Below are positions 1 through 64,000 of a stretch of 64,000 bases of DNA, piece after piece (within the stretch, counting starts at the first letter, position 1; the number at the start of each line of letters is the position of its first letter). Below the pieces are notes generated by a model, which saw only the letters and a list, made by a program, of their open reading frames with translations, did no database searches and was not told the DNA's origin. The translations under genes and the position numbers were made by a program. Location of the stretch: contig NZ_LVWA01000005.1 in the NCBI RefSeq assembly GCF_001907195.1, positions 310,001 to 374,000 on the forward strand, in the 5' to 3' direction. Source of the DNA: Pontibacter flavimaris (GTDB lineage: Bacteria > Bacteroidota > Bacteroidia > Cytophagales > Hymenobacteraceae).

Positions 1-644
1 GGGCGGGGTTTGTTCGGCAGACGCGATTTTACGAACATAAACTGGGTGGTGTTCATGGCGGGCAGCTGCACCATGGTGATCTTCACGTTGCTCTTGTCGT
101 GTATCAGTTCGGTGCGCAGCGAGTCGTAGAAGCCCTGGATGGCGTGCTTGGCGCCGCAGTACGCCGACTGCAGCGGAATACCCCGGTACGCCAGCGCCGA
201 TCCCACCAGCACGATGGAGCCGCGGTCGCGGGGCAGCATGCGCTTGAGGGCGGAGAGGGTGCCGTACACCTGGCCCAGGTAAGTTACATCGGTTACGCGC
301 TTGTAGTCATCCGGCTCCATTTTCTTTACGGGGCTGAAAACGCTGTTCATGGCGTTGTTCACCCATACATCAATCTCGCCCAGTTCCTGCTCAATCCTGG
401 CGGCGGCAGCCTCCACGGCCTGGGCGTCCGCCACATCCACTTGCACATACACGGCCCTGCGGCCCATTTGCTCCACCTCGCGTTTGGCGCCTTCCAGCCC
501 CTCCACGCCACGGGCCAGCAAGCCTACATCATAGCCCTGTTTAGCGAACTCGCGGGCGCAGGCACGGCCCAGGCCTGCCGAGGCTCCGGTTATGACAGCC
601 ACACCCTTGCGGGCGCCGCTGTGTTTGTTTTCATCAGTTGTCAT
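1..644 (-). CDS. SDR family oxidoreductase (C-terminus cut off by window edge)
   Basis: Short-chain dehydrogenase/reductase, a cytosolic NAD(P)-dependent Rossmann enzyme whose substrate cannot be told. The frame starts at the ATG complementary to 642-644 and runs off the left edge after about 214 codons. The cofactor motif TGASAGLG lies at residues 19-26, NNAMN (the NNAG-like motif) at 96-100, Ser149 in the VGSA strand, and the catalytic Tyr162-xxx-Lys166 in YCGAK. The C-terminal substrate-binding part is missing only because the window ends. A hairpin with U-runs (734-773) separates it from the upstream minus-strand genes, so it probably has its own promoter. Confidence 0.9.
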   Translation of the reverse strand, partial: MTTDENKHSGARKGVAVITGASAGLGRACAREFAKQGYDVGLLARGVEGLEGAKREVEQMGRRAVYVQVDVADAQAVEAAAARIEQELGEIDVWVNNAMNSVFSPVKKMEPDDYKRVTDVTYLGQVYGTLSALKRMLPRDRGSIVLVGSALAYRGIPLQSAYCGAKHAIQGFYDSLRTELIHDKSNVKITMVQLPAMNTTQFMFVKSRLPNKPR

Positions 645-733
645 CTTGTATCGCTTAAATTTACACGTTGCTTTTGCTGATGTTACGCCTGCTTATCCAT
701 CATAGTTATGGAAGGGGTGGTGCCGGTGCCTCT

Positions 734-773
734 AAAACAGAAAAGCACCCTGTTGTGGGTGCTTTCCTGTTTT
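734..773 (-). terminator. Intrinsic terminator, probably bidirectional
   Basis: Inverted repeat with arms AAAACAG-AAAAGCACCC and GGGTGCTTT-CCTGTTTT around a short loop. A and T runs flank both sides, so it can act in either direction. It lies just downstream of the minus-strand coiled-coil gene. Confidence 0.7.
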
Positions 774-805
774 AGCCTCCGTGTGGGGAGCCTGTTTTAT
801 GCTTT

Positions 806-827
806 TTTATACTTTGCAAAGTATAAA
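806..827. repeat. Perfect 22-bp palindrome made of two inverted AAGTATAAA motifs
   Basis: TTTATACTTTG followed directly by its exact inverse complement CAAAGTATAAA. It abuts the stop codon of the minus-strand gene at 828. Each arm contains one copy of the motif found throughout the window, so it is both a member of that family and a possible hairpin. Confidence 0.8.
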
Positions 828-1415
828 CTACTGCAGCAGCGCTTCCTCTATGCGCTTTACTTCCTGTCGCTGGCGCTCCACGATCTCCCGCATCTGCCTT
901 ACTTTTTCCTCCGCCTGCGTCACCTTCTCTATTTTCACCCGGGCCTCTTCAGCCGAAATTTCGCGCGCCTCTTCCTGCTTTTTTATCTTTTCCTTTGCCT
1001 GCGCTATTTTGTCTTCGTTGCCTCTGATCTGGTCTTCCTGGGATTTAATCTTTTGCTCGGCCTCCTGCTTTTTCAGCTCAGCAGCGGCTTTCGCCTCGGC
1101 AGCACGCTGCTGACCAAACTCCTTGCCGCTCAGCTCGCCTTTGTTTTTACCATAGGCATTGCCGTCGTTCCGGGTTTCTTCGGCACTGGCTTCGTTCTCT
1201 TCCTCTTTCACTTCCCGGCCTCTTTGCCGGGCTTCCTCCGTGTGCTCGTCTGTTTTTTCGGCTTTTTGCTGGCGGCCTTTCTCCTGGGCATCCTCGCCTT
1301 TCTGTGCTGCTTTTTCCTCTTTTTTCTGCTGCCCTTTACCTTGTCCCTGGCCTTGTGCCAGCGCTACGGAGCATACGGCAAAGGCTGCCAGGGCTAGTGT
1401 GATGATCTTTTTCAT
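828..1415 (-). CDS. Secreted Gln/Lys/Glu-rich coiled-coil protein, function unknown
   Basis: 195 residues. Residues 1-20 form a signal peptide (MKKI, a hydrophobic core, then ALAQ), so the protein is exported. A low-complexity GQGQGKGQ segment follows, then highly charged Lys/Glu/Gln/Ala sequence; residues 95-195 look like one long coiled coil. No enzymatic motif is visible and I do not recognise a family. It lies 9 nt downstream of a small lipoprotein gene on the same strand, so the two are probably co-transcribed and both act in the periplasm or envelope. Length and composition are typical of poorly conserved Bacteroidota envelope proteins. Confidence 0.7.
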   Translation of the reverse strand: MKKIITLALAAFAVCSVALAQGQGQGKGQQKKEEKAAQKGEDAQEKGRQQKAEKTDEHTEEARQRGREVKEEENEASAEETRNDGNAYGKNKGELSGKEFGQQRAAEAKAAAELKKQEAEQKIKSQEDQIRGNEDKIAQAKEKIKKQEEAREISAEEARVKIEKVTQAEEKVRQMREIVERQRQEVKRIEEALLQ

Positions 1416-1424
1416 AGGATGCGC

Positions 1425-1637
1425 TTAAATATCGTTTAACAATGAATCCACCTCATGCTGAATGGAGTCTATTTCAGCCTCTGAGGTCTGTACCATTTCC
1501 TCCAGTTGCGGCGTGGCCTGTTCTATGGCGGCGGCCTGCTCGGCTGTTACCTCGGTTGTCTCTGTTGTTTGTTCTGTGCTTTCGGAGCAGGCCAGCGTTA
1601 ACGCCAGCAAGGGGAGTAAAAAAATGCTTTTCTTCAT
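1425..1637 (-). CDS. Small lipoprotein, 70 aa
   Basis: 70-residue protein with a lipoprotein signal: a lysine-containing N-terminus, a hydrophobic stretch, and LTLAC with Cys17 as the likely lipidated residue. The mature part is short, acidic and Thr/Glu rich, with predicted helix near EEMVQTSEAEID. No family is recognised. It is first in a two-gene minus-strand unit with the coiled-coil protein at 828-1415. The signal peptide and lipobox are the main reason to accept so short a frame. Confidence 0.65.
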   Translation of the reverse strand: MKKSIFLLPLLALTLACSESTEQTTETTEVTAEQAAAIEQATPQLEEMVQTSEAEIDSIQHEVDSLLNDI

Positions 1638-1806
1638 GTGGTGTGTGTTTGATGTTTTGTACTTAAGGGTTATGTGCCTCTCTGTTAATGGCTGCCAGGG
1701 CCTCTGTAAAAGTATAATCCCTTACCGGACTTGTATAAAACTAAGGAACGCTGCTATTAGGGATACTGCACTGCTAAATATAGGTAAATAAAAGTATAGC
1801 AAACAT

Positions 1807-1833
1807 AAAAGCACCCAGGTGCAGGTGCTTTTT
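1807..1833 (-). terminator. Intrinsic terminator after the MORN-repeat gene
   Basis: Arms AAAAGCACC and GGTGCTTTTT around an 8-nt loop. On the minus strand it follows the stop at 1855 and ends in a T-rich run. The A/T flanks could allow bidirectional use. Confidence 0.7.
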
Positions 1834-1854
1834 ACTTAGGAGTGCGGTTTATAC

Positions 1855-3180
1855 TTACTTCTCTTTTTCCTCCATTACCTGGCCGTTGCGGTAGAGGCGG
1901 GTCTTAACAACTTTGCCTTCGGGATTGTGGTACTTCCAGGTGCCGGTCTCGCGGTTATTGCGGAACTGGCCCAGCACCTCCGTTTTGCCGTCCTCAAAGT
2001 ATGATTTGTATGGCCCGAAGCGCAGGCCGCCCTTGTGGTTGGTCTCCGACTTTACCTTGCCGGAAGGATAGTACGTATAGCTCGCACCTACGATTTTACC
2101 ATTCTCATACACCTGCTTCTCCTGCACCTGCCCGTTGTCGTGGTACGTCAGGCGCTCGCCGGTAAGCAGGTTGTCCTTGTAGTTCTCGCTGAGGCTCATT
2201 TTCTTGCCTGGGGCATCAAAGTATACTTTCCAGTTGCCGTGCTTTTTCTTGTCCTTCAGCTGCTCCTCGGCCTGCAGGTTGCCGCTCGGGTAATAGCGCA
2301 GGGTTTTCACAGCAGAGCCGTTGCCGCTGCTGGTGATCTCCTCCTTCAGCTTTCCATCCTCATAGAAGTACTGCGCCGTGCCGTTTATCTCCCCGTTCTT
2401 ATAGTTGATCACGCTGCGCGGTTTGCCGCTCTCGAAGTATGATTTGGCCGGGCCGTGCATTTTGCCGGCCACAAACTGGCCCTCGGTGCTGAGCTTGCCG
2501 CTGCGGTAGTAGCTTTTGTAGGTGCCCTGCTTCTCGCCGGCTACGTTTTGTACCTCGGTTTCTACCTGGCCGTTGTCGTAGAAGGTTTTGTAGGAGCCCT
2601 GCAGCATACCGTTGCTGTAGCTGGCCTCGGTTTCAGGGTTTCCGTTGGGATAATAGGTTTTGGCCGGGCCGTTCTGCTTGCTGTTGCGGTACGTCATCTC
2701 CGACTTGAGCTTGCCCGAAGGGTAGTACTCGCGCATCACTCCCTCCGGAGAGCCGTTCACAAATTCCGTTTCTTTCTGCAGCGTGCCGTCCGGGAAATAG
2801 GTTTTGAAGAGTTTGCTCTGCCTGTCGTTCTCAAAGAAGCCTTCCTGCAGCAGTTTGCCGTCCGGCCGGTAGGCTTTAAATGGGCCCTGTTTTACATCCT
2901 GCTGATACGTGACCTGCAGTTTGGGCTGCCCGCTCGGGTAGAACTCGGTGTACACGCTGTCCTTCTTGCCCGCCACAAACTTGATCAGCGCCTCGCGCTC
3001 GCCGGTAGGGTAGTAGCGGTTGTAATAGCCCACGATGGCGGAGTCGGGAGTGATAAAATATTCTTCCTTAATTTGGGTGAAGCTCTCGTCGTGGTAGGTA
3101 ACGACTTTCTGCTGGCCCTGCCCGAAAGCCAAGGAGCTGAGAAGTAGGGAAGCAGATAAGAGTGAAAGCAATTTCGCCAT
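1855..3180 (-). CDS. YwqK-family MORN-2 repeat protein
   Basis: 441 residues with an N-terminal signal peptide (residues 1-20, ending LAFGQ) and then more than a dozen tandem MORN_2-type repeats of roughly 22-24 residues with the pattern YYPSGKLxxE / YxDGKxxxE. Members are often labelled toxin-antitoxin YwqK family antitoxin. In Bacteroidota they are usually exported repeat proteins with no proven toxin partner, so the antitoxin label should not be taken as function. The repeats fill almost the whole mature protein. It is followed by a terminator at 1807-1833. The HEAT-repeat gene lies 34 nt upstream on the same strand, so they may share a transcript. Confidence 0.85.
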   Translation of the reverse strand: MAKLLSLLSASLLLSSLAFGQGQQKVVTYHDESFTQIKEEYFITPDSAIVGYYNRYYPTGEREALIKFVAGKKDSVYTEFYPSGQPKLQVTYQQDVKQGPFKAYRPDGKLLQEGFFENDRQSKLFKTYFPDGTLQKETEFVNGSPEGVMREYYPSGKLKSEMTYRNSKQNGPAKTYYPNGNPETEASYSNGMLQGSYKTFYDNGQVETEVQNVAGEKQGTYKSYYRSGKLSTEGQFVAGKMHGPAKSYFESGKPRSVINYKNGEINGTAQYFYEDGKLKEEITSSGNGSAVKTLRYYPSGNLQAEEQLKDKKKHGNWKVYFDAPGKKMSLSENYKDNLLTGERLTYHDNGQVQEKQVYENGKIVGASYTYYPSGKVKSETNHKGGLRFGPYKSYFEDGKTEVLGQFRNNRETGTWKYHNPEGKVVKTRLYRNGQVMEEKEK

Positions 3181-3214
3181 AAGTAGTAAGACTGTCTGGT
3201 AATAAGGTATCAGG

Positions 3215-3775
3215 TTATACTTTCTTTTTGATGATCTCTTTTGATACCAGCCTTAAGAACGGGTCAGTATCCTTTAGAAATTTTTGAGCCAGTTCAACTG
3301 CTTTTTGATGATTGACTTTACCCAGACTTAGCAAAGCCCTCCTTTTTATATACTTATCGTCGTTGCGGATAATCAGATTAACAAGGAGCTGCTCCCCGTT
3401 CTCCACCTCAGCATTTCCAAGCAGTTCGGCAATCTGCCATATGGCCTGTGGCTGGTTTGAATTAATTACCTTTTTAACGAACCGCAGTTTGCTCTCCAGT
3501 TTCTCCTCAATGATCTCCCGGACTTTTTCAGATTCATTGTCTATGGCAAGGGCATAAACGAGCTGCTGGGCCAGGTCGTGGTTGAATTCCGTATTAAGCT
3601 GCGCAACCGCTTCATGTGCTGCCTTATATAGCGTTTCCCATTCCGTATACGCGGCTTCCCACTCTCCCAGTCCCCTGTTTTCAGGGTAAGTCTCTGGCGT
3701 CATACCTGCCCATTCCCAGAATTTAGCTAGCTCGGTCTCTAATGACATGGGTTCTTTAGAATTGGTAAACATCAA
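3215..3775 (-). CDS. HEAT-repeat domain protein
   Basis: 186 residues, no signal peptide, probably cytosolic. The first about 60 residues are Trp/Glu-rich (KFWEWAGMTPETYPENRGLG). From about residue 65 come helical pairs of the HEAT/PBS-lyase kind (LGNAEVENGEQLLVNLI, RRALLSLGKVNHQKAVELA, DPFLRLVSKEII). Such folds usually mediate protein-protein contacts. The Met at residue 10 is an alternative start. It lies upstream of the MORN-repeat gene and downstream of the thiolase terminator, so it probably starts a separate transcription unit. No specific function can be assigned. Confidence 0.75.
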   Translation of the reverse strand: MMFTNSKEPMSLETELAKFWEWAGMTPETYPENRGLGEWEAAYTEWETLYKAAHEAVAQLNTEFNHDLAQQLVYALAIDNESEKVREIIEEKLESKLRFVKKVINSNQPQAIWQIAELLGNAEVENGEQLLVNLIIRNDDKYIKRRALLSLGKVNHQKAVELAQKFLKDTDPFLRLVSKEIIKKKV

Positions 3776-3812
3776 AATGACAGGAAACGATTTACGACAC
3801 GGGGCAAAGTAT

Positions 3813-3846
3813 AAAAAAGAAGCCTTACGCGCTTAACGTAAGGCCT
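3813..3846 (-). terminator. Intrinsic terminator after the thiolase gene
   Basis: On the minus strand GCCTTACG, a short loop and CGTAAGGC are followed by TTCTTTTTT. It starts about 30 nt after the thiolase stop codon. Confidence 0.8.
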
Positions 3847-3873
3847 CCTGCAAATTATGTGCCCAAGGGCAAT

Positions 3874-5058
3874 TTATACTTTCTCAATCACGATGGCAGA
3901 GGCGCCGCCGCCGCCGTTGCAGATACCGGTCACGCCGATCTTGCCGCCCTTCTTATCCAGCACGTTGCAAAGCGTTGTGACGATACGCGCACCGGAGGCT
4001 CCCAGCGGGTGGCCCAGCGACACGGCGCCGCCAAACACGTTCACGTTGCCGCCTTCCAATCCGAGCTTCTGGTTATTGGCGATGGACACCACCGAGAAAG
4101 CTTCGTTGATCTCGTAGAAATCCACCTCTTCGGGAGATACGCCGGCGTTTTTCAGCGCCTTCGGGATGGCCAGGGATGGGGTAGTGGTGAACCAGATCGG
4201 ATCCTGCTCGGCATCGGCAAAGCCAAGAATCCTGGCGATTGGCTTCACGCCCAACTCCTCGGCCTTCTCCTTGCTCATGAGCACCAGCGCCGCGGCACCG
4301 TCGTTCAGGGTGGAGGCGTTGGCGGCCGTTACCGTCCCGGCCTTATCAAACACAGGTTTCAGGCCCGGGATCTTCTCAAAGCTCACTTTCCTGAACTCCT
4401 CGTCCTCCGTTACCACGATCGGATCCTTGCCGCGCTGCGGAACTTCCACCGGCACGATCTCGTCTTTCAGCAGCCCGGCCTCTGCGGCCTCGGCCACTTT
4501 CTTATAGGAGCTGATGGCGTACTCGTCCTGCATCTCGCGCGTGATCTTCATCTCGCGGGCCGTATTCTCGGCAGCGTTGCCCATATGGAAGTCGTTGTAC
4601 ACGTCCCACAAACCGTCTTTCATCAGACCGTCGATCATCTGGCCGTGGCCCAACTTGGCACCGAAACGGGCTTTGTCGAGGTAGTAAGGCACGTTGCTCA
4701 TACTTTCCATGCCGCCCGCCACGATCACATCCTTATGGCCCAGCATGATGGCCTGCGCCGCGAACATTATGGCCTTTGAACCGGAGGCGCATACTTTGTT
4801 GATGGTCGTGCACTCTACCTCATGGCCCAGTCCGGCAAAAATAGCCGCCTGGCGGGCAGGGGCCTGGCCCACGTTGGCCGACAGCACGTTGCCCATGATC
4901 ACTTCCTGCACTTCTTTTTTATCCACGCCGGCTTTCTCCAGGGCTCCCTTGATAGCCGCCGCGCCAAGTTGGGTAGCAGACACGCTGGCCAGAGCTCCAC
5001 CGAAAGAGCCGATGGGAGTACGAACCGCCGAAATGATATATACTTCTTTAGTTTGCAT
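3874..5058 (-). CDS. Acetyl-CoA C-acyltransferase (thiolase)
   Basis: 394 residues, the standard length for type II thiolases, which condense two acetyl-CoA or cleave 3-ketoacyl-CoA in the cytosol. The nucleophile Cys90 is in INKVCASGSK, His350 in GHPLGASG, and the acid/base Cys380 in GICNGGGG. NEAF lies about 30 residues before the His motif. The sequence looks like the biosynthetic/acetoacetyl-CoA branch, but a role in fatty-acid oxidation cannot be excluded. It is monocistronic: its own terminator lies downstream and a divergent S9 peptidase gene upstream. Two hotdog thioesterases nearby also act on acyl-CoA but are not in its operon. Confidence 0.93.
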   Translation of the reverse strand: MQTKEVYIISAVRTPIGSFGGALASVSATQLGAAAIKGALEKAGVDKKEVQEVIMGNVLSANVGQAPARQAAIFAGLGHEVECTTINKVCASGSKAIMFAAQAIMLGHKDVIVAGGMESMSNVPYYLDKARFGAKLGHGQMIDGLMKDGLWDVYNDFHMGNAAENTAREMKITREMQDEYAISSYKKVAEAAEAGLLKDEIVPVEVPQRGKDPIVVTEDEEFRKVSFEKIPGLKPVFDKAGTVTAANASTLNDGAAALVLMSKEKAEELGVKPIARILGFADAEQDPIWFTTTPSLAIPKALKNAGVSPEEVDFYEINEAFSVVSIANNQKLGLEGGNVNVFGGAVSLGHPLGASGARIVTTLCNVLDKKGGKIGVTGICNGGGGASAIVIEKV

Positions 5059-5509
5059 AGTTTTGATTTACTTTATTGGGTTTCGTTGTGAAGTTACAGT
5101 GATTTGCGCTCAAAACCAAACGGGCGTTAGCTATCCGGAAAGACCCCGCAGCGTGCCCAGCTCCTGCGAGTGTCTGGCTGTTATAGTTGCTTGTTGCGTA
5201 GCTGGCAAGGTGCCGGCCGGAATGAAAAATACCGCATAACGTTACGTAAAAGTATAAACGCCGGCTTTAGGCAAGTATAACCGCAAAACAAAGCAAGAGA
5301 TCACGCGCTACCAGAACACGATTTTCAACCTCTCTAAATTTTTAACTCTCTAACTCCCCAACTCCTAAACTCCCCAACTCCCAAACTCTCTAACCCCTTT
5401 AAACCTCCGGCAGCTTTAGGTGTCTAAGCCCAACAGCGGCTGTACTTTTGGCAGTTTATGCTTATCTTTATTCGCAACGCATACCTACTTACCAACCTTT
5501 TCACCCAAC
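5059..5509. other. Divergent intergenic region, thiolase / S9 peptidase
   Basis: 451 nt without a gene. It must hold the promoters of both divergent genes. It contains two AAGTATAA motif copies near 5246 and 5273 and the period-8 repeat at 5344-5399. An in-frame GTG at 5420 extends the peptidase frame upstream, but the signal peptide at 5510 is the better start. Confidence 0.6.
5344..5399. repeat. Period-8 tandem repeat, seven units of AACTCYCY type
   Basis: Seven consecutive octamers in exact register: AACTCTCT, AACTCCCC, AACTCCTA, AACTCCCC, AACTCCCA, AACTCTCT, AACCCCTT. Related tracts lie at 8813-8895 and 35372-35467, so this is a dispersed family in this genome and not a single microsatellite. 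Confidence 0.85.
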
Positions 5510-8383
5510 ATGAAGAAATTTTTATGCCTGGCTGTAGTCTTTGGCGCGACGCTGCTGCAGGCCGAGGCGCAACAGCAAACAGCTAAAAAAACGCTTACCC
5601 ACGAGGTGTACGACAGCTGGAATGGATTGAGCGGGGACAGGATCTCCAACAACGGCCAATTCGTGCTCTACAGCATCGACCCGCAGGAGGGCGACGGCGA
5701 CCTCTACATCCGCAGCATGGCAAACAAGGCCACAGCTAAGTATAACCGCGGTTCCAAAGCCAGCTTCAGCAACGACAGCCGCTTTGCCATTTTCCAGATA
5801 AAGCCGGAGCACCAGAAAGTACGCGCCCTGAAGCTGAAGAAGAAAAAAGGCGATGACCTGCCCAAGGACTCCCTGGCCATAGTGAAGCTGGCGGACATGA
5901 GCGTGGTGAAGGTGCCGCGTGTGCAGTCGTACAAGCTGCCGAAGGAGGGGAGCGGCTGGCTGGCCTACCACCTGGAAAAACCGCTGCCGGAGAAGAAGGA
6001 GGCTAAGAAAGACACTACCGCAGCAGGCGCGGAAAAAGCCGGGGAAAAGAAATCAACCCTAAAGAAAAACAAGGACGCCAAGGGCACCGACCTGGTGCTG
6101 CGCAACCTCAGCACGGGGCAGGAGCACCGCTTCCCGCGTGTGGTGGATTATATTTTCTCGGAGCAGGGCAACATGCTCTACTTCGTGAAGGATGAGCTGG
6201 ACTCGCTGCACCAGGCCGGGGTATTCGCCTTCAGCACTTCCGAGCTGAAGGAAATGCCGATCGATACGGGCCTGGTCACCTACAAAGGCATCAGCGCCGA
6301 CAAGGCCGGAAACCAACTGGCCTACGTAGCCACCGCCGACACGCTGAAAGCCGATATCCGCTACTTCAGCCTGAACTACTGGAACACCAAATCCCGCGAA
6401 AGCCAGGTACTGGCCGACACGGTGGCCAAAGGCATGCCGCAGGACTGGATGGTGAGCGAGCACGGCAGCCTGATGTTCTCCGAGGATGGTAAGCGCCTGT
6501 TCTTCGGCACGTTCCCGCGCCCGGTGCGCTACGAGAAAGACACCACACAGCTGGAGGAAGACAAGGTGAGCCTGGATATCTGGACCTATAAAGACCCGCT
6601 CATCCAGCCCATGCAGCTCAAGCAGAACGACCGCACGCTGAAGCGCTCTTTCCTGGCCATGTACGATCTGAAAGGCGAGAAAATGCAGCAGCTGGCCACC
6701 CTGGAGATGCCGGATGTGTACCTGGATGCCTACAAAACAGGCGATGTGGCGCTGGGCGTGAGCGACGAGAAGTATAAAATCACGATCGGGTACGACACCC
6801 CCACCCGCAAGGATGCTTACCTGATCGACCTGAAGAAAGGAACGACCAAACAGGTGCTCACGGAGTCGAGGGGCAACCCGCGCCTCTCGCCGATGGGCAA
6901 GTATGTATACTGGTACGAGCCGGTGGACAGCAGCTGGCACGCCATGAGCACCAGGGGAGGCGCCAACATCAACCTGACCAAAAAAGTAGATGTGGCCTTC
7001 TATGATGAAGATTTCGATATGCCGATGCTGCCGGACGACTATGGTTTTGGCGGCTGGGTAGAGAACGACAGCCACCTGCTGGTGTACGACAGGCACGATA
7101 TCTGGAAGCTGGACCCATCGGGCAAAAAGGCCCCTGTGAACCTGACGGATACCTATGGACGCCAGAACAACCTGCGCCTGCGCTACGAGAAGCTGGACCC
7201 GGAGGAGAAGTTTATACCTGCCAACGCCGAGCTGTACCTGAGCGGTTTTAACACCCTAACCAAGGCTGACGGCTACTACAAGGAGTACGTAAACAAAGAC
7301 GCGAAGCCGGAGCAACTTATCAGTTCCGATCATGGTTATTCTTCGCTGAGCAAAGCGAAGGACGACAAGCTGGTTACCTTCCGCCGCGGCGATTTCAGGA
7401 ACTACAACGACCTGTATACTTCGGACCTGAACTTTGCCAACGTGGAGAGACTGACGGATGCCAACCCGCAGGCCGCGGAGTATAAGTGGGGCACGGTGGA
7501 GCTGGTGAACTGGAAGTCCACGGACGGTATTCCGCTGCAGGGCCTGCTCTACAAGCCCGAAAATTTCGACCCGAATAAGAAGTACCCGATGATGGTATAC
7601 TTTTATGAGCGCTCCTCAGACGGCATACACAACCACCGCGTGCCGGCGCCAAGTGCGTCCACCATCAATATTCCGCTGTTTGTGAGCAACGATTACCTGG
7701 TGTTCGTGCCGGACATCGTTTACCAGGATGGCTACCCGGGCGAGAGCGCCATGGACTGCATTATACCAGGTGTACAAATGCTGGTGCAGCAGGGCTTTGT
7801 GGATGACAAAAACATGGCGCTGCAGGGCCAGAGCTGGGGCGGTTACCAGATCGCTTACATGGTTACCCGCACGAATTTGTTTAAGGCTGCCATGGCCGGC
7901 GCGCCGGTTTCCAACATGACGAGTGCCTATGGCGGCATCCGCTGGGGCACTGGCCTGAGCCGCCAGTTCCAGTACGAGCGCACGCAGAGCCGCATCGGCG
8001 GTACGCTGTGGGAGAAACCGATGCAGTTCATCGAGAATTCGCCGCTCTTCTTTGCCGACCGCGTGCAGACGCCGCTGCTGATCATGCACAATGACAACGA
8101 CGGTGCCGTGCCGTGGTACCAGGGCATTGAGTACTTTATGGCACTGCGCCGCCTGAACAAGCCTGTCTGGATGCTGGTGTACAACGGCGAGGAGCACAAC
8201 CTGATGCAGCGCAAGAACCGCAAGGACCTGTCGGTGCGCCTGTCGCAGTTCTTTGACCACTACCTGAAAGGAGCTCCGGCCCCGAAATGGATGGAGCAGG
8301 GCGTGCCATCGGTTATCAAAGGCAAAGACTACGGCCTGGAGCTGGTACGGGAGCCTGAGGTAGCCGGAGAGGCAAAGGAGTAA
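5510..8383 (+). CDS. S9 family serine peptidase (prolyl oligopeptidase/DPP-like), exported
   Basis: 957 residues from the ATG at 5510, chosen because it gives a clean signal peptide (MKKFLCLAVVFGATLLQAEAQ). An N-terminal beta-propeller-like region (about 40-690) precedes a C-terminal alpha/beta hydrolase domain. The catalytic triad is visible: Ser775 in GQSWGGYQ, Asp864 in HNDNDGAVP and His896 in NGEEHNL. The Lys/Ala-rich insert at about 160-190 looks like a flexible loop. Such enzymes trim peptides in the periplasm. The gene stands alone: divergent from thiolase and followed by a strong terminator at 8408. Substrate specificity (dipeptidyl- or oligopeptidase) is not readable here. Confidence 0.93.
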   Translation: MKKFLCLAVVFGATLLQAEAQQQTAKKTLTHEVYDSWNGLSGDRISNNGQFVLYSIDPQEGDGDLYIRSMANKATAKYNRGSKASFSNDSRFAIFQIKPEHQKVRALKLKKKKGDDLPKDSLAIVKLADMSVVKVPRVQSYKLPKEGSGWLAYHLEKPLPEKKEAKKDTTAAGAEKAGEKKSTLKKNKDAKGTDLVLRNLSTGQEHRFPRVVDYIFSEQGNMLYFVKDELDSLHQAGVFAFSTSELKEMPIDTGLVTYKGISADKAGNQLAYVATADTLKADIRYFSLNYWNTKSRESQVLADTVAKGMPQDWMVSEHGSLMFSEDGKRLFFGTFPRPVRYEKDTTQLEEDKVSLDIWTYKDPLIQPMQLKQNDRTLKRSFLAMYDLKGEKMQQLATLEMPDVYLDAYKTGDVALGVSDEKYKITIGYDTPTRKDAYLIDLKKGTTKQVLTESRGNPRLSPMGKYVYWYEPVDSSWHAMSTRGGANINLTKKVDVAFYDEDFDMPMLPDDYGFGGWVENDSHLLVYDRHDIWKLDPSGKKAPVNLTDTYGRQNNLRLRYEKLDPEEKFIPANAELYLSGFNTLTKADGYYKEYVNKDAKPEQLISSDHGYSSLSKAKDDKLVTFRRGDFRNYNDLYTSDLNFANVERLTDANPQAAEYKWGTVELVNWKSTDGIPLQGLLYKPENFDPNKKYPMMVYFYERSSDGIHNHRVPAPSASTINIPLFVSNDYLVFVPDIVYQDGYPGESAMDCIIPGVQMLVQQGFVDDKNMALQGQSWGGYQIAYMVTRTNLFKAAMAGAPVSNMTSAYGGIRWGTGLSRQFQYERTQSRIGGTLWEKPMQFIENSPLFFADRVQTPLLIMHNDNDGAVPWYQGIEYFMALRRLNKPVWMLVYNGEEHNLMQRKNRKDLSVRLSQFFDHYLKGAPAPKWMEQGVPSVIKGKDYGLELVREPEVAGEAKE

Positions 8384-8407
8384 TATTTATACTTTAGGTA
8401 AATGAGA

Positions 8408-8441
8408 AACGGGAGCAGGTTATACTTGCTCCCGTTTTTTT
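8408..8441 (+). terminator. Strong intrinsic terminator of the S9 peptidase gene
   Basis: Perfect 10-bp stem AACGGGAGCA / TGCTCCCGTT followed by a T run. The 9-nt loop reads GGTTATACT and continues into T, so it carries a copy of the TATACTT motif. Confidence 0.9.
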
Positions 8442-8617
8442 ATGTTAGTCTGAAGTATGATTTTATACTTTGGAGGATCATTCTTTACACAGCCCTCGCC
8501 CGCCTCTGGTGCGTGCGCTTTCCCAAAGCCTTAGGCCAGGCCGCTTCGGTTTATACTTTATACTTGAATTTATACTTTCTTTCCCAAGTTTCGATTTACT
8601 CATGCAGTGCAGGTGTA

Positions 8618-8699
8618 AACCCACCCCTAACCCCTCTGAGGAGGGGAATCACCTACTCTTTTGCAATATTCCCCTCCTGGGAGAGGCAGGGGTGGGTTA
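8618..8699. repeat. C-rich imperfect inverted repeat, dispersed family
   Basis: The left arm starts AACCCACCCCTAACCCCTC and the right arm ends GAGGCAGGGGTGGGTT, with inner arms GAGGGGAAT/ATTCCCCTC. Similar C-rich/G-rich pairs occur at 41660-41683 and 60943-61033. It has no coding content. It is probably a miniature repeat (REP- or MITE-like), with no transposase nearby. Confidence 0.75.
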
Positions 8700-8812
8700 A
8701 TCGCAATTTGAGTTTTATACTTGCAGCGTAACGTGGCGAGACGCCACTTGATAACTCACGCGCGCCGGAGGCGGGCGAGGGCACTAAGCCAAAGTATGAT
8801 TTCATACTTTCT

Positions 8813-8895
8813 AACCTTTTAACTTTCTAACTACAAAGACGCAAGGTATTACGTCTTTACCACTCCCAAACTCTCTAACTCTCCAACTCTCTAAC
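8813..8895. repeat. Period-8 AACTnnCT repeat tract
   Basis: Octamers AACCTTTT, AACTTTCT, then a 32-nt (4 x 8) interruption containing AAAGACG...CGTCTTT, then CACTCCCA, AACTCTCT, AACTCTCC, AACTCTCT. The register of 8 is kept across the interruption. It is the same family as 5344-5399 and 35372-35467, and it abuts the minus-strand stop codon at 8896. Confidence 0.8.
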
Positions 8896-9333
8896 TTAAA
8901 CGTATCCCTGCAGGCTCTCCAGCGGTTGGGTAGTGCGCACAAACTGGCCGGTGCCGAAGGCAACTTCTTTGCCGCGTTCGTTGTAAAGCGTGGCTTCCGC
9001 AATAAACAGGTTCTTGCTTTGGGAGCGCAGGGTACCCACCGCTTTCAACTCTCCGCCGGCTACGGGGCGCACCAGGTTCAGTTGGAAAGAGGCGGTGACG
9101 ATAAATACATCACGCACCACGGAGGCCACGGCAAAATAGGCAGCATCATCGAGCAGCTTAAAGTATACCGCGCCATGCAGGGCATTGGCCCCATGGAAGT
9201 ATTTGTCCTGAACCGGTAAGGTGATCTCGGCGCGGCTGTGGCTAACCTGTATGCTGCTGCCACTGAACAGCTCCTGTACTTTTGCCTGCTGGTAAAGCCG
9301 CTCCAGCCGCTGGTAATGTTCCTGGTGTTGCAT
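8896..9333 (-). CDS. PaaI-like hotdog-fold acyl-CoA thioesterase
   Basis: 145 residues from the ATG complementary to 9331-9333; a start 20 codons upstream is possible but adds an atypical N-terminus. The sequence has the single hotdog-fold pattern of PaaI/YiiD-type thioesterases: a central helix region (ALHGAVYFKLLDDAAYFAV), then the strands IVTASFQLNLVRPV and GELKAVGTLRSQSKNLFIAEATLYN. Enzymes of this group hydrolyse acyl- or aryl-CoA in the cytosol. It is divergent from the VOC gene at 9436 with several TATACTT motifs between. The substrate is not predictable. Confidence 0.82.
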   Translation of the reverse strand: MQHQEHYQRLERLYQQAKVQELFSGSSIQVSHSRAEITLPVQDKYFHGANALHGAVYFKLLDDAAYFAVASVVRDVFIVTASFQLNLVRPVAGGELKAVGTLRSQSKNLFIAEATLYNERGKEVAFGTGQFVRTTQPLESLQGYV

Positions 9334-9435
9334 GTGGCAAGTATAAGTATAAATCTGAGGAGAGGGAAGTATAAACTGCTGCATCTGCCGCAAAAATCTA
9401 TACTTTCGCAGGCATCAACCTGACATCATAAACCG

Positions 9436-9825
9436 ATGAAGTATAAGTATGGCGTGGGGATAAACCACCTGGAGTTTTGGGTGAAGGACCTGGAGGAGTC
9501 GCTTGCCTTTTACAGAGAACTGTTTCCGCTGATCGGGTGGTATGAACTGAATAAAACCTCCTTTAGCTGCGGCCTGCATGAAGTATACTTTAAGCAGATG
9601 CCGGTGCAGCTGCACGATAGCCTGGGGGTGCGCCACATTTATTTCCATGCGCCCAGCCGCGAGGTGGTGGATAGGGTGGGAGCGTGGCTGCAAAGTATAA
9701 ACGCCGACATCATCCGGGGGCCGCAACCCATGCTGCAGTATACGCCCGAGTACTACACGGTAGATTTCCGCGATCCAAACGGTTTTGTGCTGGAGGTGGC
9801 CTTCACCCCGGACATTAAATTATAA
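9436..9825 (+). CDS. VOC (glyoxalase/bleomycin-resistance fold) family protein
   Basis: 129 residues covering one full VOC module of two beta-alpha-beta-beta-beta repeats. INHLEFWVKDLEESLAFYREL carries a metal-ligand His near residue 11; VRHIYFHAP and FRDPNGFVLEVAF supply the second-half His and the terminal Glu (DPxGxxLE pattern). These proteins bind a divalent metal and act as lyases, isomerases, dioxygenases or resistance proteins, so only the family is assigned. It is a single gene transcribed toward the DUF983 gene. The start codon follows AAACCG and begins ATG AAG TAT AAG TAT, two motif copies at the very N-terminus. Confidence 0.85.
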   Translation: MKYKYGVGINHLEFWVKDLEESLAFYRELFPLIGWYELNKTSFSCGLHEVYFKQMPVQLHDSLGVRHIYFHAPSREVVDRVGAWLQSINADIIRGPQPMLQYTPEYYTVDFRDPNGFVLEVAFTPDIKL

Positions 9826-9871
9826 GAAAACCAGCCATGCGATGCCAAGGCATCAGGTACACCAGAAGCGT

Positions 9872-10267
9872 TTATTGACACTGTGCCGAGGCAGCTACAT
9901 CCTTGTCGTAGTGCACGAAAAAGTTAAACCAGATCGCCCGCGACATCCGGAAAATGAACGGGTAGAAAAGCAGCAGCGTAACAATCAGGGAGCCCAGGAA
10001 CCATGGCATGGTCACCTCCTCCAGCAGCACGTTCAGGGCAACCAGGATCGCGATCAGCATGCCCGTGGTGATGCCGTAGCTCACGTACATGGCACCGTAG
10101 TAAAAGCCCGGCTCGGGCTCGTAGCGTTGGTGGCAGCAGGGGCACTCTTCAGGCATTTCGCTGAACCTGGTGTAGCTCCAGCCCTTATGGATGAACAAAT
10201 CTCCCTTGTGGCATCTGGGGCACTTGTAATTCAGGATACTGTAGAGTTTTGAGCCTTGGCTTAGCAT
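9872..10267 (-). CDS. DUF983 family membrane protein
   Basis: 131 residues with the DUF983 layout. An N-terminal CPRC (16-19) and CPCC (42-45) zinc-finger-like pair flanks GDLFIHKGW. Then GFYYGAMYVSYG and two transmembrane helices (about 57-78 and 88-107) are followed by a conserved RAIWFNFFVHYD tail. Function is unknown family-wide; it is widespread in Bacteroidota and sometimes near respiratory genes. It stands alone here, convergent with the VOC gene. Confidence 0.9.
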   Translation of the reverse strand: MLSQGSKLYSILNYKCPRCHKGDLFIHKGWSYTRFSEMPEECPCCHQRYEPEPGFYYGAMYVSYGITTGMLIAILVALNVLLEEVTMPWFLGSLIVTLLLFYPFIFRMSRAIWFNFFVHYDKDVAASAQCQ

Positions 10268-10363
10268 GGAAATCCCTCCTTCCGTTTGTTAAGACAAAGG
10301 TACTCATTTCCACTACGAAATGCATGGCAAAAATGCGGTGCTGCGTGTTGCAGGTACGTTGGT

Positions 10364-11002
10364 TTAGACGGCGATCTGTGGTTTGGATATGAGCCGCTGC
10401 TTTACGGCAGCCACGCTTATGCCGGCCGTCTCCATCTTCTGCACCGCCTGTGCCTCTATCAGTTCCTTCAGCTGGTGCAGGCAAGCGTCGAACTCGGTGT
10501 GCTGGCCCATCAGGAAAACAGACTCCTGCTCCACCTCCAGCCAGGTGCTGATATCGGCGTTGTTGTGCTGTAGGCGCACCTCTAGTTTGTCCAGGGCATT
10601 GGCCACGCGGGCCTCATAGGTAAGCTTATCCTCAAACTCATGCCAGAGCTCATACACGTGCTGGCCCAGGCCGTTGCCCAAGGTATGGCGCAGGTTCTCG
10701 ATGGCCTGCAGCTCTCGCCGACGCTTCTGTTCCTTTAGCTCAGGGGTGTTCACCTCAAATGCCGGCACATCGCCAGCCTCCGCTTCCACCAGGTCGTGGA
10801 TGATGACCATCTTCAGGGTGCGGGCCACCTCTATCTCGTGGTCCAGGTAAGGCTCCAGCAGCACCACCATCAGCGACATGCGCCAGGTATGCTCGGCCAC
10901 GCTCTCCTGCCGGCCGTTGGAGAGCCAGCTGTGGCGCAGTTCATACTTCAGTTTCTCGGCAAGGTTCAGCACCTCCAGCACCTGTCTCAGTTGCTCTTTC
11001 AT
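10364..11002 (-). CDS. HD domain phosphohydrolase (YfbR/HDDC2-like)
   Basis: 212 residues. The HD motif is complete: His38 in VAEHTWRM, His69-Asp70 in IIHDLVEAEAGD, and a later Asp in ANALDKLEV. This arrangement matches the HD_3 group of 5'-deoxynucleotidases and related metal-dependent phosphohydrolases acting on nucleotides in the cytosol. There is no regulatory domain. It is a single minus-strand gene; the nearest neighbours have their own spacers. The nucleotide specificity is inferred from the family only. Confidence 0.85.
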   Translation of the reverse strand: MKEQLRQVLEVLNLAEKLKYELRHSWLSNGRQESVAEHTWRMSLMVVLLEPYLDHEIEVARTLKMVIIHDLVEAEAGDVPAFEVNTPELKEQKRRRELQAIENLRHTLGNGLGQHVYELWHEFEDKLTYEARVANALDKLEVRLQHNNADISTWLEVEQESVFLMGQHTEFDACLHQLKELIEAQAVQKMETAGISVAAVKQRLISKPQIAV

Positions 11003-11167
11003 AGTTGTATAGGTAGTAAGGGATTGTTTGGATGGATCAGGTGGGCGAAGGTTTAATTCCTACCTGTGTATTCCTGAAAATTAAACAACCCCGAGCGGGC
11101 AAAGTTCAGCAGGAAAGGCAGCTGAATGCTTTGGCGCGGGGAGCGCCAGGCTGGCTTTCGGTTTTGC

Positions 11168-11677
11168 TTATACTTCCACGGAAGACGATCGCAGCTCCTT
11201 TACGCGCTGTTCAAAATACTGGTCAGGCCTTCCGTTCCCTATCACGGCGGCGGCCCGGAACAGCTCCATCAGCTGCGGCTCATGGCTGGCCTTTACGGAC
11301 TTGCGCACATTCAGGTACGCAAAACGTAACCATACCACCGCCTTTACGCGGCCTATGTCAGGGTCCAGCATCATCCCCTCCATAAACAAGTCGGATTCGG
11401 TAAACCAGCGCAGGTTGGTCCGGACGATGACTTCTTCGTTCATTTTTACTTCCTGCAGATAGGCTACCTGGCTGGACGCTACCACCCACACATTGCCGGT
11501 TTGCTGCATGTGGGCGTAAATATCCAGCTGATAATTGTCCCGAAGCTGATCCTCCCGGGCGTTCATGAAATAATCGATGTAGCGGCCGTTGTTCAGGTGC
11601 CCGAAGGGGTCGCAGTCCTCAAAACGGATGCGGGCCTTGCTCTCCAGTTGCTTGGCGATACTTGTTGCTTCTTGCAT
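11168..11677 (-). CDS. Acyl-CoA thioesterase (4HBT hotdog family)
   Basis: 169 residues with the 4-hydroxybenzoyl-CoA thioesterase signature: RIRFEDCDPFGHLNNGRYIDYF at about 15-36, where Asp and the HxxNxxY pattern form the active site. It hydrolyses acyl-CoA thioesters in the cytosol. It lies next to a TetR regulator on the same strand. Between them (11711-11724) is a sequence that recurs upstream of the tetR gene itself, which suggests this thioesterase is the local target of that repressor. The natural acyl-CoA is unknown. Confidence 0.85.
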   Translation of the reverse strand: MQEATSIAKQLESKARIRFEDCDPFGHLNNGRYIDYFMNAREDQLRDNYQLDIYAHMQQTGNVWVVASSQVAYLQEVKMNEEVIVRTNLRWFTESDLFMEGMMLDPDIGRVKAVVWLRFAYLNVRKSVKASHEPQLMELFRAAAVIGNGRPDQYFEQRVKELRSSSVEV

Positions 11678-11710
11678 AGGTGTAGGTATTAAGTGGTGTA
11701 ACTATAAAAG

Positions 11711-11724
11711 ACCGATCGGTTTGT
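11711..11724. promoter_or_regulatory. Candidate TetR operator upstream of the thioesterase
   Basis: ACCGATCGGTTTGT contains the perfect palindrome ACCGATCGGT. The same 14-mer with one change occurs at 12375-12388 upstream of tetR. It lies about 34 nt before the thioesterase start codon. Confidence 0.6.
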
Positions 11725-11739
11725 ATTTGGGCAAAAAAA

Positions 11740-12333
11740 TTATACTTCCAGTTCCTGTTGTATGAGTTGCTGCAGGTGGCCGAGCACGGTGTGCAGGTAC
11801 TTTACCTCCCCGTAGGCTTTCGACACCATCACGCCACCCTCAATCATACTTACAAAAAGTATGGCGAAACGCTCCGCATCCGCATCCGTCCTGAATTCCC
11901 CCTGGGCCATGCCCAGCCGCACGATGTTGGCAACCGACTTGTGCAGTTTGTTCAGCACCCTCACCACACCGGCCCTAAGAAGCGGGTTGGTGTCGTCAGC
12001 CTCTACCGAAGTGTTCAGTACGGGGCAGCCTCCCTGGATGGGTGGGGCGTACAAGTATGTTTTGTAGAAGGCAAGGAGCGCCTCCAGCTTTTTTGTGGCA
12101 GAAGTATGAGGCGTGATGCTGTCGCTGAGTAGTTGCAGCAGGAGAGCAGCCGCGTGCTCAAAAGCCTGCAGGGCAATCTCCTCTTTACTCTCGAAGTGGC
12201 CGTAGATTCCGCCCTTGGTGAGCCCGGTAGCCGCCATGATATCCTGCATCGAGGTGCCGGCGTATCCTTTCTGGTTAAAAAGGTGGGCCGATTTCTCTAC
12301 AATCAGTTGCCGTGTCCGGTCTGCCTTGCTCAT
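11740..12333 (-). CDS. TetR/AcrR family transcriptional regulator
   Basis: 197 residues. The N-terminal HTH (about 10-55) shows the usual pattern: LIVEKSAHLFNQKGYAGTSM, then DIMAATGLTKGGIYGHFESKEEI. The C-terminal ligand domain contains GGCPVLNTSVEADDTNP, seen in the AcuR/YxaF-like TetR group that senses small electrophiles or acyl compounds. It would bind DNA as a dimer. Two near-identical motifs at 11711-11724 and 12375-12388 flank the gene, fitting autoregulation plus control of the adjacent thioesterase. The inducer cannot be predicted. Confidence 0.9.
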   Translation of the reverse strand: MSKADRTRQLIVEKSAHLFNQKGYAGTSMQDIMAATGLTKGGIYGHFESKEEIALQAFEHAAALLLQLLSDSITPHTSATKKLEALLAFYKTYLYAPPIQGGCPVLNTSVEADDTNPLLRAGVVRVLNKLHKSVANIVRLGMAQGEFRTDADAERFAILFVSMIEGGVMVSKAYGEVKYLHTVLGHLQQLIQQELEV

Positions 12334-12374
12334 GGGTGGTGCTTATACTTTATACTTTGGCAAACGTAAAATAC

Positions 12375-12388
12375 ACCGATTGGTTTGT
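12375..12388. promoter_or_regulatory. Candidate TetR operator upstream of tetR
   Basis: ACCGATTGGTTTGT, 13 of 14 bases identical to 11711-11724. It lies about 42 nt upstream of the tetR start, next to tandem TATACTTTATACTTTGG motif copies near 12345. Confidence 0.6.
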
Positions 12389-12440
12389 AATAAGCAAGAG
12401 GGGATAAAAGAAATCAGCAGAAGTACCTCCACCTCCATAC

Positions 12441-13370
12441 TTACCAATCCGGCTTGCCGGGTTCTGGCTCGCGGGTCGGCTTTTTGGGGAGCTGCTGTAT
12501 GTACTGCAGTTCGGCATTGCGCATGGCATCAAGCAAGATCCTGGCTTTCTCGGGGCTCATGTTGGCCTGGCGCAGCCTGGCGCGTCGCATCTGCGCCTGC
12601 TGGTCCTCCTCCGACACCTCCTCCGAACTGCCCCTGTGCTGCTGGCCGCTCTTATCGAAAAGGTTGTTGAACTGCAATCCCTCTGTGTCGCCATTTGCCT
12701 CACCAGCGGCCTTCTCCCGCTCCTGGTCTCCCTGCTGCTCTTCGCTGCGCCCCGCTTGCTGTTGCTGGCCATCCTGGCCTGGCGATGGCTTGTCGGTTTC
12801 CTGCTGTTCGCCTTGCTCGTCGGGTTTCTTCTTGGGCTGCGGCTCCAGGTCCTCCTCTGCGGGCGGCGGTTGTTGCTCCTGCTCAGCGGTGGACTGTTGC
12901 TCCGGTGCTTCCTGTTCCTCGGCGGCCTCGGGGTGCAGTGTCAGAAATTTTTTCAGGAGCTCAAAATTATACCGGGCCGCGTCGTTGCCGGGCTCCGCCA
13001 CCAAGGCCAGTTTGTAGAGCGAGAGGGCCCGTTTATACTTCTTCTGCTTCGTGTGGATATTGCCCAGTTGCAGGTGCGCCAGCGCGCGCAGGTGCGGCGT
13101 GGGGTGGTCGGCCAGGTACTGGTAGGCAGCGGTTGCCTGTTGCAGCAGGCCCGCCTGGTAATAGGAGTGGGCCAGGTTCAGGCGCAGCTGGTCATCATCC
13201 ACCTCCAGGTCATCCAGCAGGAAATTGTAGGAAGCGATGGCCTCGATATAGTCTTTGCGATGATAGGCCGTGGCCGCCTCTTCGGCATGCTGGTTAATGC
13301 GCGTGATGATGGATATGCCGCCGCTAAAAAGGCTGGCGAGAAGTATGGCTGCCATGGCTATCGCCTTCAT
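12441..13370 (-). CDS. batC: BatC-like tetratricopeptide protein
   Basis: 309 residues. An N-terminal hydrophobic segment (about 4-22) anchors or exports the protein. Residues 30-155 hold about three TPR units (AATAYHRKDYIEAIASYNFL, LAHSYYQAGLLQQATAAYQYL, LGNIHTKQKKYKRALSLYKL). A Gln/Glu-rich low-complexity stretch covers 160-250. The C-terminal PEKARILLDAMRNAELQYIQQLP motif is typical of BatC, including the KPDW end. BatC proteins belong to the Bacteroides aerotolerance operon and act at the inner membrane with BatA/BatB, possibly as a MoxR-linked complex. It overlaps the upstream batB by 4 nt, a sign of translational coupling. BatD, BatE and MoxR are not next to it. Confidence 0.85.
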   Translation of the reverse strand: MKAIAMAAILLASLFSGGISIITRINQHAEEAATAYHRKDYIEAIASYNFLLDDLEVDDDQLRLNLAHSYYQAGLLQQATAAYQYLADHPTPHLRALAHLQLGNIHTKQKKYKRALSLYKLALVAEPGNDAARYNFELLKKFLTLHPEAAEEQEAPEQQSTAEQEQQPPPAEEDLEPQPKKKPDEQGEQQETDKPSPGQDGQQQQAGRSEEQQGDQEREKAAGEANGDTEGLQFNNLFDKSGQQHRGSSEEVSEEDQQAQMRRARLRQANMSPEKARILLDAMRNAELQYIQQLPKKPTREPEPGKPDW

Positions 13371-14338
13371 ATCCGGATAAGTTTAATGGTGATCAGGATA
13401 TCGAGCAGGATCAGGAACAGCGCCAGCGCCAGGGGGTAAATATACTTATTGGCCGTCACGTCTATGGTCTTGCTCTCGCGCAGCTCCCCCTCAATTTTAT
13501 TGATGGTGCTGATGAGCTTGCTCACCTCGCTCACCCGCCCGTTCACCTCAAAGTATGTTCCGCCGGTCAGTTCCGCCAATTGCACCAGGGGTTCGGGATT
13601 TAAGCGGGAGATCACCTCGTTGCCCTCGCTGTCTGTTTTGTAGGCCTGTTCCACGGGTATGCGGCCGCCATCGGTGGTTCCGATCCCCAGCGTATAAACC
13701 CGGATGTTCTCCTCCCGAAGCTGCTCCGCCAGTTCCTTTACGTCGCCGCCAAAATCCTCACCGTCGCTTATCAGCACCAGCACCCGTGCCTTTTGCTCCT
13801 CCTCGGTGGTATTAGACTTTTGTCGTAGCTTGTCCAGCGCCAGTTGCAGCACCGGGGCATAATCGGTGCCGGAGTGGGGGAGCAGGCCGGTGCGGAGCGT
13901 TTGGGTATGCAGCAGCAGGGCGTTCTGGTCGAAGGTGAGGGGGCTTTGTATATAGGCCTCGTTGGAGAAGACTATCAAGCCGATGCGATCGGAGTTGAAG
14001 CGGCTGATGAGACGCTGCGTGACGTGTTTTGCCTGCTCCAGCCGTGAGGGCTGCACATCCGCAACGTTCATGGACTGGGAGAGGTCCACAGCGACATAGA
14101 GGTCTTTGCCAATGGTCCGGATCTCTTTTTTCATAGCCCCAAAAGAGGGGCCAAGTATGGCGATGATGAGCAGAAAGAGGTAGAGGTGGCGCAGCAGGAA
14201 CTTAAACCAAACCTGGTGAGGCCGCTGTTTAAAAAACAGCGCCACCCTGCGCACACGCAGCAGATAGCCCACGTACAGCACAAAAAAAGTTGCGCCGAAC
14301 AGGATCTCCAGTAAGGTAAGGGTTTGGTACCAGGTCAT
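13367..14338 (-). CDS. batB: BatB-like VWA domain membrane protein
   Basis: 323 residues. Transmembrane segments lie at about 7-27, 50-66 and 300-320, enclosing a periplasmic von Willebrand A domain. The MIDAS motif is intact: Asp85-x-Ser87-x-Ser89 (DLSQS), with SGTDYAP and ISDGEDFGG supplying the later Thr and Asp ligands. It matches BatA/BatB of the Bacteroidota aerotolerance cluster and is called BatB because it directly precedes and overlaps batC. The usual upstream moxR-DUF58-batA genes are absent and tRNA genes lie there instead, so this is an isolated pair. Confidence 0.87.
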   Translation of the reverse strand: MTWYQTLTLLEILFGATFFVLYVGYLLRVRRVALFFKQRPHQVWFKFLLRHLYLFLLIIAILGPSFGAMKKEIRTIGKDLYVAVDLSQSMNVADVQPSRLEQAKHVTQRLISRFNSDRIGLIVFSNEAYIQSPLTFDQNALLLHTQTLRTGLLPHSGTDYAPVLQLALDKLRQKSNTTEEEQKARVLVLISDGEDFGGDVKELAEQLREENIRVYTLGIGTTDGGRIPVEQAYKTDSEGNEVISRLNPEPLVQLAELTGGTYFEVNGRVSEVSKLISTINKIEGELRESKTIDVTANKYIYPLALALFLILLDILITIKLIRI

Positions 14339-14612
14339 GTTACATAAGCAAGCGGCGCTGCTCCACGCATGCCGGCCGCAAATATACTAAACCTCAGCCA
14401 TACTCTGGCAGGCGGCAGCGCAGCGCAAACCAACGTATAAACAAGTTTAAAAGGGCTCACTTTCCCAACGCTGTGGGCTTTGCCGCAAGTATAAACCGGG
14501 TGCTGGTAATTTTTTTTGATACTCTGCCTGCAAGAAGCTTTGCTGTATCAAGGAGTTAGCTTTTAGCCGGGCAGTGGGTGTTAAATGTTTGACAGGAATT
14601 TTAGGGCAGGGT
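14339..14612. other. Intergenic region upstream of batB and the tRNA cluster
   Basis: About 330 nt lie between batB and tRNA-Ser. It contains scattered AAGTATA motif copies (near 14487) and the divergent promoters. I see no gene or strong hairpin. Confidence 0.5.
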
Positions 14613-14644
14613 ATTGCGTTGTACAGATCGATGTAGTATGTTTG
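14613..14644 (+). promoter_or_regulatory. Bacteroidota-type promoter of tRNA-Ser
   Basis: -33 ATTG at 14613-14616, a 20-nt spacer, and -7 TATGTTTG at 14637-14644, matching TTG-N(17-23)-TAnnTTTG. The tRNA begins 29 nt downstream. Confidence 0.6.
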
Positions 14645-14673
14645 CAGTCTCTTAAGCAGTAAGGGATTTCCAC

Positions 14674-14760
14674 GGAGAGGTGGGTGAGTGGCTTAAACCA
14701 GCAGTTTGCTAAACTGCCGTACTGGTAACGGTACCGGGGGTTCGAATCCCCCCTTCTCCG
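14674..14760 (+). tRNA. tRNA-Ser(GCT)
   Basis: 87 nt. Acceptor stem GGAGAGG / CTTCTCC with discriminator G. The anticodon stem GCAGT/ACTGC encloses the loop TTGCTAA with anticodon GCT at 14708-14710. A long variable arm (ACTGGTAACGGTACC region) marks a class II tRNA. The T-loop is GGTTCGAATCC-like. No CCA is encoded. Confidence 0.95.
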
Positions 14761-14796
14761 CTGTAAGATGACGATGAAAAAAAGTTAAAAAAAGCT

Positions 14797-14826
14797 TTTG
14801 CAATCTGAAATCTTCACTTACCTTTG
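14797..14826 (+). promoter_or_regulatory. Bacteroidota-type promoter of tRNA-Pro
   Basis: -33 TTTG at 14797-14800, an 18-nt spacer, and -7 TACCTTTG at 14819-14826, a full match to TAnnTTTG. tRNA-Pro begins 57 nt downstream. Confidence 0.7.
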
Positions 14827-14883
14827 CATCGCAATCAGATAAAACAGTTTAAACAACGGCTAGTCTGAAAGCGAAAAATAGTT

Positions 14884-14957
14884 CGGGGTGTAGCGTAGCC
14901 CGGTATCGCGCCACATTTGGGATGTGGAGGTCGTAGGTTCGAATCCTGCCACCCCGA
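14884..14957 (+). tRNA. tRNA-Pro(TGG)
   Basis: 74 nt. Acceptor CGGGGTG/CACCCCG with discriminator A. Anticodon stem CCACA/TGTGG, loop TTTGGGA, anticodon TGG at 14918-14920, T-loop GGTTCGAATCC. CCA is not encoded. Confidence 0.95.
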
Positions 14958-14959
14958 CT

Positions 14960-14991
14960 AAAAAATTTCGGAAGAGATTCCGAAATTTTTT
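14960..14991 (+). terminator. Terminator after tRNA-Pro
   Basis: Perfect 14-bp inverted repeat AAAAAATTTCGGAA - GAGA - TTCCGAAATTTTTT, ending in six Ts. Confidence 0.9.
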
Positions 14992-15028
14992 GTTTAAAGG
15001 GTAGAGCAACGCTCTCCCGACGAACGCT

Positions 15029-15102
15029 GGTCTCGTAGCTCAGCTGGATAGAGCAACTGCCTTCTAAGCAGTAGGTCTTAGGTTCGAATCCTAACGGGAT
15101 CA
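15029..15102 (+). tRNA. tRNA-Arg(TCT)
   Basis: 74 nt. Acceptor GGTCTCG/CGGGATC (with G-U pairs) and discriminator A. Anticodon stem ACTGC/GCAGT, loop CTTCTAA, anticodon TCT at 15063-15065, T-loop GGTTCGAATCC. No CCA is encoded. A small AGAGC/GCTCT hairpin precedes it at about 15003-15015. Confidence 0.95.
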
Positions 15103-15105
15103 CTT

Positions 15106-15146
15106 AAAAAAAGCCCTTATAAGTATAAACTTATAAGGGCTTTTTT
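15106..15146 (+). terminator. Terminator after tRNA-Arg, motif in the apex
   Basis: Arms AAAAAAGCCCTTATAAGT and ACTTATAAGGGCTTTTTT with loop ATAA. The apex therefore reads AAGTATAAACTT, a copy of the window-wide AAGTATAAA motif. A runs on one side and T runs on the other allow bidirectional use, so it may also end the thrABC transcript. Confidence 0.92.
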
Positions 15147-15247
15147 GTTTACAGGCAACACCTCTCGATTCGCCTCTTACGCAAGGACAACACTGCCCAC
15201 ATTCACCACGAAATCGAAAAGGTAATCACCATAGATTTAAATCCGGC

Positions 15248-16549
15248 TTAGGCCTGGGAAAGTATAGCTTTCAACTCTTCAAACCTGTTCTGCATCGGCA
15301 CGATGTGCTCCTGCTTTTCCGAAAACTCCTGTAGCCTGGCCGGGATGGAAATGGCTTCACCCAGCGTAGCTTCCATCACTTCCCTGAATTTGGCCGGATG
15401 CGCTGTTTCCAGAAAGACGGCAATGGCAGGTTCCGGGGCTTCGGCCAGGAATTTCCTGGCTCCGCTATAGGCCACCGCTCCGTGCGGGTCCAGCAGGTAG
15501 CCGTGCTGACGGTACACCTCCCGTATGGTTTTCCGGGTTTCCTCATCTGTAAAAGTATAGCCAGCGATGCGGCGGCGGAACTGCTCAAGCTCCCCTCCAA
15601 ATAAGGCTTCCATGCGCGCGAAGTTGCTGGGGCTGCCCACGTCCATGGCGTTGCTGATGGTCTGCACCGATGACCTGGGAGAGTACAGGCCGGTTTGCAG
15701 GTACTGCGGCACGACATTGTTGGCGTTGGTGGCGGCCACAAAGCGGTGTACCGGCAGGCCCATGGCGGCAGCCAGTAGCCCACCGGTCAGGTTGCCGAAG
15801 TTGCCGCTGGGCACGCTGAACACGATGGGTTTGCCCTGCTGCTGCAGCTGTCCATACGCATAAAAGTAATAGAACGACTGCGGGATGAGCCGGGCAATGT
15901 TGATGCTGTTGGCCGAGGTAATCCGGCCTTGCCGGTTCAGCTCTTTATCTGCCAGGGCCTGTTTGGCTAATTGCTGGCAGTCGTCGAAGGTGCCTTCTAC
16001 CTCAATGGCCGTGATGTTATCGCCCCACGTGGTCAGTTGTTTCTGCTGCAACGGGCTTACCTTCCCTTTTGGAAAAAGAATGTATACCTGTATACCCGGC
16101 ACGTTGTGAAAACCAGCGGCCACCGCGCTACCCGTGTCGCCAGAGGTAGCCACGATCACCTTCATCTCTCCGCTTTTGTCTTGGGTGAAGTAGGCCATCA
16201 GGCGCGACATAAAGCGGGCTCCCACATCCTTGAACGCCATCGTGGGGCCGTGGAACAGCTCCAGGCTGTAAACATCCTTTTCCACTTCCACCAGCGGGAT
16301 CTCAAAGTTCAGGGTTTCCTCCACCAAGGGTTTAAGTACATGCGCAGGAACATCTTCCAGCAGAAAAGCGGATGCTACCGTGAAGGCTATTTCCGGCAGG
16401 GACAGCTGGTGTAGTTGCTCAAAAAAAGAAGCCGGGAGCACAGGTATAGACGCGGGCATGTATAAACCCCCATCCTCGGCCAGCCCCTTTAACACGGCCT
16501 GTTTCAGAGGTACGGAAGTGGTTTGTTGGCTAGTGCTGCTGAAATGCAT
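15248..16549 (-). CDS. thrC: Threonine synthase
   Basis: 433 residues, the usual length for the PLP-dependent enzyme that turns O-phosphohomoserine into threonine. The PLP lysine is Lys107 in GPTMAFKDVGARF; ATSGDTGSA and VPSGNFGN are the phosphate-binding loops. It is last in thrA-thrB-thrC. Its ATG overlaps the thrB stop by one base (TAATG at 16551-16547), so the two are translationally coupled. Expression is expected to depend on the attenuator upstream of thrA. Confidence 0.96.
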   Translation of the reverse strand: MHFSSTSQQTTSVPLKQAVLKGLAEDGGLYMPASIPVLPASFFEQLHQLSLPEIAFTVASAFLLEDVPAHVLKPLVEETLNFEIPLVEVEKDVYSLELFHGPTMAFKDVGARFMSRLMAYFTQDKSGEMKVIVATSGDTGSAVAAGFHNVPGIQVYILFPKGKVSPLQQKQLTTWGDNITAIEVEGTFDDCQQLAKQALADKELNRQGRITSANSINIARLIPQSFYYFYAYGQLQQQGKPIVFSVPSGNFGNLTGGLLAAAMGLPVHRFVAATNANNVVPQYLQTGLYSPRSSVQTISNAMDVGSPSNFARMEALFGGELEQFRRRIAGYTFTDEETRKTIREVYRQHGYLLDPHGAVAYSGARKFLAEAPEPAIAVFLETAHPAKFREVMEATLGEAISIPARLQEFSEKQEHIVPMQNRFEELKAILSQA

Positions 16550-17502
16550 TATTCTTTGGTTGAAACGGGTTGAACGTATTTTACTACTGGCCCCTGCAGG
16601 TTGATCTCCGATACAAAGACAGTACTGCCAATGCCCGCCTCGGTGAGTTTTGCCTCCAGGGCAACTGTCACGTTATGGGCAACGGCCTTGTTGCTGCACA
16701 ACGCAAACACGGAAGGACCCGAGCCGGATATGCCGAAGCCGAGCGCCTGCTGCTCCAGCGCTAGCTGGCGCAGTTCAGCAAAGCAGGGAATGAGCATGGC
16801 GCGCATCGGCTCGATCACCACATCCTGCATGCTCCGGCTGATCAGGCTAAGATCGTTGGTGCAGAAGCCTGCCACCAGTCCTGCCACGTTACCCCATTGC
16901 GTCACGGCATCCCGGAGCGGTACGTGCGTCTTCAGGATCTGCCTTGCCTCTCGTGTCGGGATCTCCACATGCGGGTACACCAGCGCGCAGGCCAGCCCGT
17001 GTGGCACCGGCAGCCGGACCACATCCAGTGGGTTGTAGCTGCGTACCAGCACCAGGCCACCCAGCAGGGCAGGGGCCACATTATCGGCGTGGGCGTTGCC
17101 ACAGGCCAGTCTTTCCCCTTCCATGGCGAAAGGCAGGAGCTGTTCTCTTGTCAGGGGCTGGCCCATCAGCTCATTGATCGCTACCAGGCCGGCCACAGCA
17201 CTGGCAGAACTGGAGCCCAGGCCGCTGCCAAAGGGCATATTTTTGTACAGCTCTATACTTACTCCCTGCGCAATACCTAGATGCCGGAGGTAATCGATCA
17301 CCACAGCGCTCACCGTGTTCTTTTCGGGTTCGCGGGGCAGCCGGCCCTCGTCTCCCTCCAGCACATCCAGCGTCACCTGGCTGCTGTCGTTCAGGTGCAT
17401 GATCACTTCATCACCTGGCGCATTTACGGCAAGGCCCAGTACATCATAGCCGCAGCTCAGGTTGGCTACGGTGGCCGGTGCAAATACTTTTATTGATCTC
17501 AT
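16549..17502 (-). CDS. thrB: Homoserine kinase
   Basis: 317 residues, GHMP kinase superfamily. It phosphorylates homoserine with ATP in the cytosol. The GHMP ATP-binding loop PFGSGLGSSSASA is at about 91-103; the N-terminal VFAPATVANLSCGYDVLG and C-terminal GFGISGSGPSVFAL motifs are both present. It lies 18 nt after thrA and overlaps thrC by one base. No abnormal features. Confidence 0.96.
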   Translation of the reverse strand: MRSIKVFAPATVANLSCGYDVLGLAVNAPGDEVIMHLNDSSQVTLDVLEGDEGRLPREPEKNTVSAVVIDYLRHLGIAQGVSIELYKNMPFGSGLGSSSASAVAGLVAINELMGQPLTREQLLPFAMEGERLACGNAHADNVAPALLGGLVLVRSYNPLDVVRLPVPHGLACALVYPHVEIPTREARQILKTHVPLRDAVTQWGNVAGLVAGFCTNDLSLISRSMQDVVIEPMRAMLIPCFAELRQLALEQQALGFGISGSGPSVFALCSNKAVAHNVTVALEAKLTEAGIGSTVFVSEINLQGPVVKYVQPVSTKE

Positions 17503-17520
17503 AATTGAATATCATTTTAG

Positions 17521-19971
17521 TTAATGGGCTGCCACCCGGACCAGATCTGCCAGCACGCCAGCCGCAGTTACCTCGGCTCCCGCTCCGGGTCCTTTGATCA
17601 CCATCGGGTTGAGGCGATAGCGGTCGGTGGTAAAGGAGATGATGTTGTCGCTGCCGGAAAGGCTGTAGAAGGGATGCTGAGGACCAGCCATGACCAGCTC
17701 TACCTTTACCTTCCCTTCCTCCAGCGAACCAATGTAGCGCAGCGCCTTTCCTGTGGCAGTAGCCTCTTCTTTCAACCGGGAAAAGTATGGCTCCGATTTC
17801 TCCAGCTCCTGGTAAAAAGCCTCTACCGTGGGGGCCGCAATGCAACTCTCCGGAAGGATGGGCTCTATCTGCACATCCTGCAGCTCTACCGGCAACCCTG
17901 TTTCGCGGGCCAGGATCAGCATTTTCCGGGCGAAGTCCAGCCCGCTGAGGTCATCGCGCGGGTCTGGCTCGGTAAAGCCTTTCTGCTGTGCCTCCCGCAC
18001 TACTTCTGCAAACGTTCTGTCGCCTTTGTACTCGTTGAAAATGTAAGAGATGGTGCCGGAAAGTATGGCTTCGATCTTCAGCACCTGGTCTCCGCTGATG
18101 AGCAGGTCGTGCAGCGTCTTGATGATCGGCAGCCCCGCACCAACGTTCGTCTCAAAGAGGTAGTCCACGCCATACTTGCGTACTGCCTGCTTGTCTTTGT
18201 AGTAGTCAGAAAAGGTGCCGCAGTTGCGGATCTTGTTGCAGGTCACCACTGAAAAGCTTTGCTTAAACAGTTGCCTGTAAGTACCAGCCACATCGGCGCT
18301 GCCTGTATTGTCGATAAAGACGGAGTTGGGCAGGTTGAGCGATACCGCCTGTTCCAGGAAACGCTCCAGGCTGGCCTGCTCCCCATGTTCCACGAGCTCA
18401 TCCTGCCAGTCTTTCAGGCTGATGCCGTCGCGGTTCCAGAGCATACTTCTGCTGTTGCATACCCCTACCAAGTTAACCTTCAGGTGCCGGCTGGCCTGCA
18501 AGTGCTCCTGGTGCTGCTCCAACTGCCTAAGCAATGTAGCGCCGATGTTGCCGGTGCCGCAGCAGTACACGTTCAGCGTTTTCAGAGGTGACAGAAACAG
18601 CGCATCATGCACGGAGTTAAGTGCCTTGGAGATATCTTCACTGCTCACCACCACCGAAATATTAAGTTCGGAGGAGCCCTGTGCAATAGCGCTTACGTTC
18701 ACGCCGCTGCGCCCGAGGGCACTGAAGAGCTTGCCCGATAAGCCGATAGCCTGTTTCATGTTCTCGCCAACCACTGCCATCACGCTGTACCCTTCCTCAA
18801 CGGAAGGTGGGGAAAGCTTACCCGCCAGCAATTCATACCTGAACTCCGCTTCGAGGGCCTTTCTGGCAACAGGGGCATCCTTTGGCGATACAGCCAGCGT
18901 GATACTGTGCTCCGAGCTGGCCTGTGTGATCAGGATGACGTTAACACCTACCTGCGCCAGGGCGCTGAACAGCCGGCCGCTAAAGCCCTTGTACCCCACC
19001 ATCCCGCCACCCTGTACAGTCAGTAGGCTTACAGCAGGTATGGAGGTGATGCCCTTCACCAACGAGCCATTCACGGAGGACTGCGCACCGATGGCGGTTC
19101 CTGCAAAGGATGGGTTGAAGGTGTTTTTCACCACGATCGGGATCTTACGGGCAATGGCCGGAAGCATGGTAGGCGGGTGCACCACCTTGGCGCCAAAGTA
19201 AGACAGCTCGATGGCCTCGTTGTAAGACAGCTGTTTGAGCGGGAAAGCCTTTTTTACCAGCCGTGGATCTGCTGTCATAAAGCCGTCCACATCGGTCCAG
19301 ATCTGTACTTCGTCGGCGCCCACGGCGGCACCTACCAGGGCGGCAGTATAATCGGAGCCGCCGCGGCCCAGAGTAGTGGTGTTGCCCTGGTGGTCGGAGG
19401 CGATAAATCCTGTGATAACCGGTATTGCCCCGCTAAGTTGGCTGAAGTACGCCCGCACCAACTCATATGTGCGCGCCTCATCAACGGTGACTCTGCCGTA
19501 ATTGCTGTCTGTTTTGATAAGTTGCCTGGCATCGGCAAAAACCGCATTGACGCCGTGTTGCCTCAGCACATGCGCCACCGTATAGTTAGAGCACAGTTCG
19601 CCGTAGGCAACCAGCCGGTCGCTGGTTCGTGGAGAGGCTTCTCCCAATGCTTTTATCCCAGCCAGGATTTCCTCCAGTTCATTAAAGTATAGCCGGAGAC
19701 CCAGCAAGGCAATGTTCTGATGCTTTACCTCCAGCAATTCCTTTACAAGCTCAAAGTGGCGGTCCTCAATCGTTTTCAGCCCGGTTCCAAACTCTTTTCC
19801 TGCCGCTGCCTCCGTCACAAGCTGCAGCAGCGTGTTGGTTACGCCACTCAGGGCGGAGCAAACCAGGGCAACTGGCTCGCCTCTTTGTTGTTGCTCTTTT
19901 ACTAGTTGCACCAGTGTGCTGATCGACTGCGCCGAGCCAACCGAGGTGCCTCCGAATTTCAGGATTTTCAT
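17521..19971 (-). CDS. thrA: Bifunctional aspartate kinase / homoserine dehydrogenase I
   Basis: 816 residues. The N-terminal aspartokinase domain begins KFGGTSVG (residues 5-12). Two ACT-type regulatory repeats follow at about 310-460 (VQGGGMVGYKGFSG..., MAVVGENMKQAIGLSGKLF...). The homoserine dehydrogenase domain starts near 465 with the NAD(P) motif CCGTGNIGATLL and includes CNKIRN and EAILSGTISYIFNEY. It catalyses the first and third steps of the threonine/methionine branch and is expected to be threonine-inhibited through ACT. It is the first gene of thrABC; a leader peptide and terminator lie directly upstream. Confidence 0.96.
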   Translation of the reverse strand: MKILKFGGTSVGSAQSISTLVQLVKEQQQRGEPVALVCSALSGVTNTLLQLVTEAAAGKEFGTGLKTIEDRHFELVKELLEVKHQNIALLGLRLYFNELEEILAGIKALGEASPRTSDRLVAYGELCSNYTVAHVLRQHGVNAVFADARQLIKTDSNYGRVTVDEARTYELVRAYFSQLSGAIPVITGFIASDHQGNTTTLGRGGSDYTAALVGAAVGADEVQIWTDVDGFMTADPRLVKKAFPLKQLSYNEAIELSYFGAKVVHPPTMLPAIARKIPIVVKNTFNPSFAGTAIGAQSSVNGSLVKGITSIPAVSLLTVQGGGMVGYKGFSGRLFSALAQVGVNVILITQASSEHSITLAVSPKDAPVARKALEAEFRYELLAGKLSPPSVEEGYSVMAVVGENMKQAIGLSGKLFSALGRSGVNVSAIAQGSSELNISVVVSSEDISKALNSVHDALFLSPLKTLNVYCCGTGNIGATLLRQLEQHQEHLQASRHLKVNLVGVCNSRSMLWNRDGISLKDWQDELVEHGEQASLERFLEQAVSLNLPNSVFIDNTGSADVAGTYRQLFKQSFSVVTCNKIRNCGTFSDYYKDKQAVRKYGVDYLFETNVGAGLPIIKTLHDLLISGDQVLKIEAILSGTISYIFNEYKGDRTFAEVVREAQQKGFTEPDPRDDLSGLDFARKMLILARETGLPVELQDVQIEPILPESCIAAPTVEAFYQELEKSEPYFSRLKEEATATGKALRYIGSLEEGKVKVELVMAGPQHPFYSLSGSDNIISFTTDRYRLNPMVIKGPGAGAEVTAAGVLADLVRVAAH

Positions 19972-19990
19972 GTTGTACAGGGGTTAAAAC

Positions 19991-20026
19991 AAAAAAGCCT
20001 TCCCCGTTTCTGAGGAAGGCTTTTTT
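19991..20026 (-). terminator. Attenuator terminator of the thr operon
   Basis: Perfect 13-bp inverted repeat AAAAAAGCCTTCC / GGAAGGCTTTTTT with a 10-nt loop. Read on the minus strand it ends in six Ts and stands 19 nt before the thrA ATG and 21 nt after the thrL stop. No other gene ends here, so it must lie inside the thr transcript. The leader segment TGGGGAA (thrL codons 31-33) can pair with TTCCTCA at the 5' arm, a possible antiterminator. Confidence 0.85.
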
Positions 20027-20047
20027 GCAGTTTATGATATGGTTATT

Positions 20048-20170
20048 TTAACTCATACTGCTGTCATATTCTTTTCCCCATGTGCAATAGCCTGTTGTGC
20101 CGGTAATCGTAATGATCCCGGTGGTCGTATTGGTAATGGTAGAAAACAGGTGGTTGCTCATAGGTTGCAT
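20048..20170 (-). CDS. thrL: Threonine operon leader peptide
   Basis: 40-codon frame (37 if the second ATG at 20161 is used). Codons 11-26 encode a regulatory run of Thr and Ile (STITNTTTGIITITGTTG): 9 Thr and 4 Ile within 17 residues, using mostly ACC/ACG/ACA and ATT/ATC. Such a composition before thrA is the hallmark of the translation-coupled attenuator known from enterobacterial thrL. When charged tRNA-Thr or tRNA-Ile is scarce, the ribosome would stall there and the terminator at 19991-20026 would not form. The stop TAA at 20048-20050 is 21 nt before the terminator. A promoter-like TTG-N19-TTACTTTG upstream would start the RNA almost at the first ATG, favouring the second ATG as the start. 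Confidence 0.88.
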   Translation of the reverse strand: MQPMSNHLFSTITNTTTGIITITGTTGYCTWGKEYDSSMS

Positions 20171-20175
20171 GATGG

Positions 20176-20205
20176 CAAAGTAAGGCCTTTTTAATTATAT
20201 TCCAA
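20176..20205 (-). promoter_or_regulatory. Candidate promoter of the thr operon
   Basis: On the minus strand TTG (20205-20203), a 19-nt spacer, then TTACTTTG (20183-20176), one base off TAnnTTTG. The predicted start lies at about 20169, giving a nearly leaderless thrL. Confidence 0.5.
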
Positions 20206-20707
20206 TAAAGATGTTTTTTTATTCCGATTAAGGCCCGAAGTATAAGGCGATGCTATGGCTTAAGCAGGGAAGCAGCAGGTATGGGCGAGCTGAGATGGCA
20301 GCAGCTAATGTACCTGGCTGATGCTGTTCAGGCATATAGGCTGCTGCCTTGCTATACTTTTGGCCTGTATCCGGCTGAATGATACCACGAAAGGCCGGCT
20401 TTTATACTTTAAGTATGCTTTTTAAGCGCCCTCCCTGCTTTTGTGCAGAGACGGTCGGTTCCCTGACTATAAGGGAAAGTAGTGAGCTATTGGGAGTGCC
20501 GTGTCAGACAGCATTGACTGTCTGACATTTCATACTTAGTTGCCTGGCTTTATAAAACTCCACGTGCAACAAAGCGCAGCGAGGGGTAAGGAGAACCAGA
20601 CGAAGCATCAGACAAAGTACCCCCGCAAAGTATCCCTAGCATCTTTGCAGGGATTCCGGTACTTAAGTAAAGTGGGTGGTGGAGGAGAGACCAGGCTCCG
20701 TGCCATG
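20206..20707. other. Intergenic region between thrL and the GntR gene
   Basis: About 500 nt without a convincing gene. It contains AAGTATA motif copies (near 20237 and 20400-20415) and the perfect hairpin at 20502-20527. Both flanking genes are on the minus strand, so it covers the GntR 3' end and the thr upstream region. Confidence 0.5.
20502..20527. repeat. Perfect 10-bp inverted repeat
   Basis: TGTCAGACAG - CATTGA - CTGTCTGACA. Only three Ts follow on the plus strand and no T run follows on the minus strand. It is therefore either a weak terminator for the GntR gene or an operator-like site. Confidence 0.7.
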
Positions 20708-21412
20708 CTACCCGGCCATAAGCCGCGCAAAGTGGTTATCCAGGTGGTTGCGCATGCCGTTGCGGAGCATCTCAGCAGAGCCATGCTCAATGATATCCAC
20801 CAGCCCTTTGTGCGAGACAAACTTACGGACCGGAACATCCATGTTCAGAAGGCCGCTGCGGTTTACGTAATCGAAAACCGGCAACAGCATGCTCTGGAAT
20901 TTCTTCAGGGTGGTGTTGCCGGATATTTCGTAGAGCTTGCCGTGGAAGGCGATCTCATGCTGCACCTGAAAAAGCGTGGAGTCGGAGAGATCCGGCTCAT
21001 TGGCCACAATTTCCTTCAGCTCCTCAATATCCTCCTTTGTAACACGCTCCATAATAAAGTCCGCCATTCCGATCTCCAGTACCAGACGCAGCTCGAAAAC
21101 GTCGCGCAGGGTTGCGTTATCGAGCACTTGGGGAATCAGGCGCTTCTCCAGCATAGCCAGCAGGTCGGGGCTGGTTATAATAGCCCCACGGTGCTTTTTA
21201 GATTCGATCAGGCCCATCAGGCGCAGGCGCAGCAGGGCTTCGCGTATCACGGTGCGGCTCACGCCTAAGGTAGACGACAGCTCCATCTCTGTGGGTATGG
21301 CGTCGCCCACCTTCAGGTTTTGCTGCACTAATAACTCCAGCAGGTTTGTCTCCACCTTGTCCACAAGCGAGCTTGTATCGATAGTCTTTATTTTATGAAA
21401 GGCATTTCCCAT
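20708..21412 (-). CDS. FadR-type GntR (FCD) transcriptional regulator of the sialic acid locus
   Basis: 234 residues. The winged HTH (about 18-85) has the GntR signature PTEMELSSTLGVSRTVIREALLRL followed by RGAIIT. The C-terminal FCD helical domain carries FELRLVLE, His in VQHEIAFHGKLYE and the late ...MRNHLDNHF, which bind a metal and a small acid or sugar acid. It is divergent from the SusC-led sialic acid genes. Two related palindromic sites lie in the shared spacer, one touching its own start (21416-21432) and one over the SusC start (21539-21555). The inducer is probably sialic acid or ManNAc, by context only. Confidence 0.9.
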   Translation of the reverse strand: MGNAFHKIKTIDTSSLVDKVETNLLELLVQQNLKVGDAIPTEMELSSTLGVSRTVIREALLRLRLMGLIESKKHRGAIITSPDLLAMLEKRLIPQVLDNATLRDVFELRLVLEIGMADFIMERVTKEDIEELKEIVANEPDLSDSTLFQVQHEIAFHGKLYEISGNTTLKKFQSMLLPVFDYVNRSGLLNMDVPVRKFVSHKGLVDIIEHGSAEMLRNGMRNHLDNHFARLMAG

Positions 21413-21415
21413 TCT

Positions 21416-21432
21416 GTTATGTATTACTTATC
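21416..21432. promoter_or_regulatory. Candidate GntR operator (autoregulatory copy)
   Basis: GTTATGTATTACTTATC, an imperfect palindrome sharing 13 of 17 bases with 21539-21555, including the 11-mer TTATGTATTAC. It sits 3 nt upstream of the regulator's start codon. Confidence 0.6.
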
Positions 21433-21507
21433 AAGCTTCCTCAAAGCTAAATTACAAATTTAGGGAATACTATATTACCTTTTCTTTACAAAAAAATTAA
21501 GGAATTG

Positions 21508-21539
21508 TTTTGGATAATCAAATAACACGAATAACTTTA
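21508..21539 (+). promoter_or_regulatory. Candidate promoter of the SusC-led sialic acid operon
   Basis: -33 TTTTG at 21508-21512, a 19-nt spacer, and -7 TAACTTTA at 21532-21539 (one mismatch to TAnnTTTG). The expected start, about 21546, falls inside the palindromic operator. Confidence 0.55.
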
Positions 21540-21555
21540 TTATGTATTACATAAT
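21539..21555. promoter_or_regulatory. Candidate GntR operator over the SusC transcription start
   Basis: ATTATGTATTACATAAT is a perfect palindrome (8-bp arms around a central T). It contains the GTnTnAC-like core common to FCD-type GntR sites. It overlaps the predicted start of transcription, so occupancy should repress. Confidence 0.68.
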
Positions 21556-21574
21556 CCATCTAAACCAATGTTAT

Positions 21575-24500
21575 ATGAACTTCAAACGTTTACTCATGTT
21601 TCTCTTTCTGGGGTTGGGCTTGCTGCTAAGTCCTCACCTCCGCGCGCAGAACGCCACCGTAAGTGGGCGTGTTGTCTCTTCTGAGAACAGCCAGCCGCTC
21701 ATTGGTGTAAGTCTGAACGTGAAAGGCACCGACCGCGGTACCCAAACCGATACGGACGGCTCCTTTACTATTAGAGCGTCAGCGGGGGATGTGCTGGTGG
21801 CAAGGTACCTGGGCTTCGAGACACAGGAAATTACTGTAGAAGATGCCGCGAAGGCACTGGAGTTTGCACTGAAGCCAGCCACAGCAAAGCTAGATGAGGT
21901 GGTAGTGGTAGGCTACGGTACGCAAAGCCGCGAAACGCTTACCGGGGCCGTGTCTACCGTGGATGACAAGGTGCTGAAGTCAGCGCCACGCACTAACGTG
22001 GCCACAGCGCTGCAAGGCACGGTAACTGGCCTGCGGGTACAGCAAACGTCCGGTCAGCCTGGCTCCACGCCCAATATTACGTTCCGGGGAGGTACCAACT
22101 TTAACGGTTCAGGCTCTCCGCTTGTAATCGTAGATGGGGTGATCTTTCCTTCGCTATACGGCATTAACTCCGAGGATATTGAGACGATAAACGTGCTGAA
22201 GGATGCGGCTTCTACCGCTATTTATGGCGCAAGAGCCGCTAACGGCGTTATCCTGATTACCACAAAGAAAGGCAAGAAAGGGCGCTCCCAGGTTACCTAT
22301 AGCCTGAAGCATGCCCAGAACTACATCCGCCGAAATCCCGTGGATTTCATGACTGCGGAAGATTATATCCTCTGGAACCGAAGAGGCCTGGGCAGCAGGT
22401 ATGAGGCCGCGATGAAAGACAATAACACGGCTGAGGCAAACAATGCCCGTAACCAATTGGCTGGCTCCTGGGGCTGGGCTGTGAGTCCTGCCTGGGCATC
22501 GCCGAGCGGCAAATACTCCACGCAACTGGTATCCGGAAATAACCGCCAACTGCTAAACGACCCACGCTGGAACCTGCTGGTAGATAGGAATCCGTTTGAT
22601 CCTTCGCAGACAGACAGTATACTGTATCTGGCAACATCGCAGCGTGAGTTGGAGGACATGATTCTGCAGGAAAGCACGCTGCAGGAGCACTACCTTAACT
22701 TCTCCGGCGGTGGCGACAAAGGTACTTTCTCGCTTGGCCTGGGTACGGTAAAAGACGTTGGCATGGTGATCGGGTCATCCCTAAAGAGGTATAACCTGAA
22801 CTTTAACGGCGGGCTGGATGTGAACGAAGACTTTAAGGTAAGCCTGAACTTATCGGCATACAACGACAAAAATACGCCATCCTATCTCACAGCAGATGCC
22901 GGTGGCGGTTTGACAGGAGGTTTAATACAGCGTTTTGGGGGCATTGCCCCGACCGCTCGCTTTACCCACGACGAAACAGGGGAGATACTGCCGGGTGTGG
23001 ATGGCGGTACATTGGGCAACCCAGCGTACTTGCGCGATAAGTTCATCAATAAAAACGAGGAGCAGCGCTTCTCGGGCAGCCTGAACCTGGAGTACCAGAT
23101 TCTCCCGGAACTTAAGTTTCTGGCTACAGCATCCGGTTTTATGCGCTACACCAGCCGTGAGAGCTTTACAAGGGCTTACCAGAATGGTACCGGGGGTGCT
23201 TTCATCGACACTAGAAATGCTTCCTTCTCGCTGCCGCAGGCTAACCAGCACTCCTATAATGCCTTCCTGCAGTATGATAACACGTTCGGGAAGCATACTT
23301 TAAGCGTGTTGGGTGGTGGTGAGTTCTTCGATGCCCGCTTTTTCCAGTATAGCGCAGCAGGCCGTGGCGCCTCCACCGACTTTATTCCATACTTGTCAGC
23401 CTCTACCGAGGCGGTGGGCATCCCGTACTCCGGCTTTTACTCCTGGAACCGCCTGGTATCCGGCATCGGCCGCGTAACCTACGACTACGACGCGCGCTAC
23501 CTGTTGAACGTGAACCTGCGCTACGATGGCACCTCACGCCTGGCCGATAACCGTTACGGCTTCTTCCCGGGTATATCTGCCGGCTGGAACCTGCATAACG
23601 AGGCCTTCTTCAACAACTCTTTCCTCAGCGATTACATCAGCACCATTAAGCCGCGCGTAAGCTGGGGCCAGAACGGAAGTATAGATCCGCTGGATGACTT
23701 TGCTACGGCGGCTACCTACGGCGGCACCGGCATCTACGGCGGAAACGCTGGGTTTGCGCCTAACTTCCTGCTGAACACGGCCCTGAAGTGGGAGCGTGCC
23801 TCCTCGCTGAACGTCGGATTGGACCTGGGACTGTTCGATAACCGCATCACCTTCATTGGCGATTACTTTATCCGCGATATCTATGACAAGATCACCTCGC
23901 TAAGTATACCTGGCTGGACTGGGTACAGCAGCTTTACCACCAACCTGGGCCAGTTGCAAAACCGGGGCGTGGAGTTGGAGGTGAGAGCCAGCGTGATACG
24001 CCCGACGCAGCCGGATGGCTTTAGCTGGGATGTTAGCGCCAACTTGTTCCATGTAAAGAACTACGCTAAGCAATTACCGGATAACGGCCTGGAGAAGAAC
24101 AGACAGGGAACCTACCAGGTGTTTGATCCGGCATCAGACAGGGTGATACACGTAGGCGGCCTGCAGGAAGGCGAGCGCGTTGGCCTGGATGAACTCTGGG
24201 CCCCGATATACGATGGCCTGTACCTGACAGAGGCTGATTTGGAGGCTGATGCGAACCTGTACAACTCCTATCTGCCTTACCGCAACAAGACAGTAAAGCT
24301 GTTGGGTGATGCCCGCTGGAGAGATTTGGATCAGAACGACACCATCGACTTCCGCGACAGAGTGTTTGTGGGTAGAACAACCCCGACTGTGCAGGGTGGC
24401 TTTGGCACGAGCATCGGCTGGAAAGGATTTAACCTGTACGGTCAGTTCGACTTTGCCCTGGGGCACATGATCCTGAACCAGTCCAAGCTCAGAGGCCTGT

Positions 24501-24892
24501 CGCAGGTGCAGGGCTCGCAGAACGGGCCAGTGGACGTGACCAACACCTGGCACCCGGAAAACCCGAACGGCACGCTGCCGCGCTATTACTGGGCTAACTT
24601 TGGCCGCAACTACTTCCAGGATGCCGGTGGCGGAACCACTTCTTTCGCTAATTTCTACGAGAAGGGTGACTACCTGGCCATGCGTGAGATTACGCTGAGC
24701 TACCAGGTGCCGCAGGCTTTTTTAGATAATATCCTGAAAGGCAAGATACAGGGGCTGCGCCTGAATGTGACGGGCACCAACCTGGTATACTTTACAGGCT
24801 ATAGCGGTACTTTCCCGGAAGTAGGTGGCAATGACGTGGGCCGGTACGCCCTGCCGCGCACCATCACCACAGGCCTGAACCTGACACTTTAA
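21575..24892 (+). CDS. SusC/RagA TonB-linked outer membrane transporter (sialic acid locus)
   Basis: 1105 residues from the ATG at 21575, chosen because it starts the signal peptide (MNFKRLLMFLFLGLGLLL...LRAQ). The order is typical: a CarboxypepD_reg-like domain (VSGRVVSSENSQPLIGVSL...), the DEVVVVGYGTQ TonB-box region, a plug domain with IVDGVIFPS and STAIYGARAANGVILITTKKG, then a 22-strand barrel ending in a C-terminal strand. It forms a pedal-bin importer with the SusD lipoprotein 24 nt downstream. Gene order before the lyase and symporter suggests sialylated glycan fragments or free sialic acid as cargo. A palindromic operator lies over its promoter. Confidence 0.95.
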   Translation: MNFKRLLMFLFLGLGLLLSPHLRAQNATVSGRVVSSENSQPLIGVSLNVKGTDRGTQTDTDGSFTIRASAGDVLVARYLGFETQEITVEDAAKALEFALKPATAKLDEVVVVGYGTQSRETLTGAVSTVDDKVLKSAPRTNVATALQGTVTGLRVQQTSGQPGSTPNITFRGGTNFNGSGSPLVIVDGVIFPSLYGINSEDIETINVLKDAASTAIYGARAANGVILITTKKGKKGRSQVTYSLKHAQNYIRRNPVDFMTAEDYILWNRRGLGSRYEAAMKDNNTAEANNARNQLAGSWGWAVSPAWASPSGKYSTQLVSGNNRQLLNDPRWNLLVDRNPFDPSQTDSILYLATSQRELEDMILQESTLQEHYLNFSGGGDKGTFSLGLGTVKDVGMVIGSSLKRYNLNFNGGLDVNEDFKVSLNLSAYNDKNTPSYLTADAGGGLTGGLIQRFGGIAPTARFTHDETGEILPGVDGGTLGNPAYLRDKFINKNEEQRFSGSLNLEYQILPELKFLATASGFMRYTSRESFTRAYQNGTGGAFIDTRNASFSLPQANQHSYNAFLQYDNTFGKHTLSVLGGGEFFDARFFQYSAAGRGASTDFIPYLSASTEAVGIPYSGFYSWNRLVSGIGRVTYDYDARYLLNVNLRYDGTSRLADNRYGFFPGISAGWNLHNEAFFNNSFLSDYISTIKPRVSWGQNGSIDPLDDFATAATYGGTGIYGGNAGFAPNFLLNTALKWERASSLNVGLDLGLFDNRITFIGDYFIRDIYDKITSLSIPGWTGYSSFTTNLGQLQNRGVELEVRASVIRPTQPDGFSWDVSANLFHVKNYAKQLPDNGLEKNRQGTYQVFDPASDRVIHVGGLQEGERVGLDELWAPIYDGLYLTEADLEADANLYNSYLPYRNKTVKLLGDARWRDLDQNDTIDFRDRVFVGRTTPTVQGGFGTSIGWKGFNLYGQFDFALGHMILNQSKLRGLSQVQGSQNGPVDVTNTWHPENPNGTLPRYYWANFGRNYFQDAGGGTTSFANFYEKGDYLAMREITLSYQVPQAFLDNILKGKIQGLRLNVTGTNLVYFTGYSGTFPEVGGNDVGRYALPRTITTGLNLTL

Positions 24893-24916
24893 TCGAACTT
24901 TAGCAACGAAACTGAT

Positions 24917-26458
24917 ATGAGAAACTATCTATCAACCATAAAGTATGCGCTGGGCATCTCGCTGGTGCTGAGTGCCACGGGCTGCAGCGACCAACTGGAT
25001 GAGGTACAGCCCCAAACATCGCTTAACCGGGACCTGATCCTGTCGGATCCCAACGCCGCCATGACCCTGTACTATGGCGTGTACGGATCGTTCAGAAACT
25101 ACCACTATACTTTGTTCACGCTGGGTGAGATGCGCTCTGAGATATGGGCTGACGGCCTTTTCACGGAGTCGGAGGATGGTGGCCTACGGAACTATTATAC
25201 CCATAACATAGATGCCAATAACGTGCCGGCTAGCAACTGGGCAGGTTTCTACAGCCTGCTGGACAAGGTCAACACGGCCATCAAGCTGTTCCCGCAGACA
25301 CCCGTGCCTGATGACGAGAAGAACAGGGTGCTAGCCGAGATGCACGGCTTGCGCGCCTTTGTATACTACACCATGCTGAAAACCTGGGGAGGCGTGCCGC
25401 TTACCACAGAGCCGGTAACGCAGGTAGGCGGACTGGAGGAACTGTACCGCGAAAGAGCTACACCTGAGGCCGTGATGGCGCAGGTAAAGGCGGATATAGA
25501 GCAGTCGTTGAGTTTGTTTGGCAGCGACAATGCCCTTACCGCCCCCTTTACGGGCACCTCGAAGCACATCTACTGGAATCGTGCGGCAACACTCACCCTG
25601 AAAGGCGATGCCTACATCTGGTCGGGCACCCATATGGGCGGCGGAAGCGCTGACTTTGCCACGGCGCAGCAGGCGCTGGAGGAGGTAAGTGCCATGGGCG
25701 GACTTGGCCTGGTGGAGAACTATGCTGACCTGTTCAACCCGGCACGTGAGGCCGGCAACCAGGAGATCATCTTTGCCATCAGCTACGAGAAGGACGAGGC
25801 GACGGTAGGTGCGTACGGCAGCTTCCGTGTCAATACGACTCAGGCTAGCACTCTTTTACTGGATCCTTATACCAACCCAAGGTCGGTGTCACAGGCGTAT
25901 CCTTACCTATCCGGGGCAAGCCGTGTGGGGCTGTCTGAGAGCATGATTCAAAAGCTGCAGAGCTCCGGGGATGAGCGTATTGATGCAACTTTTGAGGTGA
26001 TGTACCGCAATGCTCCGCCAACCTACCCAATCGCTGGGGTGCTGCTCACAAAGTTCGCCGGCCGCGAGGACGCGGGTGCGCAGCTTTACGACGTGGACTT
26101 CCCGGTTTACCGCTACGCCGATGTGCTGCTGCTGCTGGCCGAGGCCAAGACCAAGCAGGGTGTGGACCCATCCGCAGAGATAAACCAGATACGGGAGCGG
26201 GCCTATGGCAGCGACTACACGCCATTTGTGGGCGGCAGCCAGCAGGAGAACATGCAGGCGATCCTGGAGGAGGACCTGCGGGAGTTCATTGGCGAAGGCA
26301 AGCACTGGTGGTCATTGCGCAGGGCCGGCAACGAATGGGTGTTTGCTTACGTGGATCCGGTGTACCTGGCGCCGGGGCAGGAGTATAAGTTGCTGCTGCC
26401 GATTTCGGTGGGCATGCTGAACTCCGACCCAAAACTGACACAGACACCAGGATATTAA
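24917..26458 (+). CDS. SusD/RagB lipoprotein (sialic acid locus)
   Basis: 513 residues. Lipoprotein signal peptide with Cys23 in SATGC; surface-exposed in this family. The SusD helical TPR-like core is seen in LAEMHGLRAFVYYTMLKTWGGVPL, VKADIEQSL, RAATLTLKGDAYIW and the C-terminal YRYADVLLLLAEAKTK...IRERAYG and EDLREFIGEGKHWWSLRRAG. It caps the SusC barrel encoded 24 nt upstream and delivers glycan. A 189-nt spacer separates it from the lyase gene. Confidence 0.94.
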   Translation: MRNYLSTIKYALGISLVLSATGCSDQLDEVQPQTSLNRDLILSDPNAAMTLYYGVYGSFRNYHYTLFTLGEMRSEIWADGLFTESEDGGLRNYYTHNIDANNVPASNWAGFYSLLDKVNTAIKLFPQTPVPDDEKNRVLAEMHGLRAFVYYTMLKTWGGVPLTTEPVTQVGGLEELYRERATPEAVMAQVKADIEQSLSLFGSDNALTAPFTGTSKHIYWNRAATLTLKGDAYIWSGTHMGGGSADFATAQQALEEVSAMGGLGLVENYADLFNPAREAGNQEIIFAISYEKDEATVGAYGSFRVNTTQASTLLLDPYTNPRSVSQAYPYLSGASRVGLSESMIQKLQSSGDERIDATFEVMYRNAPPTYPIAGVLLTKFAGREDAGAQLYDVDFPVYRYADVLLLLAEAKTKQGVDPSAEINQIRERAYGSDYTPFVGGSQQENMQAILEEDLREFIGEGKHWWSLRRAGNEWVFAYVDPVYLAPGQEYKLLLPISVGMLNSDPKLTQTPGY

Positions 26459-26647
26459 TTTGAGAATATTTCATCTTTTGTGTAGATAGGGCCCGGCTTA
26501 AGCACGTGTGTTTGGCCGGAGCCCAATCCGCACAACGGAAGGCAGTAGATTCTGAAAGAAGCATTTGTTATACTTATGCGCAGCGTGTGCCGCCAAGTAT
26601 AAACCCATACTCCTATAGTACCAAAGAAGATTATTACACATACTTAA

Positions 26648-27589
26648 ATGAAACAAGAACACATACACGGGCTCATCGCGGCTCCTTTTACCCCGATGCA
26701 CCCTAATGGCGGCCTGCACCTGGAGCTGATCCCATCCTACTATAACCTGCTGAAAGCAAACGGGAACACAGGCGCTTTCATCTGCGGATCCACCGGGGAG
26801 GGCGTATCGCTCACGCTGGACGAGAAGAAAAAAGTTGCCGAGGCCTGGGCCGACGCCACCAAGGGCGACGATGATTTTAAGGTGATCACCCTGGTAGGCG
26901 GTACCTGCCTGCAGGATGCCATTGACCTTTCGAGGCACGCGCAAAGTATTGGTCTGTACGCCGTGTCGTTCACGGCGCCCTCCTACTTTAAGCCTGCCAG
27001 CGTGCAAATGCTGGCCGAGTGCTGCAAAGCCGTGGCAGACGCCGTGCCGCAGATGCCTTTCTATTACTACCACATCCCGGTGCTCACAGGAGTGGGCTTC
27101 CAGATGATCGATTTATTGGCGGAAGTGGAGGGGAAAATCCCTAACTTTATGGGTATCAAGTACACGCACGAGGACTTCATGGACTACCTCTCGTGCCTGC
27201 GCTTCAGCAACGGTAAGTATGACATGCTCTGGGGCCGTGACGAGAACCTGTTATCAGCCTTAGTACTTGGCGCCAAAGGCGGCGTGGGCAGCACGTACAA
27301 CTATGCCGCGCCGCTCTATACCAACCTGATCGACGCTTATAACAAGGGAGACATGGAGGAGGCAAGAAAGCTGCAGCAGCAGTCCATTGACATGATCCGC
27401 CTGCTGGGCAAGTATGGCGGCATCGCCACCGGCAAAGCCTACATGAAACTGATCGGCCTCGACTGCGGCGAGTTCCGCCTGCCGGTACGCAACATGCCTG
27501 CCGCGCAGTTCCAGTCTTTTAAGGAGGATGTGGCCGCACTGGGATTTAACGAGTATTGCTCCCGCGCACCTGAAACGAAATATGCCTAA
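26648..27589 (+). CDS. nanA: N-acetylneuraminate lyase
   Basis: 313 residues, DapA/NAL (beta/alpha)8 family. It cleaves N-acetylneuraminate to ManNAc and pyruvate in the cytosol. The carboxylate-binding loop GSTGEG is at 48-53, Tyr141 in YHIP and the Schiff-base Lys171 in FMGIKYTHED. YHIP and the YTHED sequence after the lysine fit NAL better than DapA. Context supports this: a sialic acid mutarotase-symporter 9 nt downstream, then sialidase, esterase and AGE epimerase. It is the first step of a Bacteroides-type pathway in which ManNAc goes to GlcNAc. Confidence 0.93.
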   Translation: MKQEHIHGLIAAPFTPMHPNGGLHLELIPSYYNLLKANGNTGAFICGSTGEGVSLTLDEKKKVAEAWADATKGDDDFKVITLVGGTCLQDAIDLSRHAQSIGLYAVSFTAPSYFKPASVQMLAECCKAVADAVPQMPFYYYHIPVLTGVGFQMIDLLAEVEGKIPNFMGIKYTHEDFMDYLSCLRFSNGKYDMLWGRDENLLSALVLGAKGGVGSTYNYAAPLYTNLIDAYNKGDMEEARKLQQQSIDMIRLLGKYGGIATGKAYMKLIGLDCGEFRLPVRNMPAAQFQSFKEDVAALGFNEYCSRAPETKYA

Positions 27590-27598
27590 CACAGCCTG

Positions 27599-30280
27599 AT
27601 GAAAAATATCCTGCCTATACTTCTTTTCCTCCTTGCCGTTACCGTGGGCAGGGCAGAGCAGCAAAAGCCAAACAACTTAGAGTGGTCTGTTGCCGCCACG
27701 CTTCCCACCGCTCCCGGCCAGTCGGTGCAACCGGGCCTGGCCGGTCCGCTGGGAGGCGTGCACAACAACGCGCTGCTGCTGGGTGGTGGAGCCAACTTTC
27801 CGGATGGTTTACCCTGGGAGGGAGGCAAGAAGAAGTATGGGCAGGATATTTTCGTCTTGCTTAAAGATGAGCAGGGAAAGTATAGCTGGCACGATAAAAC
27901 CTTTCAGTTGCCGCAACCGCTGGCCTACAGCGCCAACGTCACCACTGCGCAGGGCGTGGTAAGCATTGGCGGGGAGAATGAGCAGGGCATACAAAATACA
28001 GTGCTGCTGCTGCAATGGAACCCCGCCACCAAAGAAGTAAAGGTGGAGCAACTGCCGGAGCTTCCGCTGCCGCTCACAAATGCTGCCGCCGCAGTGATCG
28101 ATAACCAGGTATACGTGGCGGGCGGCGAAACCAAGGGCAAGGCCAGCAATGGCTTTTACCGCCTGGATTTATCTGCACTTACCAAAGGCTGGGAGAAACT
28201 GCCGGAGCTGCCAAAAGCGCTGTCGCATGCGGTGGCGGTGGTGCAGTCCAACGGCGAGTACCCGGCTTTATACCTGATTGGCGGCAGGGCCAGAACCAAT
28301 TCCGGCGTGAGCGAACTCTACGGCTCCACCTTCCGCTACGACCCGAAGAAGAACAACTGGAAACAACTTAGCAACATTACAGACGGCAAAGGAAACGAGA
28401 CAGCGCTTTCTGCCGCAACCGGCGTCGTATCCGGCGCCAACTACATCCTTATTTTCGGGGGCGACAAAGGCGATATCTTTACGCAGATAGAGCAGCACAA
28501 CGCCGCCATTGCCCGCACCACCGACGAGGCCGAGAAACAAAAACTCGAAGCCGGCCGACTGGCTCTGCAGACCCGGCACGAGGGCTTCAGCAAAGACATT
28601 TACCTCTACAACACCGTTACCGACACCTGGACGAAATCCGGCACGCTGCCTTACGCGCCCGTTACCACCTTTGCCACCCGCTGGGACAACGATATTCTCA
28701 TCCCTTCCGGCGAGATCAGGCCGGGGGTGCGCACAGCGGAGATATTAAAAGGCAGCCTTACGCCGCAGCATTACTTTGCCTGGCTCGATTATGTGGTGGT
28801 GATTTTATACTTGCTCTTGATGATAGGCATCGGCATGTGGAGCTCGCGCAACCAAACCACCACCGACGACTACTTCCGTGGCGGGCAGCGCATACCCGGC
28901 TGGGCCGCCGGCCTGAGTATTTATGGCACGCAGCTGAGCGCCATCACCTTTATGTCGATCCCGGCCAAGACGTACGCCACCAACTGGAGCTACTTTATAC
29001 TTCAGATGACGATTATCATGGTCATCCCGATCATCACCACTTACTTCATACCTTTCTACCGCAAGTTGCAGATCACCTCGGCTTACGAGTACCTGGAGAA
29101 GCGCTTTAACTACGTGGCGCGCGCCATGGCCTCGCTGCTCTACATCATGCTGCAACTGGGCCGCCTGGCCATCGTACTGCTGCTGCCAAGCCTGGCCCTG
29201 ACGCTGGTAACGGGCATAGACGTGAGCCTGTGCATCCTGCTGATGGGCATAATCACGATTTTCTATACTATGAAAGGCGGTATCGAGGCCGTAGTGTGGA
29301 CGGACGTGGCGCAGGTGGTCATCCTTCTGGGCGGTGCGCTGGTGTGCCTGGTGATGATCCCTTTCCAGCTGGAGGCCGACGCCAACACGATCTGGCAAAC
29401 CATTCAGCAAAACGAGAAACTTAACATTATCGACCTCACGCTCAGCTTTAACGAGCCTACCCTTTGGGTGGTGCTGCTAGGCGGTCTGGCCATCAATGTG
29501 ATCTCCTATGGCACCGACCAGTCGGTGGTACAGAAATACCTGACCACGCGCAACGAGGCGGAGTCGAAAAAGAGCTTGCGACTGGGTGCGTGGATGGCGC
29601 TGCCCTCGGCGCTGATCTTCTTCTCGATCGGCACCATGCTCTACCTGTACTTTAAGGAGCATCCGGAGAAAGTGAACTACCAGCTGCAGAGCCAGGATGC
29701 GATCTTTCCGTGGTACATCGTCACGGAGCTGCCGGCAGGTATTACAGGCCTGCTGATTGCAGCGGTTTTTGCTGCGGCCATGTCTACCCTGAGCAGCAGT
29801 ATGAACTCGGTTACCACCGCCATCATCACCGACTTCTACAGGCGTTTTGCCCCAAGCAAGTCAGATAAAAGCTACCTGCGCACCGCTAAGTTCATCACCC
29901 TGGCTATCGGGGTGGTGGGCACTTCGCTGGCGCTGGTGATGGCGCAGTGGGGTATTTCCTCGCTCTGGGACCAGTTTAACACCATACTCGGCCTGTTTAC
30001 CGGCGGGCTGGGCGGCTTGTTCGTGCTGGGCATTTTCACCAAGCGGGCTAACGCCAAGGGGGCCATTGCGGGGCTTCTGCTGAGCGGGCTGGTGCAGTTC
30101 TACATCAGCCAGTACACCAGCATCAACCTGCTGCTCTACGCCTTTACCGGTCTGGTGGCCTGCGTGGTGTTCGGGTACCTGTTCAGCCTGCTTTTCGGAG
30201 GCCAGGAGCGCGAGCATGAGGGCCTGACGATCTACGAGGAGGGCGCACAGCGCGGCAAGGTAAAAGAGAAGGTGTCGTAA
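27599..30280 (+). CDS. Fused sialic acid mutarotase (kelch) - sodium:solute symporter
   Basis: 893 residues with two parts. Residues 1-20 are a signal peptide. Residues about 25-390 form a kelch-type propeller of the cyclically permuted mutarotase/NanM kind (LGGVHNNALLLGGGANFPDG, YVAGGETKGKASNGFYRLD, LYLIGGRARTNSGVSELYG). From about 396 a sodium:solute symporter begins (WLDYVVVILYLLLMIGIGMW) with about 13 helices and SSS motifs (GGQRIPGWAAGLSIYGTQLS, AAAMSTLSSSMNSVTTAI). The periplasmic propeller would convert alpha- to beta-Neu5Ac or equilibrate anomers at the mouth of the transporter. The start is 9 nt after the lyase stop, so they are co-translated. Cytosolic delivery feeds the lyase. The substrate is inferred from context. 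Confidence 0.9.
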   Translation: MKNILPILLFLLAVTVGRAEQQKPNNLEWSVAATLPTAPGQSVQPGLAGPLGGVHNNALLLGGGANFPDGLPWEGGKKKYGQDIFVLLKDEQGKYSWHDKTFQLPQPLAYSANVTTAQGVVSIGGENEQGIQNTVLLLQWNPATKEVKVEQLPELPLPLTNAAAAVIDNQVYVAGGETKGKASNGFYRLDLSALTKGWEKLPELPKALSHAVAVVQSNGEYPALYLIGGRARTNSGVSELYGSTFRYDPKKNNWKQLSNITDGKGNETALSAATGVVSGANYILIFGGDKGDIFTQIEQHNAAIARTTDEAEKQKLEAGRLALQTRHEGFSKDIYLYNTVTDTWTKSGTLPYAPVTTFATRWDNDILIPSGEIRPGVRTAEILKGSLTPQHYFAWLDYVVVILYLLLMIGIGMWSSRNQTTTDDYFRGGQRIPGWAAGLSIYGTQLSAITFMSIPAKTYATNWSYFILQMTIIMVIPIITTYFIPFYRKLQITSAYEYLEKRFNYVARAMASLLYIMLQLGRLAIVLLLPSLALTLVTGIDVSLCILLMGIITIFYTMKGGIEAVVWTDVAQVVILLGGALVCLVMIPFQLEADANTIWQTIQQNEKLNIIDLTLSFNEPTLWVVLLGGLAINVISYGTDQSVVQKYLTTRNEAESKKSLRLGAWMALPSALIFFSIGTMLYLYFKEHPEKVNYQLQSQDAIFPWYIVTELPAGITGLLIAAVFAAAMSTLSSSMNSVTTAIITDFYRRFAPSKSDKSYLRTAKFITLAIGVVGTSLALVMAQWGISSLWDQFNTILGLFTGGLGGLFVLGIFTKRANAKGAIAGLLLSGLVQFYISQYTSINLLLYAFTGLVACVVFGYLFSLLFGGQEREHEGLTIYEEGAQRGKVKEKVS

Positions 30281-30389
30281 AGTATAACCTGCACTGTCCA
30301 AAGTATAAATCCAAGTATAAAAGTATAAATCCAAGTATTAACCTGCGGTGAGAATCGCGGCAAGTATAAAACACAAAGTATAAAGTATA
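30280..30389. repeat. Cluster of seven AAGTATA motifs before the sialidase
   Basis: Within 110 nt between the symporter stop and the sialidase ATG there are seven exact AAGTATA copies and one AAGTATT variant, all in one orientation. The first overlaps the stop codon and the last abuts the start codon. Spacing is irregular (7 to 42 nt), so this is not a simple tandem repeat. Confidence 0.9.
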
Positions 30390-31976
30390 ATGAGTAGAGC
30401 CAAAAGTGTCCTGTCTTGTCTGTTGCTGGTGCTGATCTGCAGCGTGAGCTGCTCCAGAAGTATAAGCACCACGTCACCTGCCACTACAGCCCCATCGGTA
30501 AACGGCGTAAGTATAACAAGCACTGCCCCGGCCGTGCCTGTGCTGCGGGGCACAGCGTATAACCCGCTGCTGCGCGTGACCCTGTATGTGCCGGCGGGCG
30601 GCAAAAGTATAAACTTCCAACGTATAAAAGCCCGCCTGAACGGCACGGCCCTGCAGGATGTGGAAAAGCTGGATGTATACCTTACGGGCTCCGAGGCGCT
30701 GTTCTCAACATCAAACCTGATCAAATCCATAAAGCCCACCTCAGAGGAGTTTGAGGTGCCGTTAAGCATACAGGCCAAGCCGGGCAAGCACTACATCTGG
30801 TTCAGCGCCACACTCAAAGAAACGGCCAACATCGACAACAAAGTGGAGCTGCGGGCTACCCAGCTCACAGACGCAAACGGCAAAGTATACCCGGTAGCCG
30901 AGGACGGCTCTACGTACGCCAAACGCTTGGGCATTGCCCTGCGCAAGGCCGGTGAAGATGGCTCACACACGTACCGCATCCCCGGCATCGCCACCACCGA
31001 CAAAGGCACGCTGGTTGCCGTGTACGACATTCGCTACGAACACGCAGGCGATTTGCCAGCTAATATTGACGTGGGCATGAGCCGCAGCACCGACGGCGGC
31101 AAAAACTGGGAGCCGATGCAGATTATCATGGACATGGGGGCACCGCACGAAAACAACGGCATAGGAGACCCGTCCATACTTTTTGACCCGGCCACCGGTA
31201 AGATCTGGGTGGCAGCGCTGTGGAGCAAGGGCAATCGCTCCATTGCCGGCTCCGGCCCCGGCCTCTCGCCCGACGAAACGGGTCAGTTCGTGCTGGTGAG
31301 CAGCGACGACGACGGCAAAACCTGGTCGGAACCCTATAGCATCACCGGGCAGATCAAAAACCCTGACTGGCGCATCTACTTCAACGGCCCCGGAAACGGT
31401 ATCGTGATGCAGAACGGTACGCTGGTGTTCCCGTCGCAGTACTGGGATGAGCACAAGATGCCGCATTCCTCCATCATCTACAGCCAGGACAACGGCAAGA
31501 CTTGGAAGAGCGGCATCGGTGCCAAAGCCAACACCACCGAGAGTCAGGTAGTGGAGACCACGCCGGGCACGCTGATGCTGAACATGCGCGACAACCGCGG
31601 CCGCTTCCGCTCCGTGGCCACCACCACTGACCTGGGCCAGACTTGGGTGGAGCATCATACTTCCTACAGCGCCCTGCCTGATCCGGTATGCATGGCCGGT
31701 TTCATCAAGGCCGATGTGCGCACGAAGAGTGGGCAGCAGGAAGTCCTTTTCTTCAGCAATGTCGCCACGCCACACAGCCGTTACAACATCACGCTCAAAG
31801 CCAGCACCGATCTGGGCGAAACCTGGCAGCCTGAGAATCAACTGTTGATTGACGAGCGCGGTACGTACGGCTACTCGGCCCTCACTAAAATTGACGATAA
31901 CACCATTGGGCTGCTCTACGAGGGCGTGCGCGAGCTATACTTTGTGCGCGTACCGGTAAGCGAAGTACTAAACTAG
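30390..31976 (+). CDS. Exo-alpha-sialidase (BNR/Asp-box, GH33-type) with N-terminal extra domain
   Basis: 528 residues. The N-terminus is a lipoprotein-like signal (Cys21 in SVSC). Residues about 50-180 form a beta-rich domain resembling the sialidase N-terminal domain of Bacteroides enzymes. The catalytic propeller begins with YRIP (Arg196, first of the arginine triad). Asp boxes follow: STDGGKNW, SSDDDGKTW, SQDNGKTW and STDLGETW. The nucleophile region is Tyr in YGYSALTKIDD with Glu in TTESQVVE. It releases terminal sialic acids at the cell surface or periplasm. It is followed by a terminator-like hairpin and the O-acetylesterase. Confidence 0.93.
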   Translation: MSRAKSVLSCLLLVLICSVSCSRSISTTSPATTAPSVNGVSITSTAPAVPVLRGTAYNPLLRVTLYVPAGGKSINFQRIKARLNGTALQDVEKLDVYLTGSEALFSTSNLIKSIKPTSEEFEVPLSIQAKPGKHYIWFSATLKETANIDNKVELRATQLTDANGKVYPVAEDGSTYAKRLGIALRKAGEDGSHTYRIPGIATTDKGTLVAVYDIRYEHAGDLPANIDVGMSRSTDGGKNWEPMQIIMDMGAPHENNGIGDPSILFDPATGKIWVAALWSKGNRSIAGSGPGLSPDETGQFVLVSSDDDGKTWSEPYSITGQIKNPDWRIYFNGPGNGIVMQNGTLVFPSQYWDEHKMPHSSIIYSQDNGKTWKSGIGAKANTTESQVVETTPGTLMLNMRDNRGRFRSVATTTDLGQTWVEHHTSYSALPDPVCMAGFIKADVRTKSGQQEVLFFSNVATPHSRYNITLKASTDLGETWQPENQLLIDERGTYGYSALTKIDDNTIGLLYEGVRELYFVRVPVSEVLN

Positions 31977-31985
31977 AACACAGTG

Positions 31986-32021
31986 ATACACCTGCCCGGC
32001 TATACTTGCGGGCAGGTGTAT
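31986..32021 (+). terminator. Hairpin between sialidase and esterase genes, motif in the loop
   Basis: Perfect stem ATACACCTGCCCG / CGGGCAGGTGTAT with a 10-nt loop GCTATACTTG, followed by TGTATTT. It is a probable partial terminator. The loop again carries TATACTT. Confidence 0.75.
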
Positions 32022-32037
32022 TGTATTTACATCTGCT

Positions 32038-34125
32038 ATGACTCGTTTCCTACTGCTTTTTATCGCCTTTATACTTGCTGTACCCGGGTATTCGCAACAA
32101 GCTACTGCCCGGCTGAAGGTAGCCTGTATCGGCAACTCCGTAACCTATGGCTATCTGCTTGAGGACAGGGAGCAAAAAGCTTATCCGGCGCAGCTCCAGC
32201 AGCTGCTCGGGCCAACGTATGACGTAGGCAATTTCGGGCTGAGCGGGGCTACGTTGCTGCGAAAAGGCCACCGGCCTTACACCAAAACGCAGCAGTATAA
32301 GGATGCCCTTGCCTTCGAGCCTGACATTGCCGTGATCCACCTGGGCCTGAACGACACCGACCCGCGCAACTGGCCGAACTACCGCGATGAGTTTGCCGCC
32401 GATTACTACCACCTGATCGACACGCTGCGCGCCGTTAACCCGGAAGTGCGCATTCTTATCTCCCGGCTCACGCCCATCTTCTCGGGGCACCCACGCTTCA
32501 CGTCCGGCACCCGCGACTGGTTCTGGCAAATTCAGGAGCTTATCCCTGTCATCGCCGAAAACAGAAACGTGGAGCTCATTGACCTGCACACGCCGCTCTA
32601 CAGCCGCCCTGACCTGTTCCCCGACGAGCTGCACCCTACGGCCGAGGGAGCGGGCATTATTGCTGGCACCGTGTTCGGGCACCTGACGGGCAAGTATGGC
32701 GGCCTGCAGCTGGCTCCCGCTTTCTCCGACCACATGGTGCTGCAGCAGCAAATGCCGATTCCGGTGCAGGGCAAAGCAGACGCGGGGCAGGAGGTAACCG
32801 TGGAGTTCAACGGAGTAGAAGTAAAGGCCAGTGCCGGCCCGGACGGAAAATGGAAAGCCATACTTCCGTCTCAGAAGGCAGGAGGCCCGTATCAGCTGCA
32901 GGTTTCGACACCAGACAAAAGTATAAGTATAAACGACGTGCTGGTGGGGGAGGTATGGCTGAGCTCGGGGCAGTCGAACATGGCTTTTCCGCTGGCGGCG
33001 GCACAGGGCGGAAAAGAGGAACTGCGGCAGGCGCAACAGCTTTCAAACGTTCGACTGCTGCACATGAAACCGCTTGCCGAGACGGGCAACTTCGCCTGGG
33101 ACTCGCTCACGCTGCAAAAGGTAAACCAACTGGCGTACTTCTCGGGCTCCTGGCAGCGGGCCGACTCGGCTTCCGCAAGGGATTTCTCGGCTGTGGCCTA
33201 CTACTTTGGCAAGCAGTTGCAGGAGGAACTAAACGTACCCATCGGGCTGATACAGGTAGCCGTGGGCGGCTCTACCACCGAGTCGTGGATTGACCGCTAC
33301 ACGCTGGAGCACCACCCGCAACTCGTGGACATGCTGCACAACTGGCGCAAGTCGGATTTTGTGATGGACTGGGCCCAGGAACGGGCAGGCGTAAACATAA
33401 AGGGCGCAAAAGCAGCCAAGCAGCGCCATCCCTACGAACCAGCTTATAACTATGAGGCCGGCATCGCCCCGCTCATCGGTTTCCCTATTAAAGGCGTGAT
33501 CTGGTACCAGGGCGAGAGCAATGCCCACAACATTGAGCTGCACGAAGAGGTGTTTAAAACACTGGTGAGCAGCTGGCGTGAAAAATGGGGCTACAACTTT
33601 CCCTTCTACTACACCCAGCTCTCCAGCATCAACCGCCCCAGCTGGCCGCACTTCCGCGACAGCCAGCGCAGGCTGCTCTCGCAGGTAGCAAATACCGGCA
33701 TGGCCGTCACAAGCGACATAGGCGACCCGCAGGACGTGCACCCGACGCAGAAAAAGCAGGTAGGGGAGCGGCTGGCGGCCTGGGCCCTGTCCAAAACCTA
33801 CGGCAAGCGGGTGCCCTACAGCGGTCCGCTGTTCAAGGAGGCCCGGTTCTCGGGTAACCAAGCGGTTTGTACGTTTGAGTACGGCAAGGGGCTGCAGGCC
33901 AGCGACGGCACAACCCTGCGCGGCTTCGAGGTGGCAGGCAGCGACAGGATTTTCAGGGCGGCAAAGGCCGAGATACGGGGGAACAAAGTATGGGTATCTT
34001 CGGATGAAGTGCCGGAGCCGAAGTATGTGCGCTACGCCTGGGAGCCGTACACGACGGCCAACCTCGTGAACAAAGCGGGCCTGCCCGCCTCTACCTTCAA
34101 CAGCTTTTTCTCCAAAAACAAGTAA
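32038..34125 (+). CDS. Sialate O-acetylesterase, SGNH + SASA two-domain protein
   Basis: 695 residues with a signal peptide (1-20). Domain 1 (about 25-220) is a GDSL/SGNH hydrolase: GNSVTYGY carries the nucleophile Ser, HLGLNDTDP is the block III Asn, and DELHPTAEGAG is the Asp/His block. Domain 2 (about 225-695) is the sialate O-acetylesterase family (VWLSSGQSNMAFPL with nucleophile Ser, IWYQGESNAHN, and DVHPTQKKQVGERLA). Both remove O-acetyl groups that block sialidase or lyase. The double-esterase architecture may cover several positions or linkages. It lies 13 nt before the epimerase gene. Confidence 0.92.
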   Translation: MTRFLLLFIAFILAVPGYSQQATARLKVACIGNSVTYGYLLEDREQKAYPAQLQQLLGPTYDVGNFGLSGATLLRKGHRPYTKTQQYKDALAFEPDIAVIHLGLNDTDPRNWPNYRDEFAADYYHLIDTLRAVNPEVRILISRLTPIFSGHPRFTSGTRDWFWQIQELIPVIAENRNVELIDLHTPLYSRPDLFPDELHPTAEGAGIIAGTVFGHLTGKYGGLQLAPAFSDHMVLQQQMPIPVQGKADAGQEVTVEFNGVEVKASAGPDGKWKAILPSQKAGGPYQLQVSTPDKSISINDVLVGEVWLSSGQSNMAFPLAAAQGGKEELRQAQQLSNVRLLHMKPLAETGNFAWDSLTLQKVNQLAYFSGSWQRADSASARDFSAVAYYFGKQLQEELNVPIGLIQVAVGGSTTESWIDRYTLEHHPQLVDMLHNWRKSDFVMDWAQERAGVNIKGAKAAKQRHPYEPAYNYEAGIAPLIGFPIKGVIWYQGESNAHNIELHEEVFKTLVSSWREKWGYNFPFYYTQLSSINRPSWPHFRDSQRRLLSQVANTGMAVTSDIGDPQDVHPTQKKQVGERLAAWALSKTYGKRVPYSGPLFKEARFSGNQAVCTFEYGKGLQASDGTTLRGFEVAGSDRIFRAAKAEIRGNKVWVSSDEVPEPKYVRYAWEPYTTANLVNKAGLPASTFNSFFSKNK

Positions 34126-34138
34126 AACACCTCCTGAT

Positions 34139-35320
34139 ATGGAAGCGAATCATACAAAAGACCTGAACTACTACAGAGACTTCTACAAAAACCAGCTCCT
34201 CAGCTATACGGTGCCATTCTGGTTTCCGCGCTCCATTGATGAGGAGCACGGTGGCTACCTGTTCATGCGCGATGCGGACGGGAGCCTGCTGGATGATGAC
34301 AAGGCCGTGTGGATACAGGGCCGCGCCGCCTGGCTGCTGGCCACCCTTTACAACACCGTGGAGCAAAAACCGGAGTGGCTTGAAGGGGCTAAGAAGGGGA
34401 TAGACTTTCTGCGCCAGCACTGCTTCGACACCGACGGGCGCATGTTTTTCCACGTGACGCGCGAGGGCCAGCCCATCCGCAAGCGCCGCTACTTCTTCTC
34501 CGAGACCTTTGCCGTGATCGCTTTCGCCGCCTACGCCAAAGCCAGCGGTGATAAAGAGATCGCCCAGGAAGCCCGGAGATTATTTGGCAAATGCCTGGAG
34601 TATGCCACCACGCCCGGTCTGCTGGAGCCCAAGTTCACCGACACGCGCCCGGCCAAAGGCATCGGTGTGCCGATGATTATGATGAACACCGCCCAGCAAC
34701 TGCGGGATACTATCGGTGACGAGCGCTGCGACGAGTGGATCTCCAAATGGATTGCCGACATTGAAAAGGACTTTGTAAAAGACGATATCCGCTGCGTGAT
34801 GGAGCAGGTGGCGCCTGACGGCAGTATCATCGACCACATCGACGGCAGAACCCTGAACCCGGGCCACGCCATCGAAGGAGCCTGGTTTATACTACATGAG
34901 GCCCGCTACCGCAACAACGACCCGCACCTGATAGCCCTCGGCTGCCGCATGCTCGACTACATGTGGGAGCGCGGCTGGGACAAAGAGCACGGCGGCATTT
35001 TATACTTCCGCGACGTGTACGGCAAGCCGGTGCAGGAGTACTGGCACGACATGAAGTTCTGGTGGCCGCAAAACGAGACCATTATCGCTACCCTGCTGGC
35101 CTTCCTGATGACGGGCAACCAAAAGTATGCTGACTGGCACCAGCAGATCCACGACTACGCCTACAGCCACTTCCACGATAAGCAAAACGGCGAGTGGTTC
35201 GGCTACCTGCACCGCGACGGCAGCGTGTCCAACGGCAGCAAAGGCAACCTGTTCAAAGGCCCCTTCCACCTGCCGCGCCAGGAATGGTACTGCTGGCAGG
35301 CGCTGGAAGCGTTTCTTTAA
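34139..35320 (+). CDS. AGE family epimerase (N-acylglucosamine 2-epimerase)
   Basis: 393 residues, (alpha/alpha)6 barrel, no signal peptide. It would interconvert ManNAc and GlcNAc in the cytosol. Family motifs: GGYLFMRDADG near the N-terminus, VWIQGRAAWLLATLYN, His in NPGHAIEGAWFILHEARY and the C-terminal FHLPRQEWY. It lies 13 nt after the esterase. With the lyase and symporter it completes the Bacteroides NanLET-style route, in which ManNAc is epimerised before phosphorylation. No ManNAc kinase or GlcNAc kinase is in the window. Confidence 0.93.
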   Translation: MEANHTKDLNYYRDFYKNQLLSYTVPFWFPRSIDEEHGGYLFMRDADGSLLDDDKAVWIQGRAAWLLATLYNTVEQKPEWLEGAKKGIDFLRQHCFDTDGRMFFHVTREGQPIRKRRYFFSETFAVIAFAAYAKASGDKEIAQEARRLFGKCLEYATTPGLLEPKFTDTRPAKGIGVPMIMMNTAQQLRDTIGDERCDEWISKWIADIEKDFVKDDIRCVMEQVAPDGSIIDHIDGRTLNPGHAIEGAWFILHEARYRNNDPHLIALGCRMLDYMWERGWDKEHGGILYFRDVYGKPVQEYWHDMKFWWPQNETIIATLLAFLMTGNQKYADWHQQIHDYAYSHFHDKQNGEWFGYLHRDGSVSNGSKGNLFKGPFHLPRQEWYCWQALEAFL

Positions 35321-35371
35321 ATTTTGAATGAGTGATTGAGTGAATGTGTGAATTAAACATACCAAGATCTC

Positions 35372-35467
35372 AACTTTCTAACCTTCTAGCTTTTTAACTT
35401 TCTAACTATCAGGGTACAAGTAACTGCGTCTTGACAACGGCTAAACTTTTTAACTCCCAAGCGCTTT
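35372..35467. repeat. Period-8 AACTnnCT repeat tract, 12 registers
   Basis: Octamers AACTTTCT, AACCTTCT, AGCTTTTT, AACTTTCT, then 40 nt (5 x 8) of divergent sequence including GTAACTGCGTCTTGAC, then AACTTTTT, AACTCCCA, AGCGCTTT in the same register. The interruption resembles that of the tract at 8829-8860 (..TTACGTCTT..), so the two tracts share an internal unit. Confidence 0.78.
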
Positions 35468-35497
35468 AAACCTAAACTCCTAAATTTTTTATACCTC

Positions 35498-36664
35498 ATG
35501 TTTCGTTTTTTACTTACCATCACCCTTTTTTGCACCACGCTTCTCACGCAAGCCCAAACTACCGACGTTCCGGTATTCATCTCCGGCCAAGAAGGGCATA
35601 AATCCTACCGAATTCCGGCTATTATCGACCTGCCCAACGGCGACATACTGGCCTTTGCGGAGGGCAGGGTGCATGGCGCCGCCGATTTTGGCGATGTGAA
35701 CATCGTGATGAAGCGCAGCCCGGACAAGGGCAAAACCTGGTCGGCGCTGCAGACCGTGGTGGATTATGACACGCTGCAGGCCGGTAACCTGGCCCCGGTG
35801 GTGGACCTGACAGACCCGGTCTATCCGAAAGGCAGAATCTTCCTGTTCTACAACACGGGCAACGCGCACGAGTATGACGTACGAAGCGCCAAAGGCTACC
35901 GCGAAGTATGGTACATCACCTCCACTGACAACGGGCAGACCTGGTCGGAGCCGGTAAACATCACCACGCAGGTGCACCGCCCCAACATGCCTTCTGCCAA
36001 CGCAGCCTATACTTTCCGGGAGGACTGGCGGTCCTATGCCAACACGCCCGGCCATGCCATTCAGTTCGCCAACGGCAAGTATAAAGGCCGCCTCTATGTA
36101 GCCGCCAACCACTCCGAGGGCAATCCGAAAAACACGGCCGAGGATTACTTTGCCCATGGCTTTTACACCGACGACCACGGCAAGACATTTAAGATAAGCG
36201 AGACGGTGCCAGAGCCGGGCAGCAACGAGGCAATGGCCGTGGAGCTGACAAACGACAAGCTGATGATGAACATTCGCAACCAGCAGGGCGATGTGCGCGC
36301 CCGCATCATCAGCATCAGCAGCGACGGCGGCGCCACCTGGGATACCACCTACTTCGACCAGCAACTGCCGGACCCGGTAAACCAGGGAAGCATACTTCGG
36401 ATCGGCAAAAAGAAAGGGAAAGCCATACTTGCCTTCTGCAATGCCGCCGACACGAAGCGTCGTGATAACCTGACCCTGCGCATCAGCTACGACGAGGGCA
36501 AGACCTGGCCTGAGCAGCATGTGATCGCCAAGAGCCCGGACAATGAAAAAGACCACGCGGCCTACTCTGACCTGGTGAATATCGGGAAGAAGGAGATCGG
36601 CGTGCTGTACGAGAAAAACGGCTACCAGCAGATCGTGTTCACGGTGGTGAAGTGGAAGAAGTAG
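35498..36664 (+). CDS. Exo-alpha-sialidase (GH33-type), soluble
   Basis: 388 residues, single catalytic propeller after a signal peptide (residues 1-20, LLTQAQ). YRIPAIIDLPNGDILAFAEGR holds the first catalytic Arg and the Asp/Glu-containing AEGR. Asp boxes are SPDKGKTW, STDNGQTW, TDDHGKTF and SSDGGATW. SNEAMAVELTNDKLMMNIRNQ carries the catalytic Glu and second Arg, and AAYSDLVNI the Tyr. It lacks the extra N-terminal domain of the sialidase at 30390 and shows no lipobox, so it is probably periplasmic. A period-8 tract precedes it and a terminator (36693-36745) follows, so it closes the sialic acid cluster. Confidence 0.93.
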   Translation: MFRFLLTITLFCTTLLTQAQTTDVPVFISGQEGHKSYRIPAIIDLPNGDILAFAEGRVHGAADFGDVNIVMKRSPDKGKTWSALQTVVDYDTLQAGNLAPVVDLTDPVYPKGRIFLFYNTGNAHEYDVRSAKGYREVWYITSTDNGQTWSEPVNITTQVHRPNMPSANAAYTFREDWRSYANTPGHAIQFANGKYKGRLYVAANHSEGNPKNTAEDYFAHGFYTDDHGKTFKISETVPEPGSNEAMAVELTNDKLMMNIRNQQGDVRARIISISSDGGATWDTTYFDQQLPDPVNQGSILRIGKKKGKAILAFCNAADTKRRDNLTLRISYDEGKTWPEQHVIAKSPDNEKDHAAYSDLVNIGKKEIGVLYEKNGYQQIVFTVVKWKK

Positions 36665-36692
36665 CAGCAGCATACCCATAGATAAAAGTATA

Positions 36693-36745
36693 AAGCCACC
36701 ACGCCTCCCGATAGTTTCAGCAAAGGGAGGCGAGGTGGCTTCTTT
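36693..36745 (+). terminator. Terminator closing the sialic acid cluster
   Basis: Arms AAGCCACC-ACGCCTCCC and GGGAGGCGA-GGTGGCTT with a 14-nt loop, then TCTTT. The stem is about 17 bp with one mismatch. Confidence 0.82.
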
Positions 36746-40126
<3,381 letters not shown>

Positions 40127-40143
40127 TTTTGATTGATTTTTAG

Positions 40144-40184
40144 CGAAGCGGCACATAGGGATACCTGTGGCCGCTTCGTTTGTG
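40144..40184 (+). terminator. Terminator after the GH2 gene
   Basis: CGAAGCGGCACA pairs with TGTGGCCGCTTCG (one bulged base) around a 10-nt loop, followed by a T-rich stretch. Confidence 0.75.
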
Positions 40185-40271
40185 CTTAAGTACCTGGATC
40201 AAAGTATAAAAAGTATAAACCAGGGCGTTTCGGCAGTGGGAGAGGAGTATACTTTTAGGAAGACACACGCT

Positions 40272-41534
40272 ATGTTCAAAAAACTCATCCCTTGCCTTTT
40301 GTTTCTTGCGCTGCTCTCCTGCCGAAGCCAGCCGAACAGCACTGTTACCAGCTCTGCACCAGCGGCTGGCAAAACTGATACGGTAGCAGAGCGCCCCAAA
40401 ACGCCCATCATGGGTTGGTCGAGCTGGAATAACTTCCGGGCCAACATCAGCGAAGACATCATCAGGGCGCAGGCCGATTTCATGGTCTCGTCGGGGATGC
40501 AGGAGGCGGGTTATACTTACGTCAACATCGATGACGGCTTCTTTGGCGGACGCGACGAAACTGGAACGATCGTGGCCCATCCGGAACGGTTCCCAAGCGG
40601 CATGCGCGCCCTGAGCGACTACATCCACTCCAAAGGATTGAAAGCGGGAATCTACTCGGATGCCGGCATCAACACCTGCGCCTCCTACTGGGACAAAGAC
40701 ACGGTGGGCGTGGGCATGGGGCTGTACGGGCACGACGCGCAAGATTTACAGTTGATGCTGCAGGAGTGGAACTACGACTTTATTAAAGTGGACTGGTGCG
40801 GCGGCGATTGGCTGGGGCTGGACGAGCAGACCCGCTATACGCAGATCGGAAACCTAATCCGCCAGATTCGGCCGGATGTGGTGTATAATGTCTGCCGCTG
40901 GAAGTTTCCGGGCGAGTGGGTGGTGCCGCTGGCAGACTCCTGGCGTATTTCCGGAGACATTGACAATACATTTGCTTCGGTGATGCACATCGTGGACCTG
41001 AATGCGGAGTTATGGAGGCATGCCTCCCCCGGCCATGTAAACGACATGGACATGCTGCAGGTAGGGCGGGGCATGAGCTACGAAGAAGACAAAACGCACT
41101 TTTCGATGTGGTGCATGATGAGCTCCCCGCTGCTGGCCGGCAACGACCTGCGCCAGATGAGCCCGGAGACGATCAGCATCCTGACGAATAAAGAACTGAT
41201 CGCCATCAACCAGGACAAGTTGGTGTACCAGGCCCGCCGGCTGGTGGACAAAGGCGACCTGGAAGTATGGGCCAAGCCCCTGCAGACCACCATGAGCGGG
41301 CAGGTAGCCGTGGCGCTGCTCAACCGATCGGATAAAACGGCATCTATTACCTTCCACCCGGATGCTGTGGGTCTGGACGCCGCCAAAGGCTATACGATGC
41401 GCGACCTGTGGGCGGAAAAAGATTTTGCAGTTTCTACAGCGAAAGAAGTTAATTTTAACGTTCCGGCGCACGGGGTGGTGGTGCTGAGGCTACAGGGCGT
41501 TTCCCGGCCTTACAATGTTTTTCAGTATAAGTAA
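40272..41534 (+). CDS. Alpha-galactosidase, GH27
   Basis: 420 residues from the ATG at 40272, which gives a lipoprotein signal (Cys17 in LALLSC). A longer frame from 40167 has no signal. GH27 features: PIMGWSSWNNF at the barrel start, YVNIDDGFFGGRD, nucleophile Asp174 in FIKVDWCGG, acid/base Asp229 in WRISGDID, and the beta-sandwich tail. It removes terminal alpha-galactose or alpha-GalNAc. Beside sialidases, beta-galactosidase and PNGase, an alpha-Gal cap on N-glycans is a possible substrate; plant galactosides are the usual alternative. The 800-nt repeat region follows. Confidence 0.93.
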   Translation: MFKKLIPCLLFLALLSCRSQPNSTVTSSAPAAGKTDTVAERPKTPIMGWSSWNNFRANISEDIIRAQADFMVSSGMQEAGYTYVNIDDGFFGGRDETGTIVAHPERFPSGMRALSDYIHSKGLKAGIYSDAGINTCASYWDKDTVGVGMGLYGHDAQDLQLMLQEWNYDFIKVDWCGGDWLGLDEQTRYTQIGNLIRQIRPDVVYNVCRWKFPGEWVVPLADSWRISGDIDNTFASVMHIVDLNAELWRHASPGHVNDMDMLQVGRGMSYEEDKTHFSMWCMMSSPLLAGNDLRQMSPETISILTNKELIAINQDKLVYQARRLVDKGDLEVWAKPLQTTMSGQVAVALLNRSDKTASITFHPDAVGLDAAKGYTMRDLWAEKDFAVSTAKEVNFNVPAHGVVVLRLQGVSRPYNVFQYK

Positions 41535-41659
41535 AGCGTTACGAGCTGGCGTGCAGGGAAGAGGGGATTTTGAGACAAAGGACATAAGACCTCAGACAGA
41601 GGAGGCTTTGCAGTGCCGAATCTAACCATCCCTGGTCCCTCTGCTTCACCCCACCCCAC

Positions 41660-41683
41660 CCCTCCCCTAAAAACAGGGGAGGG
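41660..41683. repeat. C-rich hairpin of the dispersed CCCC/GGGG family
   Basis: Perfect 9-bp stem CCCTCCCCT / AGGGGAGGG around AAAAAC, preceded by CACCCCACC. It resembles the arms of the inverted repeats at 8618-8699 and 60943-61033. Confidence 0.7.
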
Positions 41684-41759
41684 AGTTCGGTTTAAGTTGC
41701 ATAGCAGTGGCTATCGAATTGATACCCAGCCTTTGGGTTGAGCGCCTTGTGAGATCCGG

Positions 41760-41831
41760 TGCCACGATAGTGGCAGCGCCCTGGCGCAGGAGGGAACACA
41801 GCGCGATGCCCGAAGGCGAGCCCTCTCGGGC
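41760..41831. other. Structured intergenic segment with three consecutive perfect hairpins
   Basis: TGCCAC-GATA-GTGGCA (41760-41775) abuts GCGCC-CT-GGCGC (41776-41787), followed by GCCCGA...TCGGGC (41808-41831). Such packing is typical of a structured RNA or a folded repeat element. No known RNA family is recognised. Confidence 0.5.
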
Positions 41832-42036
41832 TTGAGAGAGCCAAAGTCAGAAATGAAACGAGCAGGTTGTAAAACCGTGGATGAACGGGGGCTAGAAAGT
41901 ATAGCTTGTGTCAAATTGCAGGAAGCGGCGGCTATGGGAAGTATAGCCAAAGTATAAAGTATGGCCTACGCGGATTAGGAAATCCGCAGCAGCTTTGGTT
42001 CCGGACAAGGATGTTTGGAACAGCAAGTATAAAAGG

Positions 42037-42204
42037 CACAAGCGGACGCCCCGAAATGCTCCGGGACTTTCAGCTTGCGCCAGCAGCAGCTATGAAAGTA
42101 TGAACTGAAGTATAAAAAGCCACAAGCGGACGCCCCGAAATGCTCCGGGACTTTCAGCTTGCGCCAGCAGCAGCTATGGAAGTATAAAAAGTATAAACTG
42201 AAGT
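42037..42204. repeat. 84-bp direct tandem repeat, two copies
   Basis: The units start at 42037 and 42121 (CACAAGCGGACGCCCCG...). Their first 58 nt are identical. The copies differ after that only by the number of AAGTATA motifs at their 3' ends (the second has an extra unit). Each unit contains CCCCGAAATGCTCCGGG and GCGCCAGCAGCAGC. Confidence 0.9.
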
Positions 42205-42232
42205 ATAAAAGTATAGGCGAAGTATAAAGTAT
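42180..42232. repeat. Cluster of five AAGTATA motifs upstream of PNGase
   Basis: Five exact AAGTATA copies plus one AAGTATG within 53 nt, all in one orientation, at the 3' end of the 84-bp duplication and about 100 nt before the PNGase start codon. Confidence 0.9.
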
Positions 42233-42335
42233 GACTTTTCAAGTCAGATAAGCACAGACTCTATATCATACTTAAAAGCAAGTATGCGCCAGTAAAATCA
42301 ACTAACAACAAAAGCAAAATATAAACACCCTGAAA

Positions 42336-44273
42336 ATGAAGTATAAACTTACCCGCAACGTATGGCGCTACACCCTGGCGGCCATCCTCTCCCTCGTCGC
42401 CTTACAAACCCACGCCTCCGATACCCTGAACGTGGTGACGCACAACCGCTTGACGGTAGTAACTGACCCTAGCCAGGGCAATAATTACTACAAGGCCTGG
42501 GGCGTGTTCCCATCCAAAGTCGAGGATATCCGAAGTATAAAGCTGAAGCTGCGCCTTGGCTGTCCTGATGGTATGCGCTGCGCAGATTGGGACTACAAAG
42601 ACCACATCACCATCCGCCGCACAGGTGGCGTGAAAGGCGAGTCGCAGGACATCGAGATTGGCCGCATGCTGACGCCTTATGGCGGGGCTTTTGGCAAAGA
42701 ATGGACTTTCGACTGGGAAGTGGACATTACCGACTTCAGCCTGCTGCTGCGCGATAGCGTGGAGATAGAGTATAACCACACCGGCTGGGAACCGAATGAG
42801 GACCGCGGCTGGACCGTGACAATGGACTTCGAGGTCGTGAAGGGCAAACCGGCCTGGGAGCCTATCTCGATACAGAAAATCTACGACGGCGCCTACCGCT
42901 ACGGCGACCCGGCCAACCCGATCGAGAACGCACTGAAGCCGACCACGTTTACGGCGGATAAAAATGCCGCTTTCGCCCGCCTGCGCGTGGTGCAGACCGG
43001 TCACGGCATGGACAAGCCCGACAACTGCGCAGAGTTCTGCAGTAAGTTCCGGGAAGTATACTTCGACGAGAAACTCATCGACAGAAGAGACATCTGGAAA
43101 AAGTGCGGCGAGAATCCGCTTTACCCACAGGCCGGCACCTGGGTGTTCGACCGTGCTGACTGGTGCCCCGGCGATCTGATGCAACCCGACCTGTTCGACC
43201 TGCCCGTGAAGCCCGGAACGCAGCATGCCGTGGACATCAACATGGAGGCTTATACTTCCTCGGATCCGAGCGCTGACGAATACATCACGGCCTACCTCAT
43301 CCAGTATAAAAAGCCTGCCGCCAAAAACGACGTGGCCATCACCGACATCATCCGCCCATCCCTGAAGGACGCGCACCGTCGCCAGAACCCGGCCAACGTG
43401 CAGCCGCAAATCGTGGTGCGTAACATGGGCGCAGCGCCGCTTACAAGTATGCAAATCAGTTACGGCACCAAGGGCTTCTCTAAAAAGAAGTATAACTGGA
43501 CCGGCAACCTGCAGCCGTCAGGCTATACGATTATCGCCCTGCCCGGCGAGATCGAGAGCAACCCAGGGCAGAACACCTTTGAGGTGGAGCTGCAGCGGCC
43601 AAACGGTAAAAAGGACAAATATGCGGCCGACAATAAAATGAATAGCACTTTTGAGGCGGTGCCACGGCATGGGGGCACGGTGATCGTGTACCTGATGACG
43701 AACAACCAGCCGGAGCAGAACAGCTATGTGCTGCAGGACAGCAAAGGTAAAGTGCTGAGCGAACGAGCCGCCGGGTCCCTGAAGGCAAATACCCTGTACC
43801 GCGACACAGTGCAATTGACTATTGGCAAGTATGAGTTTATACTTCAGGATAGCGGCGGAAACGGGCTGGAGTTCTGGGCCAACCCGCGCGGCGGCAGGGG
43901 CAAGGTACGCCTGCTGAACCAGGATGGCGCCATGCTGCAGGATTTCGAGTCTGACTTCGGCTCTTCGGTGCGCTATGCCTTTGAGGTGGGCACGCCGGTG
44001 GCTCCTGTTACGGACCAAACCTCTTTCGGCCTCTACCCAACCCGCACAAACGACTCCACCACCTTCGATTATTACGCCAACCTGCCGCACGACGTGGTCG
44101 TGCAGATCGTGACGGACCCGGGCGACGAGGTAGTGCTAGAGAAAAAGTATGAGCAGCTAAAGGAGGGCGTGTTTTCCTACGACCTGAGCCAGCACCCGAA
44201 GGGCCGCTTTTACCTGAAAGTATATGTGGACGGGGAGGAGAAATTTAAAAAGCGCATCCGTCTCAAAGAGTAA
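42336..44273 (+). CDS. PNGase F-like peptide-N-glycosidase with T9SS sorting domain
   Basis: 645 residues with a signal peptide (about 1-28). Residues 30-325 match PNGase F, which cleaves the Asn-GlcNAc amide of N-glycoproteins. Asp86 in CADWDYKD corresponds to PNGase F Asp60, and Glu233 in NCAEFC to Glu206. RADWCPGD and the paired cysteines are also conserved. By eye, the position of Glu118 seems to be His148 (YNHTGW). Residues about 325-560 are additional beta-rich sequence. The last 80 (LYPTRTNDSTTFDYY...KGRFYLKVYVDG) look like a type IX secretion sorting domain, so the enzyme is probably surface-attached or secreted. The region upstream is repeat-rich; a strong terminator follows. Confidence 0.88.
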   Translation: MKYKLTRNVWRYTLAAILSLVALQTHASDTLNVVTHNRLTVVTDPSQGNNYYKAWGVFPSKVEDIRSIKLKLRLGCPDGMRCADWDYKDHITIRRTGGVKGESQDIEIGRMLTPYGGAFGKEWTFDWEVDITDFSLLLRDSVEIEYNHTGWEPNEDRGWTVTMDFEVVKGKPAWEPISIQKIYDGAYRYGDPANPIENALKPTTFTADKNAAFARLRVVQTGHGMDKPDNCAEFCSKFREVYFDEKLIDRRDIWKKCGENPLYPQAGTWVFDRADWCPGDLMQPDLFDLPVKPGTQHAVDINMEAYTSSDPSADEYITAYLIQYKKPAAKNDVAITDIIRPSLKDAHRRQNPANVQPQIVVRNMGAAPLTSMQISYGTKGFSKKKYNWTGNLQPSGYTIIALPGEIESNPGQNTFEVELQRPNGKKDKYAADNKMNSTFEAVPRHGGTVIVYLMTNNQPEQNSYVLQDSKGKVLSERAAGSLKANTLYRDTVQLTIGKYEFILQDSGGNGLEFWANPRGGRGKVRLLNQDGAMLQDFESDFGSSVRYAFEVGTPVAPVTDQTSFGLYPTRTNDSTTFDYYANLPHDVVVQIVTDPGDEVVLEKKYEQLKEGVFSYDLSQHPKGRFYLKVYVDGEEKFKKRIRLKE

Positions 44274-44301
44274 TTCCCGACAAACCACACATCAAACACC
44301 G

Positions 44302-44341
44302 CCGCCTGCAAGCACCCCGTCTTGCAGGCGGTTTTTTTTTT
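44302..44341 (+). terminator. Strong terminator after PNGase
   Basis: Perfect 11-bp stem CCGCCTGCAAG / CTTGCAGGCGG, 8-nt loop, then ten Ts. Confidence 0.95.
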
Positions 44342-44632
44342 CAGGCCTTCCCACCACATCATGGCCACCTCCTTCCTCAAAATATTTTTTTTGCCTAATT
44401 GTCAGATTTCCTCTCTGTGTTTTCTCTTGTTTTAGCGGTTGCGTGTGCGTGTACACCAGACGTTAGGCTTATTTAAGTACAAATTTTCCTGATAAACTAC
44501 AAGGGTGATTAATTACTCAAAGTAGGCAGTACTTCTTAAAATTTTCTCTAAAGTATTTTTATATTAAATAAAGTCAACCTACTTTGGTAACAATTTCGTA
44601 AAGAAGGTCCCAAATTCACCATATTCCATCTG
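44342..44632. other. AT-rich upstream region of the ROK regulator
   Basis: About 290 nt, AT-rich, no gene. TACTTTGG near 44580, with TTTTTATATTAAA upstream, resembles a -7 element but is one base short of TAnnTTTG. No clear operator is seen. Confidence 0.4.
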
Positions 44633-45850
44633 ATGTTTGGCAAACAGGTTGCTTATAAAAGGAACATCGCAAAGCATTTATACTTTGCCGGTGACCTGTC
44701 GTGTGCTGACCTCAGCACCCTCACAGGTAAGAGTGTCCCTCTTACTGCCCGCTTGCTGGGCGAGCTGGTTAACGAGGGAACGGTGGTCGAGACAGGCTAT
44801 GCCCTCTCCACCGGTGGCAGGCGACCGCAGATGTACTCGCTGAGGCCGGATTTAATGTATGTGGTGTCTGTTGCGATGGATCAGCTCATTACCCGCATCG
44901 CCCTGCTGGACATGCACAATAACTACATTGGAGAGGTACATAAGGTGGAATTGCCATTGGCAGATAATCCCGATGCCCTGCAGCAACTGGCCCGTCATCT
45001 CACACAATTTATAGCGCAGACAGGCGTTCCTGCTGACAAGATTATTGGCGTTGGTATCGGTATGCCGGGATTTGTGGATGTTATAAAAGGAGTCAATCAC
45101 TCATTTCTGAATAACGGGCAGTTCAGCCTGGTCACGTACCTGGAGTCTGAAATCAAGCTTCCGGTTGTGATTGACAACGACTCTAGTCTGGTGGCCCTGG
45201 CTGAGCATAAATTAGGCACTGCCAAAGACAGGCAGAACGTCATGGTGCTGAGCATCGGCTGGGGCATTGGACTGGGGATGGTGCTGAACGGGGCCCTGTT
45301 TAGGGGGCACAACGGGTTTGCAGGCGAGTTCAGCCATATCCCCATCTTTATGAACGACAAGATGTGCAGCTGCGGCAAGAGCGGCTGCCTCGAGACCGAG
45401 ACCTCCCTGGTGGTGGTAGCGGAGCGGGCGGTTGAGGGGCTTAAGTCGGGCCGGGCCTCGATGCTGCAGGGGCTTACGCTGGTTGATATGGAAGCAACCT
45501 CTAACGCTATTATGGAGGCAGCGCTGAAAGGAGACCGCTTCGCCATCGAGCTATTCTCAGATACGGCTTATAACATAGGCAGGGGCGTGGCCACGCTGAT
45601 ACATCTCCTTAACCCGGAGCTGATCGTGCTCAGTGGCAGGGGATCTGTGGCCGGTAAGCTCTGGATGGCCCCACTCCAACAGGCGATCAACGAGCACTGT
45701 ATTCCTAAAATCGCCGAAGACATGGAAATCAAAGTATCAACATTTGGGTACGAGGCAGAGATCATTGGCGCGGCGGCGCTGGTGATGGAACACTACGACA
45801 CCTTAAGCCTGGGGAAAAGCAAAACGGTAGGCCAGCATCAGGGAGTTTAG
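44633..45850 (+). CDS. ROK family transcriptional regulator (NagC/Mlc-like)
   Basis: 405 residues, about 100 longer than ROK sugar kinases because of an N-terminal winged HTH (about 5-70, IAKHLYFAGDLSCADLSTLTGKS...GRRPQMYSL). The ROK sugar-binding half is present (GIGMPGFVDV, IDNDSSLVALAEHKLG, GFAGEFSHI) with the zinc motif CSCGKSGCLE. The N-terminal ATP-binding DxGxT motif is not conserved (VAMDQLITRIALLD), which argues for a regulator and not a kinase. It precedes two SusC/SusD pairs and hexosaminidase/sulfatase genes, so GlcNAc or a derivative is a likely effector. This placement replaces the usual hybrid two-component or ECF/anti-sigma regulator. Confidence 0.9.
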   Translation: MFGKQVAYKRNIAKHLYFAGDLSCADLSTLTGKSVPLTARLLGELVNEGTVVETGYALSTGGRRPQMYSLRPDLMYVVSVAMDQLITRIALLDMHNNYIGEVHKVELPLADNPDALQQLARHLTQFIAQTGVPADKIIGVGIGMPGFVDVIKGVNHSFLNNGQFSLVTYLESEIKLPVVIDNDSSLVALAEHKLGTAKDRQNVMVLSIGWGIGLGMVLNGALFRGHNGFAGEFSHIPIFMNDKMCSCGKSGCLETETSLVVVAERAVEGLKSGRASMLQGLTLVDMEATSNAIMEAALKGDRFAIELFSDTAYNIGRGVATLIHLLNPELIVLSGRGSVAGKLWMAPLQQAINEHCIPKIAEDMEIKVSTFGYEAEIIGAAALVMEHYDTLSLGKSKTVGQHQGV

Positions 45851-45913
45851 CCCGGTACTGACCTTGAATTACATGCAATGGGTATAAAATTTTCACAATC
45901 AAAACTGTTTTCT

Positions 45914-48900
45914 ATGAGGAATTTGATTACTAAGCAGTTCGTGCTTTGTTTGCTCCTGTGCTTGGTTACAGGATTGGCGTTTGCGCAGCAGAAACGAACC
46001 ATCACTGGCACAGTGAAAGATGACAAGGGAACCCCCTTGCCTTACGCGTCGGTACAGGTAAAGGGAACTACGACCGGAACAACCACCGGTGACGACGGCA
46101 CATTCAGCCTATCTGTGGATGAAGGGGCTGTTCTGGTGGTAAACTCGCTGGGTTTTGACTCCAAGGAAGTAAGTGTTGGTACCAGCAACACGATTGAAGT
46201 AACCTTGGGCAGCAGCAGCAGCCAGCTAAGCGAGGTAGTAGTAACAGCACTGGGCATCGAGCGGGAAAAGAAATCGTTGGGCTACGCCATGCAGGAAGTG
46301 GGAGGCGAAAGCCTGGTAGAGGCCCGCGAGGCCAACGTTACCAATGCGCTCTCCGGTAAGGTTGCCGGCCTGCAGATTACGCGCTCCAGCAACGGACCCG
46401 CAGGCTCTTCCAAGATCATACTTCGCGGAAACAACTCTCTGGTAGGCGATAACCAGCCGCTGATCGTGGTGGACGGAGTGCCCATCGACAACACTGCCGG
46501 AAGAACGAACAACGACTTCTGGAACCCGGGTCTGGATATGGGCAACGGCCTGTCTGATATCAACGCAGAGGATATTGCCAGTATCTCCGTACTGAAGGGC
46601 CCTGCTGCCGCAGCGCTGTATGGCTCAAGAGCAGGTAACGGCGTTATCCTGATCACGACCAAAACCGGCAAGGCACAGGAAGGGCTGGGCATCACTATTT
46701 CTTCCACTATCGGCTACGACGAGCCCTTTACCCATCCGGAGATACAGGACGCGTTTGGCCAAGGCACGGAAGGCAGCTACAGTGAGCAGTCAGGGCTTAG
46801 CTGGGGCCCTAGAGCCGAAGGACAGACAGTAGTGGACTGGAAAGGGGAGAGCGTGCCCCTGCGCACCTACGACAACATCGGAAACTTTGCTAGTAGGGGC
46901 TTGCACTCCAGCCAGAACGTATCGTTCCAGCAGCAGTTTAAATCTACCTCTGTCTATACTTCCTTCAATCGCTTCGACAACGAGGGCGTGGTGCCCGGGG
47001 TAAAACTGACCCGCAACAGTTTAACGGCGAGGGCTGTAAGTAATTTCGGAGAAGGTGAAAAGTGGACAACGGATACCAAGATTCAATATATCGAATCTAA
47101 CGCAGAGAACAGGCCGGTTGGCGGCACCAATGCCAACAACTCCTTTGCTACCCTGTACATGCTGCCCCGCTCACTTGATATCCGCGAGTTTAACCCGTCG
47201 GTGAACGAACAGGGAAATATGATCTGGTACGGAGGAGGAAACCAGATGAACCCCTACTGGAACAGCAAGTATAACCTGAACCAGGATATACGCGACCGGT
47301 TCCTCATGAACGGCTCTGTGAAGTATGCCTTCACTGACTGGCTGAGTGCCGAGATCAGGGGTGGCGCTGATATGTACTTCACCAACACAGAGAGCAAGTT
47401 ATACGGCGGCAGCCCCCAGGCAGCAGGCGGCAGATACAGCCTGGGCAAGCAGAACTTTACTGAAACTAACTACAGCACCCTGCTCACCGCCCAGAAAGAC
47501 AACGTGATCGGCAAACTGGGAGGTGCCCTTACCCTGGGCGGTAACCTGATGTCGCAGAAGTTCAGCTCTATTAACAGCAGCTCCGGCGAGCTGGTAGTGC
47601 CTAACCTGTTCTCTCTGAACAACGGCGTATCCAACCCTAGCGTTGGGCAGTCCTTACGGGAGAAAAGGATCAATTCTGTGTACGGTTCGGTAGGGTTTAA
47701 CTGGGATGGCTACCTGTTCCTCGACGCTACTTTCCGGAACGACTGGTCTTCTACTCTGAGCAAGGCCAATCGCTCCTACTTCTATCCTTCTGTGAGCGCA
47801 TCCTATGTGTTCACAGATATGCTGGAAACTACTGGTGCCACGCTTCCGTCTTGGCTGAGCTACGGTAAATTGAGAGCTTCTTATGCGGAGGTAGGTAACA
47901 GCCTGGAGGCCTACGAGCTGTACAATACCTACTGGATCGGGAAAGATCCTAACGGAAATACTACTGCCGGCCGCAACCCCGTGCTCTATAACCCCGACCT
48001 GAAGAGTGAACTGGTGAAGGGGTATGAGGCTGGTCTGGAAATGCGCTTCTTCGATGGCCGTATCGGTTTCGACCTGGCCTGGTACAAGTCTAACGCTACC
48101 AACCAGCTGATTAACCTGCCAATGGACCCGCTGAGTGGGTATAACAGTAGAAAGATCAACGCAGGCGACATTCAAAACAAGGGCGTGGAGCTGATGGTGG
48201 ATGCAGACGTGATCCGCAACCCGAACGGCTTTAACTGGAACATCTACGGCAACTTCTCCAGAAACCGAAACACCATTGAAGACCTGTACCAGGATATAGA
48301 ACTATATCAGCTGGGTGGCTTCGACAATGTGCAGGTGTATGCAGAAGTGGGCGGCAACTACGGTGAAATCTATGGCAGCACCTTTAAGCGGGTAGAGGAT
48401 TCTGAGAGCCCTTACAACGGACAGCTCTTACTCAACGAAGCGGGCCTGCCGCAGGTAGGCGAGCAAAGCGTGAAACTGGGCGATCAGCAGGCCGATGCGC
48501 TTCTGGGCATAGGCAACACGTTCAGCTACAAAGGCCTTTCGTTTTCCTTCCTGGTAGATGGCCGCTTTGGCGGTGAGATCTTCTCGGCTACCTTGGCGGC
48601 TATGCAGGAGACCGGCACAGCTGCCAACACGGTAAGAAACGGAGGCAGAGAGAGCTTTGTGGTGGAAGGCGTGGTGGAGGATCCCGCAACAGGGCAGTTT
48701 GCCGTGAACACGACAGAAGTTACGCCGCAACTCTACTGGAACGCTGTGGCAGGCGTGGGTAACCTCGGTATCACAGAGGCTAACCTGTACGATGCCACCA
48801 ACGTTCGCCTGCGCAACGTGCAGCTGAGCTACGCGCTACCAGGCAGCCTACTGTCTAAAACGCCGCTGCAGAGAGCCAGAATCGGAGTAACGGCTACCAA

Positions 48901-49039
48901 CGTGTGGCTGATCTCCAGCCACATGAAAGGCCTGGACCCTGAATCTGTTTTTGCGACAGGCTCTAACGCCACTGGATTTGAGAACGCCAGTATCCCTACT
49001 ACGCGCTCTATCCTCTTTAACTTAACGCTGGGCTTCTAA
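45914..49039 (+). CDS. SusC/RagA TonB-linked outer membrane transporter (second pair)
   Basis: 1041 residues from the ATG at 45914 (signal peptide MRNLITKQFVLCLLLCLVTG...FAQQ). A CarboxypepD_reg-like domain (ITGTVKDDKGTPLPYASVQVKG), SEVVVTALGIEREKKSLGYA TonB-box region, plug (IVVDGVPIDN, AAALYGSRAGNGVILITTKTG) and a full barrel follow. The GIEREKKSLGYA variant belongs to the SusC branch often paired with SusD-like_2 lipoproteins, which is what follows 20 nt downstream. Such pairs may import oligosaccharides or peptides; cargo is unknown. It starts 64 nt after the ROK gene and may be read through from it. Confidence 0.94.
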   Translation: MRNLITKQFVLCLLLCLVTGLAFAQQKRTITGTVKDDKGTPLPYASVQVKGTTTGTTTGDDGTFSLSVDEGAVLVVNSLGFDSKEVSVGTSNTIEVTLGSSSSQLSEVVVTALGIEREKKSLGYAMQEVGGESLVEAREANVTNALSGKVAGLQITRSSNGPAGSSKIILRGNNSLVGDNQPLIVVDGVPIDNTAGRTNNDFWNPGLDMGNGLSDINAEDIASISVLKGPAAAALYGSRAGNGVILITTKTGKAQEGLGITISSTIGYDEPFTHPEIQDAFGQGTEGSYSEQSGLSWGPRAEGQTVVDWKGESVPLRTYDNIGNFASRGLHSSQNVSFQQQFKSTSVYTSFNRFDNEGVVPGVKLTRNSLTARAVSNFGEGEKWTTDTKIQYIESNAENRPVGGTNANNSFATLYMLPRSLDIREFNPSVNEQGNMIWYGGGNQMNPYWNSKYNLNQDIRDRFLMNGSVKYAFTDWLSAEIRGGADMYFTNTESKLYGGSPQAAGGRYSLGKQNFTETNYSTLLTAQKDNVIGKLGGALTLGGNLMSQKFSSINSSSGELVVPNLFSLNNGVSNPSVGQSLREKRINSVYGSVGFNWDGYLFLDATFRNDWSSTLSKANRSYFYPSVSASYVFTDMLETTGATLPSWLSYGKLRASYAEVGNSLEAYELYNTYWIGKDPNGNTTAGRNPVLYNPDLKSELVKGYEAGLEMRFFDGRIGFDLAWYKSNATNQLINLPMDPLSGYNSRKINAGDIQNKGVELMVDADVIRNPNGFNWNIYGNFSRNRNTIEDLYQDIELYQLGGFDNVQVYAEVGGNYGEIYGSTFKRVEDSESPYNGQLLLNEAGLPQVGEQSVKLGDQQADALLGIGNTFSYKGLSFSFLVDGRFGGEIFSATLAAMQETGTAANTVRNGGRESFVVEGVVEDPATGQFAVNTTEVTPQLYWNAVAGVGNLGITEANLYDATNVRLRNVQLSYALPGSLLSKTPLQRARIGVTATNVWLISSHMKGLDPESVFATGSNATGFENASIPTTRSILFNLTLGF

Positions 49040-49059
49040 ATTTTAACTGCATTACTGAA

Positions 49060-50964
49060 ATGAAGAATATACTGAAGAAATCATGTGTGCTGATGGCAAC
49101 AGGCCTGTTGCTGACCTCATGTGAGAAGTTCGAAGAGATCAACGTGGACCCGGTGGCGGCAAACGAGGATCAGGTGCAGACAGAGTACTTTATCAACAAC
49201 TCCATTGTCAGCGCCCAAATGAATCCGGACGTAGCCGAGCGCTCGTTTGTGCTATACTGGAAAACCGCGGCCCACTACCAGGAAGATGAAGGCTTCTCCG
49301 CAGGCTACCACGACGACGGCTGGACAACAGCCTACTACAACCAGGTGGCAAGCTGGCTGAACGCAGCCAACACGGCCATCGAGATAGCCAACCTACAATT
49401 GGAGAAAGGCACCGCAAAGGCTTATACAGGTAACCTGCTGCAGGTAGCTCGCATCTGGAGAGCTTACCTGATGAGCGAGATGTCTGACAACTTCGGCCCT
49501 ATTCCTGTCAACGCGTTCCAGGGAGAAAACCCGGAGTTCTCGGATGTGAAAACGGTGTACTACTTTGCGCTGGATGAACTGAAGGACGCGCAGGCAAAAC
49601 TGGACCTGACGGTGGAGAACCCCCAGAGCCTGGATAAGCAGGATCCGGCATACGGCTACGACTACCTGAAGTGGAAAAAGTATGCCAACTCCCTGCGCTT
49701 GCGCCTGGCCATGCGCCTGTCGGAGGTAGATCCCTCCAAGGCGCAGGCCGAGTTTGAGGATGCCGCCAAAGGTGAGCTGATCATGGCACTGGACGAGACC
49801 TTTAAGGTAAAGGAAAAACCGGGCTGGGACGCCCTGTCCGGCGTGATGAGCCGTGAGTGGAACCCGCAGTTTCTGTCGGAAACCCTGTTTAACACCTACT
49901 TTAACCTGGGCGGCATCGAAACGGAGAGCCAACTGCCGGCATCATACCATGAATTTGTGAAGCCCGCCAACTGGATGGGACAGAAGTTTGAGGACCACTT
50001 CGCTACTAAAACCAACAACCCTTCCGCAGGCTACTGGTTCAATGGATTGCCTAACGCCATAGACCCCCGTGCCTATGAGGCTTTTGCGCTTCCCGGCGAT
50101 TTTTCTAACCCTGATTTCAGCTTTTACCCGTCCTGGACAACCAGCGCCAGAACTACTAAGCGTAACCTGGTTGATGCCGCTGGCAACGTTGTAAAAGAAA
50201 TAGACGCAGCCTATACCTGGAACCCAGGCATTAACGGCGAGTGGGGAGCGAAAGGAGCTAAAAACAAGGTGTCCTACTACTTCTCCGGCACAGTGCCGCG
50301 CATGTCGCAGGAGTTTAGAGGCAGCCAGAGCGAGCGTGTATTCTTTGCCCCCTGGGAGACCTACTTCCTGTTGGCCGAAGGTGCACTGCGTGGCTGGAGC
50401 TCCCCAATGGGTGCCCAGGAAGCCTACGAAGCAGGCATCATCCGCAGTTTTGAGTACTGGAACGTACCTATGGAAGATTACCTGAGCTCGGAGGAGTATA
50501 ACAGAAACGGTACTTCCGTAAGCTGGGGCCACACCGCAGAGCCGCCCGCCACTTACACGATGGAGTATGAGAACGGCTACACCGGCCAGAACGGCGCGGC
50601 TACCATAAAGTACCCTGATAACGGGTTGTACAAGGATGGGGCGGTGAAGAATGACCTCCTGACAAAGATCATCACGCAGAAGTATATCGCGCAGTTCCCG
50701 TGGTTGCCGCTGGAGGCCTGGAGCGACCACAGGAGGCTGGGCCTGCCGTTCTTTGAGAACCCCGCCGTGGAGAACCCGATTCCGGATCTGCCGGCGCTTA
50801 CCTCTTCTAACTACATGGATAGCAGAGTGGAGTTCTTCCCGCAGCGACTCAAGTACCCGTCTAGTCTGCAGAATGCCAACCCAGCTGGCTATCAGCAGGC
50901 GGTTGGGTTCCTAGATGGGCCGGATGCGGTGTCAACGCCGCTGTGGTGGGCACAGAAACAATAG
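49060..50964 (+). CDS. SusD/RagB-type nutrient-binding lipoprotein (SusD-like_2 branch)
   Basis: 634 residues. Lipoprotein signal with Cys21 in LLTSC, followed by EKFEEINVDPVAANED, the typical start of the SusD-like_2 family. The helical core shows NLLQVARIWRAYLMSEMSDNFGPIPV, YLKWKKYANSLRLRLAMRLSEVDP and the C-terminal IITQKYIAQFPWLPLEAWSDHRRLGLP. It is longer than most members of its branch (about 480-550). It lies 20 nt downstream of its SusC and precedes a strong terminator at 51033, so the ROK-SusC-SusD unit ends here. Confidence 0.92.
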   Translation: MKNILKKSCVLMATGLLLTSCEKFEEINVDPVAANEDQVQTEYFINNSIVSAQMNPDVAERSFVLYWKTAAHYQEDEGFSAGYHDDGWTTAYYNQVASWLNAANTAIEIANLQLEKGTAKAYTGNLLQVARIWRAYLMSEMSDNFGPIPVNAFQGENPEFSDVKTVYYFALDELKDAQAKLDLTVENPQSLDKQDPAYGYDYLKWKKYANSLRLRLAMRLSEVDPSKAQAEFEDAAKGELIMALDETFKVKEKPGWDALSGVMSREWNPQFLSETLFNTYFNLGGIETESQLPASYHEFVKPANWMGQKFEDHFATKTNNPSAGYWFNGLPNAIDPRAYEAFALPGDFSNPDFSFYPSWTTSARTTKRNLVDAAGNVVKEIDAAYTWNPGINGEWGAKGAKNKVSYYFSGTVPRMSQEFRGSQSERVFFAPWETYFLLAEGALRGWSSPMGAQEAYEAGIIRSFEYWNVPMEDYLSSEEYNRNGTSVSWGHTAEPPATYTMEYENGYTGQNGAATIKYPDNGLYKDGAVKNDLLTKIITQKYIAQFPWLPLEAWSDHRRLGLPFFENPAVENPIPDLPALTSSNYMDSRVEFFPQRLKYPSSLQNANPAGYQQAVGFLDGPDAVSTPLWWAQKQ

Positions 50965-51530
50965 TAACCTGTTAGCTAGAATACCGTCTGGCGTAGGTGA
51001 TACCAGTACTGTCTTGGACGGTCCCTGTTAGTAAAAAAGTTAATCTTCTTTATTGTAGTATTTTACAAGGGAAGATTAACTTTTTTTATTAGCTTTACTT
51101 TATGTAGGACAAGAAACAAAAATTGGTAATTTTATGGGCTACCCTAGTTGCCATATATCATACCTTTTAAAGAGTAGAGGAACTACAAGTTGTCATTTTC
51201 GGGGGCAAGCATAACAGGGGATATACCTTCTTATTTTTTTGCGTGAACGACCACATTTCGAGTCATTAAATATTGCTTGTGTTAAATAATTGTTATATGT
51301 TTAATAGCTTTTTAAGCCAAAGGAAAACAAAGAAATACATGTGTAAACGCGTGTACGAACTTGCTTTGATTTGCTTAAAACCTGATCAGCAGGAAAAATA
51401 ACCTCTATAACATTAAGCTACTGCACGCTAGCCACATCGCCGACGCCACTATTCTATACTACACGACACAGTCAGAGAAACTATCAAACACAACAACCTA
51501 ATAAATCCAACTAAAAATGATAGTGCGTAT
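50965..51530. other. AT-rich 566-nt spacer upstream of the third SusC
   Basis: After the terminator (51033-51087) the sequence is clearly more AT-rich than the surroundings and contains no AAGTATA/TATACTT motif. It has no gene. It should hold the promoter of the third SusC/SusD pair, but I cannot point to a convincing TAnnTTTG element. Confidence 0.5.
51033..51087 (+). terminator. Long-stem terminator after SusC/D pair 2
   Basis: Perfect 16-bp arms AAAAAAGTTAATCTTC and GAAGATTAACTTTTTT separated by a 22-nt loop, ending in a run of T. The A and T flanks allow action in both directions. Confidence 0.88.
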
Positions 51531-54500
51531 ATGAAAAATTCTACTAAATTATCGGCTCTACTGCTGTTGGCTGCCTCTTTAGGCGGGCCGGTTGGCAGTC
51601 AGGCGCTGGCTAATTCCAGGATCAGTCCTGAGCAATTAGTCAGGCAAAACGAGGGGGTGGCCGCTAACGCTATCCGGCAGGCAAGTGCCGTGCAGGGCAA
51701 GGTAACTTCTGATAATGGAGAAGCCCTTCCTGGCGTAACGGTTGTATTAAAAGGAACTTCAACAGGTACTACAACAGGTGCCGATGGATCTTTCAGCCTG
51801 AATGTGCCGAATGGCACAGGCACGTTGGTGTTCTCCTACATCGGTTACCTGGCACAGGAAGTTGCCGTTGACGGAAAGTCTACCATCAGCGTCACGCTTC
51901 GCGAGGATGCAAAAGCACTCGATGAAATCGTGGTAGTGGGCTACGGTGAGCAGAAGAAAGCCAACCTGACCGGCTCAGTATCTACAGTAAGCTCCGAAGT
52001 GTTGGAGTCGCGCCCGGTGCAGAACGTCGGGCAGGCACTGCAGGGTATTATACCCGGCCTGAACCTGCAAACAACAGGGCTAGGCGGGGAACTGAATCAG
52101 TCGCTTAATTTCAATATCCGCGGTACAGGTACAATCGGTACTACCTCCTCAGCCCCACTGGTGCTCATCGATGGGATGGAAGGCGACCTGAACGCCATTA
52201 ACCCGCAGGACATTGAGTCGGTAACGGTGCTGAAGGACGCTGCGGCCTCCTCTATCTATGGTTCCCGCGCTCCTTTCGGTGTAATCTTGGTAACTACCAA
52301 AGCAGGTAAGGCCGGTAAGACACGTGTGGGGTATAGCAATAACTTCCGTATCTCCGAGCCAATGGGTTTACCACAGATGATGGACTCCCATACGTTCGCC
52401 ATGTACTTTAACGAGGCAGCGGCCAATGGCGGTGAAACTCCAATATTTTCACAGGATGTTCTGGATCGAATCCAGCAGTACCAGCGCGGGGAGATTAGCT
52501 ATGGAGCCATACCTGATGCAAGTGGAAACAGGTACCAGTATTATACTGGGTCTCATGCCAATACAGACTGGTTCAAGGAGCATTATAAAAGCTCGTCATT
52601 TTCGCAGGAGCACAATGTTAATTTAAATGGCGGTACAGAAAACACCCAATTTTATGTGTCGGGTGGCTATCTGGACCAGGGTGGATTAACCCGCCATGCA
52701 GGGGATGCGTTTAAGCGTTATTCTTTCACCGGTAAGATCAATACTACGATCAGCCCATTGGCCAAGTTCAATTATACGGCCAGGTACATACGCGAAGATT
52801 TTACCAAAGCTACCCACCAATCAGACCTCTTCTATCATAACGTTGCCCGTCGCTGGCCTACCTTGCCTGTTACAGATCCGAACGGATATTGGTCTGAACA
52901 AGGTGAAATTGCGCAGCTAAGAGAAGGTGGACGTGTTATCAATCAGAAAGACTGGTTGTATCAGCAGGCGCAGGTTACGCTCACACCGGCCAAGGGTTGG
53001 AACATCATCGCCAACGGTAACTACCGTACCCAGCATCAAAGTAATCATACCGACGTGTTACCAGCCTATGCTTATGATGTAGCAGGCGAGGCATACACGG
53101 TGCCGGTAGGGTGGAATTCTGCAGGCTACAGCTCTGTTTACGAGTACGCACTGAAAGAGAACTACTTCAGTTCCAATATCTACTCTGATTATGAGTTCAG
53201 CCTCAATAACAGCCATAACTTCAAGGTAATGGCAGGCTTCAACTCGGAGTATACGAAGTACCGCAATGTGGGTGCCTCAGCAAGCGGCTTGATCAATCCC
53301 TCTATACCCACACTTACCACAGCCACGGACAATAGAAAGGCTGAAAACGGAATGTATGAAGACTGGACTACAGCAGGTTTCTTTGGGCGTCTGAACTACA
53401 ACTTCAAGGAGCGTTACCTGTTGGAGTTTAATGGCCGCTACGATGGTAGCTCACGCTTTATCAGGGAGAAACGCTGGAATTTCTTCCCTTCAGTTTCGGC
53501 AGGTTGGAACGTGGCGCAGGAAGATTTCTGGGCCTTTGAAGATGTGATCCAATTATTCAAAGTCAGAGGCTCCTATGGAGAGCTTGGAAATCAACAAACC
53601 AATAACTGGTATCCATTTTTCCTGGACCAGCCACTTGGCTTTGGTAATAGCGGCTGGTTAATAAATGGCCAGAGACCAAACACAGCTAGTGCACCAGGCC
53701 TGGTGAGTACCTCCTTAACCTGGGAGAGGGTTTCCAGCTGGAACGCAGGTTTTGACCTGGCAATGTTAAACAACCGCCTGAGCCTGAACTTCGATTACTT
53801 CCAACGCAAAACCTTTGATATGGTCGGCCCGGCACCGCAACTCCCTGCTATACTTGGTACGGCTGTTCCACAAGTAAACAATACCGATATGGAGTCCAGA
53901 GGCTTTGAGATCGAGGCAAGCTGGCAGGATAATATCGGTGAGTTTAACTACGGCGTGCGTGCGGTGTTGGCAGACGACCAGCAGCGTATTACCAAGTACC
54001 CTAATATCACAGGAGATATTAATGATTGGTATGCTGGCGAAGAAATGGGAAATATCTGGGGATATACAACCGTAGGAATCGCCAAGACACAAGCAGAGAT
54101 GGATGCCCACCTTGAGAAAGTGAACCAGAATACGATTGGCAGCAATTGGGGTGCAGGCGATATCATGTACGCTGATTTGAACGGGGATGGTGAAATCAAC
54201 ATGGGTGCCGAGCTTCTGGATGACAAAGGTGACTTGAGCATTATCGGCAACAGAACACCGCGTTTCCGGTACAGCCTGGATCTGACCGGCGACTGGAAGG
54301 GCTTCGATTTCAGGGTCTTTCTACAGGGAGTTGGCAAAAGAGACTATATGCCCAACGGCCCATACTTCTGGGGCGTGAATGGCGGCATGTGGCAGTCGGC
54401 TGGTTTTGTAGAGCATGTGGACTTCTTTCGTGATGAGACCTCGCCCATGGTACAGGCCGGTTTGGCCGGCGTGAACCTGGACTCTTACTTCCCGGCGCCA

Positions 54501-54788
54501 GACTTCAAAAATGGTTGGAAGAACCAGTATTCCCAGACGCGCTATCTGCAAAATGGTGCCTACATGCGTCTGAAGAACGTGCAGATCGGTTACTCGCTTC
54601 CTGCAGGTTTAACCTCTAAAGTGGGTGTGTCTCGTGCCAGAATCTATGTATCGGGCGAGAACCTACTTACTTTCTCTGATATGATTGACATCTTCGATCC
54701 AGAGTCTGTTGGCCTCAACGGGTGGAATGATGGTAAGACGTATCCGTTCGCCAGGGTGTTCTCTTTTGGCCTCAACCTTAACTTCTAA
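51531..54788 (+). CDS. SusC/RagA TonB-linked outer membrane transporter (third pair)
   Basis: 1085 residues. Signal peptide about 1-28 (ending SQALA). An unusual linker of about 30 residues follows before the CarboxypepD_reg domain (VQGKVTSDNGEALPGVTVVLKG). Then DEIVVVGYGEQKKANLTGSV, a plug (LVLIDGMEGDL, AASSIYGSRAPFGVILVTTKAG) and the barrel. It is a canonical glycan-type SusC, paired with the SusD 12 nt downstream. Hand scanning finds one AAGTATA/TATACTT copy in 3.26 kb, against 7 in 2.5 kb for GH84, and the DNA is more AT-rich. This suggests a different origin from the flanking genes. Confidence 0.95.
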   Translation: MKNSTKLSALLLLAASLGGPVGSQALANSRISPEQLVRQNEGVAANAIRQASAVQGKVTSDNGEALPGVTVVLKGTSTGTTTGADGSFSLNVPNGTGTLVFSYIGYLAQEVAVDGKSTISVTLREDAKALDEIVVVGYGEQKKANLTGSVSTVSSEVLESRPVQNVGQALQGIIPGLNLQTTGLGGELNQSLNFNIRGTGTIGTTSSAPLVLIDGMEGDLNAINPQDIESVTVLKDAAASSIYGSRAPFGVILVTTKAGKAGKTRVGYSNNFRISEPMGLPQMMDSHTFAMYFNEAAANGGETPIFSQDVLDRIQQYQRGEISYGAIPDASGNRYQYYTGSHANTDWFKEHYKSSSFSQEHNVNLNGGTENTQFYVSGGYLDQGGLTRHAGDAFKRYSFTGKINTTISPLAKFNYTARYIREDFTKATHQSDLFYHNVARRWPTLPVTDPNGYWSEQGEIAQLREGGRVINQKDWLYQQAQVTLTPAKGWNIIANGNYRTQHQSNHTDVLPAYAYDVAGEAYTVPVGWNSAGYSSVYEYALKENYFSSNIYSDYEFSLNNSHNFKVMAGFNSEYTKYRNVGASASGLINPSIPTLTTATDNRKAENGMYEDWTTAGFFGRLNYNFKERYLLEFNGRYDGSSRFIREKRWNFFPSVSAGWNVAQEDFWAFEDVIQLFKVRGSYGELGNQQTNNWYPFFLDQPLGFGNSGWLINGQRPNTASAPGLVSTSLTWERVSSWNAGFDLAMLNNRLSLNFDYFQRKTFDMVGPAPQLPAILGTAVPQVNNTDMESRGFEIEASWQDNIGEFNYGVRAVLADDQQRITKYPNITGDINDWYAGEEMGNIWGYTTVGIAKTQAEMDAHLEKVNQNTIGSNWGAGDIMYADLNGDGEINMGAELLDDKGDLSIIGNRTPRFRYSLDLTGDWKGFDFRVFLQGVGKRDYMPNGPYFWGVNGGMWQSAGFVEHVDFFRDETSPMVQAGLAGVNLDSYFPAPDFKNGWKNQYSQTRYLQNGAYMRLKNVQIGYSLPAGLTSKVGVSRARIYVSGENLLTFSDMIDIFDPESVGLNGWNDGKTYPFARVFSFGLNLNF

Positions 54789-54800
54789 TTACCCAACGCA

Positions 54801-56786
54801 ATGAATAGATCGATTAGCAATAAATTATATGCAGTGCTGCTGTTTCTCGGCTTTGTTGGGATAACCGGCTGCAACGATTACCTGGACAGGGAGCCCCTGG
54901 CTAAGATAACCCCGGAAAAGTATCTATGGAGTGAGGCAGACCTTGCGACTTACACCATTGCCCGGTACAACTTCCCGACACATGGCGGCTGGGGGGCTGG
55001 TATATTTGGCAACGATACCCACACTGATAACCAGGCAAGTAGTAGCTCTGCTACCCGCTGGACACCTGGGGAGTGGCGCGTGCCGCAGGATGGAGGTAGC
55101 TGGAACTTCAGCAACATTCGACACTTAAACTACTACCTCCAGACAGTAGTTCCGCGCTGGAAAGCAGGTACACTAACGGGCAGCACAAATAATATTACAC
55201 ACTATGTGGGAGAAGGGTATTTTCTGCGTGCCTTCGAGTACTTTAATAAAGTACAGGCATTTGGAGACTTTCCTATCCTGAAGAATACGCTGCCGGATGA
55301 AATGGACCCACTGACATTGGCCTCCAAGCGCAGACCGCGTAACGAGGTGGCGCGCTTCATCATCGCTGATCTGGACTCAGCTATCCAACTGCTGAGCACA
55401 TCGCCTCCGGGAGGTAAGAACCGGATCTCCCAGCACGCCGCGCAACTGTTTAAATCTCGCGTTGCTCTGCACGAGGCTACCTGGCTGATGTACCACCGTG
55501 GAACCGCCCAAGTACCGGGTGGTCCAGGCTGGCCAGGCCAGGGGAAGGTGGAGAACTTCAACATTAACATTGATGAGGAGATCGACTACTTCCTGACGGA
55601 GGCGATGGAGGCTGCGTCTGCGGTGGCAGATGTGGTGCCTTTGGTAGATAATACAAAAGACAATGGCTACGACTCTTCCACCAACCCATACTTCAGGATG
55701 TTTTCGGACTATGACCTGAGCAAGTACTCTGAAGTGTTGTTATGGCGCGAGTATGACTTTACATTAGGTATTAATCATAATGTAAACCACTACATAAACC
55801 GCAATGGTGCGAACACAGGTTTTACGAGAGGCTTTGTGGATAACTTCCTGATGAGCAACGGACTGCCTATTTATGCGCCAGGCTCCGGCTATCAGGGCGA
55901 CGACTACATCTCGGATGTTAAAGAGGATCGCGACAACAGATTGCAGTTGTTTATGAAGGCACCAGGAGAACTGATGTATAAGGATGCTAAAAACGATGAC
56001 GGTTCTCCTGTCCTGATTGGTAAGCCCGATATCATCGGGCCTGCCGAAACACGGGATGTAACTGGCTATTCTGTGAAGAAAGGCATGGCTTACAGCTTTG
56101 CTGAGTCGGAGGGCAGCCGCGGTTCTACCGGCAGCATCGTGTTCCGTGCTGTGGAGGCTTACCTGAACTACATCGAGGCTTCTTACCTGAAGGAGGGAAG
56201 CATCAACGGCAAGGCCGAGCAGTACTGGAGCGCCATACGTGAGAGAGCCGGCGTTAACCCGGACTTCAACGTGACAATCGCTGCCACAGACATGAACCAG
56301 GAAGCGAAAAATGACTTTGCGGCCTACTCTGCCGGCCAGCTTCTTTCGGATGCGACCTTGTACAACATCCGTCGTGAGCGCCGTACCGAGTTGATGGCCG
56401 AAGGCATGCGCTACACAGACCTGAAACGCTGGAGAGCCCTGGACCAACTGAAGCAAAACCCATACATTGTGGAAGGCTTCAAAGTATGGGGGCCTATGAA
56501 GGAGTGGTATGTGAAAGATGGCGAAAGCCTGCTGATCGAGGCAGAAACTCCTGGCAAAACAGCTAACGTTTCCAAGCGGTCAGAGAGCCCGTACCTGCGT
56601 CCGTACCGCGTAAACCTTTCCGGATCTAACCTGGTGAAAGACGGATACAGATGGGCCACAGCTCACTACCTGGAGCCGATAGCCATACAGCACTTCCTGA
56701 TCACTTCGCAGGGTGGGGCAGACGGCTCTATAATTTACCAGAACCCGGGCTGGCCGCTGCAGGCAAACGCCGGCGCAACGGAATAG
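54801..56786 (+). CDS. SusD/RagB lipoprotein (third pair)
   Basis: 661 residues. Lipoprotein signal with Cys24 in GITGC, then NDYLDREPLAKITPEKYLW, a common SusD beginning. The core motifs are YVGEGYFLRAFEYFNKVQAFGDFP, AAQLFKSRVALHEATWLMYH and the C-terminal RRERRTELMAEGMRYTDLKRWRALDQL. It binds glycan on the surface together with its SusC, encoded 12 nt upstream. It contains no exact AAGTATA/TATACTT motif. Two hairpins follow before the GH16 gene, so downstream enzymes may be expressed at a reduced level. Confidence 0.94.
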   Translation: MNRSISNKLYAVLLFLGFVGITGCNDYLDREPLAKITPEKYLWSEADLATYTIARYNFPTHGGWGAGIFGNDTHTDNQASSSSATRWTPGEWRVPQDGGSWNFSNIRHLNYYLQTVVPRWKAGTLTGSTNNITHYVGEGYFLRAFEYFNKVQAFGDFPILKNTLPDEMDPLTLASKRRPRNEVARFIIADLDSAIQLLSTSPPGGKNRISQHAAQLFKSRVALHEATWLMYHRGTAQVPGGPGWPGQGKVENFNINIDEEIDYFLTEAMEAASAVADVVPLVDNTKDNGYDSSTNPYFRMFSDYDLSKYSEVLLWREYDFTLGINHNVNHYINRNGANTGFTRGFVDNFLMSNGLPIYAPGSGYQGDDYISDVKEDRDNRLQLFMKAPGELMYKDAKNDDGSPVLIGKPDIIGPAETRDVTGYSVKKGMAYSFAESEGSRGSTGSIVFRAVEAYLNYIEASYLKEGSINGKAEQYWSAIRERAGVNPDFNVTIAATDMNQEAKNDFAAYSAGQLLSDATLYNIRRERRTELMAEGMRYTDLKRWRALDQLKQNPYIVEGFKVWGPMKEWYVKDGESLLIEAETPGKTANVSKRSESPYLRPYRVNLSGSNLVKDGYRWATAHYLEPIAIQHFLITSQGGADGSIIYQNPGWPLQANAGATE

Positions 56787-56794
56787 TAAGTATA

Positions 56795-56844
56795 ACCGCC
56801 ACAGTTCGTCCTTAAAGTATACCTTAAGCTCAGGCTGTGGCGGT
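56795..56844 (+). terminator. Long hairpin after SusD 3
   Basis: Outer arms ACCGCCACAG / CTGTGGCGGT with an inner CTTAA/TTAAG stem whose loop carries AGTATACC. It is followed by AAAAAG, not a T run, so it may protect the mRNA 3' end or act mainly on the other strand. Confidence 0.55.
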
Positions 56845-56906
56845 AAAAAGTATAGGTTGATTGCAATTAGATTAGAGAGAGTAGTAGTTTTAGTTTAGTA
56901 AGGTGA

Positions 56907-56956
56907 AAAGGGACTGCCGAACCTCCGGGTTTGTGCAGCCCCTTTAGCCTTTTTAT
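56907..56956 (+). terminator. Terminator-like hairpin just before GH16
   Basis: AAAGGGACTGC pairs with GCAGCCCCTTT (one mismatch) around a 17-nt loop, then AGCCTTTTT. It lies 15 nt before the GH16 start codon, a position suited to attenuation of the downstream enzyme genes. Confidence 0.6.
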
Positions 56957-56970
56957 AATGTTCGGCAAAA

Positions 56971-57783
56971 ATGATACAGAGGCTCTGGTTTTTACTGCTT
57001 ATACTTTGCGCTGCCTGCACCTCCATGCCGCAGAAAGCAACCACTTCTGACTGGGTCCTGACCTGGGAGGATGATTTTACAACGGATGGCACCCCAGATC
57101 CCGCCAAATGGAGTTTCTCCGGCAGACGTTCCCCTGACTGGGCCTGCTACTGCGCCGACAATCCGGCCACCACTTTTGTAAAGGATGGCCAGTTATACTT
57201 GCGCGGCATCCGGAACGAAGACCCGGCGGACACGGCCAAGTACCAGACTGCCTGTATTCAAACCAAAGACAAGTTTGCCTTTAAGTATGGCAAGGTAGAA
57301 GTAAGAGCCAAGCTCTCGAAAGGAAAAGGCTCCTGGCCTGCCATCTGGCTGATGCCGCAGGAGGCAAAGTATGGCGGCTGGCCGAACAGTGGGGAGATCG
57401 ACATCATGGAGCACCTCAACTACGACTCCATCGTGTACCAGACCCTGCACAGCCACTACATCGACAACCTACAACAGAAAGCAAACCCCGTAAACTTCGC
57501 CACAGCTCCTTTTAAGGAGGGCGAGTTCAACACCTATGTCCTGGAATGGTACCCCGACCGGCTCGACTTCTTCATCAACGGCCAGAAAACATTCTCATAC
57601 CCTAAAATAGAAAACGCCGACTCCTCACAGTGGCCTTTCGACGAGGAGTTTTACATCATCCTGGACCAGGCGCTCGGCGGCAGCTGGGTAGGAAGTATAA
57701 AAGACGAAGACCTGCCCGTGCAGATGGTGGTGGATTGGGTGCGGGTCTACCAGACCAATGATCAAAAACAGGCTAAACTATAA
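56971..57783 (+). CDS. GH16 family endo-glycosidase, lipoprotein
   Basis: 270 residues. Lipoprotein signal with Cys16 in LCAAC. The rest is one GH16 beta-jelly roll: WEDDFTTDGTPDPAKWSF, KYGKVEVRAKLSKGKGSWPAIWLMP and the catalytic SGEIDIMEHLN (nucleophile Glu142, Asp144, acid/base Glu147). The family includes laminarinases, agarases, porphyranases and endo-beta-galactosidases acting on keratan and mucin O-glycans. Next to sulfatases and hexosaminidases, an endo-beta-galactosidase activity on sulfated poly-LacNAc is plausible, but the motif does not prove it. It lies 6 nt before the sulfatase gene, indicating an operon. Confidence 0.92.
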   Translation: MIQRLWFLLLILCAACTSMPQKATTSDWVLTWEDDFTTDGTPDPAKWSFSGRRSPDWACYCADNPATTFVKDGQLYLRGIRNEDPADTAKYQTACIQTKDKFAFKYGKVEVRAKLSKGKGSWPAIWLMPQEAKYGGWPNSGEIDIMEHLNYDSIVYQTLHSHYIDNLQQKANPVNFATAPFKEGEFNTYVLEWYPDRLDFFINGQKTFSYPKIENADSSQWPFDEEFYIILDQALGGSWVGSIKDEDLPVQMVVDWVRVYQTNDQKQAKL

Positions 57784-57789
57784 AGTAGC

Positions 57790-59322
57790 ATGCAAAGCAG
57801 ACAAAGTATGAGCATACGATTCCTTCTGTTGCTGGCTATACTTAGCATGGCACCGTTTGCTCATGCCCAGCAGAAACCGAACGTGGTGCTGATCTATGTC
57901 GATGACCTGGGCTATGGCGATCTGGGCAGCTATGGTGCTACCAAAATCTCTACCCCAAACATAGATAAACTGGCCGAGCAAGGTATCCGCTTTACCCGTG
58001 GCTATGCTACCTCCGCCACCTGCACCCCCTCGCGCTATGCGCTAATGACAGGCGAGTATCCCTGGCGGAAACAAGGAACAGGCGTATTGCCCGGAGATGC
58101 CGCGTTGGTGGTTTCTACCGATAAACTAACCTTGCCAGGCGTGTTCAAAAAAGCTGGCTATGCAACCGGCATCGTAGGCAAATGGCACCTGGGTTTAGGG
58201 GAGGCAGTAGAGAAAAACTGGAACGAGGAGATCAAGCCCGGTCCCAATCAAGTAGGCTTCGATTACTCTTTCATCTTCCCGGCTACGGCCGATAGGGTAC
58301 CGACTGTTTTTATGGAGAACGGTAGGGTAGTAGGGCTTGACCCGGCTGATCCAATACAGGTAAACTACCGCGAGAAAATAGGCCAGGAACCAACAGGCCG
58401 GGAAAATCCGGAGTTGCTCAAAATGAAGGCTTCGCCCAACCACGGGCACGACAATACCATCATCAACGGCATTGGCCGCATCGGCTACATGAGCGGCGGC
58501 ACCAAAGCCCGCTGGACCGACGAAGAAGTGCCGCTTACCTTCCTGCAGAAAGCAAAAGACTTTATCGTGGAGCATAAGAAGCAGCCGTTCTTCCTTTTTT
58601 ACTCCCTCACCGAGCCGCACGTGCCGCGTATGCCTTCCACTTATTTTAAGGGCAAGAGCGAGTTGGGCTACCGCGGGGACGCGATCTTACAAATGGATTG
58701 GGCCGTGGGCGAGATCCTAAAAGAACTGGAACTGCAAGGGCTGGCAAAAAACACGCTTATTATTTTTACCAGTGATAATGGCCCGGTGCTCGACGATGGC
58801 TACGAGGATGAGGCGGTAACGAAACGGAACGGGCACATGCCGGCAGGGCCCTTGCGCGGCGGCAAGTATAGCGCCTTTGAGGCCGGTACCCGCGTTCCCT
58901 GGATCGTGCGCTGGCCAGGAAAAATTAAACCAGCCGTATCGGAGGCTATGGTGTCCCAGGTGGATTTGCTCGCCTCTTTTGCCAGTCTGCTGCGTCAGCC
59001 CTTGGCCGTTGCCGATGCTCCCGACAGCCAGGATATGTTGAAAGCGCTGACCGGAAAGTCAAAACAGGGCCGGCACGCTTTGGTGCAGCATGCGGGCACG
59101 CTGGCCATTGTAAAAGACAACTGGAAGTATATCGAACCAAGCCAGGGGAGAGCTTATAGCCCGCTGACGGATATAGAATTGGGAAATGCGCCGGAGCCAC
59201 AGCTCTACAACCTGAGCGAAGATATCGGGGAAAAACGCAACCTGGCAGCACAACACCCGGAGAAGGTGAAGGAACTAGCGCAGCTCTTGCAGGAAATCAA
59301 AGAAAAAGGAAATAGCAGGTAA
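57790..59322 (+). CDS. Sulfatase, family S1 (formylglycine type)
   Basis: 510 residues; the Met at residue 7 (57808) is an equally possible start. Signal peptide about 7-26 (APFAHAQQ). The maturation motif CTPSR has Cys78, which must be oxidised to formylglycine by a maturase not present here. Metal ligands are in YVDDLGYGD and FTSDNGPV; GKWHLG is also present. It would remove sulfate esters from sugars in the periplasm. Overall layout (GPLRGGKYSAFEAGTRVPWIVRWPG) is that of arylsulfatase A-like exo-sulfatases, perhaps 6-O-sulfogalactose type; the subfamily cannot be fixed by eye. Confidence 0.93.
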   Translation: MQSRQSMSIRFLLLLAILSMAPFAHAQQKPNVVLIYVDDLGYGDLGSYGATKISTPNIDKLAEQGIRFTRGYATSATCTPSRYALMTGEYPWRKQGTGVLPGDAALVVSTDKLTLPGVFKKAGYATGIVGKWHLGLGEAVEKNWNEEIKPGPNQVGFDYSFIFPATADRVPTVFMENGRVVGLDPADPIQVNYREKIGQEPTGRENPELLKMKASPNHGHDNTIINGIGRIGYMSGGTKARWTDEEVPLTFLQKAKDFIVEHKKQPFFLFYSLTEPHVPRMPSTYFKGKSELGYRGDAILQMDWAVGEILKELELQGLAKNTLIIFTSDNGPVLDDGYEDEAVTKRNGHMPAGPLRGGKYSAFEAGTRVPWIVRWPGKIKPAVSEAMVSQVDLLASFASLLRQPLAVADAPDSQDMLKALTGKSKQGRHALVQHAGTLAIVKDNWKYIEPSQGRAYSPLTDIELGNAPEPQLYNLSEDIGEKRNLAAQHPEKVKELAQLLQEIKEKGNSR

Positions 59323-59341
59323 CAAAGTATAATTTTCGTTT

Positions 59342-60883
59342 ATGTTGAAACACTTACTCTTACTCCTAGTGGTTTTTGTGGGAAGCTTTGCGGCTTTAGC
59401 ACAGCAGCCAGGCAAACGGCCCAACATCGTCATCATCGTGTCCGATGACCACGCGTTTCAGGCCATCAGCGCCTACGGCGGTGACCTGATGCAGACGCCC
59501 AACATCGACCGCATTGCCAAAGAAGGCGCTACCTTCAACAAAGCCTATGTCACCAACTCGATCTGCGGGCCAAGCCGCGCCGTTATACTTACCGGCAAGT
59601 ATAGCCACAAGAACGGCTTCAAGGACAATGAAAATTCAAGCTTCGACGGCAGCCAGAACACCTTCATAAAAGAACTGGGCAAAGGCGGCTACCAGACGGC
59701 CTGGGTAGGCAAGTGGCACCTGGAGACCGAGCCGCAGGGCTTTGATTACTATAAGATACTCCCGGGTCAGGGGCATTATTTTAATCCCGACTTCATCAAC
59801 ATGGATGGTAGCCGTGAGCGCATCGAAGGCTATGTGTCTTCTGTAACGGAGGACGTGGCCGAAGACTGGCTCGACGGCCGTGACAAGAGCAAGCCTTTTG
59901 CCCTCGTGATCGGCCACAAAAACACGCACCGTACCTGGATGCCTGACCTGGAGGATATGGGCATGTTCGACAGTAAAACCTTCCCGCTGCCAGCCAACTT
60001 CTACGACAACTACACCAACCGCGAGGCGGCTACCGTGCAGGACATGACCATCGACAAGACCATGATCATGGGCTACGACCTGAAGATGTTCCCCGACTAC
60101 GACAACATCAAGGACGGCAACATCACCCGCATGAACGAGGAGCAAAAGGCTAAATTCAAGGCCTACTATAAGCCGATCTACGATGACCTGGTGGCCCGCA
60201 ACCTGACCGGCAAGGAACTGGTGGAGTGGAAATACCAGCGCTACATGCGCGACTACCTGGCCACCGCTGCCTCCATGGACCGCAGCATTGGCCGCACGCT
60301 CGATTACCTCGATAAAAATGGCCTGACTGATAATACCATCGTGATCTACATGTCAGACCAGGGTTTTTACATGGGCGAGCATGGCTGGTTCGACAAGCGC
60401 TTTATGTATGAGGAATCCTTCCGCACACCGATGGTGATGCGTTACCCGGGCGTGGTAAAGCCGGGCACCCAGTCAGAGCACTTTGTGATGAACCTGGATA
60501 TTGCGCCGACTATGCTGGATGCTGCCGGCGTGGCCATCCCGAAAGACATGCAGGGTGAGTCGTTCCTGCCGCTACTGACCAGTAAGAAAGCCAAAGGCCG
60601 CGACGCGATGTACTACCACTACTATGAAAACGGCGAGCACTCCGTTTCGCCGCACTTTGGCATCAAGACCGGTCGCTACAAACTCATCCGCTTCTACAAA
60701 AGAGTAGAGGGCTGGGAGCTGTACGACCTGCAGAAAGACCCGCAGGAGATGAACAATCTCTACGGCAAGAAAGGCTACGAAAAGATCACCGCCAAACTCA
60801 AAAAGCAGCTCAACGGCCTGCTCGACAAGTATGAGGACGACGGAGCCAAGGCCTTGCTGGCCAAAGAGGGCGGGAATCGTTAA
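59342..60883 (+). CDS. Sulfatase, family S1, resembling N-acetylglucosamine-6-sulfatase
   Basis: 513 residues with a signal peptide (1-20, FAALAQQ). The maturation motif CGPSR has Cys75 (SICGPSRAVILTGKYSHKNG). The DNENSSFDG and AWVGKWHLETEPQGFDYY segments, and the YMSDQGFYMGEHGWFDKRFMYEES block, are typical of the GlcNAc-6-O-sulfatase group (S1_11-like). It would desulfate 6S-GlcNAc ends before the GH84/GH20 hexosaminidases act. It lies 19 nt after the first sulfatase. Family placement is from memory of motifs, so the substrate call is moderate. Confidence 0.9.
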   Translation: MLKHLLLLLVVFVGSFAALAQQPGKRPNIVIIVSDDHAFQAISAYGGDLMQTPNIDRIAKEGATFNKAYVTNSICGPSRAVILTGKYSHKNGFKDNENSSFDGSQNTFIKELGKGGYQTAWVGKWHLETEPQGFDYYKILPGQGHYFNPDFINMDGSRERIEGYVSSVTEDVAEDWLDGRDKSKPFALVIGHKNTHRTWMPDLEDMGMFDSKTFPLPANFYDNYTNREAATVQDMTIDKTMIMGYDLKMFPDYDNIKDGNITRMNEEQKAKFKAYYKPIYDDLVARNLTGKELVEWKYQRYMRDYLATAASMDRSIGRTLDYLDKNGLTDNTIVIYMSDQGFYMGEHGWFDKRFMYEESFRTPMVMRYPGVVKPGTQSEHFVMNLDIAPTMLDAAGVAIPKDMQGESFLPLLTSKKAKGRDAMYYHYYENGEHSVSPHFGIKTGRYKLIRFYKRVEGWELYDLQKDPQEMNNLYGKKGYEKITAKLKKQLNGLLDKYEDDGAKALLAKEGGNR

Positions 60884-60942
60884 GAGAAATCATCGTTAGG
60901 ATTTTTCCTTACACACATCTATTGTTAGCTCTAACAGAAAAC

Positions 60943-61033
60943 TGTCCCCTTGAGGGGACTACAGGGGTGTAAAGCCAATTGCGAAAGCTATCCGCAAAGG
61001 ATTAACACCCCTCTAACTCCCCTCAAGGGGAGA
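60943..61033. repeat. C-rich imperfect inverted repeat, dispersed family
   Basis: The left arm TGTCCCCTTGAGGGGA...CAGGGGTGTAA is the approximate inverse of the right arm TTAACACCCC...CCCCTCAAGGGGAGA. Both arms contain the short palindrome CCCCTNNNGGGG. It is related in composition and layout to 8618-8699. No transposase is associated with it. Confidence 0.78.
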
Positions 61034-61155
61034 ATCCAAACTTCACTATTACCTGCTCAGAAGCGCCCGAATAGTGAGTAAATTTTAGAATCTAAATGAC
61101 TCTCTTTTAATGAGACTTATAGAATAGCAGGCACAATCAAAAAATAAAGTATAAT

Positions 61156-61183
61156 CTCTCCTGACTTAGAAGAGTCAGGAGAG
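61156..61183 (+). promoter_or_regulatory. Perfect 11-bp hairpin in the GH84 5' region
   Basis: CTCTCCTGACT - TAGAAG - AGTCAGGAGAG, followed by ACCAATAACAAC with no T run. It is therefore not a terminator for the plus strand. It could be an mRNA leader structure or a protein site. Confidence 0.55.
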
Positions 61184-61212
61184 ACCAATAACAACAAAGT
61201 AAATACACTATA

Positions 61213-63741
61213 ATGCTCACCCTTATTCAACGCAGCTTGGCTGCCATTCTACTTCTTATTTCCTTTGCCGCAACGGCGCAGCAAATTGTGCCGCAGCCGC
61301 AGCAGGCAACTATCAGCCAGCAGCGTTTCACACCGGCTCATTCCTATAAGATAAGCGGCCTTAAAAAGGACCCTACAACCTTAGAACTGCTTAGCACCAT
61401 TGTGCCAGTTGCGGAAAAAGGGAAAAGCCTACCATTAAAAGTAAAGAAGCTCAAGAAAGGAGAGCCCCAACTACAGCGCTCTGGCGCCTATAAACTGGTT
61501 GTAACGCCAGAAGGTATCAGTATAGAAGCCAATGACGATCGCGCGGCTTTCTACGCCGTGCAGACGCTGTCGCAGTTGGTGCAAAAAGAGCCAAACGGAA
61601 GTATAACTTTGCCGGAGGCTTCGATTACTGACTATCCGGATGTGGCGCACCGCGGCACGGTGGAAGGCTTTTATGGCGAACCCTGGAGCCACCAGGACCG
61701 CCTGGAGCAACTACGTTTTTACGGTAAACTCAAACTAAACACCTACATCTACGGCCCGAAGGACGATCCCTACCATTCCTCTCCGAACTGGCGCAAGCCA
61801 TACCCCGCGCAGGAAGAGCAGCAGCTAAAAGAGGTGGTGCAGGAAGCAAAACGCAACAAGGTGGACTTTGTGTGGGCCATCCACCCGGGCAAAGACATTC
61901 AGTGGAACCAGGCCGACAGCGCCGCCATCATCACGAAGTTTAACCAGATGTATGACCTGGGCGTGCGCGCATTTGCCGTTTTCTTCGATGATATCTCCGG
62001 CGCCGGAACCGATGCCAAGATGCAGGCGAACATGCTCAATTTCATCCAGCGCCAGTTCATCAACCAGAAAAAAGACGTGGCCCCGCTGATCATGTGCCCT
62101 ACCGAGTACAATAAGGGCTGGGCGAATAAAGAGCCGGGCACCTACCTCGATATCCTGGGCGAGGAGCTCGACCCGGCCATCCACGTGATGTGGACGGGCA
62201 ACACGGTGGTGCATGACATCACCAAAGAAGGGCTGGAGTGGGTGAACAAACGCATTCAGCGCCCGGCCTATGTGTGGTGGAATTTCCCGGTGAGCGACTA
62301 CGTGCGCAACCACTTGTTGATGGGCCCTTCGTACGGCATCGACACCGAGGCGGTGCACGATATGTCGGGCTTCGTGTCGAACCCGATGGATAAGGCTGAG
62401 GCCTCGAAGGTGGCGATCTTTGGCGTGGCGTTGTATAGCTGGAACATGAAAACCTACGATCCGCAGCAGGCCTGGGAGGCAGCCAATAAGTACGTGATGC
62501 CCGAGGCACCGGAGGCCTTCCGCACCTTCAACGCCCACAACAGCGACCCCGGCCCCAACGGCCACCGCTACCGCCGCGACGAATCCGTGGAGATCAAACC
62601 TTATATCGAAACTTTCCTGGAAACCTATAAAAACGGGTTGCACCCATTTACGGCAGAAGTGAACAGGATCAAGCAGGAGTTTGCAAGTATAGCCAAGGCC
62701 CCTGCCGAGATCCGAAGCAAGAGCCAGAACAAACGCCTGGTGGAGCAGCTGGAGCCCTGGCTGCTACAGTTCGAACTGCTGGGCAAAGCGGGTACCCATA
62801 CGGTTGAGATGGTAGACAACCGCATGAACCTGAATCCTGCCGCTGCCTGGGCAAACTACCTGCGTGTAGAGGCTGTGCTCGATAGTATGGCGACGGTGGA
62901 TGCGACGCTGAACCAGAACCCCTACCAGCCGGGCGTGAAGACTGGCTCGCTCGTACTCATGCCTTTTGTAGAGGAGATTTTCAAAATAACCGGTAACCAC
63001 TTTTTGGGCGGAGAGGAAAGTATAGCAAGCACAAACTCCGACGCTCCGGCAAGCTACAGCCAATCGCAAAGGCTGGCCAGCCAACCGCTGCTCTACAACA
63101 ACAAGGGCATTGCCTACTCGCCCATGCTGGAGGTGGCCTACCTGGATGGCGGCGAGTACATCGGCTTTAAACCTTCGGACGCATTGCAGGCCAAAGCTTT
63201 ATACTTTAACCTGAGCAACAACAACCTGCTGAACTGGGGTGTTTTCGAAACCTCCAAAGACGGCAAAGTATGGACGAAAGCAGAGGTCACCGCCGAAAGC
63301 GGCAAGGGAAGTATAAACCTGGCCGACCAAAGTATAAAGTATGTGCGCTTCCGCAACACCTCCGACAAACGCCAGAACTTTTACCTGAAGGAGTTCCGCC
63401 TGGAAGTGAAGCCGGCCGCCGGCGCAAACCAGGCTGTTTTTGCACACGACAAAAGTATAAACACCTACCAAACGCTCACCAGCCAGCAACCAGTGACGGT
63501 AACGCTGCCACAGGAACTGAAGGGTGCAGGCCTTGTCATACTTTTGAAAAACGACGGAGCCAAGTACACCATCACCGCACCCGGCAGAAACGGAAAGCAG
63601 CAAACGATCTATAGCGGCAACGCCAGCTACATCCGGCTGGATGGCAGCAAACTGAAAAACGTTTCGAAACTGACGTTCTCGACCAACGACGGACAGGAAG
63701 TGCGGATCTATGAACTGGTAAAAGAGCAGCCAGCCAGTTAA
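61213..63741 (+). CDS. GH84 beta-N-acetylglucosaminidase (O-GlcNAcase-like)
   Basis: 842 residues with a signal peptide (1-22, AATAQQ). An N-terminal GH20b-like domain (about 25-135) precedes the GH84 barrel (about 140-430), which starts HRGTVEGFYGEPWSHQDR and carries the catalytic pair Asp259-Asp260 in FFDDISGAGT. A helical region and a C-terminal beta-sandwich, perhaps carbohydrate-binding, complete it. It removes terminal beta-GlcNAc by substrate-assisted catalysis in the periplasm. In this locus the GlcNAc probably comes from N-glycan or sulfated LacNAc chains. The gene carries seven exact AAGTATA/TATACTT motifs, several as AGT-ATA codons. Confidence 0.94.
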   Translation: MLTLIQRSLAAILLLISFAATAQQIVPQPQQATISQQRFTPAHSYKISGLKKDPTTLELLSTIVPVAEKGKSLPLKVKKLKKGEPQLQRSGAYKLVVTPEGISIEANDDRAAFYAVQTLSQLVQKEPNGSITLPEASITDYPDVAHRGTVEGFYGEPWSHQDRLEQLRFYGKLKLNTYIYGPKDDPYHSSPNWRKPYPAQEEQQLKEVVQEAKRNKVDFVWAIHPGKDIQWNQADSAAIITKFNQMYDLGVRAFAVFFDDISGAGTDAKMQANMLNFIQRQFINQKKDVAPLIMCPTEYNKGWANKEPGTYLDILGEELDPAIHVMWTGNTVVHDITKEGLEWVNKRIQRPAYVWWNFPVSDYVRNHLLMGPSYGIDTEAVHDMSGFVSNPMDKAEASKVAIFGVALYSWNMKTYDPQQAWEAANKYVMPEAPEAFRTFNAHNSDPGPNGHRYRRDESVEIKPYIETFLETYKNGLHPFTAEVNRIKQEFASIAKAPAEIRSKSQNKRLVEQLEPWLLQFELLGKAGTHTVEMVDNRMNLNPAAAWANYLRVEAVLDSMATVDATLNQNPYQPGVKTGSLVLMPFVEEIFKITGNHFLGGEESIASTNSDAPASYSQSQRLASQPLLYNNKGIAYSPMLEVAYLDGGEYIGFKPSDALQAKALYFNLSNNNLLNWGVFETSKDGKVWTKAEVTAESGKGSINLADQSIKYVRFRNTSDKRQNFYLKEFRLEVKPAAGANQAVFAHDKSINTYQTLTSQQPVTVTLPQELKGAGLVILLKNDGAKYTITAPGRNGKQQTIYSGNASYIRLDGSKLKNVSKLTFSTNDGQEVRIYELVKEQPAS

Positions 63742-63825
63742 AGAACAGACTCATGCCGAAACCATACTTTGAAACTAAACCAATAGCACAGTAAGCAGTC
63801 CATACTTCTAGATAAACTCTCACTT

Positions 63826-64000
63826 ATGAAGAAACTACTTTACCTTATCCTCCTGGTTTGCATCGCCGCCTTTGAAGCCGGCGCGCAGGAACTGAACATC
63901 ATCCCGAGGCCAAACAAAATTGAGCTGGCAAAAGGGCAGTTTGCGCTTGGCGCTGCCAAAGGCATCCACTATACTTCCGGAGCGGAGAAAGAGGCCGCTA
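63826..64000 (+). CDS. GH20-type beta-N-acetylhexosaminidase (start only, cut by window edge)
   Basis: Only the first 58 codons are present. Signal peptide MKKLLYLILLVCIAAFEAGAQ, then ELNIIPRPNKIELAKGQF, which is the characteristic beginning of the GH20b domain in Bacteroidota hexosaminidases. The catalytic barrel lies outside the window, so the assignment rests on the N-terminus and on the GH84 neighbour 84 nt upstream. It would remove beta-GlcNAc or GalNAc from non-reducing ends. Confidence 0.75.
   Translation, partial: MKKLLYLILLVCIAAFEAGAQELNIIPRPNKIELAKGQFALGAAKGIHYTSGAEKEAA

Follow-up and report, generated by a model that had tools for sequence, protein, structure and literature searches.

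Control of an amino acid biosynthesis operon through the codons of its own leader peptide is a principle already known from E. coli thrL. Attenuators have reportedly also been predicted in some Bacteroidetes/Chlorobi, in work said to have been published by Vitreschak and colleagues (FEMS Microbiol Lett) in 2004. In a 2010 survey of terminators, leader peptides were reported from Proteobacteria, Actinobacteria and, newly there, Firmicutes only (PMC2965389), and, according to the main text of a study on F. psychrophilum, strong clues of leader-peptide attenuation exist upstream of amino acid operons in this bacterium (PMC9723704). A preliminary description of the locus presented here had called attenuation little documented in the phylum. 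It is indeed thinly documented, but the clues from F. psychrophilum, as given in that text, mean that the statement does not hold entirely. A described thr attenuator of Bacteroidota was not found in the open literature searched. What is new here is that such elements occur widely in the phylum with hardly any description. The locus is a clear and testable case of amino acid attenuation in Bacteroidota, where initiation of translation is not Shine-Dalgarno dependent.

The leader region of the Pontibacter thr operon

The window, that is, the whole 64-kb stretch of Pontibacter DNA that was analysed, contains thrA, thrB and thrC as one tight operon, with gene identities confirmed by curated models. 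The features of the operon and its leader are as follows.

20176..20205, minus strand: probable promoter, with -33 TTG (20205-20203), a 19-nt spacer and -7 TTACTTTG (20183-20176); sequence pattern
20048..20170, minus strand: leader peptide ORF of 40 codons, MQPMSNHLFSTITNTTTGIITITGTTGYCTWGKEYDSSMS; ORF call and translation
20161, minus strand: alternative in-frame ATG of the leader ORF; the start of L007 aligns there
20145..20164, minus strand: protector hairpin strand 1, overlapping the second ATG; fold and compensatory changes
20090..20140, minus strand: regulatory codons 11-27, with 9 Thr and 4 Ile; translation, chance test and conservation
20100..20121, minus strand: small hairpin within the Thr/Ile codon run, CCGGGAUC-AUUAC-GAUUACCGG; alignment of 7 sequences
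20077..20096, minus strand: protector hairpin strand 2, which at its 3' end overlaps the antiterminator strand; fold and compensatory changes
20074..20080, minus strand: antiterminator strand TGGGGAA; pairing with 20017-20011, covariation across the phylum and ribosome-mask folding
19989..20028, minus strand: intrinsic terminator, 5' arm 20028-20012, 3' arm 20005-19989 with T6; fold and comparison
17521..19971, minus strand: thrA, bifunctional aspartate kinase/homoserine dehydrogenase I; NF006959, 994 bits, cut-off 726
16549..17502, minus strand: thrB, homoserine kinase; NF002288 and TIGR00191 above cut-off
15248..16549, minus strand: thrC, threonine synthase, sharing one base with thrB; TIGR00260 above cut-off

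Beyond the end of thrC, the opposite strand carries three tRNA genes (14674-15102, plus strand).

Residues 11-27 of the leader read TITNTTTGIITITGTTG, and all 13 Thr/Ile codons of this run fall within codons 11-26. Among the 832 ORFs of 15-80 aa in the window, the leader ORF alone exceeded 9 Thr plus Ile per 17 residues, and the maximum reached by 59,210 ORFs from simulated sequence was 9, as compared with 13 in the leader. The stop codon ends at 20048 and is followed, after 21 nt, by a stem of 13 perfect pairs formed by AAAAAAGCCTTCC (20026-20014) and GGAAGGCTTTTTT (20003-19991) around the loop 20013-20004. Inner T-G and C-G pairs and outer C-G and G-T pairs extend it to 17 pairs (20028-20012/20005-19989), and from the 13-bp stem there are 19 nt to the thrA start at 19971. 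A simple terminator scan of the window did not return the hairpin between leader and thrA, which is present in the RNA fold; the folding energy of the leader RNA is 4.8 sd lower than that of shuffled sequences. Since the terminator is strong and only 19 nt are left for another promoter, all thrABC transcripts started upstream must cross it. Within the leader, TGGGGAA (20080-20074) can form 7 pairs, one of them G-U, with TTCCTCA (20017-20011) of the terminator 5' arm. The copy in the window is slightly weaker than those of its relatives, with AAAAG in place of AAAGG. The preliminary description had the composition of the 40-codon frame (9 Thr and 4 Ile in 17 residues) and the perfect 13-bp terminator with both distances exactly right, and its proposal that TGGGGAA pairs with the terminator 5' arm agrees with the 7 pairs found; its structural reading lacked the additional, covarying protector hairpin.

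The sequence pattern at 20176..20205 is probably a -33/-7 promoter of the Bacteroidota type serving the leader. At a 19-nt spacing, about 1.4 occurrences of the pattern are expected by chance on both strands of the 64-kb window; the match just upstream of the leader, already noticed in the preliminary description as a fitting promoter, is therefore suggestive and not proof. The -7 box is separated from the first ATG by 5 nt, a distance that is constant in L001-L006, and a similar -7 box, TTTACTTTG, occurs in this genome's hisG leader. With a gap of 5 nt from the putative -7 box, the leader mRNA would be leaderless or nearly so. Leaderless mRNAs are a minority, of 5.5% in F. psychrophilum according to the main text of that study (PMC9723704), and 5' UTRs under 10 nt make up about 3.7% in B. 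thetaiotaomicron (PMC7366714). The sole start of L007 is aligned with the second ATG, and both the first and the second ATG are possible starts of the leader.

Conservation in Pontibacter and across Bacteroidota

As a check on its reading, the preliminary description had named an alignment of thrA upstream regions for Thr/Ile codons and terminator, and when this was run on Pontibacter and dozens of Bacteroidota, both recurred. In a further six Pontibacter genomes (L002-L007, thrA 73-88% identical), leader, TGGGGAA and terminator occupy the same position in front of thrA. At nine leader positions, every one of L001-L006 has Thr or Ile; Thr-Ile exchange is seen at three of these and nothing but synonymous change at two, so that Thr and Ile are swapped at conserved positions and the overall run is preserved. 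In seven close Pontibacter sequences, the terminator stem was 95.7% paired. The duplex TGGGGAA/TTCCTCA was paired in 93.9% of cells and nearly invariant; no covariation was found for it within these sequences and, given this invariance, covariation in the genus speaks neither for nor against the antiterminator. The protector helix (20164-20145 with 20096-20077) was 93.8% paired, with compensatory changes at 4 pairs; only 3 of 500 shuffles were as good, and a slide by one base brought pairing below 50%. The small hairpin inside the Thr/Ile codons, with 100% of cells paired and 2 covarying pairs, is possibly an RNA polymerase pause hairpin.

Four further Pontibacter loci (L009, L011, L012 and L014, thrA 54-55%) have differently worded leaders, e.g. 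MKATGTTIIISIINTIIGTMHGEGDYLV, and retain the Thr/Ile run, as CATGGGGAAGG or CATGGGAAGG, and a GCGCCTTCC terminator. No leader was found directly before thrA in L008, L010 and L013 (including P. ummariensis), where thrA lies behind other thr genes; here, a Thr/Ile leader, or a Thr/Ile run with a hairpin, precedes the upstream monofunctional aspartate kinase gene. Bifunctional thrA is patchy in the genus, with a match of at least 54% identity in only about 14 of 37 genomes. Five Pontibacter genomes carry an additional thrA copy of 40%, and the leader was absent in the four of these copies that were examined.

Across Bacteroidota, a Thr/Ile-rich leader with terminator was found at 57 thrA loci, Pontibacter included, out of 80 named loci, about 90 from a phylum-wide draw and the Pontibacter loci; because the named loci were picked for their similarity to the query, the counts do not measure prevalence. 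Positive loci belong to Pedobacter, Mucilaginibacter, Sphingobacterium, Olivibacter, Parapedobacter, Daejeonella, Pontibacter, Chryseobacterium, Epilithonimonas, Empedobacter, Hymenobacter sp. CRA2 and a Chitinophagaceae MAG, and the terminator type was absent at the surveyed thrA loci of Dyadobacter, Spirosoma, Larkinella, Emticicia and several MAG lineages. Thr and Ile account for 45% of all residues in the leaders of the 57 loci. Outside Pontibacter, the peptides have the Thr/Ile runs in common and are otherwise unrelated in sequence, as are the stems. On average, the antiterminator strand pairs better with its own terminator arm than with permuted arms (mean -11.3 kcal versus -9.9, with 0 of 5000 permutations as good), and with one representative for each of the 34 distinct arms the own arm was better by 2.3 kcal (z about -6.6). 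The matched strand/arm words vary by lineage, as expected because a functional antiterminator predicts such variation: they include GGAGGAAG/CTTCCTCC, CAGAAAGG/CCTTTCTG at the Chryseobacterium and Epilithonimonas loci L052 and L062, and CGGGAGC/GCTCCCG at the Pedobacter locus L055. The 57 loci are a ready family for the annotation of small leader ORFs and an RNA family missing from Rfam.

In Sphingobacteriaceae, the thr leaders L036-L043, L050, L059, L065, L069 and L113 contain a conserved AUGGUGUAA or AUGGUAUAA, i.e. a start codon, one codon and a stop, located between GGAGGAAG, a few nt upstream, and the terminator. A possible complementarity of AUGGUGUAA to the -7 region was discarded, because the -7 box is probably untranscribed.

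Among 122 regions ahead of thrA in which the terminator type is absent, 33 contain a second class of leader, one of them (L079) perhaps by chance. Leaders of this class are Thr/Ile-rich ORFs leading into a perfect hairpin that extends across or touches the stop codon; the arrangement occurred 0 times in ten shuffled sets and 0 times on the reverse strand. In 22 of the 33, CATAT is found within the next 40 nt, mostly 8-11 nt past the hairpin, versus 8% expected. The arms of the hairpin are diverse (CCCC-GGGG, ACGGG-CCCGU, CAUGCCC-GGGCAUG), and a terminator search of these regions before thrA gave no stem with a T-run behind it. The loci include L145, L149, L150, L164, L176, L180, L104, L105, L110 and L019-L022. 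The module was also found before Pontibacter hisG and upstream aspartate kinase genes, sometimes with the stop beyond the hairpin.

In other Pontibacter, the leaders before monofunctional aspartate kinase genes (L246-L253) are of the second class, so both designs occur within one genus. The hisG leaders L200-L205 of Pontibacter, with L205 from the genome of the window, end in ...VHFHH[IF]HHSS or HHHFHHSS and a stop codon, which lies within TTCCTC-GTAA-GAGGAA and is followed in most by ATAT(T/C)GCCCC; the ending in the genome of the window is HVHFHHIHHSS. The Pontibacter trpE leaders L218-L223 read M[IT]QxxHxAWWWHV... The genome of the window (L221) has a WWWH leader in which GTGAACAGC stands opposite the terminator arm GCTGTTCAC; across these trpE leaders, the antiterminator facing this arm is GTGAACAGC or close to it. 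No convincing leader was found before Pontibacter ilvD and leuA. The presence of Trp and His leaders in the genome of the window indicates that the organism uses the strategy repeatedly. We propose, tentatively and with slightly more doubt than conviction, a phylum-wide set of leader-peptide attenuators for Thr/Ile (and His and Trp), with largely non-Shine-Dalgarno initiation and two architectures, one with a terminator and one terminator-less with CATAT. The terminator-less type would need another way of stopping or stalling transcription, by Rho or a hairpin-stabilised pause.

Predicted switching and alternative explanations

In the folding computations, the transcript was ended after strand 3 and a ribosome mask was moved codon by codon. 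Without a ribosome, the RNA of the window formed the protector with P 0.97 and the antiterminator with P 0.03. The antiterminator rose to P 0.79-0.91 with the A site at codons 6-27, and fell to P 0 from codon 28 on, where the strand itself is masked. At 56 of the 57 loci, P was at least 0.5 on a stall in the run and below 0.2 with the ribosome at the stop codon; median antitermination probabilities were 0.87 and 0.00, respectively, the outcome at the stop codon being partly due to the mask covering the antiterminator strand. In many Sphingobacteriaceae leaders, antitermination was predicted without a ribosome (median 0.73), and protector pairing is not general. The completed terminator was always the most stable form at equilibrium, and the antiterminator has only 7 bp with one G-U; the switch must therefore be co-transcriptional, i.e. 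kinetic. Classical attenuators likewise switch kinetically.

The window thus combines what an attenuator is expected to have: a conserved short ORF rich in codons for the end product (13 Thr/Ile in 17), an intrinsic terminator between this ORF and the first structural gene (17 pairs, T6), a protector (1:2) hairpin in Pontibacter, many other families having no predicted one, an antiterminator that, in silico, excludes the terminator and is gated by the ribosome, and controlled genes, thrA, thrB and thrC, that make the sensed amino acid. With a probability of about 0.92, we consider the element a ribosome-mediated transcription attenuator that senses charged tRNA-Thr/tRNA-Ile and controls thrABC. 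Sequence and comparison show the predicted peptide, the terminator, the antiterminator and the protector to be present and conserved; the coincidence of stall position with antitermination is a computed one. Thr/Ile attenuation of thrABC, as read in the preliminary description, is supported by conservation and folding, from which we infer that the leader is translated and regulates in the cell.

Transcription would start just upstream of the leader start codon, possibly at it. When Thr and Ile are ample, the ribosome would traverse the Thr/Ile codons to the stop, and behind it strand 1 would re-pair with strand 2 and sequester TGGGG, allowing the terminator to form and RNA polymerase to be released 19 nt before thrA. 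The protector hairpin, with its compensatory changes, would explain termination without stalling. When Thr or Ile is scarce, the ribosome would stall at codons 11-26 and keep strands 1 and 2 separated; the free TGGGGAA could then pair with TTCCTCA in the terminator 5' arm at a time when the 3' arm has yet to be transcribed, giving read-through into thrABC. Classical attenuation needs the leading ribosome close to RNA polymerase, and a thr attenuator, if working, would be evidence for transcription-translation coupling in Bacteroidota.

The covarying hairpins of the leader could instead be the binding site of a trans factor or ligand (an RNA-binding protein or a riboswitch) that controls the terminator, the Thr/Ile codons being incidental. 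This is very improbable, given that the window contains no Rfam riboswitch, that the Thr/Ile codons are preserved while the RNA upstream of the antiterminator diverges, and that the predicted stall window coincides with the Thr/Ile run. We give equally little weight to a mainly trans-acting role of the terminated leader RNA or its peptide, with cis attenuation secondary: the predicted terminated RNA of about 180-190 nt with a translated ORF would suit it, and the trp leader peptide peTrpL of Sinorhizobium meliloti, as far as it is described in PMC7298713, is a precedent, but nothing points to a trans target, the peptide beyond Thr/Ile is not conserved outside the genus, and such a role would be compatible with attenuation anyway. 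An ORF plus terminator is the anatomy of a small gene too, but a separate gene for a small protein, ending in a terminator of its own and unrelated to thrABC control, is barely credible here: the peptides outside the genus are alike in their Thr/Ile runs only, the ORF stays ahead of the first thr gene and its end coevolves with the terminator arm, and there is no space for a second promoter before thrA.

Comparison with known leaders

The covariance model of Thr_leader (RF00506) scored 30.7 bits in the window, below the gathering score of 55 and on the terminator only; it scored 25.4 bits on the opposite strand and 46.8 bits in the best relative (L044). Membership in this family was rejected, as the sub-threshold matches reflect the terminator stem and appear also in antisense, and hence do not indicate homology. 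At gathering score, no Rfam family was found at the leader/terminator element.

The Bacteroid-trp RNA (RF01692; PMC2864571) is similar in being a candidate cis-regulatory RNA of Bacteroidetes associated, by name, with an amino acid operon, but its model had no match in the window or in the four Pontibacter trp leaders tested. The clues from F. psychrophilum are closer, with the same phylum, amino acid biosynthesis operons, structured 5' regions and short ORFs; unlike the analysis of Pontibacter, the main text of that study names no thr element and contains no antiterminator analysis (PMC9723704). Leaderless leader peptides of the peTrpL type, as far as PMC7298713 describes them, share a leader ORF at or near the 5' end of the transcript, whereas the near-leaderless start in Pontibacter is deduced from the promoter pattern and the true start may be the second ATG. 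Compared with E. coli thrL, the Pontibacter leader has no detectable sequence homology, it leaves little or no room for a Shine-Dalgarno sequence before the start, and its strand 1 covers the region of the start codon. Like thrL, the Pontibacter leader would control thrABC through many Thr and some Ile codons by the logic of ribosome stalling, and protector, antiterminator and terminator are all present in both.
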